Source of the DNA: Blattabacterium cuenoti
Lineage (GTDB): Bacteria > Bacteroidota > Bacteroidia > Flavobacteriales > Blattabacteriaceae
DNA length: 64,000 nucleotides
Direction of reading: 5' to 3'
NCBI RefSeq assembly: GCF_014252255.1
Contig: NZ_CP059213.1
Coordinates: forward strand, 186,001 to 250,000
The position numbers and the translations under genes were made by a program. Below, one piece after another: positions 1 to 64,000 of the stretch; within the stretch, counting starts at the first letter, position 1, and each line of letters starts with the position of its first letter. Under the pieces are notes generated by a model. The model made no database searches and was not told the DNA's origin. It saw only the letters and a list, made by a program, of their open reading frames with translations.

Positions 1-645
1 TTGATTATTAGTAATATCAAAAATTTTAGTAGACGCTGTTAAAACAACATTTGCTCCTAAAACAGAACCTTTTTTTATTAACACTCCTTCTACTAAAATA
101 CATCTAGATCCAATAAAAACATCATCTTCAATAATTACAGGATTCCCTTGTAAGGGTTCTAACACTCCTCCTATTCCAACTCCTCCGCTTATATGTACAC
201 GACAACCAATTTGAGCGCAACTACCTACGGTAGCCCATGTATCTATCATAGTTTTTTCTCCTATATATGATCCTATATTTACGTAAGAAGGCATAAGAAT
301 AACCCCTGGTGATATATATGAACCATAACGTGCTATAGCATGAGGAACTACACGAATATTTTTTTCTTGAAATTTATTTTTTAGAGGTATTTTATCATAA
401 AATTCTAATGGACCTAATTCTATAACATTCATTTTTCTAACAGAAAAATACATTATAATTGCTTTTTTGACCCATTCATTTACTACCCAATCTCCATTCT
501 TTAATGGATAAGAAACTCTAATTTTTCCATTTTCTAAATGATCAATAACTTGAATAACTATATTATTGATATGATCGTCAATATTCCATAAATTTTTTTG
601 TATCCAAGCTTTTTCTATCTCTAATTTTAGTTCATTCACTTTCAT
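1..645 (-). CDS. dapD: Tetrahydrodipicolinate N-succinyltransferase (partial, C-terminus beyond the left edge)
   Basis: Transfers succinyl from succinyl-CoA to tetrahydrodipicolinate in the succinylase branch of diaminopimelate/lysine synthesis, a cytosolic step feeding peptidoglycan and lysine. The first 215 codons are open from an ATG at 645-643 to the window edge. The N-terminal helical part (begins MKVNELKLEIEKAW) is followed by a left-handed beta-helix with hexapeptide repeats, including the conserved stretches PSYVNIGSYIGE, MIDTWATVGSCAQIG and HISGGVGIGGV that form the trimer active site. The family is about 270 residues, so roughly the last 55 are missing. It is divergent from ruvX, and a candidate promoter lies just upstream. 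Identification is firm. Confidence 0.95.
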   Translation of the reverse strand, partial: MKVNELKLEIEKAWIQKNLWNIDDHINNIVIQVIDHLENGKIRVSYPLKNGDWVVNEWVKKAIIMYFSVRKMNVIELGPLEFYDKIPLKNKFQEKNIRVVPHAIARYGSYISPGVILMPSYVNIGSYIGEKTMIDTWATVGSCAQIGCRVHISGGVGIGGVLEPLQGNPVIIEDDVFIGSRCILVEGVLIKKGSVLGANVVLTASTKIFDITNNQ

Positions 646-661
646 AAAGGTTTATTAAAAA

Positions 662-692
662 CAAAAGTAGTAAAAATAAAATAAGATAACAA
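662..692 (-). promoter_or_regulatory. Candidate promoter of dapD
   Basis: On the minus strand a TTG (692-690) is followed after 20 nt by TACTTTTG (669-662), matching the Bacteroidetes sigma consensus TTG-N19/20-TAnnTTTG. The box ends 17 nt before the dapD ATG. The match includes both boxes at proper spacing, but such motifs arise by chance in A+T-rich DNA. Confidence 0.45.
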
Positions 693-697
693 GTATA

Positions 698-705
698 TAT
701 ATTTG
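698..705 (+). promoter_or_regulatory. Candidate -7 box for ruvX-def
   Basis: TATATTTG matches the Bacteroidetes TAnnTTTG box and lies 29 nt before the preferred ruvX ATG at 735. No clear -33 TTG is visible. The box sits in the right half of a 24-nt imperfect palindrome (686-709) that also covers the -33 element of the divergent dapD promoter, so a shared operator is possible. Confidence 0.35.
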
Positions 706-734
706 TTATAATAGTATTGTATTTAATAAAAAAA

Positions 735-1148
735 ATGTCAAAAATATTAGGAATTGATTATGGAAAAGTAATAACAGGTTTATCTATAACGGATAATAAA
801 CAAATATTTGCATTTGGATTAGATTCTATTAAAACTAAACAATTAATGAATTTTTTAAAGACTTTTTTAAATTATGAAACAATAAATAAAATTGTAATAG
901 GTTTACCTAAAAAACTAAATAATCAAATAGAAACATTAATAGAAAAAGATATTCAAATATTTATTAATAAATTTCATATCCAATATCCTAAAATTATTAT
1001 AGAAAGATTAGATGAACGTTTTACTTCTAAAATGGCTTTGAATACTATGATTGAATTAGGTTTTAAAAAAAAAAGAAAAAAAATAATTTTAAATAAAATT
1101 AGTGCTACTATTATTTTACAATCTTATCTTAAAAAAAATAAAAATTAA
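735..1148 (+). CDS. ruvX: YqgF/RuvX-type RNase H-fold nuclease, putative Holliday junction resolvase or pre-16S rRNA nuclease
   Basis: Family role: RNase H-fold nuclease implicated in pre-16S rRNA 5' end maturation and proposed as a Holliday junction resolvase. The chosen start is the ATG at 735, giving 137 residues that begin MSKILGIDYGK; a TTG at 717 would add six residues the family lacks. Visible motifs: GIDYG (Asp8) and DERFTS (Asp93-Glu94). In the C-terminal motif, normally with Asp two residues before I-[SA]-A, residue 120 is Asn (NKISATIILQ). Loss of this third metal-binding acid could impair catalysis. Length is normal, and the gene is followed after 3 nt by def, suggesting co-transcription. 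Confidence 0.88.
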   Translation: MSKILGIDYGKVITGLSITDNKQIFAFGLDSIKTKQLMNFLKTFLNYETINKIVIGLPKKLNNQIETLIEKDIQIFINKFHIQYPKIIIERLDERFTSKMALNTMIELGFKKKRKKIILNKISATIILQSYLKKNKN

Positions 1149-1151
1149 TTT

Positions 1152-1673
1152 ATGGTATTACCTATAATCCTTTATGGAAATCCTATTTTAAGAAAAAAAT
1201 GTTTAGATGTAGATTTACATTCTTGTAAAAAAAAAATGAATCAATTAATAAAAAATATGTTTGATACTATACATAAAGTAAAAGGTATAGGATTAGCTGC
1301 TCCTCAAATTGGACAAAATATACGACTTTTTATAGTCGAAACTCCTTATTTATATGAAAAAAAAATAAATAATTATAAGGAAGTTTTTATTAATTCTAAA
1401 ATATTAAAAATATATGGAAAAAAATATAAATTTTATGAAGGATGTCTTAGTATTCCTGGAGTTATGGGATATGTAAAAAGAAAACCAAATATATTAATTG
1501 AATATTATGATCATAATTGGAAAAAACAAAAAAAAATATTAACAGGAATATGTGCTAGAGTTATTCTTCATGAATATGATCATCTTGATGGAAAACTTTT
1601 TATAGATTATTTTTCTTATAAAAAAAGAAAAATAATAGAAAAAAAATTGATTAATTTATCATACAATTTATGA
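1152..1673 (+). CDS. def: Peptide deformylase
   Basis: Removes the N-formyl group from nascent proteins; cytosolic Fe/Zn metalloenzyme. All three family motifs are present: GIGLAAPQIG (46-55), EGCLSIPG with the metal ligand Cys98, and HEYDH with ligands His140 and His144 and catalytic Glu141. At 173 residues it is the usual type I length. It follows ruvX by 3 nt. Its 3' end overlaps the convergent rplT by 6 bp (1668-1673), so no terminator fits between them. Confidence 0.96.
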   Translation: MVLPIILYGNPILRKKCLDVDLHSCKKKMNQLIKNMFDTIHKVKGIGLAAPQIGQNIRLFIVETPYLYEKKINNYKEVFINSKILKIYGKKYKFYEGCLSIPGVMGYVKRKPNILIEYYDHNWKKQKKILTGICARVILHEYDHLDGKLFIDYFSYKKRKIIEKKLINLSYNL

Positions 1674-2015
1674 ATAAATATAATTTATTATTTTTTCAAA
1701 AGTGCTCGGATCATTCATAGAAAAATCTGAAAGAATTTTTCTATTTATTTTCATTTTTTTATCGGATAATTTTTTTATAAATTCAGAATAAGACCGTCCA
1801 TATTTACGTACTCCCGCATTAATACGTTGAATCCAAATAGATCTAAAATCTCTTTTCTTTTTTTTTCTTCCTGAAAAAGCATAAATAAAAGATTTTTCAA
1901 CGGCATTTTTAGCAACTGTATAAACTTTACTTCTTGATCCATAAAATCCTTTTGCTAATTTTAGTATTTTTTTTCTTCTTCGTCTAGAGGAAACCGCATT
2001 TGTAGATCTTGGCAT
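1668..2015 (-). CDS. rplT: Large ribosomal subunit protein bL20
   Basis: Binds 23S rRNA early in 50S assembly. It is 115 residues, the family length, beginning MPRSTNAVSSRRRRKK, with the conserved motif RDFRSIWIQRINA and the typical KxYGRSYSEF tract. It is the last gene of the infC-rpmI-rplT order conserved across bacteria, 8 nt after rpmI. In E. coli bL20 represses this operon; no leader structure for that could be recognised here. The stop overlaps the end of the convergent def. Confidence 0.97.
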   Translation of the reverse strand: MPRSTNAVSSRRRRKKILKLAKGFYGSRSKVYTVAKNAVEKSFIYAFSGRKKKKRDFRSIWIQRINAGVRKYGRSYSEFIKKLSDKKMKINRKILSDFSMNDPSTFEKIINYIYS

Positions 2016-2023
2016 AATTTTTT

Positions 2024-2212
2024 TTAAATTTGTTTTTTAATATTCTGTTTATCTGATTTATGTAATAAAGTAAATCTAGAAAGATTACGTTTTCTCCTTT
2101 TCGATTTTTTAGTTAAAATATGATTTTTAAATGCATGTTTTTTTTTTATATGTCCATTTGCTGTTTTTTTAAATCTTTTTTTTGATCCTGATTTTGTTTT
2201 CAATTTTGTCAT
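2024..2212 (-). CDS. rpmI: Large ribosomal subunit protein bL35
   Basis: Small basic 50S protein of 62 residues beginning [17 protein letters not shown], matching the bL35 pattern of a Lys/Arg-rich N-terminus and a conserved [14 protein letters not shown] core. It lies 11 nt after infC and 8 nt before rplT in the conserved infC-rpmI-rplT cluster. Confidence 0.96.
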
Positions 2213-2223
2213 AATTATAAAAA

Positions 2224-2799
2224 TTAAAATTTTTTTGGAGCCAATATCATGTACATTCTTTTTCCTTCCATAACCGGCATTTGTTCTACTTTTCCATATT
2301 CTTCAATTTCTTCTGCAAATTTTAATAATTTTATTTTACCTTGATCTTTATATACTATAGAACGCCCTTTAAAAAAAACAAAAACTTTCACTTTATCTCC
2401 ACGCATTAAAAATTTCTCAGCGCTTTTAATCTTAACTTTTCCATCATGATCACCTATTTGTGGTCCAAATCTTATTTCTTTAGTATTTACTTTAATTTGT
2501 TTTGCTTTAAATTGTTTTTTTCTTTTTTTTTGTTCATATAAAAATTTTTTATAATCCAATATTTTACATACTGGAGGATCTAATTTTGGATTAATTTCAA
2601 CTAAATCCAATTCTTTTTCTTTAGAAAATTGTATAGCTTCTTGTATAGAATAAATACCATTTTCTATAGAAGTATTACCTACTAAACGAACTTTTTTCGA
2701 ATGAATATTTTCATTAATACGATATTCCTCTTTTTTTTGTAAAATTGGCCTAAAAATCTTTTTCCTTTTATTTCCTCTAGAAAATTTTTTTTTTATAAT
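2224..2799 (-). CDS. infC: Translation initiation factor IF-3, starting at a non-AUG codon (AUU proposed)
   Basis: IF-3 keeps ribosomal subunits apart and checks start-codon and initiator-tRNA fidelity. Both domains are complete: N-domain ([17 protein letters not shown]) and C-domain ([27 protein letters not shown]). After an in-frame TAA at 2808-2806 the frame contains no ATG, GTG or TTG until a TTG at 2610, which would delete the N-domain. The first candidate start is ATT at 2799-2797, directly followed by ATA; this gives about 191 residues, with a Lys-rich leader normal for the family. E. coli infC also starts at AUU and is autoregulated through it, so I chose ATT. The exact start (ATT or ATA) is inferred. 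Confidence 0.88.
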
Positions 2800-2811
2800 A
2801 GCTTTTTAATT

Positions 2812-4059
2812 TTATTTTTTTAAATTTATTTCTTTAGAAATTATTTCTATTCCTTTAGTGATAGAAAATATTCCTATATGTCCTAATCCATGACGACGTA
2901 ATGAAATCATTTTATTTTCTTCTTCTTTTTTTCCTAAAATAATCATATAAGGTATTTTATTATCTTCAGAATCTCTAATTTTTTTATTAATTTTCTCATT
3001 CCTTATATCAATAGATACTCGAATCTTATAATTTAACATCAAATTTAAAATTTTTTTTGCATAAATTATATATTTATTACTTATAGGAAGTATAACTACT
3101 TGATTAGGAGTCAACCATGATGGTATATTTCCTTTTGTATGTTCTATTATAATAGCGATAATTCGTTCTAATGAACCAAAAGGAGCTCTATGTATCATTA
3201 CTGGACGACATTTTTCATTATTTTTACCTTTATAATATAAATCAAATCTTTCAGGTAAATTATAATCTACTTGAATAGTACCTAATTGCCAACTTCTTCC
3301 TAAAGAATCTTTGACAAGAAAATCAAGTTTTGGGCCATAAAAAGCTGCTTCTCCATAATTTATGGATACATTAATTTTTTCTTCTTCAACAGCTTTTAAT
3401 ATAGCTTTTTCCGCCTTTTTCCAATTATTTTCTGATCCAATATAATTATCTATTTTTTTTGTATCTCTTAAAGAAATTCTAATTGTATATTCATAAAAAC
3501 CTAAACATCTAAAAACATAAAAAACTAAGTTTATAACTTTTTTAAATTCTTCTACTAATTGATCATTAGTACAAAAAATATGTGCATCATCTTGAGTGAA
3601 ACATCTTACTCTAGTTAATCCATTAAGTTCTCCACTTTTTTCATAACGATATACTGTACCAAACTCTGCAAAACGTTTAGGAAGATCTTTATAAGACCAT
3701 TCTTGAGAACGATAAACTTCACAATGATGAGGACAATTCATAGGTTTTAATAAAAATTCTTCTTTTTTATAAGGTGTATGAATAGATTTAAAATTATCTT
3801 TTCCATATTTATCCCAATGTCCACTCCTTATATATAACTCTTTATGTCCAATATGTGGAGTTATTATCATTTCATATCCATTTTTTTTCTGAATTTCAGT
3901 TAAAAATTCTTCTAAATTCTTTCTAAAAATTGTTCCTTTAGGCAGCCATAACGGTAATCCAATACCAACTCTATCAGAAAATAGAAAAAATTTTAATTTT
4001 TTACCTATTTTTTTATGATCTATAGTATTAGAATCTTCTTTTAATTTATTTTTATACAT
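2812..4059 (-). CDS. thrS: Threonyl-tRNA synthetase lacking TGS and editing domains
   Basis: Charges tRNA-Thr. The 415 residues align with the C-terminal two thirds of the usual ~640-residue enzyme, beginning just before the class II core (DHKKIGKKLKFF). Zinc ligands are Cys109 (KPMNCPHH), His160 (DDAHIF) and His290 (MIHRAP). Motif 2 (FGTVYRYEKSGEL...GLTRVRCF) and motif 3 (GSLERI) are intact, as is the anticodon-binding domain (NEKINKKIRD). The N-terminal TGS and Ser-editing (N2) domains are absent: glpF ends 26 bp upstream, so they cannot be hidden nearby. It precedes infC in the common thrS-infC-rpmI-rplT order. Aminoacylation looks intact; clearing of Ser-tRNA-Thr does not. Confidence 0.93.
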   Translation of the reverse strand: MYKNKLKEDSNTIDHKKIGKKLKFFLFSDRVGIGLPLWLPKGTIFRKNLEEFLTEIQKKNGYEMIITPHIGHKELYIRSGHWDKYGKDNFKSIHTPYKKEEFLLKPMNCPHHCEVYRSQEWSYKDLPKRFAEFGTVYRYEKSGELNGLTRVRCFTQDDAHIFCTNDQLVEEFKKVINLVFYVFRCLGFYEYTIRISLRDTKKIDNYIGSENNWKKAEKAILKAVEEEKINVSINYGEAAFYGPKLDFLVKDSLGRSWQLGTIQVDYNLPERFDLYYKGKNNEKCRPVMIHRAPFGSLERIIAIIIEHTKGNIPSWLTPNQVVILPISNKYIIYAKKILNLMLNYKIRVSIDIRNEKINKKIRDSEDNKIPYMIILGKKEEENKMISLRRHGLGHIGIFSITKGIEIISKEINLKK

Positions 4060-4085
4060 GAAAAAAAATTACAAATTTTTCTTTT

Positions 4086-4835
4086 TTAGGATAAAAATAA
4101 ATATAATATTGAAGCTATTATACTTCCACAAATAGGACCTAATACAGGAATAAATGCATAATTCCAATGATTTTTTTCTTTTCCATGAATTGGAATAATA
4201 GAATATATAATTCTAGGACCTAAATCACGAGCAGGATTAATAGCAGCACCAGTATTTCCTCCTAAGGATAAAACAATACCGAATACTACTAAAGCAGGAA
4301 CTAATGCTTCTAAAGAACCTAACCCTATAGAATATTTATTTTCTTTCAAAAAAAGAAAACCTTTAGTTTTTAAATATAAAGAAATAAATATAAAAATAAA
4401 AGTAGATAATACTTCACTTAAAAAATTAGAATATAAATTTCTTATAGAAGGAGTTGTAACAAAAACAGATAATTTATCTTCTTCATTTTTAGTTTCCATA
4501 AAATGGTCTTTATATAAAATCCATACAAATAGAGACCCTAACATAGCTCCAATAAATTGAGAAAAAATATAAAATGGAACCATATTCCAATTAAATTTTC
4601 CAATTATTGCAAAACTAATTGTAACACATGGATTTAAATGAGCTCCACTATAAGGAGAAGAAACTATAATTCCCATAAAAACAGCTAATGCCCATCCTAT
4701 AGTAATAGTAAGCCATTCTCCACTATTTTTTTTACTGTGACCCTTAGTTTTTGATAAAATTACATTTGCTACTACTCCATTTCCTAAAAATACTAAAATC
4801 ATTGTTCCTATAATTTCTGAACATATTTTTGTCAT
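4086..4835 (-). CDS. glpF: Glycerol facilitator (aquaglyceroporin)
   Basis: Inner-membrane channel for glycerol of the MIP family. It is 249 residues with about six hydrophobic segments plus two half-helices. The second signature is canonical NPARD (200-204); the first is SGAHLNPC (63-70), with Cys in place of the usual Ala of NPA. The Asp of NPARD marks a glycerol-conducting rather than water-only pore. It is last in glpD-glpK-glpF, 12 nt after glpK, which phosphorylates the imported glycerol. Confidence 0.94.
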   Translation of the reverse strand: MTKICSEIIGTMILVFLGNGVVANVILSKTKGHSKKNSGEWLTITIGWALAVFMGIIVSSPYSGAHLNPCVTISFAIIGKFNWNMVPFYIFSQFIGAMLGSLFVWILYKDHFMETKNEEDKLSVFVTTPSIRNLYSNFLSEVLSTFIFIFISLYLKTKGFLFLKENKYSIGLGSLEALVPALVVFGIVLSLGGNTGAAINPARDLGPRIIYSIIPIHGKEKNHWNYAFIPVLGPICGSIIASILYLFLS

Positions 4836-4847
4836 TTTATTTATTTT

Positions 4848-6344
4848 TTATTGAACAGATCCAGACCATGAACGAGTTGTTTTAATTGCTTTTTCCCATC
4901 CTTGAATTCTTTCTAAACGACTAGACATACCTTTTGGTTCAAAAACTTGTTCTAATTGCCATTTTTTTTGAATATCTTCTAAACTAGTCCAATAATTTAC
5001 AGATAATCCAGCTAAATAAGCAGCTCCAGCTGCTGTAAGCTCAGATATTTTTGATTTTACTACTTTTACATTTAAAATATCAGATTGAAATTGCATTAAT
5101 AATTTATTAACCGTTGCTCCTCCATCTACACGAAGTTCTTTTATAGATATACCAGAATCTGCTTCCATAGCTTTTAAAACATCCATATTTTGAAAAGCAA
5201 TACTTTCTAATGCTGCACGAACAAAATGTGCAGAAGAAGTTCCTCTTGTTATTCCAACAATAGTTCCTCTAGCTTTTTGATCCCAATAAGGAGCTCCTAA
5301 ACCAGAAAAAGCTGGAACAAGATATAAACCTTCTGTATTTTCTACTGAAGAAGCTAAAGTTTCTGCTTCATTTGAAGACAATAAAAGACCTAATCCATCT
5401 CTAAGCCATTGAACAACAGCTCCTGCAATAAAAACACTTCCTTCTAACGCATATTGAACTTTATTTTTAATTTTCCAAGCAATAGTAGTTATTAAATTAT
5501 TTTGAGAAAAAACTGGAGAATCTCCTACATTCATTAACATAAAACAACCTGTTCCATAAGTATTTTTTACCATTCCAATTTTAGTACACATTTGACCGAA
5601 AAGAGCCGCTTGTTGATCTCCAGCTATTCCTGATATAGGTATTCTATGAGATAGAATATGTCCTGTAGTATAACCAAAAATTTCACTAGATGATTTGACT
5701 TCTGGTAGCATTGTTATCGGAATATCAAATAAATCAATTAAATCTTTATCCCAATTCAGGGTATGAATATTAAAAAGCATAGTACGAGAGGCATTGGTTA
5801 CATCTGTAACATGAATTTTTTTACCTGTTAAATTCCATATTAACCATGAATCTATAGTTCCAAATGCTAAATATCCAGAATTAGCTTTTTTTCTTGCACC
5901 TGGAACATTATCTAATATCCATTTAATTTTTGTAGCAGAAAAATAAGGATCTATAATTAACCCTGTTTTTTTTCTAATCATTTCAGTTAATCCTTCTTTT
6001 TTAATTTGATCACAATATTTATATGTTCTCCTATCTTGCCATACAATAGCATTAAAAATAGGTTCTCCTGTTTTTTTTTCCCAAACAACAGTAGTTTCTC
6101 TTTGATTGGTTATTCCTATTGAAACAATATTTTCACCATCTAAATTTGCTTTTAAAATTGCCTCTAAAGCAACTGAAGCTTGTGTAGACCATATTTCTTC
6201 TGCATTATGTTCCACCCATCCAGGATAAGGATAAATTTGTGTAAATTCTCTTTGAGCTATAGAAATAATATTTCCAATTTTATCAAAAATAATAGCTCTA
6301 GAACTAGTCGTTCCTTGATCTAATGATAGTACATATTTTTTCAT
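4848..6344 (-). CDS. glpK: Glycerol kinase
   Basis: ATP-dependent phosphorylation of glycerol to sn-glycerol 3-phosphate, trapping glycerol entering through GlpF. It is full length at 498 residues, FGGY family, beginning [18 protein letters not shown] with the phosphate-binding DQGTTSSR loop. Other conserved motifs are [58 protein letters not shown] and ELRVDGGA. It lies between glpD (28 nt upstream) and glpF (12 nt downstream), probably as one operon. Confidence 0.97.
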
Positions 6345-6372
6345 AAATATATATATGAAAGGTATTACAACA

Positions 6373-7983
6373 TCAAATAATAGGATAATAATAACGCATA
6401 GCTAACTCTTTAAAAGCCTCTATTTGTGATTTTTCCCATTTTTCATCTCTAGAAAGTTCTTTAGCCATTAATGCTGCCACTTTTGGTGCTACATTTATTG
6501 CTTCTTTTGCATTTAAAAATAATAAACGGAACCTTCTTGCTAAAACATCTTCAATTGTTCGAGCCATTTCAAAACGTACCATCCATATAACTTCCGCTTC
6601 TGTACAATAATAAGAATAAGAAGAAGAATCTTTACATTTTGATATTAAGTTATTTTTTAATAATGGATTTTTTTCAATTAATTTTTTTATATGATATTCA
6701 TCTTCTCCATATTTTTTCCAATACAAATTTTGACTTTTATATGAAGAATTAGATCCATAAATTTTAATATTTTTTGTTATAGAAGGCATTTTATTTAATT
6801 TTCCTATTTCAATAGCTTTATTAACAGTTTCTTCCGCCATTTTTCTATATGTAGTCCATTTTCCTCCTACAATACTTATTAATCCAGAAGAACTAATTAT
6901 AATTTTATGAGATCTAGAAATATCTTTTGTTTTAGTTTTAATAGAAGAATGAACAAAAAGAGGACGTAATCCAGAAAAAGCACTGAGTATATCACTTTTT
7001 TTTGGATTTATAATAAAATATTTGTTAAAAGTTTGTAAAATAAAATCTATTTCTTCTTCTAAAGGTTTTGGTTCAAGAACACTTTTTTCTAAAAAAGTAT
7101 CTGTGGTTCCTACTAAAACATGATCATACCATGGAACACAAAATAATATTCTTCCATCCGAAGTTTTTGGAATTACCACTGCATTTAAACTACTAAAAAA
7201 TGATTTATTTAATACAATATGTGTTCCTTGACTAGGTTTTATTAAAATAGGGCATTTTGATTCATCCATTTTTGAAATAGAATTAGAGAAAACACCAGTA
7301 GCATTTATAACAATTTTTGAATAAATAGAATATTTTTTATTAGTTTCAATATCATAAGCTACAACTCCAGATATTTTATTTCCAACTTTTTTTATAAGAC
7401 TTTTAACTGGAAAATAATTTAATAAAATTCCACCTTTTTGAACACAAGTTTGTGCTAAATTAATTGCTAAACGAGAATCATCAAATTGTCCATCATAATA
7501 TAAAATACCTCCTTTTAATTTATGAGTTTTAATTTCAGGAAAATTTTTAATTATTTCATTTTTGGATAAAAATTTGGATTTTCCAAAACTTAAGGAACCA
7601 GATAACCATTCATATAATTTTAACCCAGTCCAATATAAAAATCCCATTTTCCAACTAAAAATTGGAATAATAAATTTTTGTTTTTTTACTAAATGAGGTG
7701 CATTTTTTAACAAAAGTCCTCTTTCTTGTAAAGCTTCATAAACTAATTTTATATTTCCTTGAGCTAAATACCGTACTCCTCCATGAACTAATTTTGTACT
7801 ACGACTAGTAGTACCTTTAGAAAAATCAGATTGTTCTAAAAGAAGAGTTTTATATCCTCTAGAAGAAGAATCTAAAGCAATACCTAATCCTGTTGCTCCA
7901 CCTCCAATAATGATAATATCCCAAATATTTACATTTTTTAAAATGTTCAAAAACTTATCTCTATTTAAAAAATCTTTCATCAT
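6373..7983 (-). CDS. glpD: Aerobic FAD-dependent glycerol-3-phosphate dehydrogenase
   Basis: Oxidises glycerol 3-phosphate to dihydroxyacetone phosphate, passing electrons to quinone at the inner face of the membrane. It has 536 residues. The FAD dinucleotide-binding motif GGGATGLG is at 27-34, followed by the family signatures [28 protein letters not shown] and [13 protein letters not shown], and a C-terminal helical cap domain. Start is ATGATG at 7983; the second ATG (7980) is equally plausible. It is first in glpD-glpK-glpF. The upstream region carries a TAnnTTTG box enclosed by an 11-bp inverted repeat. Confidence 0.96.
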
Positions 7984-8031
7984 ATTTTACTCATATCAAA
8001 TTTTAAATAAAATCTTATTCCTATTGGAATT

Positions 8032-8070
8032 TTGAAAATATTATACAAACAAAATTAAAAATATTTTCAA
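8032..8070 (-). promoter_or_regulatory. Candidate glpD promoter enclosed by an inverted repeat
   Basis: On the minus strand, TAATTTTG (8057-8050) matches the Bacteroidetes -7 box about 67 nt before glpD. It lies wholly inside the 17-nt spacer of an 11-bp perfect inverted repeat, TTGAAAATATT at 8032-8042 and its complement at 8060-8070. This layout suits a dimeric repressor, but the arms hold only one G/C pair each, so chance is not excluded. Confidence 0.35.
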
Positions 8071-8102
8071 TAAAAGAAAATTTTAATTAAAATTAATATA
8101 AA

Positions 8103-9458
8103 CTAAATACTATTTTTTTGATTCATCATTTTAGATATAAAATCTTTTATCATTTTTTGTCCTGAATTAACATTAATTTTTTTCATTATTTTATTTATAT
8201 CATCAAATTGTTTAAAAAAAAGATCTATATGATTTAATGTTACACCAGATCCTTTAGATATTCTTTCTTTTCTTTTAATATCAGTAAATAATTTTGGATT
8301 TTTTCTTTCATTATGTGTCATTGAATAAATAATTGATTCTATTTTTTTTAAAGAATCTTTTTGATTAATTCCATCATTAAAAGAAAAAAATCTATCAACT
8401 CCAGGAATCATAGAAATAATATTTTTTATATTTCCTATTTTTTTAATTTGTTGAATTTGTTCTAATAAATCATTAAAATTAAAACGATTTTTTGAAATAT
8501 TATGATAAATTTTTTTAGTTCTTTTTTCATCAAATTTATCTTGTAATTTCTCTACTAAAGAAACTATATCTCCCATTCCTAGAATTCTATTGGCCATACG
8601 ATCTGGATGAAAAATTTCAATATCTTCTATTTTTTCTCCATTACTAATAAATTTTATAGGTTTCCCAACGGAACTAGACATAGTAATTGCTGCTCCACCT
8701 CTACTATCTCCATCTAATTTAGTCATTACAATTCCATTAAAATTTAATATTCTTGAAAAAGATTGAGCAGTATTAATAGCATCTTGTCCTGTCATTGCGT
8801 CTACAACAAATAAAACTTCATCTGGATGAGAATGTTTATTAATTTGTATTATTTCTTCCATCATTATTTTATCAATAGATAATCTTCCAGCTGTATCAAT
8901 AATAATTACATTTCTCTTTTTTTCATAAGCATAAATAACCGATTTATCTAATATTTCTATAATATTTTTATTTCCTTTTAAAGAAAAAACAGGAATATTT
9001 ACTTTTTCTGCAATAAATTCTAACTGATCTATAGCTGCAGGTCTATGAATATCTGCAGCTACTAATAAAGGAGATTTATTTTTTTTTTTTAAAAAAAAAG
9101 CAAGTTTAGCAGAAAAAGAAGTTTTTCCACTTCCTTGTAATCCACAAATTAAAATGATAGAAGGATTTTTAGAACAATTTATTTTTTCAGTTTTTTCTCC
9201 CATCAATTTTACTAATTCATCATGTACTATTTTTATAATAAACTGTTTTGGATTTAATGAAGTAAATACTTTTTTTCCAATAGATTTTTTTGTAATTCTA
9301 TGAATAAAATCTTTAACAATTTTATAATTTACATCCGCATCAATAAGAGCTCTTCCTATTTCTTTCATAGTAGAAGCAATATTGATTTCTGTAATTTTAT
9401 CATTTCCCTTCAAAATATGAAGGGCTTTTTGAAATTTATTTTGTAAATTTTCAAACAT
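8103..9458 (-). CDS. ffh: Signal recognition particle protein Ffh
   Basis: GTPase of the signal recognition particle that targets inner-membrane proteins co-translationally with SRP RNA and FtsY. It has 451 residues: N-domain helices (1-95), then the G-domain with P-loop GLQGSGKT (106-113), RPAAIDQL, DTAGR (188-192) and TKLDGDSRGG, and a Met-containing M-domain from about 300 (GMGD, IPG, SGVTLNHIDLF). A T12A9 homopolymer block near 9079-9099 lies in the coding sequence without breaking the frame. No SRP RNA gene was recognised here. Confidence 0.97.
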   Translation of the reverse strand: MFENLQNKFQKALHILKGNDKITEINIASTMKEIGRALIDADVNYKIVKDFIHRITKKSIGKKVFTSLNPKQFIIKIVHDELVKLMGEKTEKINCSKNPSIILICGLQGSGKTSFSAKLAFFLKKKNKSPLLVAADIHRPAAIDQLEFIAEKVNIPVFSLKGNKNIIEILDKSVIYAYEKKRNVIIIDTAGRLSIDKIMMEEIIQINKHSHPDEVLFVVDAMTGQDAINTAQSFSRILNFNGIVMTKLDGDSRGGAAITMSSSVGKPIKFISNGEKIEDIEIFHPDRMANRILGMGDIVSLVEKLQDKFDEKRTKKIYHNISKNRFNFNDLLEQIQQIKKIGNIKNIISMIPGVDRFFSFNDGINQKDSLKKIESIIYSMTHNERKNPKLFTDIKRKERISKGSGVTLNHIDLFFKQFDDINKIMKKINVNSGQKMIKDFISKMMNQKNSI

Positions 9459-9480
9459 AAATGTGCAATTTTTACATATT

Positions 9481-11238
9481 TTACATACAATCTAACATTT
9501 TAATACCTAATAAATTCATTCCCAATTTTAATATATTTCCTGTAATATGAATAATATTCATACAAATATTACTATGAATAATATTAAAAGGATCTATTAA
9601 TTTCTTTTTTTGATAAAGAAGATTAAAAGTTTTGGAAACTTCAAAAATATAATTTGCTATTAATGATGGATTTAAATTTATAGCTGATTTTTTTAAAATT
9701 AATGGGTATTTTTGGAGAATTTTAATTAAATTTTTTTCATATATATCAAATTTAATATTTGACCAATCATAATTTAATAATGAACATAATTTAAAAAATT
9801 TTCGTTCTAAAGAACGAATTCTAGAATAAGTATATTGAATATATGTTCCTGTTTTTCCTTTAAAATCTATAGATTTTTCAGGATAAAAAATAATTTTTTT
9901 TTTTGGATCTATTTTCAAAAAATAATATTTCATAGCACCTAATCCTATTATTTTAGCAGATTGATCTTGTTCTTTTTTTTCTTTTTTTAATTTTGAATTT
10001 TTTTTTAAAAAATTGGATTTTGCAATAGAATACATTTTTGAAATAAGACTATCTGCGTATATTACATTTCCTTCTCTAGATTTCATAATACCACTTGGTA
10101 AGTATACCATTTCATATGATAAATGAGATAATTTATTTACCCATGTATATCCTAAACGTTTTAATATACTAAAAAGAATTTGAAAATGATAATCTTGTTC
10201 TTTTCCTACAATATATATTAATTGATCTATATTATATTTTTTAAAACGTTCCACAGCAGTGCCAATATCTTGAGTTATATATACTGAAGTTTGATCTGAT
10301 CTCAATAAAAGTTTGTGATCAAAACCTTCTTTAATTAAATCAATCCAAATTGATCCATCTTTTTTTTGAAAAAAAATTCCTTTTTTAAGACCTTTTTGAA
10401 TAATTTTTTTCCCAATTTTATACACATTGCTTTCATACTCTATTTTATCAAAATTTATTTCTAATTTTCGATAAGTTTCTTCAAAACCATTATAAACCCA
10501 TTTATTCATTTTTTTCCAAATATTTATAATTATTGGATCTCCACATTCCCATTTTTGTAACAATTCTCTAGCTTCATTTATAATTGAAATTTTATTTTGT
10601 TTAGAATTTTTTATCATTTCTTTACGATAAATTTTATCAAATAAGCTATAATATTTTCCTACAAAATGATCCCCTTTCATTTTTACATCATATGGGGTTT
10701 TTTCTTTTCCAAATTTTTTCCATGCAATCATTGATTTACATATATGTATTCCTCTATCATTAATAATTTGAATTTTTATTATTTTATGCCCAACCATTTT
10801 TAATATTTTAGATAAAGAATATCCAATTAAACTATTTCTTACATGTCCTAAATGAAGAGGTTTATTCGTATTAGGAGAAGAATATTCTATCATAATTTTT
10901 TTAGATGGAAATTTAAAATGATAAAAATCTGGATTTAACATTTTTTTTAAAATATGAATATAATAACTATCTTCAAAAATAAAATTTAAAAATCCTTCAA
11001 TAATAGAAAATTTTATCAAACCTCTTAGTTGAGATTGAACATATTTTCCTATATTTTCTCCTACTTTTTCTACAGGTTGTTTTAATTTTTTAGATAAAGA
11101 AAATAAAACCAAAGTAAGATCTCCTGAATATTCTTTTTTTGTATATTGAAAATTTAATTCAGGAAAATTTTTTAATTTATATAAAATAAATATAGATTTT
11201 TTTGCTATTTCCTCTATAGATTGAAAATGATCATTCAT
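9481..11238 (-). CDS. argS: Arginyl-tRNA synthetase
   Basis: Class I synthetase charging tRNA-Arg. It is 585 residues, full length: N-terminal Add-1 domain (1-110), HIGH variant HLGH (129-132) in SSPNTNKPLHLGHVRNSLIG, a KMSKS-region typical of ArgRS (MKSREGN), and a C-terminal DALR anticodon-binding domain (TYIQYTYSRIRSLERKF). Unlike the neighbouring thrS it has lost no domain. It lies 15 nt after ilvE and 22 nt before ffh on the same strand. Confidence 0.97.
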   Translation of the reverse strand: MNDHFQSIEEIAKKSIFILYKLKNFPELNFQYTKKEYSGDLTLVLFSLSKKLKQPVEKVGENIGKYVQSQLRGLIKFSIIEGFLNFIFEDSYYIHILKKMLNPDFYHFKFPSKKIMIEYSSPNTNKPLHLGHVRNSLIGYSLSKILKMVGHKIIKIQIINDRGIHICKSMIAWKKFGKEKTPYDVKMKGDHFVGKYYSLFDKIYRKEMIKNSKQNKISIINEARELLQKWECGDPIIINIWKKMNKWVYNGFEETYRKLEINFDKIEYESNVYKIGKKIIQKGLKKGIFFQKKDGSIWIDLIKEGFDHKLLLRSDQTSVYITQDIGTAVERFKKYNIDQLIYIVGKEQDYHFQILFSILKRLGYTWVNKLSHLSYEMVYLPSGIMKSREGNVIYADSLISKMYSIAKSNFLKKNSKLKKEKKEQDQSAKIIGLGAMKYYFLKIDPKKKIIFYPEKSIDFKGKTGTYIQYTYSRIRSLERKFFKLCSLLNYDWSNIKFDIYEKNLIKILQKYPLILKKSAINLNPSLIANYIFEVSKTFNLLYQKKKLIDPFNIIHSNICMNIIHITGNILKLGMNLLGIKMLDCM

Positions 11239-11253
11239 ACATAGAATATATTT

Positions 11254-12315
11254 TTACAAAAATCTTTTTAATGGAAATCTCCATCCAAAAGGATCTTCTG
11301 ATAAATTATGTTGTATGTCTAATAAACTTTTTTTTAAAAAAAAAGATATTCTTTGATTTTCTGGAATATCTGGTAATACAAAATTATTTCCTTTATAACT
11401 AATCATTTTAAAATAATTTATAACAGCAGCTGTACCACATCCAAAAGCTTCTTTTAATTCTCCTTTTTGTAATCCTTTTATAATTTCTGAAACACTTAAA
11501 TCTCTTTTTTCTACGTAAATTCCTTCTTTTTTTGCTAAATCAATAATACTATTACAAGTAATTCCACTTAATATATTTTCATTAGCTTTTGGCGTTATAA
11601 GTTTATTTTTTAACCAAAAAAAAACATTCATAGTTCCTGATTCTTCTATCATTGTATGAGTAGAAGAATCAGTCCATAATATTTGATCAAACCCTTCTTC
11701 ATTTGCTAATCTAGTAGGATAAAAAGAAGAAGCATAATTTCCAGCAGCTTTAGTAAATCCAACACCTCCTGATGAAGAACGGCTATATTTTTCTTCTATT
11801 TTAATTTTTAAAGGATATTTGTAATAAGAATCTGCAGGAGTAGATATTATTATAAACATATAATCTTTAGAAGGTTTTGCAGATAAAACTCCATTAGTTG
11901 CAATTAAAAAAGGACGAATATATAAAGATTGTCCATAATTTTTAGGAATCCAATCTCTATCTAAATCTATCAATTTGATCAATCCATTCATAAATATATC
12001 TAATGGTATAGTAGGCATTTCTAAACGAATAGCAGATTTATTTATTCTTTTAAAATTTTCTTTTGGACGAAATAAAAAAACTTCTTCATTTTTATCCTTA
12101 TAAGCTTTCATACCTTCAAAAACAGCTTGTCCGTAATGAAAAACAGGAGATATAGGAGAAAACATTATATTTCCAAAAGGTTTAATAATAGAATTTTTCC
12201 ATTTTCCATTTTTATATTCAGAACAAAACATATGATCTGAATATTGATGACCAAAGGAAATATTTTTAAAATCCATTTTTTCAATCCTTGATTGTAAAAT
12301 TTTTTCTATTCTCAT
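11254..12315 (-). CDS. ilvE: Branched-chain amino acid aminotransferase
   Basis: PLP enzyme for the last step of Ile, Leu and Val synthesis, or the first of their breakdown. It has 353 residues, the longer class-IV form. The PLP lysine is Lys189 in GFTKAAGNYASSFYPT. Other motifs are YGQAVFEGMKAY, LYIRPFLIATNGVL, MIEESGTMNVFF and AFGCGTAAVI. It sits 84 nt after the fused 2-oxoacid dehydrogenase E1, which may act on its keto-acid products or substrates. The coding sequence contains a 12-bp inverted repeat with a 12-nt spacer (11637-11672). Confidence 0.95.
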   Translation of the reverse strand: MRIEKILQSRIEKMDFKNISFGHQYSDHMFCSEYKNGKWKNSIIKPFGNIMFSPISPVFHYGQAVFEGMKAYKDKNEEVFLFRPKENFKRINKSAIRLEMPTIPLDIFMNGLIKLIDLDRDWIPKNYGQSLYIRPFLIATNGVLSAKPSKDYMFIIISTPADSYYKYPLKIKIEEKYSRSSSGGVGFTKAAGNYASSFYPTRLANEEGFDQILWTDSSTHTMIEESGTMNVFFWLKNKLITPKANENILSGITCNSIIDLAKKEGIYVEKRDLSVSEIIKGLQKGELKEAFGCGTAAVINYFKMISYKGNNFVLPDIPENQRISFFLKKSLLDIQHNLSEDPFGWRFPLKRFL

Positions 12316-12399
12316 AAATAAAGCAAAAATTAGTCAAAACAAATATAATAAATGATTATTATGTTTTAATAAAAATTTTTAATCAAACATTTACTTTTT

Positions 12400-14793
12400 C
12401 TAAGTATCATGCATTATTTTTAATACTTTTTCTACAATATTTTCAACAGAAGGTTTTGAAAAATAATCACCATCTGATCCATAAGGAGGACGATGTTCTT
12501 TAGCTGTAATTGTAACAGGAGGACTATCTAAATAATAATATCCATTTTGTTCTTCTAATATTTTTTGTAAAATAAAAGCAGAAGCTCCACCTGGAACATC
12601 TTCATCTATAATTAATAATCTATTAGTTTTTTGTAAACTTTTTACAATATCTTTTTGTAAATCAAAAGGTAATAAAGATTGAACATCAATTATTTCGGTG
12701 TCTATATTAATTTTATATAATTCTTTTGATGCTTCATTAACAATTCTCCATGTAGAACCATAAGTAACCATTGTTATATCTTTTCCGGTTCTTGTTTTTT
12801 CAACTATACCAATAGGAGTTTTAAAAACCCCTAAATTTTCTGGTAATTTTTCTTTAATTCTATATCCATTTAAACATTCAATAACTAAAGCAGGATCATC
12901 TCCAGATAATAAAGTATTATAAAATCCAGCTGCTTTTACCATATTTCTTGGAACAAGAATTAAAATTCCTCTTAAATAATTAATAATTCCACCCATAGGA
13001 GATCCTGAGTGCCATATTCCTTCTAAACGATGGCCTCTAGTTCTAATAATTACAGGGGCTTTTTGTCCTCCTTTTGTTCTATATTGTAAACAAGCAAGAT
13101 CATCACTCATAATTTGTAAAGCATATAAAATATAATCTAAATATTGAATTTCAACTATAGGTCTAAGTCCACGCATAGCAAGACCGATACCTTGACCAAT
13201 AATAGTAGATTCACGTATTCCAGTATCAAAAATGCGAGTTTTTCCATATTTTTTTTGTAATCCTTCTAACCCTTGATTTACATCTCCAATTTTTCCTACA
13301 TCTTCTCCAAAAATTAAAAGATCAGGATATAATTCTAATAATTTATCAAAATTTTCTCTTAATACAATTCTTCCATCTACTTTAAAATTATTATTTTTTT
13401 TATACACTGGAAAAATTTCTATTTTTTTAAAAAAAGATTTATTAGATATGCTATATAAATGAGAAGAATAATTTTCTTGTTCTTTATTATATTGATTTTT
13501 TACCCATTCTATTAAACAATATTTTGAATTAGATTCTATTTGATATAATAAATATAAAACTTTTCGTGTAATACGAAATATTGATTTTTTTGTTGGAAAA
13601 TTTTGGGTTATATCATTTAATTCTTTAATATATTTTTTAATAAAAAAAGAAGAATTTTGCATTTTTTTTAAAATTTTTACAGCTTCGTTTTTAATTTTAA
13701 TAATTGGTTTTTTAAATTCATCCCAAGCTTTTTTTTGTTCATTTTTTACATATTCTTTAGCTTCTACATCTATTTTATTTAAATAATAAACATTAGTTAA
13801 ATTTTTTTCATTAAACTTAAAATTTAAAATCCAATTTCTAAATTTTTTAATACAATCGTTATTAATTTCCCATTCTAAACGTTCTTTAGATTTATATCTT
13901 TCATGTGAAGAAGAAGTAGAATGTCCTTGTGGTTGAGTTAAATTTTTAATATGTATAATAACTGGAATATGATCATTACGAGCAATTTTATCTGCATAAG
14001 TATATGTTTTTGTAAGATTAATATAATCGTATCCATTTACACAAATTATTTCTATTCCTTTTTCTTTTTTAGTTCTATGAAAACCAGATAAAAGATCACT
14101 AATATTTTTTTTAGAAAATTGATATTTATTAGAAACAGATATTCCATATTCATCATCCCAAATAGACAAAATAATAGGTATTTGTAATACTGAAGCGGCA
14201 TTTAAAGTTTCCCAAAATAAACCTTCAGAAATACTGGCATTTCCAATAGTTCCAAATGCTACTTCATTTCCATCATTAGAAAATATTTTATGTGTTTTTT
14301 TTAAATTTTTTAGTTTTTTATAAATTTTAGATGCATGAGCTAATCCTAATAATCGAGGCATTTGAGCAGCTGTAGAAGATATATCAGCACTAGAATTTTT
14401 TTGTTGAATAATATTTTTCCAAGTTCCATCATTATTAATAAATCGTGTTCCAAAATGAGAAGTCATCATTCTTCCAGCAGAAATAGGTTCATATTTTAAA
14501 TCTGAATGAGCATATAATTGTGCAAAAAAACTTTTTACAGTTATAGCTCCAATAGCCATCATAAATGTTTGATCTCTATAATATCCAGATCTAAAATCTC
14601 CATTTCTAAAAATTTTTGACATGGCTAATTGAGGAATTTCTTTTCCATCACCAAATATTCCAAATTTAGCTTTTCCATTTAAAACTTCTTTTCTACCTAA
14701 AATACTAGTTTCTCTACTAATTTTAGCTAATTTATAATCACTTAAAACCATTTTTTTAAATGAATTAAAAGATTTTTCTTCATTATCATTCAT
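12400..14793 (-). CDS. 2-oxoacid dehydrogenase E1, fused alpha and beta subunits
   Basis: Thiamine-diphosphate enzyme decarboxylating a 2-oxoacid and transferring the acyl group to lipoyl-E2. It has 797 residues. The first ~400 are E1-alpha (SGYYRDQTFMMAIG, GTIGNASISEGLFWETLNAA, HSTSSSHERYKS); from ~460 it is E1-beta (LLIFGEDVGKIGDV, FDTGIRESTIIGQGIG, TAKEHRPPYGS). Such fusions are usual in Bacteroidetes and often labelled branched-chain or generic E1; sequence alone does not fix the substrate. A separate pyruvate E1-beta at 21593 argues that this is not the main pyruvate dehydrogenase. ilvE downstream favours branched-chain keto acids; a 2-oxoglutarate role is the alternative. Confidence 0.85.
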   Translation of the reverse strand: MNDNEEKSFNSFKKMVLSDYKLAKISRETSILGRKEVLNGKAKFGIFGDGKEIPQLAMSKIFRNGDFRSGYYRDQTFMMAIGAITVKSFFAQLYAHSDLKYEPISAGRMMTSHFGTRFINNDGTWKNIIQQKNSSADISSTAAQMPRLLGLAHASKIYKKLKNLKKTHKIFSNDGNEVAFGTIGNASISEGLFWETLNAASVLQIPIILSIWDDEYGISVSNKYQFSKKNISDLLSGFHRTKKEKGIEIICVNGYDYINLTKTYTYADKIARNDHIPVIIHIKNLTQPQGHSTSSSHERYKSKERLEWEINNDCIKKFRNWILNFKFNEKNLTNVYYLNKIDVEAKEYVKNEQKKAWDEFKKPIIKIKNEAVKILKKMQNSSFFIKKYIKELNDITQNFPTKKSIFRITRKVLYLLYQIESNSKYCLIEWVKNQYNKEQENYSSHLYSISNKSFFKKIEIFPVYKKNNNFKVDGRIVLRENFDKLLELYPDLLIFGEDVGKIGDVNQGLEGLQKKYGKTRIFDTGIRESTIIGQGIGLAMRGLRPIVEIQYLDYILYALQIMSDDLACLQYRTKGGQKAPVIIRTRGHRLEGIWHSGSPMGGIINYLRGILILVPRNMVKAAGFYNTLLSGDDPALVIECLNGYRIKEKLPENLGVFKTPIGIVEKTRTGKDITMVTYGSTWRIVNEASKELYKINIDTEIIDVQSLLPFDLQKDIVKSLQKTNRLLIIDEDVPGGASAFILQKILEEQNGYYYLDSPPVTITAKEHRPPYGSDGDYFSKPSVENIVEKVLKIMHDT

Positions 14794-14933
14794 AATGATA
14801 TTTATTATTATAATTCATAATTTTTTCATTAAAATATAGTAATTTTCATTTATGAATTTCTTTATTTAATTTTATATTTTATTTTGTAAAAAAATTTGTT
14901 TCTTATAAAGAATCAAAAATTATAATTTCTGAT

Positions 14934-15353
14934 ATGTTTGGAAACATTACTCTTTCTATTATAAAACCAGATGCAGTTAAAAAAGGATATAGCATGTCTA
15001 TTTTATCTCAAATAATTAACGAAGGATTTAATATTATTACACTTAAAATAACAGAACTTTCTAAAAAATCAGCTATCATATTTTATGAAGAACATAAAGA
15101 AAAATATTTTTTTGAATCTTTAATAGTATTTATGTCTTCTGGCCCAATTATATCTATGATATTAAAAAAAGAAAATGCAGTCAAAGATTTTAGAATTTTA
15201 ATAGGAGATACAAATCCAATCAATGCTAAAAAAGGAACTATACGAAATTTATATGCTACATCTTTAGAAAAAAATGCAATACATGGATCAGATAGTAATA
15301 AAAATGCTTTTAAAGAATGCAAATTTTTTTTTCCAATAGAAAAATTTTCTTAA
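14934..15353 (+). CDS. ndk: Nucleoside diphosphate kinase
   Basis: Equilibrates nucleoside tri- and diphosphates through a phosphohistidine intermediate. It has 139 residues, standard length, starting MFGNITLSIIKPDAVKKG. The active-site histidine is His117 in NAIHGSD, and GTIRNLYA precedes it as in the family. It is divergent from the E1 gene (140 bp between starts) and followed 22 nt later by lemA. Confidence 0.96.
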   Translation: MFGNITLSIIKPDAVKKGYSMSILSQIINEGFNIITLKITELSKKSAIIFYEEHKEKYFFESLIVFMSSGPIISMILKKENAVKDFRILIGDTNPINAKKGTIRNLYATSLEKNAIHGSDSNKNAFKECKFFFPIEKFS

Positions 15354-15375
15354 AAAAAGAAAATTATAAAGATTT

Positions 15376-15978
15376 ATGAAAAAAAATTTTTTAAAAATTA
15401 TTTTATATATTTTTATTCCAATATTCATAATTATATTATGGATATCTAATGTGTATAATCATTTAGTAAAATTAAATGAAAATATCAAAACACAATGGGG
15501 ACAAATAGAAAATGTTTATCAACGTAGAATTGATTTAATACCAAATTTAGTAAATACAGTAAAAGGATCTGCAAATTTTGAAAAAAATACATTATTACAT
15601 GTAATAGAAGCTAGAGCAAAAGCAACTTCTATTTCTATAAATCCAAATAATTTAAATCAAAATCAAATTAATAAATATCAAAAAATACAAGAAAATTTAA
15701 ATAATACTGTTCATAAATTACTTTTAATTGTGGAAAATTATCCAAATTTAAAATCTACAAAAAACTTTTATGAATTACAAAATCAATTAGAAGGAACAGA
15801 AAATCGTATTAATGTAGAAAGAAACAGATTTAATAATCATGTCAATTATTTTAATACTTATAGAAATCAATTTCCAAAAATTATTATAGCAAATTTTTTT
15901 TCTCAATTTAAAGAAAAAGGATATTTTCAATCTCAAATAGGATCAATAAAATCTCCTATTATAGATTTTTCTAAATAA
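15376..15978 (+). CDS. lemA: LemA family membrane protein
   Basis: Function not established for the family; often coupled to TPM-domain proteins. It has 200 residues: an N-terminal transmembrane helix (about 7-25), then an extracytoplasmic helical domain with the family motifs WGQIENVYQRRIDLIPNLV, ARAKAT, ENYPNLKSTKNFYELQ and LEGTENRINVERNRFN. It is complete. The next gene, 24 nt downstream from its preferred start, encodes a TPM protein, the pairing common in Bacteroidetes. Confidence 0.93.
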   Translation: MKKNFLKIILYIFIPIFIIILWISNVYNHLVKLNENIKTQWGQIENVYQRRIDLIPNLVNTVKGSANFEKNTLLHVIEARAKATSISINPNNLNQNQINKYQKIQENLNNTVHKLLLIVENYPNLKSTKNFYELQNQLEGTENRINVERNRFNNHVNYFNTYRNQFPKIIIANFFSQFKEKGYFQSQIGSIKSPIIDFSK

Positions 15979-16002
15979 AAATTGAAAAATAATTCAAAAA
16001 TT

Positions 16003-16737
16003 ATGAGAAAAATTATTCAATTAATTATTTTAATTTCTTTTTACATAAACTTAGTAAAAGGACAATTTCATATACCAGAAGTTCCTAAAAAAATATATCC
16101 TATTCAAGATTATGCAATGGTTTTATCTAAAAACCAAATAAATAAATTAAATAAAAAACTTATTTCTTATTATAAAAAAACATCAACAGAAATTTTAATT
16201 TCTATTATTAAAGATCTTAACGGAGAAAATCCAAATTTTTTAGCTGCTAAATGGGGAGAAAAATGGAAAATTGGAAATTTTCATAAAAATAATGGAATAG
16301 TTATATTATTATCTATTAATGATAAAAAAATATCTATCCAAAATGGATATGGAATAGAACCTTATATAACTGATTTTTTAACTACTAGAATTATAGAACA
16401 GATAAATCCTATGTTAAAAAATAAATTATATTATCAAGCTATAGATTCTTGTATTCAAAAAATTTTTCAAATTCTTCATAAGAAATATAATAAAAAAAAT
16501 AAAAAAAAAAATTTTTTTACTATATGGCCTTTTTTTATTAGTATAAGTCTTTTATTTATTATATTTTTTATACTTTATAAAAGAAAAATGATAGATTATA
16601 CATTATTAAATACTTTATTTTTTACAGATTTTTTATTTAAAAATAAAAATTTTCATAATCATGAAAATGAAGATAATTTTGATGGATTTGGAGGAGGAGG
16701 AAATTTTGGAGGGGGTGGTTGTAGTGACAATTGGTAA
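16003..16737 (+). CDS. TPM-domain secreted/membrane protein (YgcG family)
   Basis: Start taken at ATG 16003, which gives a clean signal peptide (MRKIIQLIILISFYINLVKG) instead of the TTG at 15982. The 244 residues hold a TPM domain (QDYAMVLSKNQINKLN, TEILISIIKDLNGE, GIVILLSINDKKISIQNGYG), a second hydrophobic helix (about 175-195), and the Gly-rich tail GGGGNFGGGGCSDNW usual in these proteins. The role may be in membrane-protein quality control, by analogy with other TPM proteins; not certain. It pairs with lemA; many Bacteroidetes carry two TPM genes here, and only one is present. Confidence 0.85.
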   Translation: MRKIIQLIILISFYINLVKGQFHIPEVPKKIYPIQDYAMVLSKNQINKLNKKLISYYKKTSTEILISIIKDLNGENPNFLAAKWGEKWKIGNFHKNNGIVILLSINDKKISIQNGYGIEPYITDFLTTRIIEQINPMLKNKLYYQAIDSCIQKIFQILHKKYNKKNKKKNFFTIWPFFISISLLFIIFFILYKRKMIDYTLLNTLFFTDFLFKNKNFHNHENEDNFDGFGGGGNFGGGGCSDNW

Positions 16738-16741
16738 TAAA

Positions 16742-19414
16742 TTATTTTATTGAATTTTTTTCATCTTTTAAAGATTTTAAATGTTTTTCTAATTTATCTA
16801 TTTTTTGTAAAATATCATTTTCTTTTTTTATTTCTTTTAAAAAAAGTTTTTTAGAAACAGAAGTCACATATTTATCATTAGACAAATTTTTTTGAATTAA
16901 AGATAATAAATTATAAAAATATTTAATTTTTTTTTCAATATTAATAATATTATTATTATAAACAGAATAATAATTATCATTATTATCTCCTAAAAATAAA
17001 AAAAATTGATCATTATCTAAAAAGAAAGAACATAATGATATATTTTTTGGTTTTTTTAAAATATAAATAATATTCGATAAATTCGCTAATTTTAATATAA
17101 TAGGATCATATACTTTTTTTTCTTTTTTTATCATAGAGAATAATATAAGACTCTTTTTATAAGGTATATGACTTTGATTTCTTATATTACGTATTTTAGA
17201 TATTATTTGAGTAATTTTTTCAAAAGAAACTAAAATTTCATAATCATAAGATTTTTTTTTAGGCCAAGAAGAAATAATTAAAGCTTCTCCTATTTTTCTT
17301 TTTTTCATAAGATTCCAAATTTCTTCTGATAAAAAAGGCATATATGGATGTAATAATTTTAATATTTTTTCAAAAAATTTTATAGTATTTAAATATTCTG
17401 TTTTAGAAATATATTTATTATCATGAGTTGGTTTAATAATTTCAAGAAAATATGAACAAAAATCATACCAAATAAATTTATATAAAACCATTAAAGATTC
17501 ATCAAATTTATATTCTTGAAAATTTTTTTCAAAAATTTCTAAAATATAATAAAAACGATTTTTTAACCATTTAATAGCAATTATAGAATAATTAGGTACA
17601 TTTTTATTTTCCTGTATTTTCCAACTTTTAATTAAACGAAAAGCATTCCAAATTTTATTAGAAAAATTTCTTCCTTGTAAACATGTTTTTTCCTCAAAAT
17701 GAAAATCTTGTCCTGCACTTGTTTTTAATATTAATCCCATACGTACAGCGTCTGCTCCATATTGATTAATTAAATCAACAGCATTTGGAGAATTATTTAA
17801 TGATTTTGATATTTTTTTATTTTTAGAATCTCTAATAATTCCTGTAAAAAAAACCTTTTTAAAAGGTTTTTTTTTTTGAAAAAAATAACCCGCTATAATC
17901 ATACGTGCTACCCAAAAAAATAATATATCAGATCCTGTTATTATATCTTCAGTTGGATAGTAGTAACATATTTCTTCATTTTTGGGATGACAAATTCCAT
18001 CAAAAACAGATAATGGGAATAACCAAGAAGAGAACCAAGTATCTAATACATCTGTATCTTGCCATATATCATCATAACTTAAATCTGAATTTTTACTTTT
18101 TTTTCTTGCTTTTTTTAAAGCTTGATATAAACTTTCTGCCACTACAAAATCATTAGTATTTTTACCATAATAATATACAGGTAAACGATGCCCCCACCAT
18201 AATTGTCTAGATATATTCCAATCACGAATTTTATTCATCCATTGAAAATAAATTTTATTAAATTTTTTTGGATAAAATTGAATATCTCCATTTTTTACTG
18301 CTTGTATAGCAGGAATAGATATTTCTTTCATTTTTAAAAACCATTGAAGAGATAATTTCTGTTCTACTATTGATAAAGTTCGTTCAGAAAAACCTATTTT
18401 ATGATTATATTTTTCAATCTTAACTAAAGATCCTAATTGTTTTAACTCTTCTATAATTTTTTTTCGAACTTCAAAACGATTCATTCCATTATAATGAAGA
18501 CATTTTTCATTTAAAGTAGCATCTTCATTAAAGATATTAATTACGTCTAATTTATGTTTATCCGCTATATTTTTATCATATACATCATGAGCTGGAGTAA
18601 TTTTTAAACATCCTGTTCCAAAATCTTTATCTACATATGAATCCTGTATGATAGGAATATATTTATTAATTATTGGAATTTTTGCAAATTTTCCTTTTAA
18701 ATGAAAATAACGAGAATCATATGGATGAAAACAAATAGCAGTATCTCCAAATATAGTTTCAGGACGAGTTGTCGCAATCGTAACATAATCTATACATCCT
18801 TTTATTTTATATTTTAAATAATAAAGTTGACCATTACATTCTTTATATATAACTTCTTCATCTGATAAAGTAGTTTTAGCTTCTGGATCCCAATTAACTA
18901 CATGATAATCTCTATAAATATATCCATTTTCATATAAATCTATAAAAATTTTTGATACAGAATTAGATAATTTTTTATTCATAGTAAATTGAGTACGATT
19001 CCAATCACATGAACAACCCAATTTTTTTAATTGATCAAAAATAACATTTTTATGTTTTTTTGACCATTCTAGAACATAATACAAAAATTTTTCCCTTCCT
19101 AAAAAAGATTTTGATAATCCTTGTTTTTTTAATTGATCTACTACTTTCGCTTCTGTAGCAATAGATGCATGATCTGCTCCAGGAATCCAACAAGCATTGT
19201 ATCCTTTCATTCTAGCATATCTAATTAAAATATCCTGAATAGTATTATTTAACATATGTCCTATATGAAGAATTCCAGTAATATTTGGAGGTGGCATAAT
19301 TATAGTATAAGGAATTCTTTTATCTGGATAAGATGAAAAATAATTTCCTTTCATCCAATAATGATATCTTTTTTTCTCCACAGATTTAGGATCATATTTT
19401 ATTGAAATATCCAT
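16742..19414 (-). CDS. valS: Valyl-tRNA synthetase
   Basis: Class I synthetase charging tRNA-Val, with an editing domain for mischarged Thr. It is complete at 890 residues. HIGH is at 50-53 in PPPNITGILHIGHMLNN; the CP1 editing domain includes ATTRPETIFGDTAI and GCLKITPAHDVYD; the KMSKS motif appears as KISKS; an anticodon domain and a C-terminal coiled coil (last ~50 residues, Lys/Glu-rich) follow. The coding sequence holds an A8CCTTTT / AAAAGGT8 near-palindrome (17846-17874). The stop lies 4 nt from the convergent TPM gene. Confidence 0.97.
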   Translation of the reverse strand: MDISIKYDPKSVEKKRYHYWMKGNYFSSYPDKRIPYTIIMPPPNITGILHIGHMLNNTIQDILIRYARMKGYNACWIPGADHASIATEAKVVDQLKKQGLSKSFLGREKFLYYVLEWSKKHKNVIFDQLKKLGCSCDWNRTQFTMNKKLSNSVSKIFIDLYENGYIYRDYHVVNWDPEAKTTLSDEEVIYKECNGQLYYLKYKIKGCIDYVTIATTRPETIFGDTAICFHPYDSRYFHLKGKFAKIPIINKYIPIIQDSYVDKDFGTGCLKITPAHDVYDKNIADKHKLDVINIFNEDATLNEKCLHYNGMNRFEVRKKIIEELKQLGSLVKIEKYNHKIGFSERTLSIVEQKLSLQWFLKMKEISIPAIQAVKNGDIQFYPKKFNKIYFQWMNKIRDWNISRQLWWGHRLPVYYYGKNTNDFVVAESLYQALKKARKKSKNSDLSYDDIWQDTDVLDTWFSSWLFPLSVFDGICHPKNEEICYYYPTEDIITGSDILFFWVARMIIAGYFFQKKKPFKKVFFTGIIRDSKNKKISKSLNNSPNAVDLINQYGADAVRMGLILKTSAGQDFHFEEKTCLQGRNFSNKIWNAFRLIKSWKIQENKNVPNYSIIAIKWLKNRFYYILEIFEKNFQEYKFDESLMVLYKFIWYDFCSYFLEIIKPTHDNKYISKTEYLNTIKFFEKILKLLHPYMPFLSEEIWNLMKKRKIGEALIISSWPKKKSYDYEILVSFEKITQIISKIRNIRNQSHIPYKKSLILFSMIKKEKKVYDPIILKLANLSNIIYILKKPKNISLCSFFLDNDQFFLFLGDNNDNYYSVYNNNIINIEKKIKYFYNLLSLIQKNLSNDKYVTSVSKKLFLKEIKKENDILQKIDKLEKHLKSLKDEKNSIK

Positions 19415-19444
19415 AAATTTAAAAATATAAAAAAAATTGAAATA

Positions 19445-19960
19445 ATGACGAAAATTATTTTAATTGCATCTGTTTCAAAAAACGGATTTATAGGAAAAAA
19501 TAATCAATTAATGTGGAATTTACCTAATGATTTAAAACGTTTTAAAAATTTAACAATAGGAGAAACAATTTTAATGGGGAGAAAAACTTTTGAATCTATT
19601 GGAAGAATACTTCCAAAAAGAATAAATATTATATTAACAAAAAATAAAATAAATTTCATAAAATCATTACATTTCAAACATATAAAAAATAAAAATAATA
19701 TGAAAATTTTTTCATCTATTGAACAGATAAATAATTTAAAAAATAAAAGAATATTTATAATAGGAGGAGAAAAAATATATTATTCTACAATTGAAAAAGC
19801 GCATACAATAGAACTAACATTAGTTCATAAAAAATTTTATGGAGATACACGATTCCCAAAAATAAATACAAAAAAATGGAAAAAAATATACGAATATTTT
19901 TATAATAAAGATAAATATCATTTATATAATTATAGTTTTATCAAATTCGAAAGAATTTAA
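19445..19960 (+). CDS. folA: Dihydrofolate reductase
   Basis: NADPH-dependent reduction of dihydrofolate to tetrahydrofolate. It has 171 residues. Motifs: NGFIGKNNQLMWNLPNDLKRFK with catalytic Asp29, GRKTFESIG, and IFIIGGEKIYYSTI. With metF (22588) and folD (25740) it forms the one-carbon folate set of this window. It is divergent from valS with only 30 bp between starts. Confidence 0.95.
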   Translation: MTKIILIASVSKNGFIGKNNQLMWNLPNDLKRFKNLTIGETILMGRKTFESIGRILPKRINIILTKNKINFIKSLHFKHIKNKNNMKIFSSIEQINNLKNKRIFIIGGEKIYYSTIEKAHTIELTLVHKKFYGDTRFPKINTKKWKKIYEYFYNKDKYHLYNYSFIKFERI

Positions 19961-19969
19961 AAAAAATAA

Positions 19970-20620
19970 TTATTCTCTTCTATCTAATTCTTTTTTAATT
20001 TTTGCTGCGAGCTCGTAACATTCATTTACTACTGCGTGATTTAAAAGAGTATTTAAATCCCTTTCTGTCATTTTTTCTAAATCTTTTTGACTTTGTTCTT
20101 TTTTAAAAAAAATAAAACCACCATTTTCTATTCCTTCTTCAAAAGATTCATTTTCTTTATCAATAGGAAATCCATTTTCAAAATAAATACCAGCTTTATC
20201 AAATATTTCTTTTGTTGTATAAATAGGAGCTTGAAATCGAACAGCTAAAGCTACAGCATCTGATGTTTTTGAATCTATTTTATGTTCTATTTTTTTTTCT
20301 CCTTCTATTATATTTTTATAAGTATCTTCAAATTCAAATAAAATATAAGAAAAAAATATTCCATTAATTAATTTATATATTACAACTGCTTTTAATTTTA
20401 TATGAAATACTTTTGCAAAAGTAATAAATAAATCATGCGTAAAAGATCTAGATAGATCTTTTTTACCTAAAGCAGAAGCAATAGATTGAGCTTGTAAACT
20501 TTCTATAATAATAGGAAGTTTTATTCTTCCAGATTCTTCTTCAAGTAATAAAACATATATTCCAGATTGTATTTGACTTAAGGATATTCCTCTTATAGTT
20601 AATCTAATGAATTGATCCAT
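19970..20620 (-). CDS. DUF151 bifunctional nuclease-domain protein with C-terminal UVR motif
   Basis: Start taken at the ATG at 20620 (MDQFIRLTIRGISLSQ), which matches the family N-terminus; an upstream ATG at 20653 would add 11 residues. DUF151 signatures visible: GIYVLLLEEESGRIKLPIIIE, QAQSIA and SKTSDAVALAVRFQAPIY. The last ~35 residues (LNTLLNHAVVNECYELAAKI) form a UVR-like helix pair. The family has reported DNase/RNase activity; the biological role in Bacteroidetes is unknown. About 216 residues. It is divergent from the lipoprotein gene. Confidence 0.85.
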   Translation of the reverse strand: MDQFIRLTIRGISLSQIQSGIYVLLLEEESGRIKLPIIIESLQAQSIASALGKKDLSRSFTHDLFITFAKVFHIKLKAVVIYKLINGIFFSYILFEFEDTYKNIIEGEKKIEHKIDSKTSDAVALAVRFQAPIYTTKEIFDKAGIYFENGFPIDKENESFEEGIENGGFIFFKKEQSQKDLEKMTERDLNTLLNHAVVNECYELAAKIKKELDRRE

Positions 20621-20726
20621 AGGAAAATTAAATTTTAGAATAAATCTTACCATTATAACTAAATATCCTAAACTTAAAAGGACATTTTTGTTTTTTTCAT
20701 TTGTTCATTATAATGATAATATATAT

Positions 20727-20757
20727 AAAATTCTTCTTATATGTAAGAATTTTTTTT
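20727..20757 (+). promoter_or_regulatory. Terminator-like hairpin upstream of the lipoprotein gene
   Basis: A 9-bp stem (AAAATTCTT, 20727-20735, pairing with 20745-20753) with a 9-nt loop is followed by a T-run to 20757. It lies about 35 nt before the lipoprotein ATG, with no plus-strand gene upstream to terminate, so it may be a leader element or simply A+T-rich chance. Confidence 0.25.
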
Positions 20758-20791
20758 ATATATTTATTAACAATATTTAAATTTTTTTATT

Positions 20792-21505
20792 ATGAAAACT
20801 TCTATGAAATTTTTTATTCCAACAATTTTTCTCACATTAGGATTTATTTTCTCCTGTAATGACGATGTGAGTTCCGTTGGAAAAGAAAATTCTGACGTGA
20901 ATACGACTAATGTCGAAAAAACGTCTTCTATTCCTCCTAATCCGACTACTGCTTCTTCCTCTTCTCAGCCTAATCCAAAAATTGAATCTCACACAAATTC
21001 CTCCGAAACTCCTCCTGATACTACTGAATCATCCGAAAATAATCCACAAGAAATAGAGATAATACCTTATGAATTATCCCAAAAACTACAAGAAGTAGGA
21101 AGTAAAATAAAAGAATTAGAAAAAGAAAGTAAAAAACATTATGATGAATATTATCAAATGGTGGACCTTCAAAAAGGAATATTAAATGAAATAGTACAGA
21201 AAAAAATAATGATGAGATCTCATACTAATGGATCATTAGAACAAATAAAAGCTCAAAAAGAACTTGATGATCAAAAAAAATTAGGAAAAGAAAAATTACA
21301 AATATTAAAGGAAAAAAATATTCTTTTGAATAAATTGATAAAATCAATAACAAAAATAAAAAATGAAAGGCTTGCCTTACAAAAACAAAAAGAAGATTAT
21401 TTAAATAATCAAAAAGAACAAAAAGAAAAAGAACAAAAAGAAAAAGAACAAAAAGAAAAAGAACAAAAAGAAAAAGAACAAAAAGAAAAAGAACAAAAAA
21501 ACTAA
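20792..21505 (+). CDS. Hypothetical lipoprotein with coiled coil and C-terminal EQKEK repeat
   Basis: Not recognised as a named family. It has 237 residues. A lipoprotein signal ends in the lipobox FIFSC (Cys22). Residues ~25-90 are Ser/Thr/Pro/Asn-rich and probably an unstructured linker. From ~95 to the end it is Lys/Glu/Gln-rich coiled coil, closing with five identical EQKEK pentapeptides plus a partial sixth. Codon use in the Ser/Pro linker is richer in G+C than in neighbouring genes. It is probably anchored to the inner or outer membrane facing the periplasm. A strong terminator follows directly, so it is likely monocistronic. Confidence 0.75.
   Translation: MKTSMKFFIPTIFLTLGFIFSCNDDVSSVGKENSDVNTTNVEKTSSIPPNPTTASSSSQPNPKIESHTNSSETPPDTTESSENNPQEIEIIPYELSQKLQEVGSKIKELEKESKKHYDEYYQMVDLQKGILNEIVQKKIMMRSHTNGSLEQIKAQKELDDQKKLGKEKLQILKEKNILLNKLIKSITKIKNERLALQKQKEDYLNNQKEQKEKEQKEKEQKEKEQKEKEQKEKEQKN
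21416..21499 (+). repeat. 15-bp tandem repeat encoding EQKEK
   Basis: Five perfect copies of GAACAAAAAGAAAAA (21416-21490) and a truncated sixth (to 21499) encode the C-terminal EQKEK units of the lipoprotein. Unit length is a multiple of three, so copy-number change by slippage would lengthen or shorten the coil without frameshift. Confidence 0.95.
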
Positions 21506-21519
21506 TTAATATTTTATTA

Positions 21520-21558
21520 CAACGGAAAAGAAAAATTTTTCTTTTCCGTTGTTTTTTT
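21520..21558 (+). terminator. Rho-independent terminator of the lipoprotein gene
   Basis: A perfect 32-bp palindrome (arm CAACGGAAAAGAAAAA, 21520-21535, complement 21536-21551) is followed by seven T residues (21552-21558), 15 nt after the stop. It is the clearest terminator in the window. Confidence 0.85.
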
Positions 21559-21592
21559 CTAATTGTATATTATTTTTAGAAAAAAATATTTT

Positions 21593-22573
21593 ATGAAAGA
21601 AAAAACTTTTCGTGAAGTTATAGCAGAAGCTATGAGTGAAGAAATGAGAAGAGACAAAACAGTTTATCTCATGGGAGAAGAAGTTGCTCAATATAATGGG
21701 GCTTATAAAGCATCTAAAGGAATGCTAAAGGAATTTGGACCAAAAAGAATTATTGATACTCCTATATCAGAATTAGGATTTTCTGGAATAGGAATTGGTT
21801 CTGCTATGAATGGATGTAGACCTATTATTGAATTTATGACTTTTAATTTTTCTTTAGTTGCTATGGATCAAATTATTAATAATGCATCAAAAATTCGTTA
21901 TATGAGTGGAGGTCAATGGAATATTCCTATTGTTTTTAGAGGACCAACTGGTTCTGCAGGTCAATTAGGAGCTACACATTCTCAATCTTTTGAGAGTTGG
22001 TATGCTAGCTGCCCTGGATTAAAAGTTATTATTCCATGTAATCCTTATGACGCTAAAGGACTTTTAAAATCTGCAATAAGAGATAATAACCCAGTAATTT
22101 TTATGGAATCAGAACAAATGTATGGAGATAAAATGATGATTCCAGAAAAAGAATATATTTTACCTATCGGAAAAGCAGACATAAAAAAAGAAGGAACTGA
22201 TATTAGTTTAGTTTCTTTTGGAAAAATTATGAAAATGGCTTTAAATATAGCTAACAAATTAGATAGAGAAAATATTAGTGTAGAAGTTATAGATATACGT
22301 ACTATACGTCCATTAGATTATGAATCTATACTTTTTTCTGTAAAAAAAACTAATCGATTAATTATTTTAGAAGAATCATGGCCATTTTCATCCATTTCTT
22401 CTGAAATTTCATATTTTATACAAAAAAAAGCATTTGATTATCTTGATGCTCCTATTAATAGAATAACTTTATTAGATACTCCAGCTCCTTATGCTTCAAA
22501 TTTAATAAAAGATTGGTTTCCAAATGAAGAAAAAATAATAAATGCTATCAAAAAAACTCTTTATATAATTTAA
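21593..22573 (+). CDS. pdhB: Pyruvate dehydrogenase E1 component, beta subunit
   Basis: With E1-alpha (not in this window) decarboxylates pyruvate for acetyl-CoA synthesis. Start chosen at ATG 21593 (MKEKTFREVIAEAMSEEM), the family N-terminus; a TTG at 21563 adds ten residues overlapping the terminator region. The 326 residues show YLMGEEVAQYNGAYKASKGM, DTPISELGFSGIGIGSA, FRGPTGSAGQLGATHSQ and the C-terminal transketolase-C domain (EVIDIRTIRPLDYESI). It is separate from the fused E1 at 12400-14793, so the cell has two E1 systems. Confidence 0.92.
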   Translation: MKEKTFREVIAEAMSEEMRRDKTVYLMGEEVAQYNGAYKASKGMLKEFGPKRIIDTPISELGFSGIGIGSAMNGCRPIIEFMTFNFSLVAMDQIINNASKIRYMSGGQWNIPIVFRGPTGSAGQLGATHSQSFESWYASCPGLKVIIPCNPYDAKGLLKSAIRDNNPVIFMESEQMYGDKMMIPEKEYILPIGKADIKKEGTDISLVSFGKIMKMALNIANKLDRENISVEVIDIRTIRPLDYESILFSVKKTNRLIILEESWPFSSISSEISYFIQKKAFDYLDAPINRITLLDTPAPYASNLIKDWFPNEEKIINAIKKTLYII

Positions 22574-22587
22574 AAAATTATTAAAAT

Positions 22588-23550
22588 TTAATAAATAGAT
22601 TGAACAATTTTATAAATATTTTCTGGTCTATCCATAGTATAATAATGAATAATTTCTACTCCAGAATTTTTTAATTCTTTAGATTGATGAATTGCCCACT
22701 CAATTCCAATATTAGATACAACTTTTTTATCTTTTGCTTTTTCAATTTCTTTCACTAATTCATTAGGAATATTTAAATAAAAACGAGAAGGAAGGCTATT
22801 TAATTGATTTTTTGAAGAAATAGGTTTTATACCTGGTATAATAGGAACAGAAATTCCTTCTGATCTACATTTCTTAACAAAAGAAAAATATTTTTTATTG
22901 TCAAAAAACATTTGAGTTACAATATAATCAGCTCCTGCTTCTACTTTTTTTTTTAGAAAAAATAAATCACTTTCAATATTTGGAGCTTCTAAATGTTTTT
23001 CTGGATATCCTGCTACTCCAATACAAAAATCAAATAATGGATATTCTTTTTTTTCAACAAAAGTTTTATCTAAGTATTTTCCTCTATTTAAATCTTTAAC
23101 TTGTTGAACAAGTTCTATTGCATATTTATGTCCATCTTTTTTTGCAAAAAAGTTATTTTCCGATTTTAAAGGATCTCCTCTTAAAACTAAAACATTATCT
23201 ATACCCAAAAAATTTAAATCTATTAAAGCATTCTCCGTCATTTGTTTATTAAATCCACCACAAATAAGGTGTGGTACTGCATCTACTCCATATTTATTCA
23301 TAATAGCAGCACAAATTCCTACAGTTCCTGGACGTCTTGAAATTTTTCTTCTTTGTAATAATCCATTATCTTTTTCGACATAAATAAATTCTTCTCTATG
23401 ATAAGTGACATCAATAAAAGGAGGATTAAATTCCATTAAAGGGTCTAAAGTATAAAAAATATTTTTAATATCATTTCCTCTTAAAGGAGGTAATATTTCA
23501 AAAGAAAATAAAGTTTTTTTTGTTTTAAAAATATGCTCAATAACTTTCAT
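22588..23550 (-). CDS. metF: Methylenetetrahydrofolate reductase
   Basis: FAD enzyme reducing 5,10-methylene-THF to 5-methyl-THF. It has 320 residues. TIM-barrel motifs: FSFEILPPLRG, DVTYHREE, PHLICGGF, LGIDNVLVLRGDP, GVAGYPEKHLEAP, ADYIVTQMFFDN and VPIIPGIKPI. The start region carries a tandem duplication of ATGAAAGTTT on the minus strand; the ATG at 23550 begins the second copy and gives the family N-terminus, while the first ATG is out of frame. Confidence 0.95.
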   Translation of the reverse strand: MKVIEHIFKTKKTLFSFEILPPLRGNDIKNIFYTLDPLMEFNPPFIDVTYHREEFIYVEKDNGLLQRRKISRRPGTVGICAAIMNKYGVDAVPHLICGGFNKQMTENALIDLNFLGIDNVLVLRGDPLKSENNFFAKKDGHKYAIELVQQVKDLNRGKYLDKTFVEKKEYPLFDFCIGVAGYPEKHLEAPNIESDLFFLKKKVEAGADYIVTQMFFDNKKYFSFVKKCRSEGISVPIIPGIKPISSKNQLNSLPSRFYLNIPNELVKEIEKAKDKKVVSNIGIEWAIHQSKELKNSGVEIIHYYTMDRPENIYKIVQSIY

Positions 23551-23596
23551 AAACTTTCATAATACATAATATAAAAAAACTTTTATTTTTTGGATC

Positions 23597-24871
23597 TTAT
23601 TTAATATGATCAAATTTAGTATAAGGAATCAAAACTTTAGGAATATTAATTTTATTTTCAGTTTGATTATTTTCTAATAAAGCAGCCATAATGCGTGGTA
23701 ATGCTAAAGAACTACCATTAAGTGTATGACAATATTTTATATTTCCTGTAATTGTTTTATATCTTAAATTTAATCTATTAGATTGAAAATCTTTACAATT
23801 AGAAATTGAACTTACTTCTAACCATTTTTTTTGTGCTATAGAATATACTTCAAAATCATAAGTGATAGAAGATGAAAATCCAAGATCATATCCATTTAAA
23901 CAAATAATACGAAATGGTAAATCTAAAGATTGTAAAATACTTTTGACATGTAAAATCATTTCTTCTAAAGAAAAAAAAGATGAATCTTGTGTAGTAATTT
24001 GAATAATTTCAACTTTTTCAAATTGATGCAACCTATTTAACCCTCTGACTTTTAATCCATAAGATCCAGCCTCTCTTCTAAAACAAGAAGTATAAGTAGT
24101 AGATTTAATAGGAAGATCTTTATATAAAAAGATTTTATTTCTATAACAATTCATAATAGGAATTTCTCCAGTAGGAATCAGATAAAGATTATCTTTTTCT
24201 ATAAAATACATTTGATTTTCTTTATCTGGAATTTGTCCCGTATAATATCCAGATTTATTATTAATTAAATAAGGTAAACTATACTCTTTATAAGAAGCTT
24301 GTATATTTTTATCTAAAAAATATTGAATTAAACTTCTTTGTAATTTTGCTGCTTTTCCTATATAAACTAAAAAACCTGGACCACATATTTCTGTTCCTAA
24401 TTTAGTATCAAATAAATAAAATTTTTTAGATAACTCCCAATGTGTAAGAGGTTTTTCAATATTACAATGAATTTTTTCTTTTTGAAAAATAATTTCATTT
24501 TTTTTTAAATTATTTTTTACTTTTTCATCAGGAATATTAGGAATTTTATTTAATTTTTCCTCTAAAATTTGAATAATTCTTTTTAATTTAAAATTAATAT
24601 TTTTCTTTTCCTTTTTAAAAAAAAGAGATTTTTCTTTTAAAGATTTTATTTGAATATCTTTATTTATTTTATTAAGATTTATAATTTTTCCTATTTCTTT
24701 AGAAACTAAATTTTCTTTTTCTAATATTTTATTTAATACTTTTTGAGCTATTTTTTTTTTTTTATATAAAGTTAGTATTTCATCTACTATATGTAGTTTT
24801 TGAAAATTTCGTTTTTTTAATCCTAATAAAATTTTTTCTCTATTTTTTTGTATAAAAAAAGCTTTAAACAT
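23597..24871 (-). CDS. serS: Seryl-tRNA synthetase
   Basis: Class II synthetase charging tRNA-Ser. It is full length at 424 residues: N-terminal antiparallel coiled coil (about 30-105, very Lys/Glu-rich), then the catalytic core with TSCFRREAGSYG (motif 2), RGLNRLHQFEKVE and NGSSLALPRIMAALLE (motif 3). A TAnnTTTG box (TAAATTTG, 24913-24906) lies 34 nt upstream. It is divergent from rsmA. Confidence 0.96.
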   Translation of the reverse strand: MFKAFFIQKNREKILLGLKKRNFQKLHIVDEILTLYKKKKIAQKVLNKILEKENLVSKEIGKIINLNKINKDIQIKSLKEKSLFFKKEKKNINFKLKRIIQILEEKLNKIPNIPDEKVKNNLKKNEIIFQKEKIHCNIEKPLTHWELSKKFYLFDTKLGTEICGPGFLVYIGKAAKLQRSLIQYFLDKNIQASYKEYSLPYLINNKSGYYTGQIPDKENQMYFIEKDNLYLIPTGEIPIMNCYRNKIFLYKDLPIKSTTYTSCFRREAGSYGLKVRGLNRLHQFEKVEIIQITTQDSSFFSLEEMILHVKSILQSLDLPFRIICLNGYDLGFSSSITYDFEVYSIAQKKWLEVSSISNCKDFQSNRLNLRYKTITGNIKYCHTLNGSSLALPRIMAALLENNQTENKINIPKVLIPYTKFDHIK

Positions 24872-24905
24872 AGAAAAAATTAAAATATTAAAATAATAAT
24901 TATCA

Positions 24906-24913
24906 CAAATTTA
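24906..24913 (-). promoter_or_regulatory. Candidate -7 box for serS
   Basis: TAAATTTG on the minus strand matches TAnnTTTG, about 34 nt before the serS ATG. No -33 element was seen. Confidence 0.3.
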
Positions 24914-24944
24914 TGATCTAAATAAAGATACGAATAATATTTTC

Positions 24945-24952
24945 TATATTTG
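24945..24952 (+). promoter_or_regulatory. Candidate -7 box for rsmA-folD-queE
   Basis: TATATTTG matches TAnnTTTG. If used, transcription would start near 24958-24960, just before the open frame of rsmA, leaving no room for an upstream coding extension. This bears on the missing start codon of rsmA. Confidence 0.4.
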
Positions 24953-24984
24953 TATAATATGTAAATGCATAAATATTAAATATA

Positions 24985-25743
24985 ATTAAAAATAAATTTG
25001 ATCAATATTTTTTAAAAGATAAAAATTTAGCAAAAAAAATTGTAAAAAATCTTTCCTTTCAAAATTATGATACAATAGTAGAAATAGGTCCTGGATTAGG
25101 AATTTTAACTAAATATTTATTAAATAATTATAATAATAATGTTTTTTTAATAGAAATTGATAAAAAATTAATTTCTTTTTTAAGAAAAAATTTTTCTATT
25201 TCTAAAAACAGAATTATTCATAAAGATTTTTTAAAATGGAACCCTGAAGAAATTCAATTACATAATTTTGCAATTATTGGTAATTTTCCTTATAATATTT
25301 CTTCTAAAATATTATTTCATATATTAAAATACAATCAATATATACAAGAATGTATTGGTATGTTTCAAAAAGAAGTAGTGAAACGTATTATATCTGATAA
25401 AGGAAATAAAAATTATGGAATTTTATCAGTTTTAATTCAAACATTTTATGATGTAAAATATCTTTTTACTGTAAATAAAAAAGTTTTTTCACCTATGCCA
25501 AATGTAAAATCTGCTGTTTTTTCTTTAAAAAAGAAAAAAGATATTCTTTATTGTAATAAGAATTTATTATTTCAATGTGTAAAAATTGCTTTTAATCAAA
25601 GAAGAAAAAAATTAAAAAATTCTTTACAATTATTTCACCATCTTCCAAATTTTTATAAAATACCGTTTTTAAATAAAAGAGCAGAAGAATTATCTGTAAA
25701 AGAATTCCTTCAATTAACAAAAGAAATAGAAATTAGGAAATGA
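24985..25743 (+). CDS. rsmA: 16S rRNA dimethyladenosine transferase (KsgA), no canonical start codon
   Basis: Dimethylates two adjacent adenosines in the 3' hairpin of 16S rRNA. The frame encodes FDQYFLKDKNLAKKI (family GQHFL region), the SAM motif EIGPGLGILTKYL, the NFPYNISSKILF catalytic motif (usually NLPYN) and a C-terminal helical domain. From the in-frame TAA at 24970 no ATG, GTG or TTG occurs before ATG 25360, which would remove the whole SAM site. I place the start provisionally at ATT 24985 (ATA 24973 is the alternative). An ATG at 24965 is one nucleotide out of frame: one extra A near 24971-24973 would restore it. It overlaps folD by 4 bp. Confidence 0.8.
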   Translation: MKNKFDQYFLKDKNLAKKIVKNLSFQNYDTIVEIGPGLGILTKYLLNNYNNNVFLIEIDKKLISFLRKNFSISKNRIIHKDFLKWNPEEIQLHNFAIIGNFPYNISSKILFHILKYNQYIQECIGMFQKEVVKRIISDKGNKNYGILSVLIQTFYDVKYLFTVNKKVFSPMPNVKSAVFSLKKKKDILYCNKNLLFQCVKIAFNQRRKKLKNSLQLFHHLPNFYKIPFLNKRAEELSVKEFLQLTKEIEIRK

Positions 25744-26630
25744 CTAAATTATTAAATGGAAATGAATTAGCATTAGAAATAAAAAAAGAAATTTATGATG
25801 AAATAAAAAAGAAAATTATAAATAAAAAAAAACGTATTCCACATCTTGGAATTATATTAACAGGAAATAATAAATCTAGTATCACATATGTAAATAGTAA
25901 AATAAAAGAATGTAAAAATATTGGAATTCAATCTTCTTTAGTTCATTTACCAGTAGGATGTTTAGAAACAAAATTATTAGAAGAAATTCATAAAATGAAT
26001 AAAAATCCATTAATAGATGGTTTTATTGTTCAATTACCTCTTGAAAAACATATTAATCATAATAAAATAATTATGTCTATTGATCCAAAAAAAGATGTAG
26101 ATGGATTTCATCCTGAAAATTTTGGAAAAATGGCTTTAAATATGAAAGCATTTTTTCCTGCAACTGCATTAGGAATATTAACTCTTTTAGAAAAGAATAA
26201 AATTCAAATATATGGAAAATATACTGTAGTAATTGGAAGAAGTAATATAGTCGGAAGACCTATTAGTATTTTAATGAGTCAAAAAAATAATTTTAAAATT
26301 GGAAATAGTACAGTAACATTAACTCATAGTTATACACCAAATATAGAAAATTATACAAAAAAAGCTGATATAATCATAGTAGCAGTTGGAATTCCAAAAT
26401 TTATTAAAAAAAATATGATTAAAAAAGGATCTATTATTATAGATGTAGGAATAAATAGTAAAAAAAATGATAAAAAAATAGTAGGAGATGTAGATTTTGA
26501 TAATATTTATGGAAAAGCATCATATATTACTCCTGTTCCAGGTGGAATAGGACCTATGACTCGTGTCATGTTATTAAAAAATACTTTAATAGCTGCATTG
26601 AATAATAGAAAAATAAATGAAAAAAATTAA
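25740..26630 (+). CDS. folD: Methylene-THF dehydrogenase / methenyl-THF cyclohydrolase
   Basis: Bifunctional interconversion of 5,10-methylene-THF and 10-formyl-THF. It has 296 residues. Catalytic region SSITYVNSKIKECKNIGI with the Tyr and Lys typical of the family, VQLPLEKHI, the NADP site GRSNIVGRPIS and the closing signature PVPGGIGPMTR. It is translationally coupled on both sides: ATGA overlap with rsmA and a 14-bp overlap with queE. Confidence 0.96.
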   Translation: MTKLLNGNELALEIKKEIYDEIKKKIINKKKRIPHLGIILTGNNKSSITYVNSKIKECKNIGIQSSLVHLPVGCLETKLLEEIHKMNKNPLIDGFIVQLPLEKHINHNKIIMSIDPKKDVDGFHPENFGKMALNMKAFFPATALGILTLLEKNKIQIYGKYTVVIGRSNIVGRPISILMSQKNNFKIGNSTVTLTHSYTPNIENYTKKADIIIVAVGIPKFIKKNMIKKGSIIIDVGINSKKNDKKIVGDVDFDNIYGKASYITPVPGGIGPMTRVMLLKNTLIAALNNRKINEKN

Positions 26631-27228
26631 TTTCCCCATAAAAGAATCGTTTTATTCTATTCAAGGAGAAGGATATTATTATGGAATAGCTGCTTATTTT
26701 ATTCGTTTTGAAGGATGCAATATAAAATGTGATTGGTGTGATACTAAAGAAAGCTGGAAAATAAAAAAAAATGATTTTATTTCAATTCATAAAATTATTA
26801 ATAATATTAATAATTATACAGTTAAAAACATTATAATTACAGGAGGAGAACCTATGATGTGGAATTTATATCCTTTAACAAAAATTCTTAAAAAAAAAGG
26901 ATATCGTATTCATGTTGAAACATCAGGATTTTATCCTATAAAAGAAAAATATATAGATTGGATAACTATTTCTCCTAAAAAAATAAAACCACCTTTAAAA
27001 GAAAATTATAAAAAAACTAATGAACTAAAAATAGTTATTTCTAATGAAAAGGATTTTCTTTTTGCAGAAGAACAAGCTATTCATGTAATGAATACTAATT
27101 GTTTTCTATTTTTACAACCTGAATGGACTAATTTTTTTAAAATATTTCCCAAAATAATTTTTTATATAAAAAAAAATCCAAAATGGAGAATTTCTCTTCA
27201 AATACATAAAATGTTAAATATTCCTTAA
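26617..27228 (+). CDS. queE: 7-carboxy-7-deazaguanine synthase (radical SAM)
   Basis: Converts 6-carboxytetrahydropterin to 7-carboxy-7-deazaguanine on the path to queuosine. It has 203 residues with SIQGEG near the N-terminus, the radical SAM cluster CNIKCDWC (Cys34, Cys38, Cys41; the CxxxCxxC spacing), and TGGEPMMW. Other pathway genes (queD, queC, tgt) are not in this window, so whether the cell makes queuosine cannot be judged here. It ends 3 nt from the convergent hisIE. Confidence 0.9.
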   Translation: MKKINFPIKESFYSIQGEGYYYGIAAYFIRFEGCNIKCDWCDTKESWKIKKNDFISIHKIINNINNYTVKNIIITGGEPMMWNLYPLTKILKKKGYRIHVETSGFYPIKEKYIDWITISPKKIKPPLKENYKKTNELKIVISNEKDFLFAEEQAIHVMNTNCFLFLQPEWTNFFKIFPKIIFYIKKNPKWRISLQIHKMLNIP

Positions 27229-27231
27229 TTT

Positions 27232-27855
27232 TTATTCAAAATGTCTTTTTTTTAAAATATTGAGAACATCTTGTATAGAAAAACCTTTTTTATATAAAAG
27301 AATAAGGTAATGAAAAAATAAATCTGCGGATTCATTTAAAAATAAATTTTTATTATTGTCTTTAGATTCAATAATTAATTCTACAGCTTCTTCTCCTAAT
27401 TTTTGAGATATTTTATTAATTCCTTTTTTATATAATTGATATATATAAGAATTTTTCTTTTTTTTATCTATTCTATTAAAAATTAAATATTCTAAATAAA
27501 ATAAAAAATTTTTTTTATTAATTTCTTTCCAACAAGTATCTGTTCCTTTATGACAAACCGGTCCTGCAGGTTCTACTTTAATTAATAAAGTATCTTCATC
27601 ACAATCTATTAATATTTCTTTAATAAAAAGATAATTTTTACTAATTTCTCCTTTAGTCCATAATCTTTTTTTAGATCTACTATAAAAAGTAACTTTTTTT
27701 TCATGAATACTTTTTTGATAAGCTTCTTGATTCATATAACCTAACATTAATACTTTATCAGTTTTTACATCTTGAATAATAACAGGAATTAAATCAAATT
27801 TTAAATTATTGATAATTTTTTCTTGAAAAAATTCTTTTTTTATCAAATTAATCAT
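27232..27855 (-). CDS. hisI: Bifunctional phosphoribosyl-AMP cyclohydrolase / phosphoribosyl-ATP pyrophosphohydrolase
   Basis: Histidine steps 2 and 3. It has 207 residues. The N-terminal HisI part shows VLMLGYMNQEAYQKS, FYSRSKKRLWTKGE, DCDEDTLL and CHKGTDTC with zinc-binding Cys residues; the C-terminal HisE part (from ~115) shows KLGEEAVELIIESK and ESADLFFHYLILL. It is the last gene of the his operon, 1 nt after hisF. Confidence 0.96.
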   Translation of the reverse strand: MINLIKKEFFQEKIINNLKFDLIPVIIQDVKTDKVLMLGYMNQEAYQKSIHEKKVTFYSRSKKRLWTKGEISKNYLFIKEILIDCDEDTLLIKVEPAGPVCHKGTDTCWKEINKKNFLFYLEYLIFNRIDKKKKNSYIYQLYKKGINKISQKLGEEAVELIIESKDNNKNLFLNESADLFFHYLILLYKKGFSIQDVLNILKKRHFE

Positions 27856-27856
27856 A

Positions 27857-28618
27857 TTATATTGTTATTCTTACAGGAATATGAAATTTTTTTAAATAAT
27901 ATTTAAGATTTGGAATTTCTATTTCTTTATAATGAAATATACTGGCAGCTAAAGCAGCATCTGCTTTTCCAATTTTAAATATTTTATAAAAATCTTCTAA
28001 TTTTCCAGCACCACCTGAAGCAATAACTGGAATAGAAATATTTTCTGATATTTTTTTAGTAATATCTAAAGCAAATCCATTTTTTGTTCCATCATGATTC
28101 ATTGAAGTTAATAATATTTCTCCTGCTCCTCTATTAGAAGCTTCTTTTGCCCAATCTAATGTTTTTATTTTAGTAGGAATTCTTCCACCATTTAAATATA
28201 CCCACCATTCATTTTTTTCATATTTTGTATCTATAGCTAATACAATACATTGACTTCCAAATCTTTTAGAAAAATTTTCTAAAAGATTTGGATCTTTAAA
28301 AGCAGCAGTATTAATAGATATTTTATCTGCTCCTGCAGATAATAATAATTCAACATCCTCTTCTTCTCTAATACCTCCACCAACCGTAAAAGGAATATTA
28401 ATATGACTAGAAATATCTTTTACTAAGCTAGTTAATGTTTTACGTTTTTCATTTGTAGCAGTAATATCTAAAAAAATCAATTCATCTGCACCTTGTTTTG
28501 CATACCAACAAACTAATTTAATTGGATCTCCAGCATCTTTTAAATGTTGAAAATTAACACCTTTTACTGTTCTTCTATTTTTAATATCTAAACAAGGTAT
28601 AATTCGTTTAGCTAACAT
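27857..28618 (-). CDS. hisF: Imidazole glycerol phosphate synthase, cyclase subunit
   Basis: TIM-barrel partner of HisH; makes IGP and AICAR with ammonia from HisH. It has 253 residues. Catalytic Asp11 is in [18 protein letters not shown], and the second acid is in IVLAIDTKY. Phosphate-binding loops FTVGGGIR and VIASGGAG are present. The coding sequence includes a 37-bp palindrome (28256-28292) covering codons for roughly [12 protein letters not shown], with no frame damage. It lies 2 nt after hisA. Confidence 0.97.
28256..28292. repeat. 37-bp perfect palindrome inside hisF
   Basis: Arm TCCAAATCTTTTAGAAAA (28256-28273), a single central A (28274), and the exact complement (28275-28292): 18 consecutive pairs. 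It is wholly coding. The RNA could form a long stem on either strand. Far longer than expected by chance in this composition. Confidence 0.95.
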
Positions 28619-28620
28619 AT

Positions 28621-29358
28621 TTAATTATTATTATTTTTTTTTTCCCAATTTATAAGTTCTAATAATGATATTTTTTTTTCATATATAGCTTTTCCAATAA
28701 TGACTCCTTTACATCCTAAATTTGATAATTTATTTATATCTTCTATATTTCTAATTCCTCCACTTGCTATAAATTCAATATTAGGAAATTTTTGAATAAT
28801 TTTTTTATATAAAGAAAAAGATGGTCCAGACATAATTCCATCTTTAGATATATCCGTACAGAAAATTTTTTTTATTCCATGATTATTTTTTTCTTTTAAA
28901 AAATCAAAAAATGGAATATCAAAAAATTTTGTCCATCCATTAGTTGCAATTTTATTATTTTTTATATCTACTCCTAATAAAATTTTTTCTTTTCCGTAAA
29001 TATGAATCCACTTTTTTAAAAGAATTGGTTTTTTGACAGCAATACTTCCAATAGTTGCCATATGTCCTCCATTATCAAATACAGCACGTATATCATCTTC
29101 AGTATGAATTCCACCTCCAAAATCTATAATTAAATGTGTATTTTTTGCTATTTTTTCTAAAATTTTCCAATGTACCACTTTTCCTTTTTTTGCTCCGTCT
29201 AAATCTACTAAATGAAGTCGAGATATTCCATTATTTTCTAAAAAATAAGCCATTTCTAGTGGATCATTATTATAAATTTTTTTTTTTTTAAAATCACCTT
29301 GTATTAAACGGACACATTTTCCATCAATTAAATCTATAGCTACTATAATATTCATCAT
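28621..29358 (-). CDS. hisA: ProFAR isomerase (HisA)
   Basis: Amadori rearrangement of ProFAR to PRFAR. It has 245 residues, a TIM barrel paralogous to hisF. Motifs: [18 protein letters not shown] (Asp9), [38 protein letters not shown] and [14 protein letters not shown]. It lies 13 nt after hisH. Confidence 0.97.
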
Positions 29359-29371
29359 AAATTATTGTATT

Positions 29372-29962
29372 TTACAATCGTATAAAATTTTCTAATATCT
29401 TATGTCCTACATAAGAAGATTTTTCTGGATGAAATTGTACAGCATAAAAATTATTTTTTTGTAATGCAGAACTATAAGAAATTATATATTCTGTTTTTGA
29501 TATTGTATATTTTCCCAAAGGGACATAATAACTATGAACAAAATATTGATAACTTTCATTTGGAATATTTTCAAATAAAGGACCTTTTAGATTATGAATA
29601 GTGTTCCAACCTATTTGAGGTATTTTATCATTTTTATTATTTGATTGAAATTTTTTAACTAATAAATCAAAAATTCCTATACATGTAGTACTTCTTTCTT
29701 CTGAAGACTTACAAAGTAATTGCATTCCTAAACATATTCCTAATATAGGTTGTTTTAATTTAGATAAAAGTATATCCAATTTTTTTTCTTTTAAATGTTT
29801 CATAGCACAATTAGCCTCTCCAACTCCTGGTAAAATAATTTTTTCTGCATTTTTAATAGATTCTAAAGAATCTGTAACTATAGCTTGTACTCCTATTCTT
29901 TCTAAAGAAAAAAGGACCGACTGTACATTTCCAGCTGGATATTTTATGATAATTGTTTTCAT
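29372..29962 (-). CDS. hisH: Imidazole glycerol phosphate synthase, glutaminase subunit
   Basis: Class I glutamine amidotransferase supplying ammonia to HisF. It has 196 residues. Catalytic triad: Cys77 (GICLGMQLL), His178 and Glu180 (VQFHPEKS). GVGEA near residue 50 is the oxyanion loop region typical of HisH. It lies 20 nt after hisB and 13 nt before hisA. Confidence 0.97.
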   Translation of the reverse strand: MKTIIIKYPAGNVQSVLFSLERIGVQAIVTDSLESIKNAEKIILPGVGEANCAMKHLKEKKLDILLSKLKQPILGICLGMQLLCKSSEERSTTCIGIFDLLVKKFQSNNKNDKIPQIGWNTIHNLKGPLFENIPNESYQYFVHSYYVPLGKYTISKTEYIISYSSALQKNNFYAVQFHPEKSSYVGHKILENFIRL

Positions 29963-29982
29963 AATTTTTGATTAAAAAATTT

Positions 29983-31152
29983 TTATAATATTCCTTTAGA
30001 ACTAGGTATTTGATTATTATAATCATTTTTTTTTATTGCCATTTTAATAGATTTTGCAAAACATTTAAAAATAGATTCTATTTTATGATGTTCATTTTTC
30101 CCTGTAGAATGAATATATAAATTACATTTTGCAGATAAAGAAAAAGATTTAAAAAAATGATAAAACATTTCGGTAGGAACTTTTCCTATTTTCTCTCTAA
30201 AAAATTTTACTTTCCATATTAGTTGACTTCTACCTCCAAGATCTAATGCTACTGTAGACAAACTATCATCCATAGGAATTAAATAAAACCCATAACGTTC
30301 TATTCCTTTTTTATTATTTTCTAAAGATTGATTAAATATTTCTCCAAAAGCAATACCAGTATCTTCTATTGTATGGTGTTCATCTACATAAAGATCTCCT
30401 TTTGTTTGAATATTTATATCGATAGAACTATGTAATGCTATTTGTTGTAAAAGATGATCAAAAAATCCAAGACCTGTTTGTATATGAGATCGTCCTTTAC
30501 CATTTAATAAAATAGATATTTTAATATTAGTTTCTAATGTAGTACGTTTATATATTAATTTTTTATTAGAAATAGAAGATAAATATTCATAAATATTTTT
30601 CCAATTATCTGTTTTTAAAGATATTATTTTTTTTAAACTTTTTTCATCTATAATCGAATAATAATTTTTTTCTTCTTTTGTTAAATTTTTAAAATTATTA
30701 TTTTCTTTGATCCATATAGATTTACATCCTAAATTTTTAGCAAGTAATACATCATTTAATCTATCTCCAATAACAAAAGATTTAGAAATATTATATAAAT
30801 CAGACTGTAAATAATTAATAAGCATTCCTATTTCAGGTTTTCTAGTAGAAGATTTTTCTTCTGGAAAAGTTTTATCTATATGAACAGAAGAAAAATTTAT
30901 TCCTTCTGTTTTTAGAACATTTAAAATATGATTATGAATAGGCCAAAATATTTTTTCAGGAAAATTATTTGTTCCTAATCCATCTTGATTGGTCACCATT
31001 ACTAAATCATAATTCAATTCTTGTACTATTTTTGATAAAAAAAATATAACTTTTGGATAAAAATTAACTTTTTCAATACTATCAATTTGATATGTAGGAA
31101 TATTTTCTTTTATAATAGTACCATCTCTATCAATGAACAATATTTTTTTCAT
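29983..31152 (-). CDS. hisB: Bifunctional histidinol-phosphatase / IGP dehydratase
   Basis: Carries two histidine steps. It has 389 residues. The N-terminal HAD phosphatase has DRDGT (8-12), VMVTNQDGLGT and FVIGDRLNDVLLAKN. The C-terminal IGP dehydratase (from ~195) has the Mn-binding motifs GLGFFDHLLQQIALHS, DEHHTIEDTGIA and NEHHKIESIFK. The HisN-HisB fusion resembles that of enterobacteria and other Bacteroidetes. Its first base overlaps the last base of hisC. Confidence 0.96.
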   Translation of the reverse strand: MKKILFIDRDGTIIKENIPTYQIDSIEKVNFYPKVIFFLSKIVQELNYDLVMVTNQDGLGTNNFPEKIFWPIHNHILNVLKTEGINFSSVHIDKTFPEEKSSTRKPEIGMLINYLQSDLYNISKSFVIGDRLNDVLLAKNLGCKSIWIKENNNFKNLTKEEKNYYSIIDEKSLKKIISLKTDNWKNIYEYLSSISNKKLIYKRTTLETNIKISILLNGKGRSHIQTGLGFFDHLLQQIALHSSIDINIQTKGDLYVDEHHTIEDTGIAFGEIFNQSLENNKKGIERYGFYLIPMDDSLSTVALDLGGRSQLIWKVKFFREKIGKVPTEMFYHFFKSFSLSAKCNLYIHSTGKNEHHKIESIFKCFAKSIKMAIKKNDYNNQIPSSKGIL

Positions 31153-32282
31153 TACATTTTTATTTTTTGTATAGAATATTTTTTAATTTGATCTATTAAA
31201 TATTCATTTTCTTCGTGAGTCCCTACTGTAATTCTTAAACAATTATTACACATAATAATTTTTGATCGATCTCTAATTATAATTTTTTTTTTTATTAAAT
31301 ATTGATAAAGATGTTTTGAACAAAAATTAATTTTTGTTTTTATTAATAAAAAATTAGCAGAACTAGGATATACTTTTTGTATAATAGAAATTTTTTTTAA
31401 TGACTCTTCTATATATTTTCTTTCTAAAAGAATATTTTTTAAATGATAAAAAAATAAATCTTTATTTTCAAGAGCTTTAATTGCTATTTTTTGAGATTGA
31501 ATACTAATATTATATGGATGTTTAATTTTATTCATCCATTGAATAATATCTTCAGAAGCAATAGCTATTCCTATTCTTAATCCTGCTAATCCCCAAGACT
31601 TAGAAAGTGTTTGTATTATAATTAAATTAGGATATTTATCAATTTCCATAGAAAATGATTTTTGATTGGAAAAATCAATATAAGCTTCATCTAAAACAAC
31701 AATTCCTGTAAATTTTTTTATAATGTATTCAATATCTTTTTTTTTTATATCGTTACCTGTAGGATTATTTGGAGAACAAATAAAAATAATTTTATTATTT
31801 TTAGTACTAAAAATAAATTTTTCTATTTTTTCTAAATTTAATTGATATTTATGCTCTGTAAGAGAAATTTTAATTATATCTACTCCATGAATTTTTCCAC
31901 TTACTTCATACATACCATAAGTAGGAGGAAAAATTATAGCATGATCTATTTCTGGACGAGAAAAAATACGATAAATTAAATCAATAATTTCATCACTTCC
32001 ATTTCCTAAAAATATTTTAGATGTAGAGATATTTTTTAAATTAGAAATTTTTTCTTTTAATTCTTTTTGTAAAGGATCTGGATATCTATTATAAGAATTT
32101 AAAAAAGATAAAGGAGATCCAAAAGAATTTTCATTAGCATCTAAAAAAATAGAATTTTTTTCTTTATCATGTTCTATTCTTGCGGATATATAAGGATCTA
32201 ATTTTAAAATATTATCTCTTATTAAAGAAGATAAATCAAAATTTGAAAAATCTTTATTATTATTATTCATGTTAAAATTCAT
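31152..32282 (-). CDS. hisC: Histidinol-phosphate aminotransferase
   Basis: PLP enzyme for imidazole acetol phosphate to histidinol phosphate. It has 376 residues: LDANENSFGSP, YPDPLQKELKEKI, FLGNGSDEIIDLIYR, CSPNNPTGN, VLDEAYIDFS and the PLP lysine in TLSKSWGLAGLRIG. Start at 32282 overlaps hisD by 11 bp; ATG at 32270 would remove the overlap and is an alternative. Confidence 0.96.
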   Translation of the reverse strand: MNFNMNNNNKDFSNFDLSSLIRDNILKLDPYISARIEHDKEKNSIFLDANENSFGSPLSFLNSYNRYPDPLQKELKEKISNLKNISTSKIFLGNGSDEIIDLIYRIFSRPEIDHAIIFPPTYGMYEVSGKIHGVDIIKISLTEHKYQLNLEKIEKFIFSTKNNKIIFICSPNNPTGNDIKKKDIEYIIKKFTGIVVLDEAYIDFSNQKSFSMEIDKYPNLIIIQTLSKSWGLAGLRIGIAIASEDIIQWMNKIKHPYNISIQSQKIAIKALENKDLFFYHLKNILLERKYIEESLKKISIIQKVYPSSANFLLIKTKINFCSKHLYQYLIKKKIIIRDRSKIIMCNNCLRITVGTHEENEYLIDQIKKYSIQKIKM

Positions 32283-33573
32283 TTTTTAATCGAATATTAA
32301 TGGATTTTTTATGTGCTATTAATCCTTCTTCGGAAGATAAAATATTTACACATTCTGATAAATTTTTCAATCCTTCCTTAGATATTTTTTGAAAAGTTAT
32401 TTTTTTAATAAAACTATCTATAGATAATCCACTATAAGATTTTGCATGTCCATCTGTTGGTAATACATGGTTTGTTCCAGAAGCATAATCACCAATACTT
32501 ACTGGAGAATAATTTCCTAAAAAAACAGATCCTGCATTAATTACTTTTTTACTCCAAAAAAAAGAATCTTTACAATTAATAATAAGATGTTCTGGTGCTA
32601 TTTTATTTATTAAATTCATACATTTTTCTAAAGAAGAAAAAATAACTATTTTACTTTTTTTTAAAGATTTTTCAATAATATTTTTTTTTTCTAAAATATG
32701 AAAAAATTGTTTTTTTAATTCTTTTTGTACTTTTTCTATCCAAAATTTATTATTTATTGTTACTAAAAGAGTATAGCTTTCTGGATCATGTTCAGATTGA
32801 GATAATAAATCAGCTGCAACATATTTTGGATTTGCTTTTTCATCCGCCATAATAACAACTTCTGAAGGTCCTGCAGGTATATCAATAGATACAATTCCTT
32901 TTTGAGATACAATTTGTTTAGCTTTTGTAACATAAGAATTTCCTGGTCCAAATATTTTATATACAGAAGGAATACTTTCTGTTCCATAAGTCATAGCAGC
33001 AATGGCTTGTACTCCTCCTACTTTATATATTTTTGTTATTCCAACATATTGAGCTGTATATAATATAGATGGATGAATTTTTCCATTTTTATTAGGAGGT
33101 GTACATAAAATAATATTTTTACATCCTACTAATTTTGCTGGTATTCCTAACATTAATACAGTGGATAATAAAGGAGCAGATCCTCCTGGGATATAAAAAC
33201 CTATTTTTTCTATTGGAATAGACTTTCTCCAACAAAAAACTCCTGGTAAAATTTCTATTTTAGATTCTTTATGTATTTGATTTTTATGAAATAATTTTAT
33301 ATTTTCATATGCAATTTTTATAGATTTTTTCAAAGAATTTGAAATTATCATATTTGCTTTTTGCAAATCATCTTCTGTTATTTGAATATCTGTTATATTA
33401 ACATGATCATATTTTATTGTATAATTTTTTACAGCCGTATCTCCATAATTTTTTACATTATCAATGATAGAAGCAACTAAATCTGTTAATTGATTATCTT
33501 TTTTAAAAGATCTATTTAAAATAAAATTACAGATTTTATCTGTAGGATTAATATACACTGGGATCATATCCAT
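32272..33573 (-). CDS. hisD: Histidinol dehydrogenase
   Basis: NAD-dependent two-step oxidation of histidinol to histidine. It has 433 residues. Signature regions: IGFYIPGGSAPLLSTVLMLGIPA, VGGVQAIAAMTYGT, FGPGNSYVTKAK, IDIPAGPSEVVI, LLSQSEHDPES with zinc ligands, and GDYASGTNHVLPT. Start at 33573; the ATG two codons later (33567) is also possible. It follows hisG by 7 nt. Confidence 0.97.
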   Translation of the reverse strand: MDMIPVYINPTDKICNFILNRSFKKDNQLTDLVASIIDNVKNYGDTAVKNYTIKYDHVNITDIQITEDDLQKANMIISNSLKKSIKIAYENIKLFHKNQIHKESKIEILPGVFCWRKSIPIEKIGFYIPGGSAPLLSTVLMLGIPAKLVGCKNIILCTPPNKNGKIHPSILYTAQYVGITKIYKVGGVQAIAAMTYGTESIPSVYKIFGPGNSYVTKAKQIVSQKGIVSIDIPAGPSEVVIMADEKANPKYVAADLLSQSEHDPESYTLLVTINNKFWIEKVQKELKKQFFHILEKKNIIEKSLKKSKIVIFSSLEKCMNLINKIAPEHLIINCKDSFFWSKKVINAGSVFLGNYSPVSIGDYASGTNHVLPTDGHAKSYSGLSIDSFIKKITFQKISKEGLKNLSECVNILSSEEGLIAHKKSINIRLKNEF

Positions 33574-33580
33574 ATTAAAT

Positions 33581-34438
33581 TTATAGTATAATTTTTTCTA
33601 TTGGTAATACTAATATATCTTGCGCTCCAAGTGCTTTTAAATTTTCTATAATTCCCCAAAAATCATTTTCATTTACTACTGAATGAACAGAACTACATTT
33701 TGAATTAGCTAAAGGAAGAACAACTGGACTTTTAATTCCTGGAAGATAAGATATTATTTTTTCTAATCGTTCATTAGCAACATTTAATAAAATATATTTA
33801 TTATTTTTTGCTTTTTTTACAGCTCTAATTCTAAATAATAATTTATCCATAATTATATTTTGTGGAGCTCCTAAATGTAAATGTGAAGCTAATACAGCTT
33901 CAGATTGAAGTACGGTTTCTACTTCTTTTAAACCATTCATAAAAAGTGTAGAACCACTACTAACCAAATCACAAATACAATCAGCTAAACCTATTCCAGG
34001 AGCAATTTCTACTGCTCCAGATATTTCATGAATTTCTGCATTAATATATCTTTTTTTAAAAAATTCCTTTACTAAAAAAGGATAACTTGTTGCAATTCTT
34101 TTTCCATTTAAATCTTTTATATTATTATAAAATAAAGATTTAGGAACTGCTATAGAAAGTCTACATTTTCCAAAACCTAAAGTCTCTTTTATTTTTATTT
34201 TTTTTCTTTTTTCCAAAAGAACATTTTTTCCTACAATTCCTATATCAGCTACTCCATCTTCTAAATATTGAGGTATATCATCATCTCTTAAAAAAAGAAT
34301 TTCTAACGGAAAATTAAGAGCCGTTGTTTTTAATTTATCTATACCAATATTAACTTCAATGCTGCAGTCTTTTAGCAACTTGATAGAGTCATCATAAAGA
34401 CGCCCTGATTTTTGAATAGCTATTTTAAGTTTATCCAT
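33581..34438 (-). CDS. hisG: ATP phosphoribosyltransferase, long form
   Basis: First step of histidine synthesis (ATP + PRPP). It has 285 residues, the long hexameric form with a C-terminal ACT-like regulatory domain (about 210-285) and no need for HisZ. Motifs: IAIQKSGRLYDDSIKLLKDC, DIGIVGKNVL, and the PRPP loop region EISGAVEIAPGIGLADCICDLVSSGSTL. Feedback inhibition by His is likely from the domain. It is the first gene of hisGDCBHAFIE; a 24-bp palindrome lies 15 nt upstream. Confidence 0.97.
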   Translation of the reverse strand: MDKLKIAIQKSGRLYDDSIKLLKDCSIEVNIGIDKLKTTALNFPLEILFLRDDDIPQYLEDGVADIGIVGKNVLLEKRKKIKIKETLGFGKCRLSIAVPKSLFYNNIKDLNGKRIATSYPFLVKEFFKKRYINAEIHEISGAVEIAPGIGLADCICDLVSSGSTLFMNGLKEVETVLQSEAVLASHLHLGAPQNIIMDKLLFRIRAVKKAKNNKYILLNVANERLEKIISYLPGIKSPVVLPLANSKCSSVHSVVNENDFWGIIENLKALGAQDILVLPIEKIIL

Positions 34439-34453
34439 AAGGGAAAAAATAAC

Positions 34454-34477
34454 AAAAGCTTACAATTGTAAGCTTTT
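34454..34477 (-). promoter_or_regulatory. Perfect palindrome in the his operon leader (possible attenuator or operator)
   Basis: AAAAGCTTAC / GTAAGCTTTT arms around AATT form a perfect 24-bp palindrome, 15 nt before the hisG ATG. Read toward hisG it is followed by a T-rich stretch (TTTTGTTATTTTTT), as in an intrinsic terminator. On the plus strand it is also followed by T residues, so it could act in both directions. Confidence 0.5.
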
Positions 34478-34506
34478 TAATAGTAGATTAAATTAATGCA
34501 TTACAG

Positions 34507-34514
34507 CAAATATA
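34507..34514 (-). promoter_or_regulatory. Candidate -7 box of the his operon
   Basis: TATATTTG on the minus strand matches TAnnTTTG exactly, about 70 nt before hisG, which places the palindrome at 34454-34477 inside the transcribed leader. No convincing -33 TTG was found. Confidence 0.4.
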
Positions 34515-34573
34515 AAAACTATTTTGAATATTTTATAATTAATTAAATTGATTAATTAATATAACAAATTTAA

Positions 34574-35335
34574 ATGAAAATTATTAGCTATAATATAAAT
34601 GGAATTAGATCTGGAATTAATAAAGGATTATTAGATTGGATTCAAAAAAAAGATCCATATATTTTATGTATACAAGAAATAAAAGCTTTTCCAGAACAAA
34701 TAAATACTAATATTTTTGATAAATTAGGATATAACCATTATTGGTACCCTTCTATAAAAAAAGGATATAGTGGTGTATGTATTTTATGTAAAGAAAAACC
34801 TATTCATGTAGAATATGGAATAGGATTCAATTCTATTGATCAAGAAGGAAGAGTCTTACGTATAGATTTAAAAAAAATATCAGTAGTGAATATTTATCTT
34901 CCTTCAGGAAATAATATGAAAAAAAGATTAAATTTTAAATTTCTTTTTATGAAAGAATTTTTTTTATATATAAAAAAAATAATAAACACATTTAATAATC
35001 TTATTATTTGTGGTGATTATAACATTTGTCATCATGAAATAGATATTTATGATCCTATTAAATATCAAAAAATTTCCGGTTTCTTGCCAGAAGAAAGAAT
35101 ATGGATGACTAACTTTATGAAGTTAGGATTTATAGATAGTTTCAGAAATTTTATTAAAGAAAAACATCATTATAGTTGGTGGAATTATCGTTATAATTCT
35201 AGAATAAATAATCATGGTTGGAGAATTGATTATATTATGGTTAGTAATTTTTTAGAAGAAAAAATTAAGAATGCTTATTTATTATCAAATGTTAAATTTT
35301 CTGATCATTGTCCTTCTGTATTAGAGATTTTTTGA
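34574..35335 (+). CDS. xthA: Exodeoxyribonuclease III / AP endonuclease
   Basis: Base-excision repair nuclease cutting abasic sites. It has 253 residues: SYNINGIRSGI, LCIQEIKAF, the GYSGVCIL region, ICGDYNICHHEID and the closing WRIDYIMVS...FSDHCPSVLEI with the catalytic His. It is divergent from hisG with 135 bp between starts, and one of few repair genes in the window. Confidence 0.94.
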   Translation: MKIISYNINGIRSGINKGLLDWIQKKDPYILCIQEIKAFPEQINTNIFDKLGYNHYWYPSIKKGYSGVCILCKEKPIHVEYGIGFNSIDQEGRVLRIDLKKISVVNIYLPSGNNMKKRLNFKFLFMKEFFLYIKKIINTFNNLIICGDYNICHHEIDIYDPIKYQKISGFLPEERIWMTNFMKLGFIDSFRNFIKEKHHYSWWNYRYNSRINNHGWRIDYIMVSNFLEEKIKNAYLLSNVKFSDHCPSVLEIF

Positions 35336-35357
35336 AAAAAAAAGATAATAAAAAAAA

Positions 35358-35430
35358 TGACCTGACTGGGATTCGAACCCAGGACCCTTACATTAAAAGT
35401 GTAATGCTCTACCAGCTGAGCTATCAGGTC
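35358..35430 (-). tRNA. tRNA-Lys (UUU)
   Basis: A 73-nt cloverleaf on the minus strand. The acceptor stem GACCTGA pairs with TCAGGTC, with discriminator A; D-arm GCTCAGCTGGTAGAGC; anticodon loop CTTTTAA gives UUU; T-loop GGTTCGAATCC. CCA is not encoded. It lies between xthA and aroK, antisense to both. Confidence 0.97.
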
Positions 35431-35496
35431 ATTAGTATTAATTAATTAAAATAATATTCATTGAATAAACAAATATACTATAAATTTATTTTTTTT

Positions 35497-36012
35497 ATGA
35501 AAATCACTTTAATAGGGTATATGGGATGTGGAAAAACGACTATAGGAAAAATATTATCTCAAAAAATAAATTTAAATTTTTATGATTTAGATTCTATTCT
35601 TGTTAAAAGTAAAAAAGATTCTATTTATAACATTTTTAAAAAAAAAGGAGAACTTTCTTTTAGAAGAATAGAACATTTAATATTAAAAAAATTTTTAAAA
35701 AATAAAGATAAATATATTTTATCTGTTGGAGGTGGAACTCCTTGTTTTTATAATAATATTTATTTACTTAATAAATATTCAAAAACATTTTATTTAAATA
35801 CGAATAGTTATACTTTATTTAAGAGGTTATCTTTAGAAAAAAAAACAAGACCTTTAATTTCTAATTTTTCTAAAAATGAATTATTTAAATTTATTATGAA
35901 ACATTTATTACAAAGAATTTATTTTTATGAAAAATCTTTTGAAAAAATTAATGTAAATAAAAAATCTAAAAATGATATAGTTAAAGAAATTATAAAATAT
36001 ATTAAAAAATGA
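35497..36012 (+). CDS. aroK: Shikimate kinase
   Basis: Phosphorylates shikimate in the chorismate pathway that feeds trpEG and, with aroA (59195), aromatic amino acids. Start chosen at ATG 35497 (MKITLIGYMGCGKTTIG), the family N-terminus; a TTG at 35461 is upstream. It has 171 residues with P-loop GYMGCGKT (7-14), the DLDS acidic motif, FRRIE, LSVGGGTPC and a KKTRPL lid arginine. The stop overlaps tilS by 4 bp. Confidence 0.94.
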   Translation: MKITLIGYMGCGKTTIGKILSQKINLNFYDLDSILVKSKKDSIYNIFKKKGELSFRRIEHLILKKFLKNKDKYILSVGGGTPCFYNNIYLLNKYSKTFYLNTNSYTLFKRLSLEKKTRPLISNFSKNELFKFIMKHLLQRIYFYEKSFEKINVNKKSKNDIVKEIIKYIKK

Positions 36013-37355
36013 AAATATATAATTATGATCATATTTTTATAGAAAAAATAAAAAAATATTTTTCATTTCAAAAAAAAAAAAAAATATGTGTTGCTGTAAG
36101 TGGAGGACTAGATAGTATGGTACTCATTAATTTATTACTTAATATTTCTAATCTAGAATTAGAAGTAGCTCATTGTAATTTTACATTAAGAAATAGAGAA
36201 TCTGATGAAGATGAAATTTTTATAAAAGATTTTTGTATAAAAAATAATATTATATGTCATATTAAAAAATTTGATACTTTAAATTTTTCTAAAAAAAATA
36301 AGTTATCCATACAAATGGCAGCTAGAAAACTTAGATATAATTGGTTTATTAAATTATTAAAAATTAATTTATATGAGTATATAGTATTAGGACATCATCT
36401 TAATGATTCTATAGAAACTTTTTTTATTAATATTTTAAGAGGAACTGGAATTAAAGGTCTTTTAGGAATTCCTAAAAAAAATGAAAAATTTATACGACCT
36501 CTTTCTGATTTTACTAAAGAAGAAATTTTACATTATGCTAAAATAAAAAATATAAAATGGCGTTCTGATAGTAGTAATCAAGAAACTAAATATTTACGAA
36601 ATAAAATTCGTTTAATTTTAACTAAATTTTCTTCTTTTTCATCTTTTTTTTATAAAGGATTTCGAAAAACTATAAACTATCTTCATGATGAAAATTTTTT
36701 AATAGAAGAAAAAATAAAAAAAGTATATCACGAAATAACAATGGAGAAAAAAAATAATCCATTTATTTGGAAAATAAAGTGTAATAAAATAGAAAAATTG
36801 CATCCTTTATCTTTTTATTTATTTAAATTATTTTCTCCATATGGTTTTAATAATATAAATAATTTAAAATATTTGATTGATGCACAATCTGGAAAACAAC
36901 TTATATCAAAAAAATATCGTATTATTAAAAATAGAAATAATTTAATTTTAATTTCTCATAAATTTTTATTAAAAAATAAAGATAAAAATTATATAATACC
37001 GAATATAAAAAACATTAATCAAATATCCTTACCAATTAATATTCATTTTTTTTTAAATATAAAAGAAGGAGAAAAAGATAAAAATAAAATTTTTTTGATA
37101 GATTTGGAAAAAATTCAATTTCCATTATTATTAAGAACATGGAGGAAAGGAGATTTTTTTTTTCCATTTAAAATGAAAGGGAAAAAAAAATTAAGTAAAT
37201 ATTATAAAGAAAAAAAATTTTCTCTTTTAGAAAAAGAACAAACATGGTTATTAATTAATGGTAATGGTGATATTATTTTAATTGTAGGAAATCGTTTAGA
37301 CGATAGATTTAAAATAAGAAAAAAAACAAAAAAAATATTAGGAATAAAAATATAA
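36009..37355 (+). CDS. tilS: tRNA(Ile)-lysidine synthetase
   Basis: Modifies C34 of the CAU-anticodon tRNA-Ile to lysidine so it reads AUA, a frequent codon in this A+T-rich genome. It has 448 residues: PP-loop SGGLDS (31-36), EVAHCNFTLR, HHLNDSIETFFINILRGTGIKGLLG, RKLRYNWF and KYLRNKIR, plus the C-terminal TilS substrate-binding domain (LLRTWRKGDFFFP). A run of 15 A sits just before the PP-loop codons (36070-36084); the frame is intact as read. Confidence 0.95.
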   Translation: MKIYNYDHIFIEKIKKYFSFQKKKKICVAVSGGLDSMVLINLLLNISNLELEVAHCNFTLRNRESDEDEIFIKDFCIKNNIICHIKKFDTLNFSKKNKLSIQMAARKLRYNWFIKLLKINLYEYIVLGHHLNDSIETFFINILRGTGIKGLLGIPKKNEKFIRPLSDFTKEEILHYAKIKNIKWRSDSSNQETKYLRNKIRLILTKFSSFSSFFYKGFRKTINYLHDENFLIEEKIKKVYHEITMEKKNNPFIWKIKCNKIEKLHPLSFYLFKLFSPYGFNNINNLKYLIDAQSGKQLISKKYRIIKNRNNLILISHKFLLKNKDKNYIIPNIKNINQISLPINIHFFLNIKEGEKDKNKIFLIDLEKIQFPLLLRTWRKGDFFFPFKMKGKKKLSKYYKEKKFSLLEKEQTWLLINGNGDIILIVGNRLDDRFKIRKKTKKILGIKI

Positions 37356-37428
37356 AATTAAGTTATTTGATCTTATAAATTTATAAAGTATTTTTTTTTA
37401 ATTTTAAAAAGAATTAGTTATTCTATTT

Positions 37429-38496
37429 ATGATAATACATAATTTCAATGCTGGTCCTTCTATTTTACCTAAAGAAGTTATTATAAAATCGGCTCAATCT
37501 GTAATTGATTTTAATGGTTCTGGTTTATCTTTACTTGAAATTTCTCATCGAAGTATAGATTTTTTAGAAATAATAGAAAAAACTACTTGTTTAGTCAAAC
37601 GAGTTATGAACTTAAATGATGATTACGCTATTTTATTTCTTCAAGGAGGAGCTACATTGCAATTTTCAATGGTTCCATATAATTTAATGGACAAAGAAGC
37701 TGCTTATTTAGATACAGGATTTTGGTCCATTAATGCTATTAAAGAAGCTAAAAAATTTGGAAAAGTAAATATTTTATTTTCTGGAAAAGAAAATCAATAT
37801 ACATATATATTAAAAAATTATAAAATTCCACATAATGTCGATTATTTTCATTGTACATCTAATAATACAATTGTTGGAACACAAATGAAAATTTTTCCTA
37901 AAACATCTGTTCCAATAATTTGTGATATGTCTTCTGATATTTTTAGTAGAAAATTAAATTTTTATCAATTTAGTTTAATTTATGCTTCTGCTCAAAAAAA
38001 TGTAAGTTCTGCTGGAATGACTATTGTAATAATTAAAAAAAATATTTTAAAGACAACTAAAAAAAATATTCCTTCTTATATGGATTATCAAATTCATATA
38101 CAAAATAAAAGTATTTTAAATACTCCAAATGTTTTTTCTATTTATACTTCTATGTTAACTTTAGAATGGATAGAAAATAAAGGAGGACTTTCTATTTTAG
38201 AAAAAGAAAATAAAAATAAAGCTAAATTATTATATGATGAAATAGATAAAAATAGTTTATTTGAAAATAAAATACATAAAGAAGATCGTTCTAATATGAA
38301 TGTCTCATTTTTTTTAAAGGAAAAAAAATTGGAAAAAGAATTTAATAAAATGTGGAAAAAAGAAAACATTATTGGATTAGATGGACATAGATTTTTTGGA
38401 GGATATAGAGCAAGTATATATAATGCTCTTCCATTAAAAAGTGTTCAATTTTTAATTGAAATTATGAAAGAATTTGAAAGAAAATTTTCATCATGA
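37429..38496 (+). CDS. serC: Phosphoserine aminotransferase
   Basis: PLP enzyme of serine synthesis (3-phosphohydroxypyruvate to phosphoserine), and also usable in pyridoxal phosphate synthesis. It has 355 residues: NFNAGPSILPKEV, LEISHRS, FLQGGATLQFSMVP, DMSSDI and the PLP lysine in YASAQKNVSSAG, ending GHRFFGGYRASIYNALP. The stop overlaps yggS by 4 bp (ATGA). Confidence 0.96.
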   Translation: MIIHNFNAGPSILPKEVIIKSAQSVIDFNGSGLSLLEISHRSIDFLEIIEKTTCLVKRVMNLNDDYAILFLQGGATLQFSMVPYNLMDKEAAYLDTGFWSINAIKEAKKFGKVNILFSGKENQYTYILKNYKIPHNVDYFHCTSNNTIVGTQMKIFPKTSVPIICDMSSDIFSRKLNFYQFSLIYASAQKNVSSAGMTIVIIKKNILKTTKKNIPSYMDYQIHIQNKSILNTPNVFSIYTSMLTLEWIENKGGLSILEKENKNKAKLLYDEIDKNSLFENKIHKEDRSNMNVSFFLKEKKLEKEFNKMWKKENIIGLDGHRFFGGYRASIYNALPLKSVQFLIEIMKEFERKFSS

Positions 38497-39143
38497 TAAA
38501 AAATAGATTTTTTTCTATAAAAAAATTAATTCCAAAAAATGTAAAAATTTTAGCAGTATCTAAAAGTCAAGATATTTATTCTATAAAAAAATTATACAAA
38601 TTAGGACAAAGAGATTTTGGAGAAAATTATATTCAAGAAATAATAAAAAAATATAAAAATTTACCAAAAGATATTCGTTGGCATATGATTGGAAGAATAC
38701 AAAATAATAAATTAAAGTATATAATACCTTTTATTTATTTAATTCACAGTGTTCAAAATTTAAAACAAATTCAAATAATAAATAAAATTGCGTTAAAATA
38801 TAATAAAATTATTAATTGTCTTTTACAAATTAAAATTTCATCCGAAAAAAGTAAATCTGGAATAACTGATCAAGAAGCTTATAAAATATTAGAAAATAAA
38901 ATTTATCAATCTATGAATAATGTAAAAATAATAGGTTTAATGGGTATTGCTTCTTTTCAAGAACTATCAAAAATACAGAAAGAATTTTCATATTTACATT
39001 CGTTATATAATGAATATAAAAAAAAATATAAGCATTATATACTTTCTATGGGTATGAGTAGAGATTATCATATAGCAATAAAATATGGAAGTAATATTAT
39101 TAGATTAGGAACTTTTCTTTTTGGAAAAAAATCTAATTTATAA
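38493..39143 (+). CDS. PLP homeostasis protein (YggS/PROSC family)
   Basis: PLP-binding protein of the alanine-racemase fold implicated in vitamin B6 and amino-acid balance. It has 216 residues: LAVSKSQD with the PLP lysine, FGENYIQEI, WHMIGRIQNNK, SSEKSKSG and LSMGMSRDYHIAIKYGSNIIRLGT. It is translationally coupled to serC, itself a PLP enzyme. Its 3' end overlaps the convergent trpA by 11 bp. Confidence 0.93.
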   Translation: MIKNRFFSIKKLIPKNVKILAVSKSQDIYSIKKLYKLGQRDFGENYIQEIIKKYKNLPKDIRWHMIGRIQNNKLKYIIPFIYLIHSVQNLKQIQIINKIALKYNKIINCLLQIKISSEKSKSGITDQEAYKILENKIYQSMNNVKIIGLMGIASFQELSKIQKEFSYLHSLYNEYKKKYKHYILSMGMSRDYHIAIKYGSNIIRLGTFLFGKKSNL

Positions 39144-39912
39144 TCGATTTTATATATTTTTTAATACTTTCTTCTAATTGATTTTTATTTAATGATTGAA
39201 TAAAAGAACTTCCAATAATTGCTCCATTTGCGTATTGACATGAAAAATCAAAAGTTTTTTTATTATTTATACCAAAACCAATTAATTTAGGAATATTTAT
39301 AGATAATTTTTTTATACGTTCAAAAAAAGATATTTGTTTTTTTCCAAAAAAATCATCAAATTTTCCTGTTATAGAATTAGAAGAAACTAAATATAAGAAA
39401 CCATCAGTTAATTTACTTAATAAAGTAACTCTATCTGAATCTGTTTGTGGAGTAATTAAAAATATCATTGATAATAAATATTTTTTTAATAAATTTTGAT
39501 ATTTTTTTATAAAAATATCTATAGGGAGATCTGGAATAATTAATCCAGAAATTCCTGATTGTTCACATTTTTTTAAAAATTTTTTTTCTCCAAACTTATA
39601 AAATTGATTATAATATCCCATAAGAATAATAGGAATTTTTATTTTATTTTTATATTGTTGAAGTTGTGAAAATAATAAAGAAAGATTCATTCCATTATTT
39701 AATGATATTTTATTACTATTTTGAATAATTACACCATCCGCTAAAGGATCAGAATAAGGTATTCCTATTTCTATTAAATCAACAGGTAAATTTTGTAATA
39801 TTTTTATTATTTTAATTGTACTATTTATATTTGGAAATCCAGCTGTAAAATAAATGCATAATATTTTTTTATTTTTATTTATAAATAAATTATGTATTTT
39901 ATTCATTTTCAT
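39133..39912 (-). CDS. trpA: Tryptophan synthase alpha subunit
   Basis: Cleaves indole-3-glycerol phosphate; indole passes to TrpB. Start chosen at ATG 39912 (MKMNKIHNLF), overlapping the end of trpB by 14 bp; ATG 39906 is also good, while ATG 39942 would overlap trpB by 44 bp. It has about 259 residues. Catalytic regions: LIEIGIPYSDPLADGVIIQ, GLIIPDLPID, FLYLVSSNSITG and IGFGINN. It is last in trpEGDCFBA. Confidence 0.95.
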   Translation of the reverse strand: MKMNKIHNLFINKNKKILCIYFTAGFPNINSTIKIIKILQNLPVDLIEIGIPYSDPLADGVIIQNSNKISLNNGMNLSLLFSQLQQYKNKIKIPIILMGYYNQFYKFGEKKFLKKCEQSGISGLIIPDLPIDIFIKKYQNLLKKYLLSMIFLITPQTDSDRVTLLSKLTDGFLYLVSSNSITGKFDDFFGKKQISFFERIKKLSINIPKLIGFGINNKKTFDFSCQYANGAIIGSSFIQSLNKNQLEESIKKYIKSIIN

Positions 39913-41098
39913 TATTATATAATTTTTTAAAAAATTTTTCATAAATCTTAATATCTTTATCCCCTCTTCCAGATAGAGTTATCACAACAATATCCTCTTT
40001 TTTAAAAGATATTTTTTTTAATACTGCTAATGCATGAGAACTTTCTAAAGCAGGAATGATTCCTTCCAACCGTGTTAGTTCATATCCAGCTTGTAAAGCT
40101 TCTTCATCTGTTGATGATAAAAAATTAACACGTTTTTTGACAAAAAGATTAGCAAACATAGGTCCTATCCCAGGATAATCTAATCCTGGAGATATAGAAT
40201 AAGCAGGAATAACTTGACCATCTGTATTTTGTAAAAGCATAGTCATACTTCCATGTAATATTCCTTGAGATCCACAATGAATAGTTGCAGCTGTTTTTTT
40301 TGTATTGATACCTAATCCTGCTGCTTCTACGGCAATAAGATTCACAGAATCATTATCTAAAAAATAATAAAAAGATCCAGCTGCATTACTTCCTCCACCT
40401 ATACAAGAAATTACATAATTAGGAAAATAAGATTCTTCTTTTTCTTTTAATTGCATTTTAATTTCTTCACTAATAATAGATTGAATATCTGCAACCATTT
40501 GAGGATAAGGATGAGGGCCCACTGTAGAACCAATTAAATAATAATATTCTGGATGATTTATCCAATAACGAATAGCTTCATTTACTGCATCTTTTAAAGT
40601 TTTATCTCCACTACAAACAGGAATAATTTCAGCTCCAAGAGATTTTATTCTAAGAACATTAGAATACTGACGTTGTATATCCATTTCTCCCATAAAAATA
40701 ATACATTTTAAATCCATTAATGCACAAGCAGTAGCAGTAGCTACTCCATGTTGACCAGCTCCTGTTTCAGCAATAATTTTTTTTTTACCTAATTTTTTTG
40801 CTAATAATGATTGACCTATAGCATTATTAATTTTATGTGATCCTGTATAATTTAAATCTTCTCTTTTAAAATAAATTTTAGCTTTATATTTTTCAGAATA
40901 TTTTTTACAAAAAAATAAAGGAGTAGGTCTTCCCACATAATCTTTTAATATTTCTTTATACAATTTTTGAAATTCAAAACTTGTAATAAATTTTTTATAT
41001 TTATTTTGTAATTCTGTTATATTATAATATAACATTTCAGGAATAAAAGCTCCACCAAATTCTCCATAATACCCATTGTTATCAACAAAATACTTCAT
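39899..41098 (-). CDS. trpB: Tryptophan synthase beta subunit
   Basis: PLP enzyme joining indole and serine. It has 399 residues: YGEFGGAFIPEML, REDLNYTGSHKINNAIGQ with the PLP lysine, ETGAGQHGVATATA, VGPHPYPQMVADIQSI, CIGGGSNAAG, HGSMTMLLQ and LSGRGDKD. It is complete and of TrpB1 type. Overlaps trpF by 4 bp. A 20-bp palindrome of mostly A/T lies near the N-terminal codons. Confidence 0.97.
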   Translation of the reverse strand: MKYFVDNNGYYGEFGGAFIPEMLYYNITELQNKYKKFITSFEFQKLYKEILKDYVGRPTPLFFCKKYSEKYKAKIYFKREDLNYTGSHKINNAIGQSLLAKKLGKKKIIAETGAGQHGVATATACALMDLKCIIFMGEMDIQRQYSNVLRIKSLGAEIIPVCSGDKTLKDAVNEAIRYWINHPEYYYLIGSTVGPHPYPQMVADIQSIISEEIKMQLKEKEESYFPNYVISCIGGGSNAAGSFYYFLDNDSVNLIAVEAAGLGINTKKTAATIHCGSQGILHGSMTMLLQNTDGQVIPAYSISPGLDYPGIGPMFANLFVKKRVNFLSSTDEEALQAGYELTRLEGIIPALESSHALAVLKKISFKKEDIVVITLSGRGDKDIKIYEKFFKKLYNNENE

Positions 41099-41721
41099 AA
41101 TCTTCTTATTTTTTTTATAAATGGATTTAATAAGATACTATCTTTTTTTCCTGGTAAAATTTCAAATTTACTATTAAGATCAATTCCAAACATTTTTGAA
41201 TGTGAAAAATTTTTAATTTTATCAAAATCTTTTATACCAATTCCTCCACTTAAAAAAAATGGAATTTTAAAATTATATTCATAAAGTTTTTCCCAACAAA
41301 ATTTTTTTCCGCTTCCTCCATAATAAATTGTATTATTATCAAATAAAAAATAAGTACAAAAAGGAACATAATCTATAGTTTTTTTAAAAGAAAAAAAATT
41401 ATCTATTCTAAAAGCTTTAATTAATTTTAATTTATTTTTAAATAATTTTTCACAATAAAAAGGATTTTCTGTCCCATGTAATTGAACAAAATCAAATTTA
41501 TTTTTTTTATTTATTTCTAATAATTTTTTTTCTTCTTCATTTACAAAAACTCCAATTTTCAATATACCTTTTTTTAATTCTGGAATAATAAAATCATAAC
41601 CTACAAATCTAGGAGAATTAGGATAAAATATAAATCCCATAAAATCAGGTAATAAATTAGAAATTTTTTGTATATGAAATTTTATTCCACATATTTTAAT
41701 TTTTAATAATTTACTATTCAT
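41095..41721 (-). CDS. trpF: Phosphoribosylanthranilate isomerase
   Basis: Amadori isomerase, TIM barrel. It has 208 residues: KICGIK with catalytic Cys, GFIFYPNSPRFVG, QLHGTENPFYC, YYGGSGKKFCWE and PFFLSGGIG. Separate from trpC here, not fused. It overlaps trpC and trpB by 4 bp at both ends, indicating coupled translation. Confidence 0.95.
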   Translation of the reverse strand: MNSKLLKIKICGIKFHIQKISNLLPDFMGFIFYPNSPRFVGYDFIIPELKKGILKIGVFVNEEEKKLLEINKKNKFDFVQLHGTENPFYCEKLFKNKLKLIKAFRIDNFFSFKKTIDYVPFCTYFLFDNNTIYYGGSGKKFCWEKLYEYNFKIPFFLSGGIGIKDFDKIKNFSHSKMFGIDLNSKFEILPGKKDSILLNPFIKKIRRL

Positions 41722-42509
41722 AGTACATTTTGTAATAAAGATTTTATTAACTTTTTACAAGTTCCACCAGGATCCTTTTTTTTCATAAAATATTCCCCAA
41801 TTAAAAAACCTTGAAATCCTTGTTTTTTTAACTCTAAAATACGATTTACATTACTAATTCCACTTTCTGCTATTTTTATATAATTATTAGGAATTTTGGA
41901 AAATAATTTAAAACAATTATTATAATTGATAATAAAAGTTTGTAAATTTCTATTATTAATACCTACAATATCTATATATTCTGATATTTTATCAATATCG
42001 AATTCATTATGAATTTCAATAATAACTTCTAAATTAATACTTTTTGCAAGTTTTGAAAAATTTTTAATTTGATTTTTAGAAAGTATATTAGCAATTAATA
42101 AAATAACATCAGATCCTATAGATTTAGATTCTATAATTTGATATTCATCTATAATAAAATCTTTCCTTAATATAGGAATAGAAACTAAAGAACGTGATTT
42201 TTCTAAATCTTCATTTTTTCCAGAAAAAAATTTCTTATCTGTAAGAATTGATATTCCACTGACTCCTGATAATTCATAATCTTTAACTACTTTTTCTACT
42301 GAAACTGTATTATTTATAATTCCTTTAGATGGAGATTTTAATTTAAATTCTGCAATAATTCCAGTTTTTTTTTTTTTTAAATTTTTAACTAATGAAAAAG
42401 TTTTTCTTTCAAAAAGAAAACATTTTTCTAATTTTTTTATAGAATGTACTATTTTATTATTATGCACTTCTTTTTTTTTGAAAAAAACTATTTTTTCAAG
42501 AAAATTCAT
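41718..42509 (-). CDS. trpC: Indole-3-glycerol phosphate synthase
   Basis: Ring closure to indole-3-glycerol phosphate. It has 263 residues: IAEFKLKSPSKGIIN with catalytic Lys, YELSGVSGISILTDKKFF, PILRKDFIID, DVILLIANILS, VGINNRNL and IAESGIS. Overlaps trpD and trpF by 4 bp each. Confidence 0.96.
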   Translation of the reverse strand: MNFLEKIVFFKKKEVHNNKIVHSIKKLEKCFLFERKTFSLVKNLKKKKTGIIAEFKLKSPSKGIINNTVSVEKVVKDYELSGVSGISILTDKKFFSGKNEDLEKSRSLVSIPILRKDFIIDEYQIIESKSIGSDVILLIANILSKNQIKNFSKLAKSINLEVIIEIHNEFDIDKISEYIDIVGINNRNLQTFIINYNNCFKLFSKIPNNYIKIAESGISNVNRILELKKQGFQGFLIGEYFMKKKDPGGTCKKLIKSLLQNVL

Positions 42510-43510
42510 AAGCTCAATAATTTTTTGAGAATATTTTTTGCTTTTCCACTTTTTAAGGATTGTTTTGCTTTATTATAATTATTTTCAAAACTATCTTTAT
42601 TGAGTAAGCTTAACGCAAATGTAGCATTTATTAAAACAACTTCATTTTGAAATAAAGTACCTTCTCCAGATAAAACACTAATAAACATACGAATATTTTC
42701 TTTTATATTTTTTCCTCCTTTTAATTCATATGGATTTATTTTTATTTTATTTTTTCCTATTTTTAATAATTTTTCCACAGAAAATAATCTTTCACCTTTT
42801 GTAGAATAATATTTAACATCATTCGTTAATGTTATTTCATCATAACCATCTAAACTATGAATAATAGCATAATTATTTTGTATATTTTTTTGATACATAT
42901 AATAATAAATTCTAGCAATTTCTAAATTAGAAACTCCTAATAATTGATTTTTTGGTTCTACTGGATTAATTAACGGACCAAGTGTATTAAAAATAGTTCT
43001 AATACCTAATTCTTTTCTCGTTTTAGATATCATATTTAAAACGGGATGAAACATAGGTGCATGTAAATAACAAATTCCAACTTTTTCTAATTGATTTTTT
43101 AAATTTTCTTCTTTATTTGTAAAATTATATCCTAAACCTTTTAATAAATTGGAAGATCCAGATATTGATGAAGAACTAAAACTACCATGTTTAATAACTT
43201 TTTCTCCTGCTCCTGCTACTATAAAACATGCTAAAGTAGAAATATTAAAAGTATTTTTTTTATCCCCACCTGTTCCTACTATATCAATAGCATTAAATTC
43301 TTTTAAATTTATTTTTATACATAATTCCATTAATGCTTGTCTAAATCCTATTATTTCTTCTAAAGTAGGTGTTCTCATATTATATATAGTAGATATAGCT
43401 ACTATATGAGTTTCATTAATTTTTCCTTTTGATAATTCTATAATAATATTTTTAGCCTCTTGTTTTGTTAAAGATTTTTCTAAAAAAAGATTTTCTAATA
43501 TTTTTTTCAT
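42506..43510 (-). CDS. trpD: Anthranilate phosphoribosyltransferase
   Basis: Transfers phosphoribose to anthranilate. Start chosen at ATG 43510 (MKKILENLFLEKSLT), which begins just after the trpG stop; an upstream TTG/GTG-type start at 43531 would overlap trpG. It has 334 residues: DIVGTGGDKKNTFNIST (PRPP site), KHGSFSSSSISGSSNLL, RKELGIRTIFNTLGPLINP and HSLDGYDEIT. TrpD is not fused to TrpG, unlike in E. coli. Confidence 0.96.
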   Translation of the reverse strand: MKKILENLFLEKSLTKQEAKNIIIELSKGKINETHIVAISTIYNMRTPTLEEIIGFRQALMELCIKINLKEFNAIDIVGTGGDKKNTFNISTLACFIVAGAGEKVIKHGSFSSSSISGSSNLLKGLGYNFTNKEENLKNQLEKVGICYLHAPMFHPVLNMISKTRKELGIRTIFNTLGPLINPVEPKNQLLGVSNLEIARIYYYMYQKNIQNNYAIIHSLDGYDEITLTNDVKYYSTKGERLFSVEKLLKIGKNKIKINPYELKGGKNIKENIRMFISVLSGEGTLFQNEVVLINATFALSLLNKDSFENNYNKAKQSLKSGKAKNILKKLLSL

Positions 43511-43512
43511 TA

Positions 43513-44088
43513 TTACTTCATTTTCAACCAATTATTTATAATTTTTTCTCCATATGGAGTTAAAATAGATTCTGGATGAAATTGTACTCCTCGTACATCG
43601 TAAAATTTATGACGTAAAGCCATGATTTCTCCTTTATCTCCAATTGCTGTAATTTGAAGTTCTTTAGGAAAATTATGTGGAGATATAATCCAAGAATGAT
43701 AACGACCAACTTTAATTTCTTTAGGTAATTTTTTAAATAAAACTTCTTTTGAATCTATAATTTTTATTGAACTAGCTATTCCGTGATAAACTTCTTTAGT
43801 ATTAAGAAGAGTTGCTCCAAAAACTTCTCCTATTGCTTGTTGTCCTAAACAAACTCCAAAAATACTTTTTGTAGAAGCAAAAGTTTTTACTAAAGGTTTT
43901 AAAATATGTGCTTCATCAGGAATTCCAGGTCCTGGAGAAAGAATAATTTTATTGTATTTTTCTATATCAGAAAGCTTAATTTCATTATTTCTATATACTT
44001 GTACAGAATTTTTTGTTAATTTTTTTACAGCATGAACAAGATTATAAGTAAAAGAATCATAATTATCTAAAATAAGTATTTTATTCAT
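43513..44088 (-). CDS. trpG: Anthranilate synthase glutaminase subunit
   Basis: Provides ammonia to TrpE. It has 191 residues: ILDNYDSFTYNLVHAV, LSPGPGIP, GVCLGQQAIGE with catalytic Cys, and VQFHPESILTPYG with the His-Glu pair. It lies 12 nt after trpE. The sequence also resembles PabA; a dual role in folate synthesis is possible. Confidence 0.95.
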   Translation of the reverse strand: MNKILILDNYDSFTYNLVHAVKKLTKNSVQVYRNNEIKLSDIEKYNKIILSPGPGIPDEAHILKPLVKTFASTKSIFGVCLGQQAIGEVFGATLLNTKEVYHGIASSIKIIDSKEVLFKKLPKEIKVGRYHSWIISPHNFPKELQITAIGDKGEIMALRHKFYDVRGVQFHPESILTPYGEKIINNWLKMK

Positions 44089-44100
44089 AATACTTCATAT

Positions 44101-45510
44101 TCATATATTTTTAGCTAATTTGATAGATTTAAATAAAGCCATAAGTTTATTATTAACTTCTTCCAATTCTTTTTCTTCTTTAGATTCGGAAACAATACCT
44201 GCACCAGCCTGAAAAAAAAGAGTATTATTTTTACTTATAAAAGAACGAATAACTATAGCTGTATTAATATAATCATTATTTAATCCAAAAAAACCAATAG
44301 CTCCTCCATATATTCCTCTATGTTGGTTTTCTATTTTATCTATTAATTCCATTGCTTTATATTTAGGTGCTCCTGATAAAGTTCCTGCTGGGAAAGTATC
44401 TCCAAATATTTTTATAATTGATATATTATCTTCTAATTTTCCAGATACTTTAGATATCATATGTATAACATGAGAAAAAATTTGAATTTCCTTAAATTTT
44501 TCTACTTTTACATTATAAGAATTTTTGCTTAAATCATTTCTTGCTAAATCTACTAACATAACGTGTTCTGCATTTTCTTTTGGATTTTTAGAAAGAATTT
44601 CAGATAATTTTTTATCCTTTTCTTTATTTCCAGATCTACGTATAGTTCCTGCTATTGGATTTATATAAGCTATTTTATTATTAATAATTAACTGTGATTC
44701 TGGAGAAGATCCAAATAATTTATAATTTCCATAATCAAAATAAAAAAGATATGGAGATGGATTTATAAATCGTAAAGAACGATATACATTAAATTCATCT
44801 CCTTTAAATTTTTGTTGAAATTGTCTAGATAATACTATTTGAAAAACATCTCCCCGTAAACAAGCTTTAATTCCTTGTGATACCATTTTTTGATATCCTA
44901 TATCCGTAATATTTGAAGAACAATTTCCTATAGGTTTAAATGAAAAAGAAGAAAAATTTTTCTTTTTTATTAATTCTATTAATTTATCAATATAAGTTTT
45001 TTTATTAATATTAATAAATTGATGTTCAATTAAATGAATATCATTATAAAAATGACGAAATATAATAATATTTTTATAAAAACTAAATCTTATTTGTGGG
45101 ATATTATATATTTTTTTAATTGGAGCATGAAATTGAATATTTTCAAAATATTGAATGCTATCATAAGATATATAACCATATAATCCAGAATAATAAATAG
45201 AAGCATTTTCACTTTTAAATTTTTGAAAAAAATCCTCAATTAAAATTTGAATATCCAATCTATCATTAATGAATATATGTTTATGAACATAATTTGGATA
45301 TGATATTTGTAATACATTTTTATCTAGAATAAGTTCTGAAATTGGATTCATACAAAGAATAGAAAAATTATTTTTATAAACTTTAGAATCAAAAGATTCT
45401 AATAATAATGTATTTGGAAATATATCTCTTAATTTTAAATATAATTCTATTGGTGTAGTACTATCAGCTAAAATTTTTTTCTGAATAGTTATAAAATTAA
45501 ATTTAAACAT
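44101..45510 (-). CDS. trpE: Anthranilate synthase component I
   Basis: Chorismate to anthranilate with TrpG. It has 469 residues. The N-terminal part contains LLLESFDSK, the LLES element associated with Trp feedback binding. The C-terminal chorismate domain has GDVFQIVLSRQF, NPSPYLFYFDYG, GSSPESQL, PIAGTIRRSG, DLARNDLSKNS, SGAPKYKAMELID, RGIYGGAIGFF and QAGAGIVSESKEEKE. It is the first gene of trpEGDCFBA, preceded by a terminator-like hairpin. Confidence 0.97.
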   Translation of the reverse strand: MFKFNFITIQKKILADSTTPIELYLKLRDIFPNTLLLESFDSKVYKNNFSILCMNPISELILDKNVLQISYPNYVHKHIFINDRLDIQILIEDFFQKFKSENASIYYSGLYGYISYDSIQYFENIQFHAPIKKIYNIPQIRFSFYKNIIIFRHFYNDIHLIEHQFININKKTYIDKLIELIKKKNFSSFSFKPIGNCSSNITDIGYQKMVSQGIKACLRGDVFQIVLSRQFQQKFKGDEFNVYRSLRFINPSPYLFYFDYGNYKLFGSSPESQLIINNKIAYINPIAGTIRRSGNKEKDKKLSEILSKNPKENAEHVMLVDLARNDLSKNSYNVKVEKFKEIQIFSHVIHMISKVSGKLEDNISIIKIFGDTFPAGTLSGAPKYKAMELIDKIENQHRGIYGGAIGFFGLNNDYINTAIVIRSFISKNNTLFFQAGAGIVSESKEEKELEEVNNKLMALFKSIKLAKNI

Positions 45511-45533
45511 GGTTTATGGTATTTTTATATGAT

Positions 45534-45562
45534 AAAAAAGGCCGTCATAAAGACAAGCCTTG
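45534..45562 (-). promoter_or_regulatory. Terminator-like hairpin in the trp operon leader (possible attenuator)
   Basis: On the minus strand AAGGC-tt-GTC-tttat-GAC-g-GCCTT forms an 8-bp stem with a small internal loop, followed directly by TTTT, 23 nt before the trpE ATG and pointing at trpE. An intrinsic terminator just before the first structural gene suggests transcription attenuation. A second small hairpin (GGATA-aattg-TATCC) lies about 20 nt upstream. No Trp-rich leader peptide was found. Confidence 0.55.
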
Positions 45563-45653
45563 TAAATATTTTTGGGATACAATTTATCCTCAATTAAATT
45601 AATTTTAATTTAAGAATACCATTTACTTTACAGAAATGACATTTTACCTTACA

Positions 45654-45661
45654 CAAAGATA
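45654..45661 (-). promoter_or_regulatory. Candidate -7 box of the trp operon
   Basis: TATCTTTG on the minus strand matches TAnnTTTG and would start a leader of about 135 nt that includes the hairpin at 45534-45562. No clear -33 TTG. Confidence 0.4.
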
Positions 45662-45773
45662 TATAAATTTTTTTTATATATATTAAATGATATAATATAG
45701 TTATAATTATATAATATAATTAGTAGTAGTATAGTAGTATAGTTTAATTTTATTGGATTATTATATGGATTAT

Positions 45774-47678
45774 ATGAAAATATTTCTTTTTTATTTTTTT
45801 ATATTTTCTTTTTCTATTTCTATTTATTCTATGGAGTATATAATAGATAAAATAGATCAAGATAAAAAAGAAATATTAAGTATTAATTTTAAAAAAAATT
45901 TTAATACTAAAAAAAATAATATAGATATTTATTATCCTAATTATCAAGATTACAAATTTTGGACAGAAAAAAATCAATTTAAAAAAAATTTATTAGAAAT
46001 AGAATCTTTTTCAATTAAGAAATATTATTATCATGATTTTTTTAAAAATGACAATTTTGGATTATTTTATAATATTGGAAATGGTCAGAATTTTTTAATT
46101 CCTAATAGTAATTTTGAAAAAAAAAATATATATAATTTTCAAAAAATTCTTTTTTTTAAAGATCCTTTTTTTTATCGTGAAAAAATTCAATATTTTGATG
46201 TTAAAACTCCTATTTCAGAAATTTTTTATAAAAGTAATCTTTTTCAAGAAAAAATATTAGGTGGTTTTTTTTCTCAAAATCCAAATGAAAAAATTAATTA
46301 TTCTATAGAATATAAAAACCTTCATTTAAAAAATGAATTTTTTTTAGAAAAAAATCAAGAATTATTATTAATGACTTTTAATTATCAAGATAGAAAAAAT
46401 AAAAATATATATGATTTTAATTATAAATTATGGGGTCATTATATAAAACAAAAATTTTTTTTTAAAGAAAAAGAAGAAATTATAAAATGGAATAATATAA
46501 AAAATTATAAAAATGTTTTTTTTGATCAAAAAAAATTGATAAATGATAGATTTTATATAAGTTTTTTTAAAAATATTTTTTCTAAAAAAAATCAATCATT
46601 CTTTGTTAAAACTTATATGGAATATGAAAAATACCATAAAAGTCATTTATTTTCTGAACAAGACAATAAAATTAATCATTTTTTTATAAAAAATGGTTTA
46701 TTTTTAATATTTCAAAAAAATGATTTCAATATAGAATTAGGATCTATTTTTGATAAAATACATTATCAATTATTTTTTAATAAATATTATAATAAAAATA
46801 GATTAATTCCTAAAAATAAATATATAAATAATTTTTCTTTAGAAACTAAAATAAATTACCCAATTAATAATATAATAAAATTATATTCATTTGGTAAATA
46901 TATGATAATATCTAATAATTTTAAAAAACCATATTTACATATGAATATAAAATTTCATATTTTTTTATTTTCAAAATTTTATTTTTTAACCCAATTTCAT
47001 TTTTTTCAAAATAAAGGATATACTCCTGATTTTATTCATCTTTATATACTAAAAGAAAATGAAGATTGTTATAATAATAAACGAAAAAATATGTTGGTTT
47101 TTGATCAAGAAAAGATAATAAATTTTTCTTTATTTAATCATAAAAATTACGATATTTCTTTTTCTATATCTAAATTAGATCATTCATTTATAGATGATAA
47201 AAAAGAAATGGAAAAATTTTTATACCGTAAATATTTACAATTATATAGTTTTGTAATAAAAACAACACATAATATATGGAGGTATAAAGTTAATAATCTT
47301 TTTTTATATCAAAAATATGATTCTAATCCATTAATTTTTTCTTTACCCAATTTTTTATCACGAAATACAATTTTTTATGAAAATTCTTTTTTTAAAAAAA
47401 ATTTATTAATGAAAACTGGTTTTTCTATTCATTATTTTAGTAGTTTTTATTATCAAAAAATTTATTATCCTTTTGATATTCATGTTTTTTCTTCAGAAAA
47501 AGAATGTTATCCAAATAAAACTGGAAAAAATTTCTTTATAGATTATTTTTGTAATTTTAAATTACATAAAACTATATTTTATTTTAGTATTAAAAATATA
47601 GGATTTCATTATAAAAATTTTTTTAAAAAAAAAGAGTTATTTATTGAAACTGGTTTATTATGGACACTTTTTACTTAA
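45774..47678 (+). CDS. Putative outer-membrane porin
   Basis: Not matched to a characterised protein. Start taken at ATG 45774 (MKIFLFYFFIFSFSISIYS), which gives a signal peptide; TTG 45753 and ATG 45765 are upstream in frame. The ~634 residues are rich in Phe, Tyr, Asn, Lys and Ile with alternating hydrophobic/polar strands and end in an aromatic C-terminus (LLWTLFT), as in outer-membrane beta-barrels. It resembles the Bacteroidetes putative-porin family by length and layout (inference). The upstream 240 bp is A/T repeats (TAGTAGTAG-TATAGTAG around 45720-45742). It may be the main permeability route for small solutes. Confidence 0.6.
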   Translation: MKIFLFYFFIFSFSISIYSMEYIIDKIDQDKKEILSINFKKNFNTKKNNIDIYYPNYQDYKFWTEKNQFKKNLLEIESFSIKKYYYHDFFKNDNFGLFYNIGNGQNFLIPNSNFEKKNIYNFQKILFFKDPFFYREKIQYFDVKTPISEIFYKSNLFQEKILGGFFSQNPNEKINYSIEYKNLHLKNEFFLEKNQELLLMTFNYQDRKNKNIYDFNYKLWGHYIKQKFFFKEKEEIIKWNNIKNYKNVFFDQKKLINDRFYISFFKNIFSKKNQSFFVKTYMEYEKYHKSHLFSEQDNKINHFFIKNGLFLIFQKNDFNIELGSIFDKIHYQLFFNKYYNKNRLIPKNKYINNFSLETKINYPINNIIKLYSFGKYMIISNNFKKPYLHMNIKFHIFLFSKFYFLTQFHFFQNKGYTPDFIHLYILKENEDCYNNKRKNMLVFDQEKIINFSLFNHKNYDISFSISKLDHSFIDDKKEMEKFLYRKYLQLYSFVIKTTHNIWRYKVNNLFLYQKYDSNPLIFSLPNFLSRNTIFYENSFFKKNLLMKTGFSIHYFSSFYYQKIYYPFDIHVFSSEKECYPNKTGKNFFIDYFCNFKLHKTIFYFSIKNIGFHYKNFFKKKELFIETGLLWTLFT

Positions 47679-47748
47679 TTGATATTAATTGATAAAATTT
47701 TTTAGAAAAATAGGAAAAAATGTAATTTTATTTATTAAGATAATTATA

Positions 47749-48423
47749 ATGAAAAAAATCTTTTATTTTTTATTATTTTTTTTGATATTTTCATTTTTAT
47801 CTTTCTCAAAAGAAAAAAAAGAACAAAATATAGAAATAGAAAATGTCATTCAATATATTAAAAAATATGCAGTTTTTGCTATTGAAGAAATGGAAAAATT
47901 TGGAATACCAGCTAGTATAAAATTAGGACAAGGAATTTTAGAATCTTCTAGTGGAAATAGTATTTTATCTAAAGAAACAAATAATCATTTTGGAATTAAA
48001 TGTGGAAAAAATTGGATAGGAGATATTTATTACCATGATGATGATCATCCAAAAGAATGTTTTCGTAAATATAATTCTATTAAAGATTCTTACCAAGATC
48101 ATTCAAAAATTTTACAAAAACCACGTTATTCTAAATTATTTTTATTAAAAAATAATGACTATCAATCTTGGGCTATAGAGCTTAAGAAAGCTGGATATGC
48201 TACATCATTAAATTATGATGATTTGTTAATTGATCAGATTGAAAAATATATTTTATGGAAATTTGATGAAAAAAATTCTTATGGAATAGAAAAAAAAATA
48301 AATTTATATCTTACATCTATTAAAAATGGAAGAAATAATTTCTTTTTTAAAAGAAAAATGTATCTTTTTTATAAAATTTTTCTTTTTTTGAAAAAAAAAT
48401 GGACATTATATAAAAATAAATAA
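47749..48423 (+). CDS. Glucosaminidase-domain peptidoglycan hydrolase
   Basis: Start chosen at ATG 47749 (MKKIFYFLLFFLIFSFLSFS), which gives a signal peptide; a TTG at 47689 is upstream. The 224 residues hold one mannosyl-glycoprotein endo-beta-N-acetylglucosaminidase (FlgJ-type) domain: GIPASIKLGQGILESSSGNS with the likely catalytic Glu, NNHFGIKCG, CFRKYNSIKDSYQDHSKIL and WAIELKKAGYAT. Free-living relatives usually have C-terminal LysM repeats; here the tail is a short Lys/Phe-rich stretch without LysM. It probably cuts glycan strands during growth. Confidence 0.88.
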   Translation: MKKIFYFLLFFLIFSFLSFSKEKKEQNIEIENVIQYIKKYAVFAIEEMEKFGIPASIKLGQGILESSSGNSILSKETNNHFGIKCGKNWIGDIYYHDDDHPKECFRKYNSIKDSYQDHSKILQKPRYSKLFLLKNNDYQSWAIELKKAGYATSLNYDDLLIDQIEKYILWKFDEKNSYGIEKKINLYLTSIKNGRNNFFFKRKMYLFYKIFLFLKKKWTLYKNK

Positions 48424-48431
48424 TATTATTT

Positions 48432-48842
48432 ATGAATATGAATATGAATACCAATAATTTTAGGTATAGTAAAAATCATGAGTGGATAGGAGTAGAAATT
48501 CAAAAAAATAAAAAAGCTTATGTAGGAATTACTCATTTTGCCCAAAATGAGTTAGGAGATATTGTTTATTTAGACGTAGAAGATTCTATAATAGGAAAAC
48601 AAATACAACAAGGAAATTCATTTGGAACAATAGAAGCAGTAAAAACTGTTTCTGATTTATTTATGCCTGTTTCAGGTTCTATTCTTAGAATTAATAAAAA
48701 ATTATTATCTCAACCAGAACTTATTAATAAAAATTCTTATAATGAAGGATGGATTATACAAATAGAAATTTTAGATATAAAAGAATATAATCAATTAATG
48801 TCTTTAGAAGAATATAAAAAATATATAAAAGAATCTAATTAA
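48432..48842 (+). CDS. gcvH: Glycine cleavage system H protein
   Basis: Lipoyl carrier of the glycine cleavage system, and a possible lipoate donor to 2-oxoacid dehydrogenases. It has 136 residues; the lipoylation site is Lys71 in GTIEAVKTVSDLFMPVSG. YSKNHEWI and GITHFAQNELGDIVYLD are typical. It lies 8 nt after the glucosaminidase. gcvP and gcvT are not in this window. Confidence 0.95.
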   Translation: MNMNMNTNNFRYSKNHEWIGVEIQKNKKAYVGITHFAQNELGDIVYLDVEDSIIGKQIQQGNSFGTIEAVKTVSDLFMPVSGSILRINKKLLSQPELINKNSYNEGWIIQIEILDIKEYNQLMSLEEYKKYIKESN

Positions 48843-48871
48843 TTTTAATAAATAGAAAAATAGAATTTTTT

Positions 48872-51091
48872 ATGAAAAAAAATAATTCTTTTTATTTTCT
48901 TGATAATAATAAAATTGCAGAAAAAATAATTGATTTTAATCATAATAACATTACAACTGTTCGTTTTTTAATACCTTCTATTCATTGTAGTTCTTGTATT
49001 TTTATTTTAGAAAGTTTATCCAAATTTCATAAAAATATTTTAGAATCTACTGTAGATTTTTCTAGTAAACAAATTTGGATAACATTTAATAATATTGAAT
49101 TTAAATTAAGTAGTTTAGCTAAACTACTTGATAATATGGGGTATCGTCCTTCTATTAATTTTGAATTAATAGAAAAAAAAAAAATTAACACATTTGATAG
49201 GAAATTAATAGAAAAATTAGCTATTTCATTTTTTTGTTTTGGAAATATTATGCTTTTAGCAATTCCAGAATATGTTGGGGCTTATAAAGATGTATGGTTT
49301 TTTGAAAATAGAAATTTTTTTCGTTATTTAATGTTAATTTTATCTTTACCAATTGTAATATCTTCTTTTAAAGATCATATAAAATATGCTATTTTTGGAT
49401 TAAAAAAACATGTTTTAAATATGGATGTTCCTATTTCTATTGGAATATTAGTGATTTTTTTATGGAGTTGTTATGAAATTTTTTTTGATTTAGGATCTGG
49501 ATATTTTGATAGTATTTCTAGTTTTTCTTTATTTCTACTTATAAGTAGAATATTTCAAATTCATACTCATAATAAAATTATTTCTTTTAATAAAAATTAT
49601 AAATCTTTTTATCCAATTTTAATAACCAAAATAAATAAAAATAAAAAAGAAGAAAAAATTTTGCTTTCTTCTTTAAGAAAAGGAGATTTAATTTTTATTA
49701 AAAATGAAGAAATTATTCCTGCTGATTCTATTTTAATGAAAGGAAGTGCTGTATTAGATAATAGTTTTATTACAGGAGAATCTTATTTAATAAATAAAAA
49801 AATAGGAGATAAAATATATGCTGGATCTAAACAAAAAGGAGAAAGAATTATTGTAAAAGTGATTAAAAATGTAGATCATAGTTATTTGAGCTTATTATGG
49901 AATAAAAGTAAATCTAATCATAGTAAAAAATTATTTTATTTAAATTCAATTTCTACTAAATTTAGTAAATATTTTACTCCTATTATTTTGACTATTTCTA
50001 TAGTAACAGGAATATATTGGTATTTCAATAATGATATATCAAAAGTATTTCAAACTACTTTTTCAATTTTAATTATTACTTGTCCTTGTGCTTTAGTACT
50101 TTCTTCTCCATTAATATTTGGAAATATAATACGATTTTTTTCTAAAAAAAGTTTTTATATAAAAGATATTTTTACAATGGAAAAAATATCTACGATAAAA
50201 ACTATAATTTTTGATAAAACAGGAACTATAACTGATACTAATAAAGAAAAAATATATTTTGTAGGAAATATTAAATATGAGGAAAAAAAAATTATAGCAT
50301 CTTTATTAAAAAATTCTAGTCATCCTTTAAGTCAAAGAATATTGTCAGAATTATCTATAAAAGATTTTTATTCTATAAAAAATTTTAAAGAGATAATGGG
50401 AGAAGGATTAGAAGGTATAATAAAAAACATACCAGTTAAAATTGGATCAAAAAAATATTTAGGTATTAAAGAAAATAATAGAAACCAAACAACAGTTTCT
50501 GTTTCTATAAATAATAAATTTATAGGTTATTTTTTATTTAGAAATTTTTATAGAAAAGGTTTAAAAAATATTTTTAAAAATTTAAAAAAATATAAAATAA
50601 TTATTCTTTCTGGAGATCAAAATGAATTAGAAAAAAAATATTTACAATCTATTTTACCTAAATCTGGAAAAGTTATTTTTAATCAAAGTCCAGAAGATAA
50701 ATTAAATTATGTTAAAAAATTACAAATAAAAGGAGATAATGTAATGATGTTTGGAGATGGAATTAATGATTGTGCTGCTTTAAGTCAAAGTGAAGTAGGT
50801 GTTGCGATATCTGAAAATACAACGGGTTTCTTCCCAAGTTGTGATGCTTTTTTACAATCTGATTGTTTAAATCAAATTTTTTTATTTTTAAAAATATCTA
50901 AAATTGCTAAAAAATTAGTGATTTTTAATTTTATGATTAGTTTTTTTTATAATATTATAGGAATTTATTTTGCGATAACTGGAAATTTAAAACCTTTAAT
51001 AGCCGCTGTTTTAATGCCTTTAAGTTCTTTTTCTGTTATTTTTTTTTCTATTATATCTACTTGGATAGTTTCACGAAAATTTATATTTTAA
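48872..51091 (+). CDS. ccoI: Copper-type P1B ATPase of cbb3 oxidase maturation
   Basis: Exports copper across the inner membrane, needed for the CuB centre of cbb3 oxidase. It has 739 residues: N-terminal metal-binding domain with CSSC (Cys39, Cys42), about eight hydrophobic helices, TGES (phosphatase loop), membrane copper motif CPC in IITCPCALVLSSP, phosphorylation site DKTGT, HP in SHPLSQ, and GDGINDCAAL. It lies directly upstream of ccoS and ccoNO. A 22-bp palindrome (49108-49129) lies in the coding sequence. Confidence 0.94.
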   Translation: MKKNNSFYFLDNNKIAEKIIDFNHNNITTVRFLIPSIHCSSCIFILESLSKFHKNILESTVDFSSKQIWITFNNIEFKLSSLAKLLDNMGYRPSINFELIEKKKINTFDRKLIEKLAISFFCFGNIMLLAIPEYVGAYKDVWFFENRNFFRYLMLILSLPIVISSFKDHIKYAIFGLKKHVLNMDVPISIGILVIFLWSCYEIFFDLGSGYFDSISSFSLFLLISRIFQIHTHNKIISFNKNYKSFYPILITKINKNKKEEKILLSSLRKGDLIFIKNEEIIPADSILMKGSAVLDNSFITGESYLINKKIGDKIYAGSKQKGERIIVKVIKNVDHSYLSLLWNKSKSNHSKKLFYLNSISTKFSKYFTPIILTISIVTGIYWYFNNDISKVFQTTFSILIITCPCALVLSSPLIFGNIIRFFSKKSFYIKDIFTMEKISTIKTIIFDKTGTITDTNKEKIYFVGNIKYEEKKIIASLLKNSSHPLSQRILSELSIKDFYSIKNFKEIMGEGLEGIIKNIPVKIGSKKYLGIKENNRNQTTVSVSINNKFIGYFLFRNFYRKGLKNIFKNLKKYKIIILSGDQNELEKKYLQSILPKSGKVIFNQSPEDKLNYVKKLQIKGDNVMMFGDGINDCAALSQSEVGVAISENTTGFFPSCDAFLQSDCLNQIFLFLKISKIAKKLVIFNFMISFFYNIIGIYFAITGNLKPLIAAVLMPLSSFSVIFFSIISTWIVSRKFIF

Positions 51092-51128
51092 CTTTAAAAA
51101 AAGTTATAAAATTTTTATTTATTTTATT

Positions 51129-51278
51129 ATGGATATATTAATTATTATGATATTATCAAGTATTATTCTTGGTGGTATTTTTTTAATATTTTTTTTAATT
51201 TGTCTTTATTCTGGACAATTTGATGATTATGAATCTCCTAGAATTAGAATTTTGATTGATGATACTGAAAAAAAATGA
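51129..51278 (+). CDS. ccoS: Cbb3 oxidase maturation protein CcoS
   Basis: Small inner-membrane protein required for cofactor insertion into cbb3 oxidase. It has 49 residues starting MDILIIMILSSIILGGIF, one transmembrane helix (about 3-26), then the conserved GQFDDYESPRIRIL. It lies 37 nt after ccoI and 18 nt before ccoNO. Confidence 0.93.
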   Translation: MDILIIMILSSIILGGIFLIFFLICLYSGQFDDYESPRIRILIDDTEKK

Positions 51279-51296
51279 TTCTTTAATTTAATAAAA

Positions 51297-53489
51297 ATGA
51301 AATTAAATACATCATATTATTATAACAATCGTATTGTAAAAGCTTTTTTATATGCTACAATATTTTGGGCTTTTATTGGATTTTTAGCTGGATTATTTAT
51401 AGCATTGTTATTATTTTGTCCAGAAATTCCTGATTTTATTTTTGGGAATAAATTAAAAGATTCTCAAGGAATTATGGGATTTGGACGATGGAGAATGTTA
51501 CATACAAATACTACTATTTTTGCTTTTGTTGGAAATATAATTTTTACTGGTTATTATTATTCTTTACAACGTTTATTAAAAACTAGAATTTTTAGTGATA
51601 TTCTTAGTTGGATTCATTTTTGGGGATGGCAAATATTTATTTTATCTACTTGGATTACTTTTTTATTAGGAATCAATACCAGTAAAGAATATTCTGAACA
51701 TGAATGGCCCATAGATATAGGAATATTTTTTATTTGGATTATTTATGGTATTAATATGATAGGTACTATTTTAAAAAGAAGAATAAATCATTTATATGTT
51801 AGTATTTGGTTTTTATTAGGAACATGGGTTGCTGTTGCTATGTTGCATTTATTTAATAATCTTGAATTACCTATATCTCTTTTGTCTTTTAAAAGTTATT
51901 CTATATATGCTGGAGTTCAAGATGCTTTAATGCAATGGTGGTATGGACATAATGCTGTTGCATTTATTTTAACTACACCTATATTAGGGTTAATGTATTA
52001 TTTTGTTCCTAAAGCTTCTAATCAACCTATTTTTTCTTATAAACTTTCTATTATCCATTTTTGGTCATTAATATTTGTATATATTTGGGCTGGTCCACAT
52101 CATTTAATGTATACATCTCTTCCTAATTGGGCTCAAGTTTTAGGAACTATTTTTTCTATTATGTTAATTGCTCCTTCTTGGGGAGGAATGTTAAATGGAT
52201 TACTTACATTAAGAGGGGATTGGAATCAAGTAAAGAAAAATCCTATATTAAAATTTTTTGTAGTAGGAATTACTTGTTATGGAATGGCTACTTTTGAAGG
52301 ACCAATGCTTGCTACTAAAACTTTAAATTCGATTGGACACTTTACAGATTGGATTATAGCTCATGTTCATTTAGGGACTTTAGGATGGAATGGATTTATG
52401 GCTTTTGGAATTATATATTGGTTAACACAAAAAATATGGAATACTAAGTTATATTCTATATCATTAGCTAATATTCATTTTTGGTTAGGTTTTTTAGGAA
52501 TTATATTATATATTTTTCCTATGTATTTTGGATCTATATTACAATCTATGATGTGGAAAAAATTTAATCCAGATGGAACTTTAACTTATAAAAATTTTTT
52601 AGATTCAGTATTATCTATTATTCCATTTTATAAAATAAGATTTATAGGTGGAATGATTTATTTTTTAGGTTTTATTTTAATGATTTTTAATATTATTAAA
52701 ACAATTAAAAAAGGATATTCAATTAATAATGAAGAATTTAAATGTAATCCATTTTATGAAATAAAAAAAAATCAAAATGATAATTTTCATAGTTGGTTAG
52801 AAAAAAAACCAATACAATTAACAATTTTTTCTTTTATAGCAGTAGCTATTGGAGGTTTTATAGAAATAATACCTACTTTAATCATTAAATCTAATGTTCC
52901 TACTATTCATAATGTTAAACCTTATAAAGCTCTTGAATTAGAAGGTCGAGATTTATTTGTTAGAGAAGGATGTAATTCTTGTCATAGCGCACAAGTTCGT
53001 CCATTCAGAGATGAGGTTGTTCGTTATGGAGAATATTCTAAAGCAGGAGAATTTGTATATGATCATCCATTTCTTTGGGGTTCTAAACGAACTGGCCCTG
53101 ACTTAGCTAGAGAAGGAGGAAAAAATCCTAATTCTTGGCATTATAATCATATGTATAATCCAAGATCGACTTCTCCTGGTTCAATTATGCCAAGATATCC
53201 TTGGTTAATTTATAATAAATTAGATAGATCTAATACAGAAAAAAAAATAAAAGCAATGATAAAATTAGGCGTTCCATATACTTCAGAATATATAAAAAAT
53301 TGGAATAAAGATATGGATCGTCAAGCAAATAAAATTGTATATGATATTTATAAAGAATGTCCAAGTTTAGAAAAAAAAATTAATCAACAAAAAAAAATAG
53401 AAAAAGAAAAATTTATTCCTTTAGAAAAAAGAGAAATAATAGCTATTATTGCTTATTTACAACGTCTTGGTACAGATATTAAATCGTAA
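51297..53489 (+). CDS. ccoN: Fused cbb3 cytochrome c oxidase subunits I and II (CcoNO)
   Basis: Terminal oxidase core reducing oxygen. It has 730 residues. The first ~480 are CcoN with heme/CuB histidines (RMLHTNTTIFAF, MQWWYGHNAVAF, WAGPHHLMYTSLP, IIAHVHLGTLGWNG). After a linker and membrane anchor, the rest is CcoO, a c-type cytochrome with heme motif CNSCH in LFVREGCNSCHSAQVRPF and Met ligand context GSIMPRYPWL. N-O fusion is usual in Bacteroidetes. It is the only respiratory oxidase in the window. Confidence 0.95.
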   Translation: MKLNTSYYYNNRIVKAFLYATIFWAFIGFLAGLFIALLLFCPEIPDFIFGNKLKDSQGIMGFGRWRMLHTNTTIFAFVGNIIFTGYYYSLQRLLKTRIFSDILSWIHFWGWQIFILSTWITFLLGINTSKEYSEHEWPIDIGIFFIWIIYGINMIGTILKRRINHLYVSIWFLLGTWVAVAMLHLFNNLELPISLLSFKSYSIYAGVQDALMQWWYGHNAVAFILTTPILGLMYYFVPKASNQPIFSYKLSIIHFWSLIFVYIWAGPHHLMYTSLPNWAQVLGTIFSIMLIAPSWGGMLNGLLTLRGDWNQVKKNPILKFFVVGITCYGMATFEGPMLATKTLNSIGHFTDWIIAHVHLGTLGWNGFMAFGIIYWLTQKIWNTKLYSISLANIHFWLGFLGIILYIFPMYFGSILQSMMWKKFNPDGTLTYKNFLDSVLSIIPFYKIRFIGGMIYFLGFILMIFNIIKTIKKGYSINNEEFKCNPFYEIKKNQNDNFHSWLEKKPIQLTIFSFIAVAIGGFIEIIPTLIIKSNVPTIHNVKPYKALELEGRDLFVREGCNSCHSAQVRPFRDEVVRYGEYSKAGEFVYDHPFLWGSKRTGPDLAREGGKNPNSWHYNHMYNPRSTSPGSIMPRYPWLIYNKLDRSNTEKKIKAMIKLGVPYTSEYIKNWNKDMDRQANKIVYDIYKECPSLEKKINQQKKIEKEKFIPLEKREIIAIIAYLQRLGTDIKS

Positions 53490-53493
53490 TTTA

Positions 53494-53688
53494 ATGATAA
53501 GTTTTTTTAAAAAATATTTTATAGAAGAAAAAAATATAGGAATTTTTCAATCTATTATGTTAATTTTATTTTTATTAATTTTTTTTTTGATTTTATTTTT
53601 TGTTTTTTTTAAACCAAAAGAATATTATAAAAAAATAAGTTTAATTCCTTTAGAAGAAGAAAAAAAAAGAAAAAGTTATGAGATCTAA
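53494..53688 (+). CDS. ccoQ: CcoQ-like small cbb3 subunit
   Basis: Start at ATG 53494 (MISFFKKYFIEEKNIG), 4 nt after the ccoNO stop. The 64 residues contain one strong transmembrane helix (about 18-40) and a charged tail (PLEEEKKRKSYEI), matching Bacteroidetes CcoQ by position and layout. Family sequence identity is low, so the name rests partly on context. It overlaps ccoP by 11 bp. Confidence 0.75.
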   Translation: MISFFKKYFIEEKNIGIFQSIMLILFLLIFFLILFFVFFKPKEYYKKISLIPLEEEKKRKSYEI

Positions 53689-54562
53689 AATTCCTTCTTT
53701 TATTATGATTCCTTCTTTTTTATTTATTATAATATTTATATTTTATGTTTTTTTTATAAGTTTTAATTATAAATCTTATTTTTTTCATCCTATAACTATT
53801 TCTTTTTTTATTATAGTAACAATATTATTATATATTTTAGAATCTATTAATAATTTAATTTTTATAGAAAAAATAAAATTTTTTTCAAAAGAAGAAAAAA
53901 TAAAAATTTTAAAAGAAAATGAAGGAAATTATTTTTACAGATTTTATAAATTTATATTTCATGATCATAAAGATATCAATAATGGAGTAAAAAAAATAGA
54001 TCATGGATTTGATGGTATTATAGAATTAGATAATAAATTACCATTGTGGTGGATCCATCTTTTTTATTTAACAATTATTTTTTCCGCGATTTATTTTTTT
54101 TCTTATTTATTAATCGATTTTTCTAATCCTTATAAGGAATATGATATAACTTATAAAAATCAATTGAAAGAAATAGAGATTTTTGAAAAAAAAACACCTC
54201 AAGTAACTATAGAAAATGCTTTTTTTAAAAAAAATTTAATTAATAATGGAAAAATTCTTTTTAATGAAAATTGTGCTACTTGTCATAAGTTAGATGGAAG
54301 TGGAAATATAGGTCCTAATTTAACAGATAATTATTGGATTAATATAAATGAAAAAGATTTATTTAAAAATATTTTTTCTATCATTTGGAATGGAAGTGAT
54401 AATAATCCTACTATGCGTGCTTTTGGAAAATCAGGAGAAATTAAAGGAAATGATATTGAAAAAATATCTAGTTATGTTTATTTTATTAATAAAATATATA
54501 AAAAACCTTCAATATATAAAGCTCCTCAAGGAAAAAAAATAATAGAATGGAGTAAAATATGA
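53678..54562 (+). CDS. ccoP: Cbb3 oxidase diheme-type subunit III with a single heme motif (CcoP)
   Basis: Electron-entry subunit of cbb3 oxidase. It has 294 residues, two N-terminal hydrophobic segments and a third near 130-147, then one cytochrome c domain with CATCH (Cys199, Cys202, His203) and LDGSGNIGPNLTDNYW. The C-terminal Met-ligand region is MRAFGKSGEI. Proteobacterial CcoP has two heme motifs; only one is visible here. The N-terminal conserved DHGFDGI...LPLWWIHLF motif confirms CcoP. Confidence 0.92.
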   Translation: MRSKIPSFIMIPSFLFIIIFIFYVFFISFNYKSYFFHPITISFFIIVTILLYILESINNLIFIEKIKFFSKEEKIKILKENEGNYFYRFYKFIFHDHKDINNGVKKIDHGFDGIIELDNKLPLWWIHLFYLTIIFSAIYFFSYLLIDFSNPYKEYDITYKNQLKEIEIFEKKTPQVTIENAFFKKNLINNGKILFNENCATCHKLDGSGNIGPNLTDNYWININEKDLFKNIFSIIWNGSDNNPTMRAFGKSGEIKGNDIEKISSYVYFINKIYKKPSIYKAPQGKKIIEWSKI

Positions 54563-54616
54563 TATTCTATTATATATATATATTCATTTATATTTTTTTT
54601 ATAAAAAATTTTAATT

Positions 54617-55075
54617 ATGAAAATAAAATTCAATTTTGATACTGGAATTGTGTTATCTTTAGTTATTTTTATAATTTTTATTATTTATATTGCGTTTTTT
54701 TTTCCTTATGCAAAAAGTCAACTTGTATCGGATAGATATTATGAAGAAGAAATAAAATATCAAGATATTATAAATGAAAAAAAAAATGTATTAAAACTTC
54801 CAAAAAATAAAAAAATAAAAATTTCTATTTTATCTTCTGGAATTATAATTCAATTTCCATCTATTAATGAAAATTTTTATGGATTTTTTACTTTATTTAG
54901 ATCATCTTCTAAAGATTTAGATATTACAAAATATTTTAAAATATTAGAAAATTCAGAAAAAACATTATTTATTCCTAAAAAATTTTTAAAAAGAGGATAT
55001 TATAAACTTATAATAAGGTGGAAAACAGATAAAATAAAAAAATATTTTATAGAAAAGGAAATTTATTGGAAATAA
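54617..55075 (+). CDS. ccoH: CcoH/FixH family cbb3 assembly protein
   Basis: Membrane protein that stabilises cbb3 oxidase assembly. It has 152 residues with an N-terminal transmembrane helix (about 8-30) and a periplasmic beta-domain; SDRYYEEEIKYQDIINEKKN is typical of Bacteroidetes FixH-like proteins, and the end (LKRGYYKLIIRWKTD) fits the family. It directly follows ccoP (54 bp); no ccoG lies between them. Confidence 0.85.
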   Translation: MKIKFNFDTGIVLSLVIFIIFIIYIAFFFPYAKSQLVSDRYYEEEIKYQDIINEKKNVLKLPKNKKIKISILSSGIIIQFPSINENFYGFFTLFRSSSKDLDITKYFKILENSEKTLFIPKKFLKRGYYKLIIRWKTDKIKKYFIEKEIYWK

Positions 55076-55163
55076 TAATATTCTTTTTTTAAGAAAACTG
55101 TTTCTTTTTCAGAATTATTATTATTAATTATTAATTAATATTTTAACATATATATATGAAAAA

Positions 55164-57446
55164 ATGAGAAAAAAAATAAGTAATTTTCGTGAAGAATCTT
55201 TAAATTATCATAGTCAATTTCCTTCTGGAAAAATACAAATTACTCCTACCAAAAAATATAGTAGTCAAAGAGATTTATCTCTTGCTTATTCACCAGGTGT
55301 CGCAGAACCTTGTAAAGAAATAGCTCGTTCTTCTCAAGAAGTATATAAATATACATCTAAAGGAAATCTCGTAGCAGTTATTACAAATGGATCAGCAGTA
55401 TTAGGTCTTGGAGATATTGGAGCATTAGCTTCTAAACCTGTAATGGAAGGAAAAGCTCTATTATTTAAAATTTTTTCTGGAATTGATGTTTTTGATATAG
55501 AAATAGATGAGTCTGATCCTGAAAAATTTATAGAAACAGTCAAAGCTATTGCTCCTACTTTTGGAGGAATTAATTTAGAAGACATAAAAGCTCCAGAAGC
55601 TTTTGAAATAGAAAGAAGACTTAAAAAAGAATTAAATATTCCTGTAATGCATGATGATCAACATGGAACAGCTATTATATCAGGAGCTGCATTATTAAAT
55701 GCTATTACTTTTGTTGGAAAAAAAATTAATAAAATTAAAATGGTTGTTAATGGAGCGGGTTCTGCTGCTATTTCATGTACAAGAACTTATAAACAATTAG
55801 GTGTAAATCCTAAAAATATTTTTATGTTTGATAGTAAGGGATTATTACATTCTTCAAGAATTGATTTAAATAATGAAAAAAAAGAGTTCGCTATCAATAC
55901 TTATTATCCAATACAAAAATTGGATGAAGCTATTAAAAATGCAGATGTTTTTATTGGTTTATCTATAGGAGGAATATTAACTCCTAATATGTTAAAAAGT
56001 ATGGCAAAAAATCCTATTGTTTTTGCAATGGCTAATCCTGATCCAGAAATAGATTATAATTTAGCAATTAAAGTACGTCCAGATATTATTATGGCTACTG
56101 GAAGAAGTGATTATCCAAATCAAGTTAATAATGTTTTAGGATTTCCTTATATATTTAGAGGAGCATTAGATGTTAATGCGAGTGTAATTAATGATGAAAT
56201 GAAATTAGCAGCTATATATGCTATAGCTTCTTTAGCAAAAGAACCTGTTCCAGAACAAGTAAATATTGTTTATAATAAAAAAAATATTTCTTTTGGAAAA
56301 GAATATATTATTCCAAAACCTTTTGATAATCGTTTAATTACTCGTGTTGCTCCTGCTGTAGCTAAAGCAGCAATGAATTCGGGAGTAGCAAGAAATCCAA
56401 TTTTAAATTGGGAAATTTATCAAGAAAAATTACTTGATAGAATGGGATATGAAAGTAAAATGCTTAGAATGATTCAAAATAGAGCTCGTACAAATCCTAA
56501 AAAAGTTGTTTTTTGTAACGGAGAGGAATATGATGTATTAAAATCTGTTCAAATACTTCATGAAGAAGGAATAGTTTCATTTCCTGTTCTTTTAGGAAAT
56601 GAAGATCGTATTAAATATTTAATAAATGAAAATAAAATAGATATAGAATTACACATTATAGATCCAGAAAAAGAAAAAAATAGAAAAAAAGTAGAAAATT
56701 TTGCCAAAATTCTTTGGAAAAGAAGAAACCGAAAAGGTTTGACTTTATACGATTCAACAATTCGTATGCGAACTAATGATCATTTTGGAGCTATGATGGT
56801 AGATCAAGGAGAAGCAGATGCAGTTATTACTGGTTATTCAAGAAGTTTTTCATTAAGTTTACGTCCAATGTTAGAAGTAATTGGTAGAGCTAACTTAGTA
56901 CAAAAAACAGCAGGAATGATGATTTTATTAACAAAACGTGGACCTTTATTTTTAGCAGATACAGCTGTTATTCAAGATCCTACCAGTGAAGAATTAGCTA
57001 GAATAGCTTTAATGTCTTCTCATGTAGTTAAAGGATTTGATATTGAACCACATATAGCAATGTTATCTTTTCAAAATTTTTCATCTAATTCAAAAACATC
57101 TTCTAAAGTTTCTCGTACAGTAGATTTTTTACATAAAAAATATCCAGATCTAATAGTAGATGGAGAATTACAACCTGATTTTGCTTTAAATGAATTTTTA
57201 TTGGCTAGTAAATTTCCTTTTTCTAAACTTGTTAAAAAAAGAGCAAATATTTTTATTTTTCCTAATTTAGAATCAGGAAATTTAACTTATAAATTTATTA
57301 GAGGATTGGGTAATGTTCAAACTATTGGGCCTATAATGTTAGGAATGCGAAAACCAGCTCATGTTATGCAAATGCAATCTAGTATAGAAGAAATAGTGAA
57401 TTTAACGACTTTATCTGTTATTGACGCACAAATTAGAAAAAATTAA
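55164..57446 (+). CDS. maeB: NADP-dependent malic enzyme with C-terminal phosphotransacetylase-like domain
   Basis: Oxidative decarboxylation of malate to pyruvate, giving NADPH. It has 760 residues, the large MaeB form. N-terminal malic domain: SPGVAEPCKEIA, GLGDIGALASKPVMEGKA, PVMHDDQHGTAIISGAA; NADP site VNGAGSAAISC and FAMANPDPEI. From ~430 a phosphotransacetylase-like domain (HFGAMMVDQGEADAVITGYS) that is normally regulatory rather than catalytic. It links amino-acid or TCA carbon to pyruvate. The 3' end overlaps murI by 14 bp. Confidence 0.95.
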   Translation: MRKKISNFREESLNYHSQFPSGKIQITPTKKYSSQRDLSLAYSPGVAEPCKEIARSSQEVYKYTSKGNLVAVITNGSAVLGLGDIGALASKPVMEGKALLFKIFSGIDVFDIEIDESDPEKFIETVKAIAPTFGGINLEDIKAPEAFEIERRLKKELNIPVMHDDQHGTAIISGAALLNAITFVGKKINKIKMVVNGAGSAAISCTRTYKQLGVNPKNIFMFDSKGLLHSSRIDLNNEKKEFAINTYYPIQKLDEAIKNADVFIGLSIGGILTPNMLKSMAKNPIVFAMANPDPEIDYNLAIKVRPDIIMATGRSDYPNQVNNVLGFPYIFRGALDVNASVINDEMKLAAIYAIASLAKEPVPEQVNIVYNKKNISFGKEYIIPKPFDNRLITRVAPAVAKAAMNSGVARNPILNWEIYQEKLLDRMGYESKMLRMIQNRARTNPKKVVFCNGEEYDVLKSVQILHEEGIVSFPVLLGNEDRIKYLINENKIDIELHIIDPEKEKNRKKVENFAKILWKRRNRKGLTLYDSTIRMRTNDHFGAMMVDQGEADAVITGYSRSFSLSLRPMLEVIGRANLVQKTAGMMILLTKRGPLFLADTAVIQDPTSEELARIALMSSHVVKGFDIEPHIAMLSFQNFSSNSKTSSKVSRTVDFLHKKYPDLIVDGELQPDFALNEFLLASKFPFSKLVKKRANIFIFPNLESGNLTYKFIRGLGNVQTIGPIMLGMRKPAHVMQMQSSIEEIVNLTTLSVIDAQIRKN

Positions 57447-58242
57447 AAATATGTGTTTTAATAAAAACTTTTTCTCCAAAAATAATTTTAACTTTTTTTT
57501 CAAAAAAAGTAGGAATAAAATTAGATGTATAAAAAATAGGATATTTTTTATTTTTTTTGTTTGTAACACATAATAACTTTTTTTTATATAATTTTTTTTT
57601 TATTTCTTTTACTACTATTTTTTGTATATCAATTAAATGAACTTTTCCATGATAAAAATTATCTATTTCTTTTTTAAGAAATAGATAATGAGTACAAGCT
57701 AATAAAAGAGTGTCTATTGATTGAAAATGATTGAAATAATTTTTAATAATATTTTTTTTTATTTTCAATCCTTTTTCAATCATTGGAGCTAACGAAGATG
57801 TAGATGATTGAATTATATTTAAATGATGATAATATTTTTTAATTTTTTTTATATAAAAATTGGAACGTATGGTAGCAGGTGTAGCGATTATTCCTATTTT
57901 TTTAGAGGAAAAAAAAATTTTATTTTTTATTATAGGATCAATAACGTTAAATATTAATATTTTTTTATAAAATTTTTTTTCAATAACATCTAATGCATTA
58001 GATGTTATTGAATTACATGCAATAACTATTGCTTTACATTTTTTTTTATAAAGAAAAGAAATGATTTTTATAGAATTTTCTATAATAAATTTTTGAGATT
58101 TTTCTCCATAAGGCATATTAATTGTATCTCCAAAATAAATAAAATTTTCATTAGGCATTTGCATTTTTATTTCTTTAGCTATAAGAAGTCCTCCAATTCC
58201 AGAATCTAATATTCCTATTGGAGATAATGAATTTATTTTCAT
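57433..58242 (-). CDS. murI: Glutamate racemase
   Basis: Makes D-glutamate for peptidoglycan. Start chosen at ATG 58242 (MKINSLSPIGILDSGIGG); ATG 58263 would add seven residues and overlap the upstream gene. It has 269 residues. Catalytic features: DSGIGG (Asp13, Ser14), YFGDTINMPYG, first Cys76 in IACNS, second Cys183 in LLACTHY. Both Cys motifs are followed directly by long hairpin-forming DNA (57979-58012 and 57658-57689), without frame damage. Confidence 0.94.
   Translation of the reverse strand: MKINSLSPIGILDSGIGGLLIAKEIKMQMPNENFIYFGDTINMPYGEKSQKFIIENSIKIISFLYKKKCKAIVIACNSITSNALDVIEKKFYKKILIFNVIDPIIKNKIFFSSKKIGIIATPATIRSNFYIKKIKKYYHHLNIIQSSTSSLAPMIEKGLKIKKNIIKNYFNHFQSIDTLLLACTHYLFLKKEIDNFYHGKVHLIDIQKIVVKEIKKKLYKKKLLCVTNKKNKKYPIFYTSNFIPTFFEKKVKIIFGEKVFIKTHIFNFF
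57658..57689. repeat. 14-bp perfect inverted repeat with 4-nt loop inside murI
   Basis: Arm ATTATCTATTTCTT (57658-57671), loop TTTT, exact complement (57676-57689). It encodes the segment right after the second catalytic motif, HYLFLKKEIDN. One of three unusually long hairpins within 770 bp. Confidence 0.93.
57979..58012. repeat. 34-bp perfect palindrome inside murI
   Basis: Arm TTCAATAACATCTAATG (57979-57995) and its exact complement (57996-58012), no spacer: 17 pairs. It encodes SITSNALDVIE immediately after the first catalytic Cys of glutamate racemase. Confidence 0.95.
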
Positions 58243-58252
58243 ATATTTAAAT

Positions 58253-58690
58253 TCAATGATCAATATTGAAAATAATATTGAAAGGTAAACGACTTATAAT
58301 AGTCAATATAGATAAAAAAAATAAAAATAAAACTGTATTAGTAATTTTTTCTTTTTTATAAAATTCTTTATAAAAAAAAATGAAGATAGAACATCCAATA
58401 ATCATCATTATTGGATGTTCTATAAATTTTAAACGCATTTTTTTTTGTTTTAAAATTTTTATAATACCAATTTCATTTTTATAAAAAAAATAATAATTCA
58501 TAATTATTAAAAATAAACCAATAAAAAATTGAAAAAATAAAAAAATTACTGTTCCATTCAATATAATTTTAATTAAATTTTTATTTATTTTTTTATAAAA
58601 TATATTACATAGAATACATATTATTTCCATAATGAAAAAAAAAATAATTAAAAAAGCTATATAATAATGAAATATTAAAAAATTTTTCAC
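58253..58690 (-). CDS. Conserved small four-helix membrane protein of Flavobacteria (often labelled cytochrome b-like)
   Basis: It has 145 residues and four hydrophobic helices (about 7-30, 43-66, 95-107, 117-135). The conserved block FIEHPIMMIIG and the ending SRLPFN recall a flavobacterial membrane family whose members read EHPLTMI and RIPW at these places and are often auto-labelled cytochrome B. No function is established; His in EHP could ligate heme, but that is inference. It lies between rpsT and murI on the same strand. Two hairpins are in its coding sequence, one with 17 perfect pairs. Confidence 0.7.
   Translation of the reverse strand: MKNFLIFHYYIAFLIIFFFIMEIICILCNIFYKKINKNLIKIILNGTVIFLFFQFFIGLFLIIMNYYFFYKNEIGIIKILKQKKMRLKFIEHPIMMIIGCSIFIFFYKEFYKKEKITNTVLFLFFLSILTIISRLPFNIIFNIDH
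58352..58377. repeat. 11-bp inverted repeat with 4-nt loop
   Basis: Arm TTTTTTATAAA (58352-58362), loop ATTC, exact complement (58367-58377). It is entirely A/T in the arms, so by itself unremarkable, but adjacent to the 17-bp hairpin at 58386. Confidence 0.85.
58386..58423. repeat. 17-bp perfect inverted repeat with 4-nt loop
   Basis: Arm ATAGAACATCCAATAAT (58386-58402), loop CATC, exact complement (58407-58423). It encodes IEHPIMMIIGCSI of the small membrane protein, covering its most conserved motif. Confidence 0.95.
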
Positions 58691-58700
58691 ATATAAAAAA

Positions 58701-58940
58701 TTATTTTATAATTAATTTTTTATTTAATTGTATTTTTAATCTAGATGCTTTATTTGCATGTATAATATTTTTTTTAGATAATTTATCTATCATAGAAATT
58801 ACAATAGGATATTGTTCTTTTTTTCCACTTTTTAACAATTTTTTTATAGCTGTTTTTGTACTTTTATGTACGTATTTATTACGTAAACGTCTATTATTAT
58901 TTTTTCTAATTCTTTTTAAAGAAGATAAATGATTTGCCAT
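58701..58940 (-). CDS. rpsT: Small ribosomal subunit protein bS20
   Basis: Binds 16S rRNA. It has 79 residues, basic, beginning MANHLSSLKRIRKNNNRRLRNK, with TAIKKLLKSGKK and NIIHANKASRLKIQLNKKL as in the family. It lies 21 nt after tRNA-Glu on the same strand, possibly transcribed with it. Confidence 0.96.
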   Translation of the reverse strand: MANHLSSLKRIRKNNNRRLRNKYVHKSTKTAIKKLLKSGKKEQYPIVISMIDKLSKKNIIHANKASRLKIQLNKKLIIK

Positions 58941-58961
58941 AACTAAATTACTAAATTATAG

Positions 58962-59033
58962 TAGCCCATAGGGGAATCGAACCCCTCTTTCCAGGATGAA
59001 AACCTGATGTCCTAACCAATAGACGAATGGGCC
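58962..59033 (-). tRNA. tRNA-Glu (UUC)
   Basis: A 72-nt cloverleaf on the minus strand. Acceptor GGCCCAT pairs with ATGGGCT (first pair G-U, usual for flavobacterial tRNA-Glu), discriminator A; anticodon loop TTTTCAT gives UUC; T-loop GGTTCGATTCC. CCA is not encoded. Confidence 0.97.
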
Positions 59034-59194
59034 TTTAATAAAAAATTAAGAATACAAATTAAATTTTTTTTGTATTTAATACAAGTTGATTAACTTATTG
59101 AAGTGATTTTTAATTTTTTATTATTATTTTATTTATTTTTCATTAAAATATTAAAATAAAATAAACTTTTTTATATTTTATGAAAAAAAATTTT

Positions 59195-60448
59195 TTATTC
59201 TTCATAAGAATTAATAAAAAATCCTAAAGATTTTAAATCTTTCCAAAAATCAGGATATGATTTTTCTACAACATTTGGTTTTTCTATTTTTAGAAAAGAA
59301 GTACATAAACCAAGTGGAGAAAAAGACATTGCCATTCTATGATCTTGATAAGTTTTTATTTTTATAAATGAACTAATTTTTTTTCTACAAAAATTTATTA
59401 TTTCTAAATAATTATCTGTAATTTTTATTATAATACCAAATTTTATTAATTCTTCTTTTAATGCTAATAATCTATCTGTTTCTTTAATTTTTAATGTTTC
59501 TAATCCTTTTAAATTACATTTTATTCCAAGTGCAGCACAAGTAACAACAATAGTCTGTGCAAGATCTGGAGTTTTATTTAAATTTAAATGAATAAATTTT
59601 GGTAAAAAAAAATTACATTTTTTCTTTAACGTAATTGTATTTTTATCAAAAAAAGTAGAAATACCAAAATTTTTATCATATATAGAAGCAATTTCTCTAT
59701 CTCCTTGTAAACTTTGATTATTATATGAGGATAAAGTAACATGACTATTATTTGCAATAGCCGCCATAGAATAGTAATAAGAAGCAGAACTCCAATCTGA
59801 TTCTATATAAAAATATTTTTTTCCTTTATTTTTTTTTGGATAAATATGAATCATTTTTTTTTCCCAAAAAATTTGTACTCCTGCTAAAGATAGTAAATTA
59901 AAAGTCATTTTTATATATGGAATAGATGTAATATTTCCTTTTAAAAAAATTTTTAGACCCATTTTAAATTGACTAGCTATTAACATTAAAGAACTAATAT
60001 ATTGACTACTAATTTTTGCATCTATATCTATTTCACCTCCTAAAATTTTTTTTCCTAAAATTTTTATTGGTGGATATCCACTTTTTTCCAAATAAAAAAT
60101 TTTAGATCCTAATTTTTTAAGAGCTTCTACAAGTACATAAATAGGTCTTTCTTTCATTCTATCTGATCCCGTTAATACAACTTCTTTTCCTTCTTGTATA
60201 GAAAAATAAGAAGTTAAAAAACGCATAGCAGTTCCAGCATGATGAATATCTAATATATTAGAAGTACTGTTTAAACTTTTTTTTAATACTTTTGTATCTT
60301 CACAATTTGAAATATTTTCAATATAAATATCATCTTTATAAATTGCTTTTAAAATTAAAAGACGATTAGATATACTTTTAGATCCTGTAATAGATATAGA
60401 TCCTGATAAACAATTTTTTTCTTTATAAATATTAATATAAGAAGACAT
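59195..60448 (-). CDS. aroA: EPSP synthase
   Basis: Joins shikimate 3-phosphate and PEP; sixth step to chorismate, fed by aroK. It has 417 residues: ITGSKSISNRLLILKAI, HAGTAMRFLTSYF, LTGSDRMKERPI, ISSQYISSLMLIA, DWSSASYYYSMAA and YQDHRMAMSFSPLG. It is complete. A GC-richer 12-bp palindrome (GTGGATATCCAC, near 60070) lies in the coding sequence. It is 3 nt after the MazG-like gene. Confidence 0.96.
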   Translation of the reverse strand: MSSYINIYKEKNCLSGSISITGSKSISNRLLILKAIYKDDIYIENISNCEDTKVLKKSLNSTSNILDIHHAGTAMRFLTSYFSIQEGKEVVLTGSDRMKERPIYVLVEALKKLGSKIFYLEKSGYPPIKILGKKILGGEIDIDAKISSQYISSLMLIASQFKMGLKIFLKGNITSIPYIKMTFNLLSLAGVQIFWEKKMIHIYPKKNKGKKYFYIESDWSSASYYYSMAAIANNSHVTLSSYNNQSLQGDREIASIYDKNFGISTFFDKNTITLKKKCNFFLPKFIHLNLNKTPDLAQTIVVTCAALGIKCNLKGLETLKIKETDRLLALKEELIKFGIIIKITDNYLEIINFCRKKISSFIKIKTYQDHRMAMSFSPLGLCTSFLKIEKPNVVEKSYPDFWKDLKSLGFFINSYEE

Positions 60449-60451
60449 ATT

Positions 60452-60781
60452 TTATTTTAATTTTTCATTTTCATGGTGTCTTGTATGATCCCTTATTTCT
60501 TTTTTTTTTAATTTTTTATGAAACGATTCTTCTAAATTGATTCCAGTTTGATTAGCTAAACAAATTATTATAAATAAAACATCTGATAATTCTTCTCCAA
60601 GATTTTCTTCTTTTTTACAATTTTTTTTTTTTGATTGTTCTCCATAATTTCTAGCAATAATTCTAGAAACTTCACCTACTTCTTCTGACAAAAGAATAGT
60701 ATTAGTTAATATATCAAAATAACGCACTCCATGATTTAAAATCCAATTATGAACTAATTTCTGTATATTTTTAATTTTCAA
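60452..60781 (-). CDS. MazG-like nucleotide pyrophosphohydrolase
   Basis: Probable house-cleaning enzyme hydrolysing nucleoside triphosphates to monophosphates. It has 109 residues with the all-alpha NTP-PPase metal motif EEVGEVSRIIARNYGE and GEELSDVLFIIICLANQTGI (the ExxE...ExxD pattern). The family is common next to aroA in Flavobacteria. The exact substrate is not known. Confidence 0.88.
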   Translation of the reverse strand: MKIKNIQKLVHNWILNHGVRYFDILTNTILLSEEVGEVSRIIARNYGEQSKKKNCKKEENLGEELSDVLFIIICLANQTGINLEESFHKKLKKKEIRDHTRHHENEKLK

Positions 60782-60792
60782 TTTTTATAATA

Positions 60793-61758
60793 TTAATTTT
60801 TCTTTTTTTTTAATAAAAATTTTACATGATTAATAATAGCATTACGGTCAATATTATATTTTTTCAAAAGTTCCATAGGTTTACCACTTTCTCCAAAAAC
60901 ATCATTAACAGCTACTAAACTTTGAGGAAAATAACATTTTTTAGTAGTTAATATTCTTGCAATACTTTCTCCTAATCCTCCCCAATAATTATGTTCTTCT
61001 GCAGTTACAATACATTTTGTTTTATTTACAGATTTTAAAATAGATTCTTCATCCAATGGTTTTATTGTATGAATATTAATAATTTCACATTCTATTCCTT
61101 CTTTTACATATAAAATTTTAGATGCTTCTAAAGCTTCCCATACTAAATGACCAGTACAAACAATAGTAATATCTTTTCCTTCTGTTAAAAAAACAGCTTT
61201 TCCAATTTTAAATATTTGATTATAATCTGTAAAATTAGCTACGGCAGGACGACCAAAACGTAAATATACTGGTCCAAAATAATGAGCTATAGCTATGGTA
61301 GCAGCATAAGTTTGATTATAATCACATGTATTAATAACAGTCATTCCAGGTAACATTTTCATCATTCCAATATCTTCTAAACTTTGATGTGTTGCACCAT
61401 CTTCTCCTAAAGTTAGTCCAGAATGAGAAGCACATATTTTTACATTTTTATAAGAATAAGCAATAGATTGACGAATTTGATCATAAACACGAGATGTCGA
61501 AAAATTAGCGAATGTTCCTGTAAATGGTATGTATTTACCAATAGTAAGTCCAGCTGCTATTCCAATCATATTAGCTTCTGCTATTCCTATTTGAAAAAAT
61601 CTTTCTGGAAATTCTTTAGAAAATTGATTCATAAATAAAGAACTAGTTAAATCGGAACATAATGCTACAACTTTATTATTTTTTCTTCCTAAATGAGTTA
61701 AAGCTTTACCAAAACCAGCTCTAGTTTCTTTTAAACCTTGATTTTTATATTGTTTCAT
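60793..61758 (-). CDS. tktB: Transketolase, C-terminal subunit
   Basis: Pyrimidine-binding and C-terminal half of a split transketolase, non-oxidative pentose phosphate pathway. It has 321 residues: ALCSDLTSS, FFQIGIAEANMIGIAAGLTI, HSGLTLGEDGATHQSLEDI, VYLRFGRP and the C-domain EIINIHTIKPLDEESI. It follows its partner by 23 nt. Together the two make one full transketolase. Confidence 0.94.
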   Translation of the reverse strand: MKQYKNQGLKETRAGFGKALTHLGRKNNKVVALCSDLTSSLFMNQFSKEFPERFFQIGIAEANMIGIAAGLTIGKYIPFTGTFANFSTSRVYDQIRQSIAYSYKNVKICASHSGLTLGEDGATHQSLEDIGMMKMLPGMTVINTCDYNQTYAATIAIAHYFGPVYLRFGRPAVANFTDYNQIFKIGKAVFLTEGKDITIVCTGHLVWEALEASKILYVKEGIECEIINIHTIKPLDEESILKSVNKTKCIVTAEEHNYWGGLGESIARILTTKKCYFPQSLVAVNDVFGESGKPMELLKKYNIDRNAIINHVKFLLKKKKN

Positions 61759-61781
61759 ATTATTTTATTGTATTCTACATA

Positions 61782-62648
61782 TTATTGAGTATTTATTGGA
61801 TAATCTTTTAAAGAAGTTTCTTTAATTTGATATAAAGCTTTTTTTAATTCTTCTTGATTAGGATATTTTCCATGCCATGCATTATTTCCTATCATAAAAT
61901 CCACTCCATATCCCATTTGTGTGTATAGAATAATTAAAATTGGTTTTCCTTTTCCAGTTTCATTTTTGGCTTTTTTTAAAATAGAAATAACTTTTTCAAT
62001 ATTATTTCCTTCTAATTCTTCTAAAACTTTCCAATCAAAGGATTCAAATTTTTTTTTTAAATTACCAAGTGGTAATACTTCATCTGTAGTTCCATCTATT
62101 TGTTGTCCATTATAATCAACTGTTGCTATATAATTATCAATATTTTTTGATCCTGCATATAATACAGATTCCCAAATTTGTCCTTCATTCAATTCTCCAT
62201 CTCCATGTAAACTATAAACAATACGATGAAATTCTTTATTTAATTTTTTTGATAAAGCTGCACCAATAGCAACAGACATTCCTTGTCCTAAGGAACCAGA
62301 TGAAATACGTATTCCAGGTAATTTTCTATGCACAGAAGGATGTCCTTGTAAACGTGAATTTAATTTTCTAAAAGTAGATAATTCTTGAATTGGAAAAAAC
62401 CCTAAACGTGCTAATATACTATAATAAACAGGAGAAATGTGTCCATTAGATAGAAAAAAAAGATCTTCATTTTTTCCATCCATGGTAAATTTTTTTGGAT
62501 CAAAATGCATAATATTTTTATAAAGAGCTACAAAATATTCCACACATCCTAAAGATCCACCTGGATGTCCAGATTGTGCATCATTTATCATTCGTAAAAT
62601 ATCTCTTCTTACTTGAGAACATAAATTTTTTAAATAAGGTACATTCAT
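61782..62648 (-). CDS. tktA: Transketolase, N-terminal subunit
   Basis: ThDP-diphosphate-binding half of a split transketolase. It has 288 residues: GHPGGSLGCVEYFVALY, FFLSNGHISPVYYSIL, GSLGQGMSVAIGAALS, and the ThDP motif GDGELNEGQIWESVLYAG ending with VDYNGQQIDG. It is the first gene of a possible operon running tktA-tktB-mazG-aroA. Confidence 0.95.
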   Translation of the reverse strand: MNVPYLKNLCSQVRRDILRMINDAQSGHPGGSLGCVEYFVALYKNIMHFDPKKFTMDGKNEDLFFLSNGHISPVYYSILARLGFFPIQELSTFRKLNSRLQGHPSVHRKLPGIRISSGSLGQGMSVAIGAALSKKLNKEFHRIVYSLHGDGELNEGQIWESVLYAGSKNIDNYIATVDYNGQQIDGTTDEVLPLGNLKKKFESFDWKVLEELEGNNIEKVISILKKAKNETGKGKPILIILYTQMGYGVDFMIGNNAWHGKYPNQEELKKALYQIKETSLKDYPINTQ

Positions 62649-62746
62649 TTTTATTTCTATTTTTTTTTGAAAATAAAATTTTTTTGATATATTATTTTTT
62701 ATTCATACTTACTACTTACAAAAATAACAATTAATTAAATTATGTT

Positions 62747-63193
62747 ATGAGTATTTTAAATAGAAAGGCAAAATTTCAATATCATTTTTTAGATCATTAT
62801 GTAGCTGGAATACAATTATTTGGTACAGAAGTAAAATCAATTAGACAAAATAAAGTAAGTATTGTAGAAAGTTTTTGTCAAATGAGATATGGAGAATTGT
62901 ATTCTATTAATATGTACATAGCTGAATATAAATTCGGAACTCACAAAAATCATACAAGTAGAAGAGAAAGAAAATTATTATTGAAAAAAAAAGAACTAAA
63001 AAAAATTAATAAAAAATTGAAAAATACAGGGTTAACTATTATTCCTATTGAATTATTTATAAATGATAAAGGATATGTAAAAATGAAATTAGTTTTAGCA
63101 AAGGGTAAAAAAATATATGATAAACGTGAATACTTACGAAAAAGAGATTATTTAAGAGAAATAGAGAAAAATAAAAAAATCTTTAAAAATTAA
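62747..63193 (+). CDS. smpB: tmRNA-binding protein SmpB
   Basis: Partner of tmRNA in rescue of stalled ribosomes. It has 148 residues: ILNRKAKFQYHFLDHYVAGIQLFGTEVKSIRQ, HTSRRERKLLLKKKEL, LVLAKGKKIYDKRE. No tmRNA gene was recognised in the window. Its stop codon lies inside an A/T-rich 9-bp stem (63189-63211) that may serve as a weak terminator. Confidence 0.96.
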   Translation: MSILNRKAKFQYHFLDHYVAGIQLFGTEVKSIRQNKVSIVESFCQMRYGELYSINMYIAEYKFGTHKNHTSRRERKLLLKKKELKKINKKLKNTGLTIIPIELFINDKGYVKMKLVLAKGKKIYDKREYLRKRDYLREIEKNKKIFKN

Positions 63194-63228
63194 ATAAAAT
63201 ATTTAATTTATTTTTAAAATCAAATATC

Positions 63229-63236
63229 TATATTTG
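63229..63236 (+). promoter_or_regulatory. Candidate -7 box for the OmpA-like gene
   Basis: TATATTTG matches TAnnTTTG, 25 nt before the ATG at 63262. No -33 TTG seen. Confidence 0.4.
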
Positions 63237-63261
63237 TTTAGATCAAAGAAATTATAGTTTT

Positions 63262-64000
63262 ATGAAAAACGTCAATTTTTTTATTATTGTTTTATTTACT
63301 TTATTTTCTTCTATTTTTTTTCAAGTTTTTTCTAAAGATTCGAAAGAAAAAGAAAAAGAAAAATGGTTTCTTAAAATAGGAACACATGATATTAATTATT
63401 TTCCTATTACATCTCCTTTTCGAAATTTTTTTATGAAAAGAAATAATAGTTTTAATCCTATTATTTCTAATCTAGAATTAGAGTATAATATCAAAAAACA
63501 CATTGGTTTATATTTAAATGCATCATCAGGTATGATAGATAATACTAGATGGAGAATAGAAAATGGTTTTTTTTTCAAATTAAGTAATGGAGTAAATTTA
63601 TATATTTTTCCTCATTATAAATTGGATCCATATTTACGATTAGGAGCAGGATATCATAAATTTAATGGATATATAGAAAGAGAATTAAGAATTTCAGAAA
63701 CAAAATATTTTAAAACAAATAAGAATAATTTTTTTATTATAGACGGAGGATTAGGATTAAATTTTTGGATTGTATCTAATTTTGGAATTAATGCACAAAG
63801 TACTTATAATAAAGTATTTGCGTATCAATCAGGAGATTATTTAAATTTTTGGAAACACAATTTAGGAGTTATTTTCCGTTTTGGAAATTTAAAATTTAAT
63901 AAATATAAATATAATAAAAATCAGAATGATCATAAAGAACATGAAAATAAAAAAATAGTAGAAATAAATAAAGATCATTCTTATTTTCCTATTGAAGGAA
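63262..64000 (+). CDS. OmpA-like outer-membrane beta-barrel protein (partial at right edge)
   Basis: Frame open from ATG 63262 to the window edge (246 codons). A signal peptide (MKNVNFFIIVLFTLFSSIFF) is followed by alternating strands of an 8-stranded barrel: SNLELEYNIKKHIGLYLN, VNLYIFPHYKLDPYLRLGAGYHKF, FIIDGGLGLNFWIVSNFGINAQST and LGVIFRFGN. The barrel is followed by a Lys/Asn/His-rich linker. An OmpA peptidoglycan-binding domain is expected beyond the edge but not visible, so the full identity is inferred. Confidence 0.75.
   Translation, partial: MKNVNFFIIVLFTLFSSIFFQVFSKDSKEKEKEKWFLKIGTHDINYFPITSPFRNFFMKRNNSFNPIISNLELEYNIKKHIGLYLNASSGMIDNTRWRIENGFFFKLSNGVNLYIFPHYKLDPYLRLGAGYHKFNGYIERELRISETKYFKTNKNNFFIIDGGLGLNFWIVSNFGINAQSTYNKVFAYQSGDYLNFWKHNLGVIFRFGNLKFNKYKYNKNQNDHKEHENKKIVEINKDHSYFPIEG

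Follow-up and report, generated by a model that had tools for sequence, protein, structure and literature searches.

The trp operon and its leader

The window (the whole stretch of 64,000 nucleotides that was analysed) belongs to a Blattabacterium-type genome of 628,934 bases. It carries on the minus strand a trp operon, trpE-G-D-C-(F)-B-A, of which trpE is the first gene (Table 1). The upstream neighbour of trpE is a porin-like gene (PF14121) in divergent orientation. Read on the minus strand, the leader consists of TATCTTTG, about 90 nt, a hairpin with its U-run (45561-45534), 23 nt and the ATG of trpE. TATCTTTG fits TAnnTTTG, which we take to be the consensus of the Bacteroidota-type -7 box; the initial annotation had placed such a box upstream of the hairpin, and it is found there. 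The segment AATTTATTTATATTTG at this box agrees with its own consensus at a mean of 15.4 of 16 positions (30 strains).

Table 1. Features of the trp operon, of its leader and of the hisG leader. Positions are those of the window; A, B and E are conserved leader elements.
Feature	Sequence	Position	Strand	Basis
trpE, anthranilate synthase component I		44101-45510	minus	Pfam PF00425 and PF04715
trpG, trpD, trpC		within 39133-44088	minus	Pfam matches
trpF (candidate)		41095-41721	minus	position only
trpB		within 39133-44088	minus	PALP domain
trpA (candidate)		39133-39942	minus	position only
Promoter box TAnnTTTG	TATCTTTG	45654-45661	minus	sequence
Element A, 5′ arm of the promoter-proximal hairpin	AATGTCATTT	45634-45643	minus	strain comparison
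Mini-ORF MSFL*, start overlapping element A		45628-45642	minus	
Element B, 3′ arm of the 5′ hairpin, complementary to E	AAATGGTATT	45615-45624	minus	strain comparison
Terminator hairpin	AAGGCTTGTCTTTATGACGGCCTT	45538-45561	minus	folding, strain comparison, covariation
Terminator U-run		45534-45539	minus	sequence
Element E, immediately before the trpE start, complementary to B	AATACCAT	45516-45523	minus	strain comparison
hisG leader mini-ORF (Met-His-stop)	ATG CAT TAA	34493-34501	minus	
hisG leader hairpin	AAAAGCTTAC-AATT-GTAAGCTTTT	34454-34477	minus	

The hairpin (AAGGCUU-GUC/UUUAU/GACGGCCUU, with one bulged U in the stem) had been proposed as a structure whose T-run is aimed at trpE, 23 nt from the ATG; its coordinates were confirmed, and its predicted folding energy is -10.5 kcal/mol (z -3.8; equalled by 0 of 200 shuffles). 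When the whole window was scanned with a U-tail rule, it was among the few intergenic hairpins at -7.5 kcal/mol or lower. Another hairpin (11262, minus strand), which precedes an arginyl-tRNA-synthetase-like ORF by about 24 nt, was discounted as a leader: it was judged to overlap the end of an unlisted reading frame upstream. Because 2 of 30 shuffles of the 150 nt preceding trpE contain an equally strong U-tailed hairpin, the single-sequence evidence is moderate; it is conservation across strains that makes the trp hairpin secure. A fixed-pattern terminator scan detected nothing at this site, the pattern being blind to it since it omits bulged stems. The default Rfam scan of the window gave two tRNAs at gathering score and nothing at the trp leader, and a relaxed scan of this leader, up to E 10, gave no T-box match.

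Conservation of the hairpin among Blattabacterium strains

Of 49 genomes of the genus that were searched, 44 have a near full-length trpE. In G015, trpE is found only as fragments with stops; four others (G001, G026, G041, G043) have only a weak match to a second chorismate-binding gene and no intact trpE. hisG is still matched in all five.

Conservation of the hairpin among strains had been named beforehand as a test, and it holds. A strong hairpin (-7.9 kcal/mol or better) occupies the homologous place in 29 of the 44 strains, two of them (G009 and G011) scored as strong from one of two hairpin scans only; it is weak or reshaped in seven (G002, G016, G017, G027, G029, G033, G008) and lost in eight, the three classes being assigned by judgement. 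On a quick TrpE tree, built without the outgroup G051, the kept or lost state requires at least six changes; with eight losses, this indicates that the hairpin is dispensable.

Covariation was analysed in the 35 alignable strains (all but G022, G025, G040, G008, G009, G023, G039, G006 and G014), the arms being placed by sequence similarity alone. Standard pairs make up 94.6% of pair cells; whole-arm shuffles give a mean of 91.7%, none of 2000 being as well paired, while the five pair cells altered on both sides are reached by 6 of 2000, these shuffles ignoring relatedness among strains, so that the values are not exact probabilities. Sliding the 3′ arm lowers pairing to 46% and 53%. Changes include the replacement of G-C by A-U in G033 (AAGAC/GTCTT), remodelled arms in G011 and G047, and U-G replaced by U-A in several lines. 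The trpE 4-fold sites of the genome are 88% A or T, yet the G+C-rich arms of the hairpin persist. The strain comparison thereby demonstrates, at the level of sequence, that the predicted trp terminator has been kept by selection on pairing. A decaying relic, persisting through inertia and without present effect, would fit the repeated changes on the tree and the broken frames of the leader ORFs (see below), but the covarying pairs and the survival of these arms against such a base composition make it quite improbable.

Relation to the Bacteroid-trp attenuator

The 5′ arm of the hairpin, AAGGCUUGUC, is identical to that of Bacteroid-trp (RF01692), the trp attenuator by which the leaders of free-living Bacteroidota respond to the ribosome; the element is named in Table 1 of PMC2864571. 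The terminators of Flavobacterium are AAGGCTTGTC..GACAAGCCTT, with a 5′ arm identical to that of Blattabacterium, and the RF01692 consensus terminates in exactly the same arm, AAGGCTTGTC. One feature of Bacteroid-trp, a terminator with this conserved 5′ arm before trpE, is present in the window strain. In a relaxed scan of 281 bases, the window leader matches RF01692 with 26.0 bits and an E-value of 0.61, below the gathering score of 49 bits. As a positive control, 12 of 17 loci of relatives exceed that score, as do 29 of 196 genomes of the order; none of the Blattabacterium genomes listed does, and their weak matches do not lie at trpE. G049 has two successive RF01692 matches.

Seventy-nine trpE loci were examined. 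All 75 non-symbiont loci have an upstream Trp-rich ORF (at least two Trp codons, usually WWW); the four symbiont loci (two Blattabacterium, Sulcia, Walczuchella) have none, and before trpE of Sulcia and Walczuchella no leader could be recognised. Among 20 relatives from the order, 19 have a Trp-rich leader ORF; in the exception, L146, a W-bearing ORF was judged not to be a leader. The Blattabacterium terminator is, by comparison of these leaders, demonstrably homologous to the predicted terminator of the trp attenuator of free-living Flavobacteriales.

Two further kinds of leader were observed. In uncultured Bacteroidia (L037-L040, L042-L045, L047, L098), two successive Trp-rich leader ORFs precede trpE and resemble trp attenuators in tandem. 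Among the relatives from the order, the one most similar in TrpE (L134, genome G051; 58% identity) has a very short leader peptide, MNFWWNTY, and a terminator upstream of trpE, perhaps an intermediate stage.

An insulating role has also to be considered, in which the terminator would stop minus-strand transcription from the region antisense to the porin-like gene. The region between this gene and trpE is indeed divergent, but the free-living homologues look like attenuators and, since the conserved promoter box precedes the terminator, an insulator would hit the operon's own transcript; this role is very improbable.

In classic attenuation, a ribosome that finishes the leader peptide covers the antiterminator strand and termination follows; a ribosome stalled on the Trp codons leaves this strand free. 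An antiterminator was searched for in 21 of 97 non-Blattabacterium loci, those with a matching terminator and an upstream WW pair, and in those 24 of 44 Blattabacterium strains whose terminator matches the pattern. In 21/21 non-Blattabacterium loci, the terminator loop and 3′ arm pair best with a strand that follows the Trp codons by 18-20 nt, mostly over 7-8 bp; this strand lies at the leader stop codon or overlaps it. Its sequence varies together with that of the terminator from group to group (CGTCGTGA/TCACGACA; CGTTGGTT/AACCGACA). In 8 of these 21 loci, and in none of the 24 Blattabacterium strains, the pairing outdoes 196 or more of 200 shuffles, a test that is not very sensitive given that only 8 of the 21 free-living loci pass it. 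The ancestral leader would thus be read by the classic model, its Trp-Trp-Trp ORF and antiterminator deciding whether the terminator forms.

In the window strain, the mini-ORFs had been read correctly as MSFL and MVFLN, with no Trp-codon leader peptide: these leader ORFs hold 0 Trp codons. Of the ORFs that open at the conserved A start in 28 strains, three contain a Trp codon, in each case a single one, and the frames of the leader ORFs are broken among Blattabacterium strains. The trp leader of Blattabacterium is therefore, as judged from these ORFs and from the shuffle test (3/28 and 0/24), one in which the predicted terminator is retained and the sensor and antiterminator are lost or undetectable. 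Those single Trp codons are what speaks for classic Trp-codon attenuation still intact in the window strain; with 0 Trp codons there, no detected antiterminator and a sub-threshold Rfam score, it is extremely unlikely.

The leader thus resembles Bacteroid-trp in its pre-trpE position, in a promoter-proximal leader of similar length and in its terminator 5′ arm, and differs from it in having no Trp-codon ORF, no detected antiterminator at the stop of such an ORF, and a score of 26.0 bits, below the 49 bits required. The trp attenuator of Escherichia coli combines a trpL-type peptide with tandem Trp codons, an alternative antiterminator and a terminator between promoter and trpE. Blattabacterium shares with it an intrinsic terminator (predicted here) between promoter and trpE, but has no trpL-type tandem-Trp peptide and no detected alternative antiterminator.

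Elements A, B and E and the leaders of other amino-acid operons

Three further leader elements are conserved. The search for element A dropped 11 of the 44 strains and kept 33, of which 28 were judged true bearers; matches in G037, G047, G029, G032 and G008 were set aside as being at chance level. The ORF starting in A opens with start-S-F or start-S-L in 28/28 strains listed. The start of MVFLN* (45622) lies within element B. Among 25 of the A-bearing strains, identity is 0.88 for A, 0.85 for B and 0.90 for E, versus 0.70 for trpE 4-fold sites, the element values being somewhat inflated by the choice of the best match per strain; shuffled-motif controls match far less well. AATACCAT is conserved even in G040, G022 and G037, which lost the terminator. 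Nine bases of element B, TGGTATTCT, occur in the flavobacterial leader L077 (MKTFLNNTWWWYSRN), where they correspond to Trp-Tyr-Ser codons of the leader ORF; this one short match suggests that the old leader ORF may survive in pieces in Blattabacterium.

Pairing of A with B gives a promoter-proximal hairpin of 10 bp, with a mean z of -1.63 in the 26 strains scored and values below -1.6 in 13 of them; in G016 and G017, the other two of the 28 A-bearing strains, the position of B could not be assigned. The pairing is possible in most strains and survives a self-folding insertion of about 31 nt (G012) and arm changes (G002). Alternatively, B pairs with E (AUGGUAUU/AAUACCAU), and in the predicted fold of the full leader B:E encloses the terminator. 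Many strains share, at a constant position, a complement between A and the terminator (GUCAU/AUGAC, 5-6 bp), which is no better than in shuffles. No alternative-structure switch is claimed, since covariation of A:B and B:E is not separable from whole-arm shuffles and that of A:terminator is nil.

The conservation of the 5′ hairpin with its mini-ORF (MSFL) and of the segment before trpE nevertheless leaves room for a rewired attenuator, in which readthrough would be set not by Trp codons but by a small molecule or by the loading of ribosomes at the 5′ end, A:B and MSFL competing with A:terminator and B:E. The identities of A, B and E above those of 4-fold sites, the persistence of A:B through the changes in G012 and G002, the B:E pairing around the terminator and the constant opening of the A-start ORF are all consistent with such a switch. 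The covariation results count against it, as does the strong terminator of lines without A (e.g. G018, G045, G021), and it is considered a tentative, rather unlikely reading.

Blattabacterium is thought to have few regulators. The reading to which slightly better than even chances are given is that the trp leader is a retained terminator without Trp sensor, derived from Bacteroid-trp and acting as a fixed brake. RNA polymerase would start near 45648, the terminator would fold by default, and the polymerase would halt before trpE most or part of the time while a fixed fraction reads through; the terminator would then restrain trpEGDC(F)BA constitutively instead of serving as a Trp switch. A fixed partial terminator is, by inference, the simplest working model. 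The conservation of A, B and E above 4-fold sites, which a mere fixed terminator would not need, counts against it, as do the loss of the hairpin in eight strains and the recurrent A:terminator complement.

The initial annotation had described an attenuator with a sensing mechanism other than the classic one. As it had said, this trp leader contains an attenuator-type terminator and lacks a Trp-codon peptide; the terminator proved to be conserved, and descent from Bacteroid-trp had been overlooked. Since the leader derives by decay from an attenuator already known, its likeliest state is a terminator whose sensor was lost, rather than one served by a new mechanism.

In the Blattabacterium literature on attenuation, terminators, riboswitches and regulators, judged by titles and abstracts and with few subscription papers covered, the trp leader is not described; nor is it mentioned in the available parts of PMC4833913 and PMC5702781. 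Buchnera is the closest parallel for trp and leu: according to the available parts of PMC3091783 and PMC3229713, this amino-acid-supplying endosymbiont with few regulators has lost its leader peptides, and attenuation disappeared as the genome was reduced; PMC3091783 states that attenuation systems are not used by Buchnera. In Table 3 of that paper, the number of predicted terminators is 0 for 83 divergent regions, whereas Blattabacterium keeps a predicted terminator in such a region. Unlike the loss of attenuation printed for Buchnera in these two papers, the trp terminator persists with compensatory changes.

Similar structures precede two other amino-acid operons. The hisG leader contains the mini-ORF and hairpin given in Table 1, the latter a perfect 10-bp stem with a U-rich tail; 45 of 49 strains have the exact stem. 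The first ORF is MH* in 18/49 strains, and MH are the opening codons in 20/49. His-rich peptides are encoded by 15 of 16 hisG leaders of relatives from the order. In a relaxed Rfam scan, the hisG leader matched at chance level only. Of 45 strains with an ilvD match, 30 were examined, and 26 of these keep CCCTACT..AGTAGGG and a U-run before the gene. With these hairpins conserved, predicted leader terminators are kept at three amino-acid operons, trp, hisG and ilvD. The inherited trp terminator and its hisG and ilvD counterparts would outlast sensor decay in a 0.63-Mb symbiont genome, which opens to testing whether symbionts that supply nutrients have kept regulation or have frozen this supply at a fixed setting.

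The three leaders could also be a small regulon of minimised attenuators, in which termination would still be controlled by alternative hairpins and by ribosomes loading on a 5′-terminal micro-ORF; this is an unlikely proposal. The coding part of the leader would have shrunk to Met-Ser-Phe-Leu at trp and to Met-His-stop at his, and such attenuators, if real, would let a regulator-poor symbiont tune its amino acid supply. The ilvD leader (about 100 nt before ilvD; L155/L188) has a variable loop and an additional upstream hairpin.
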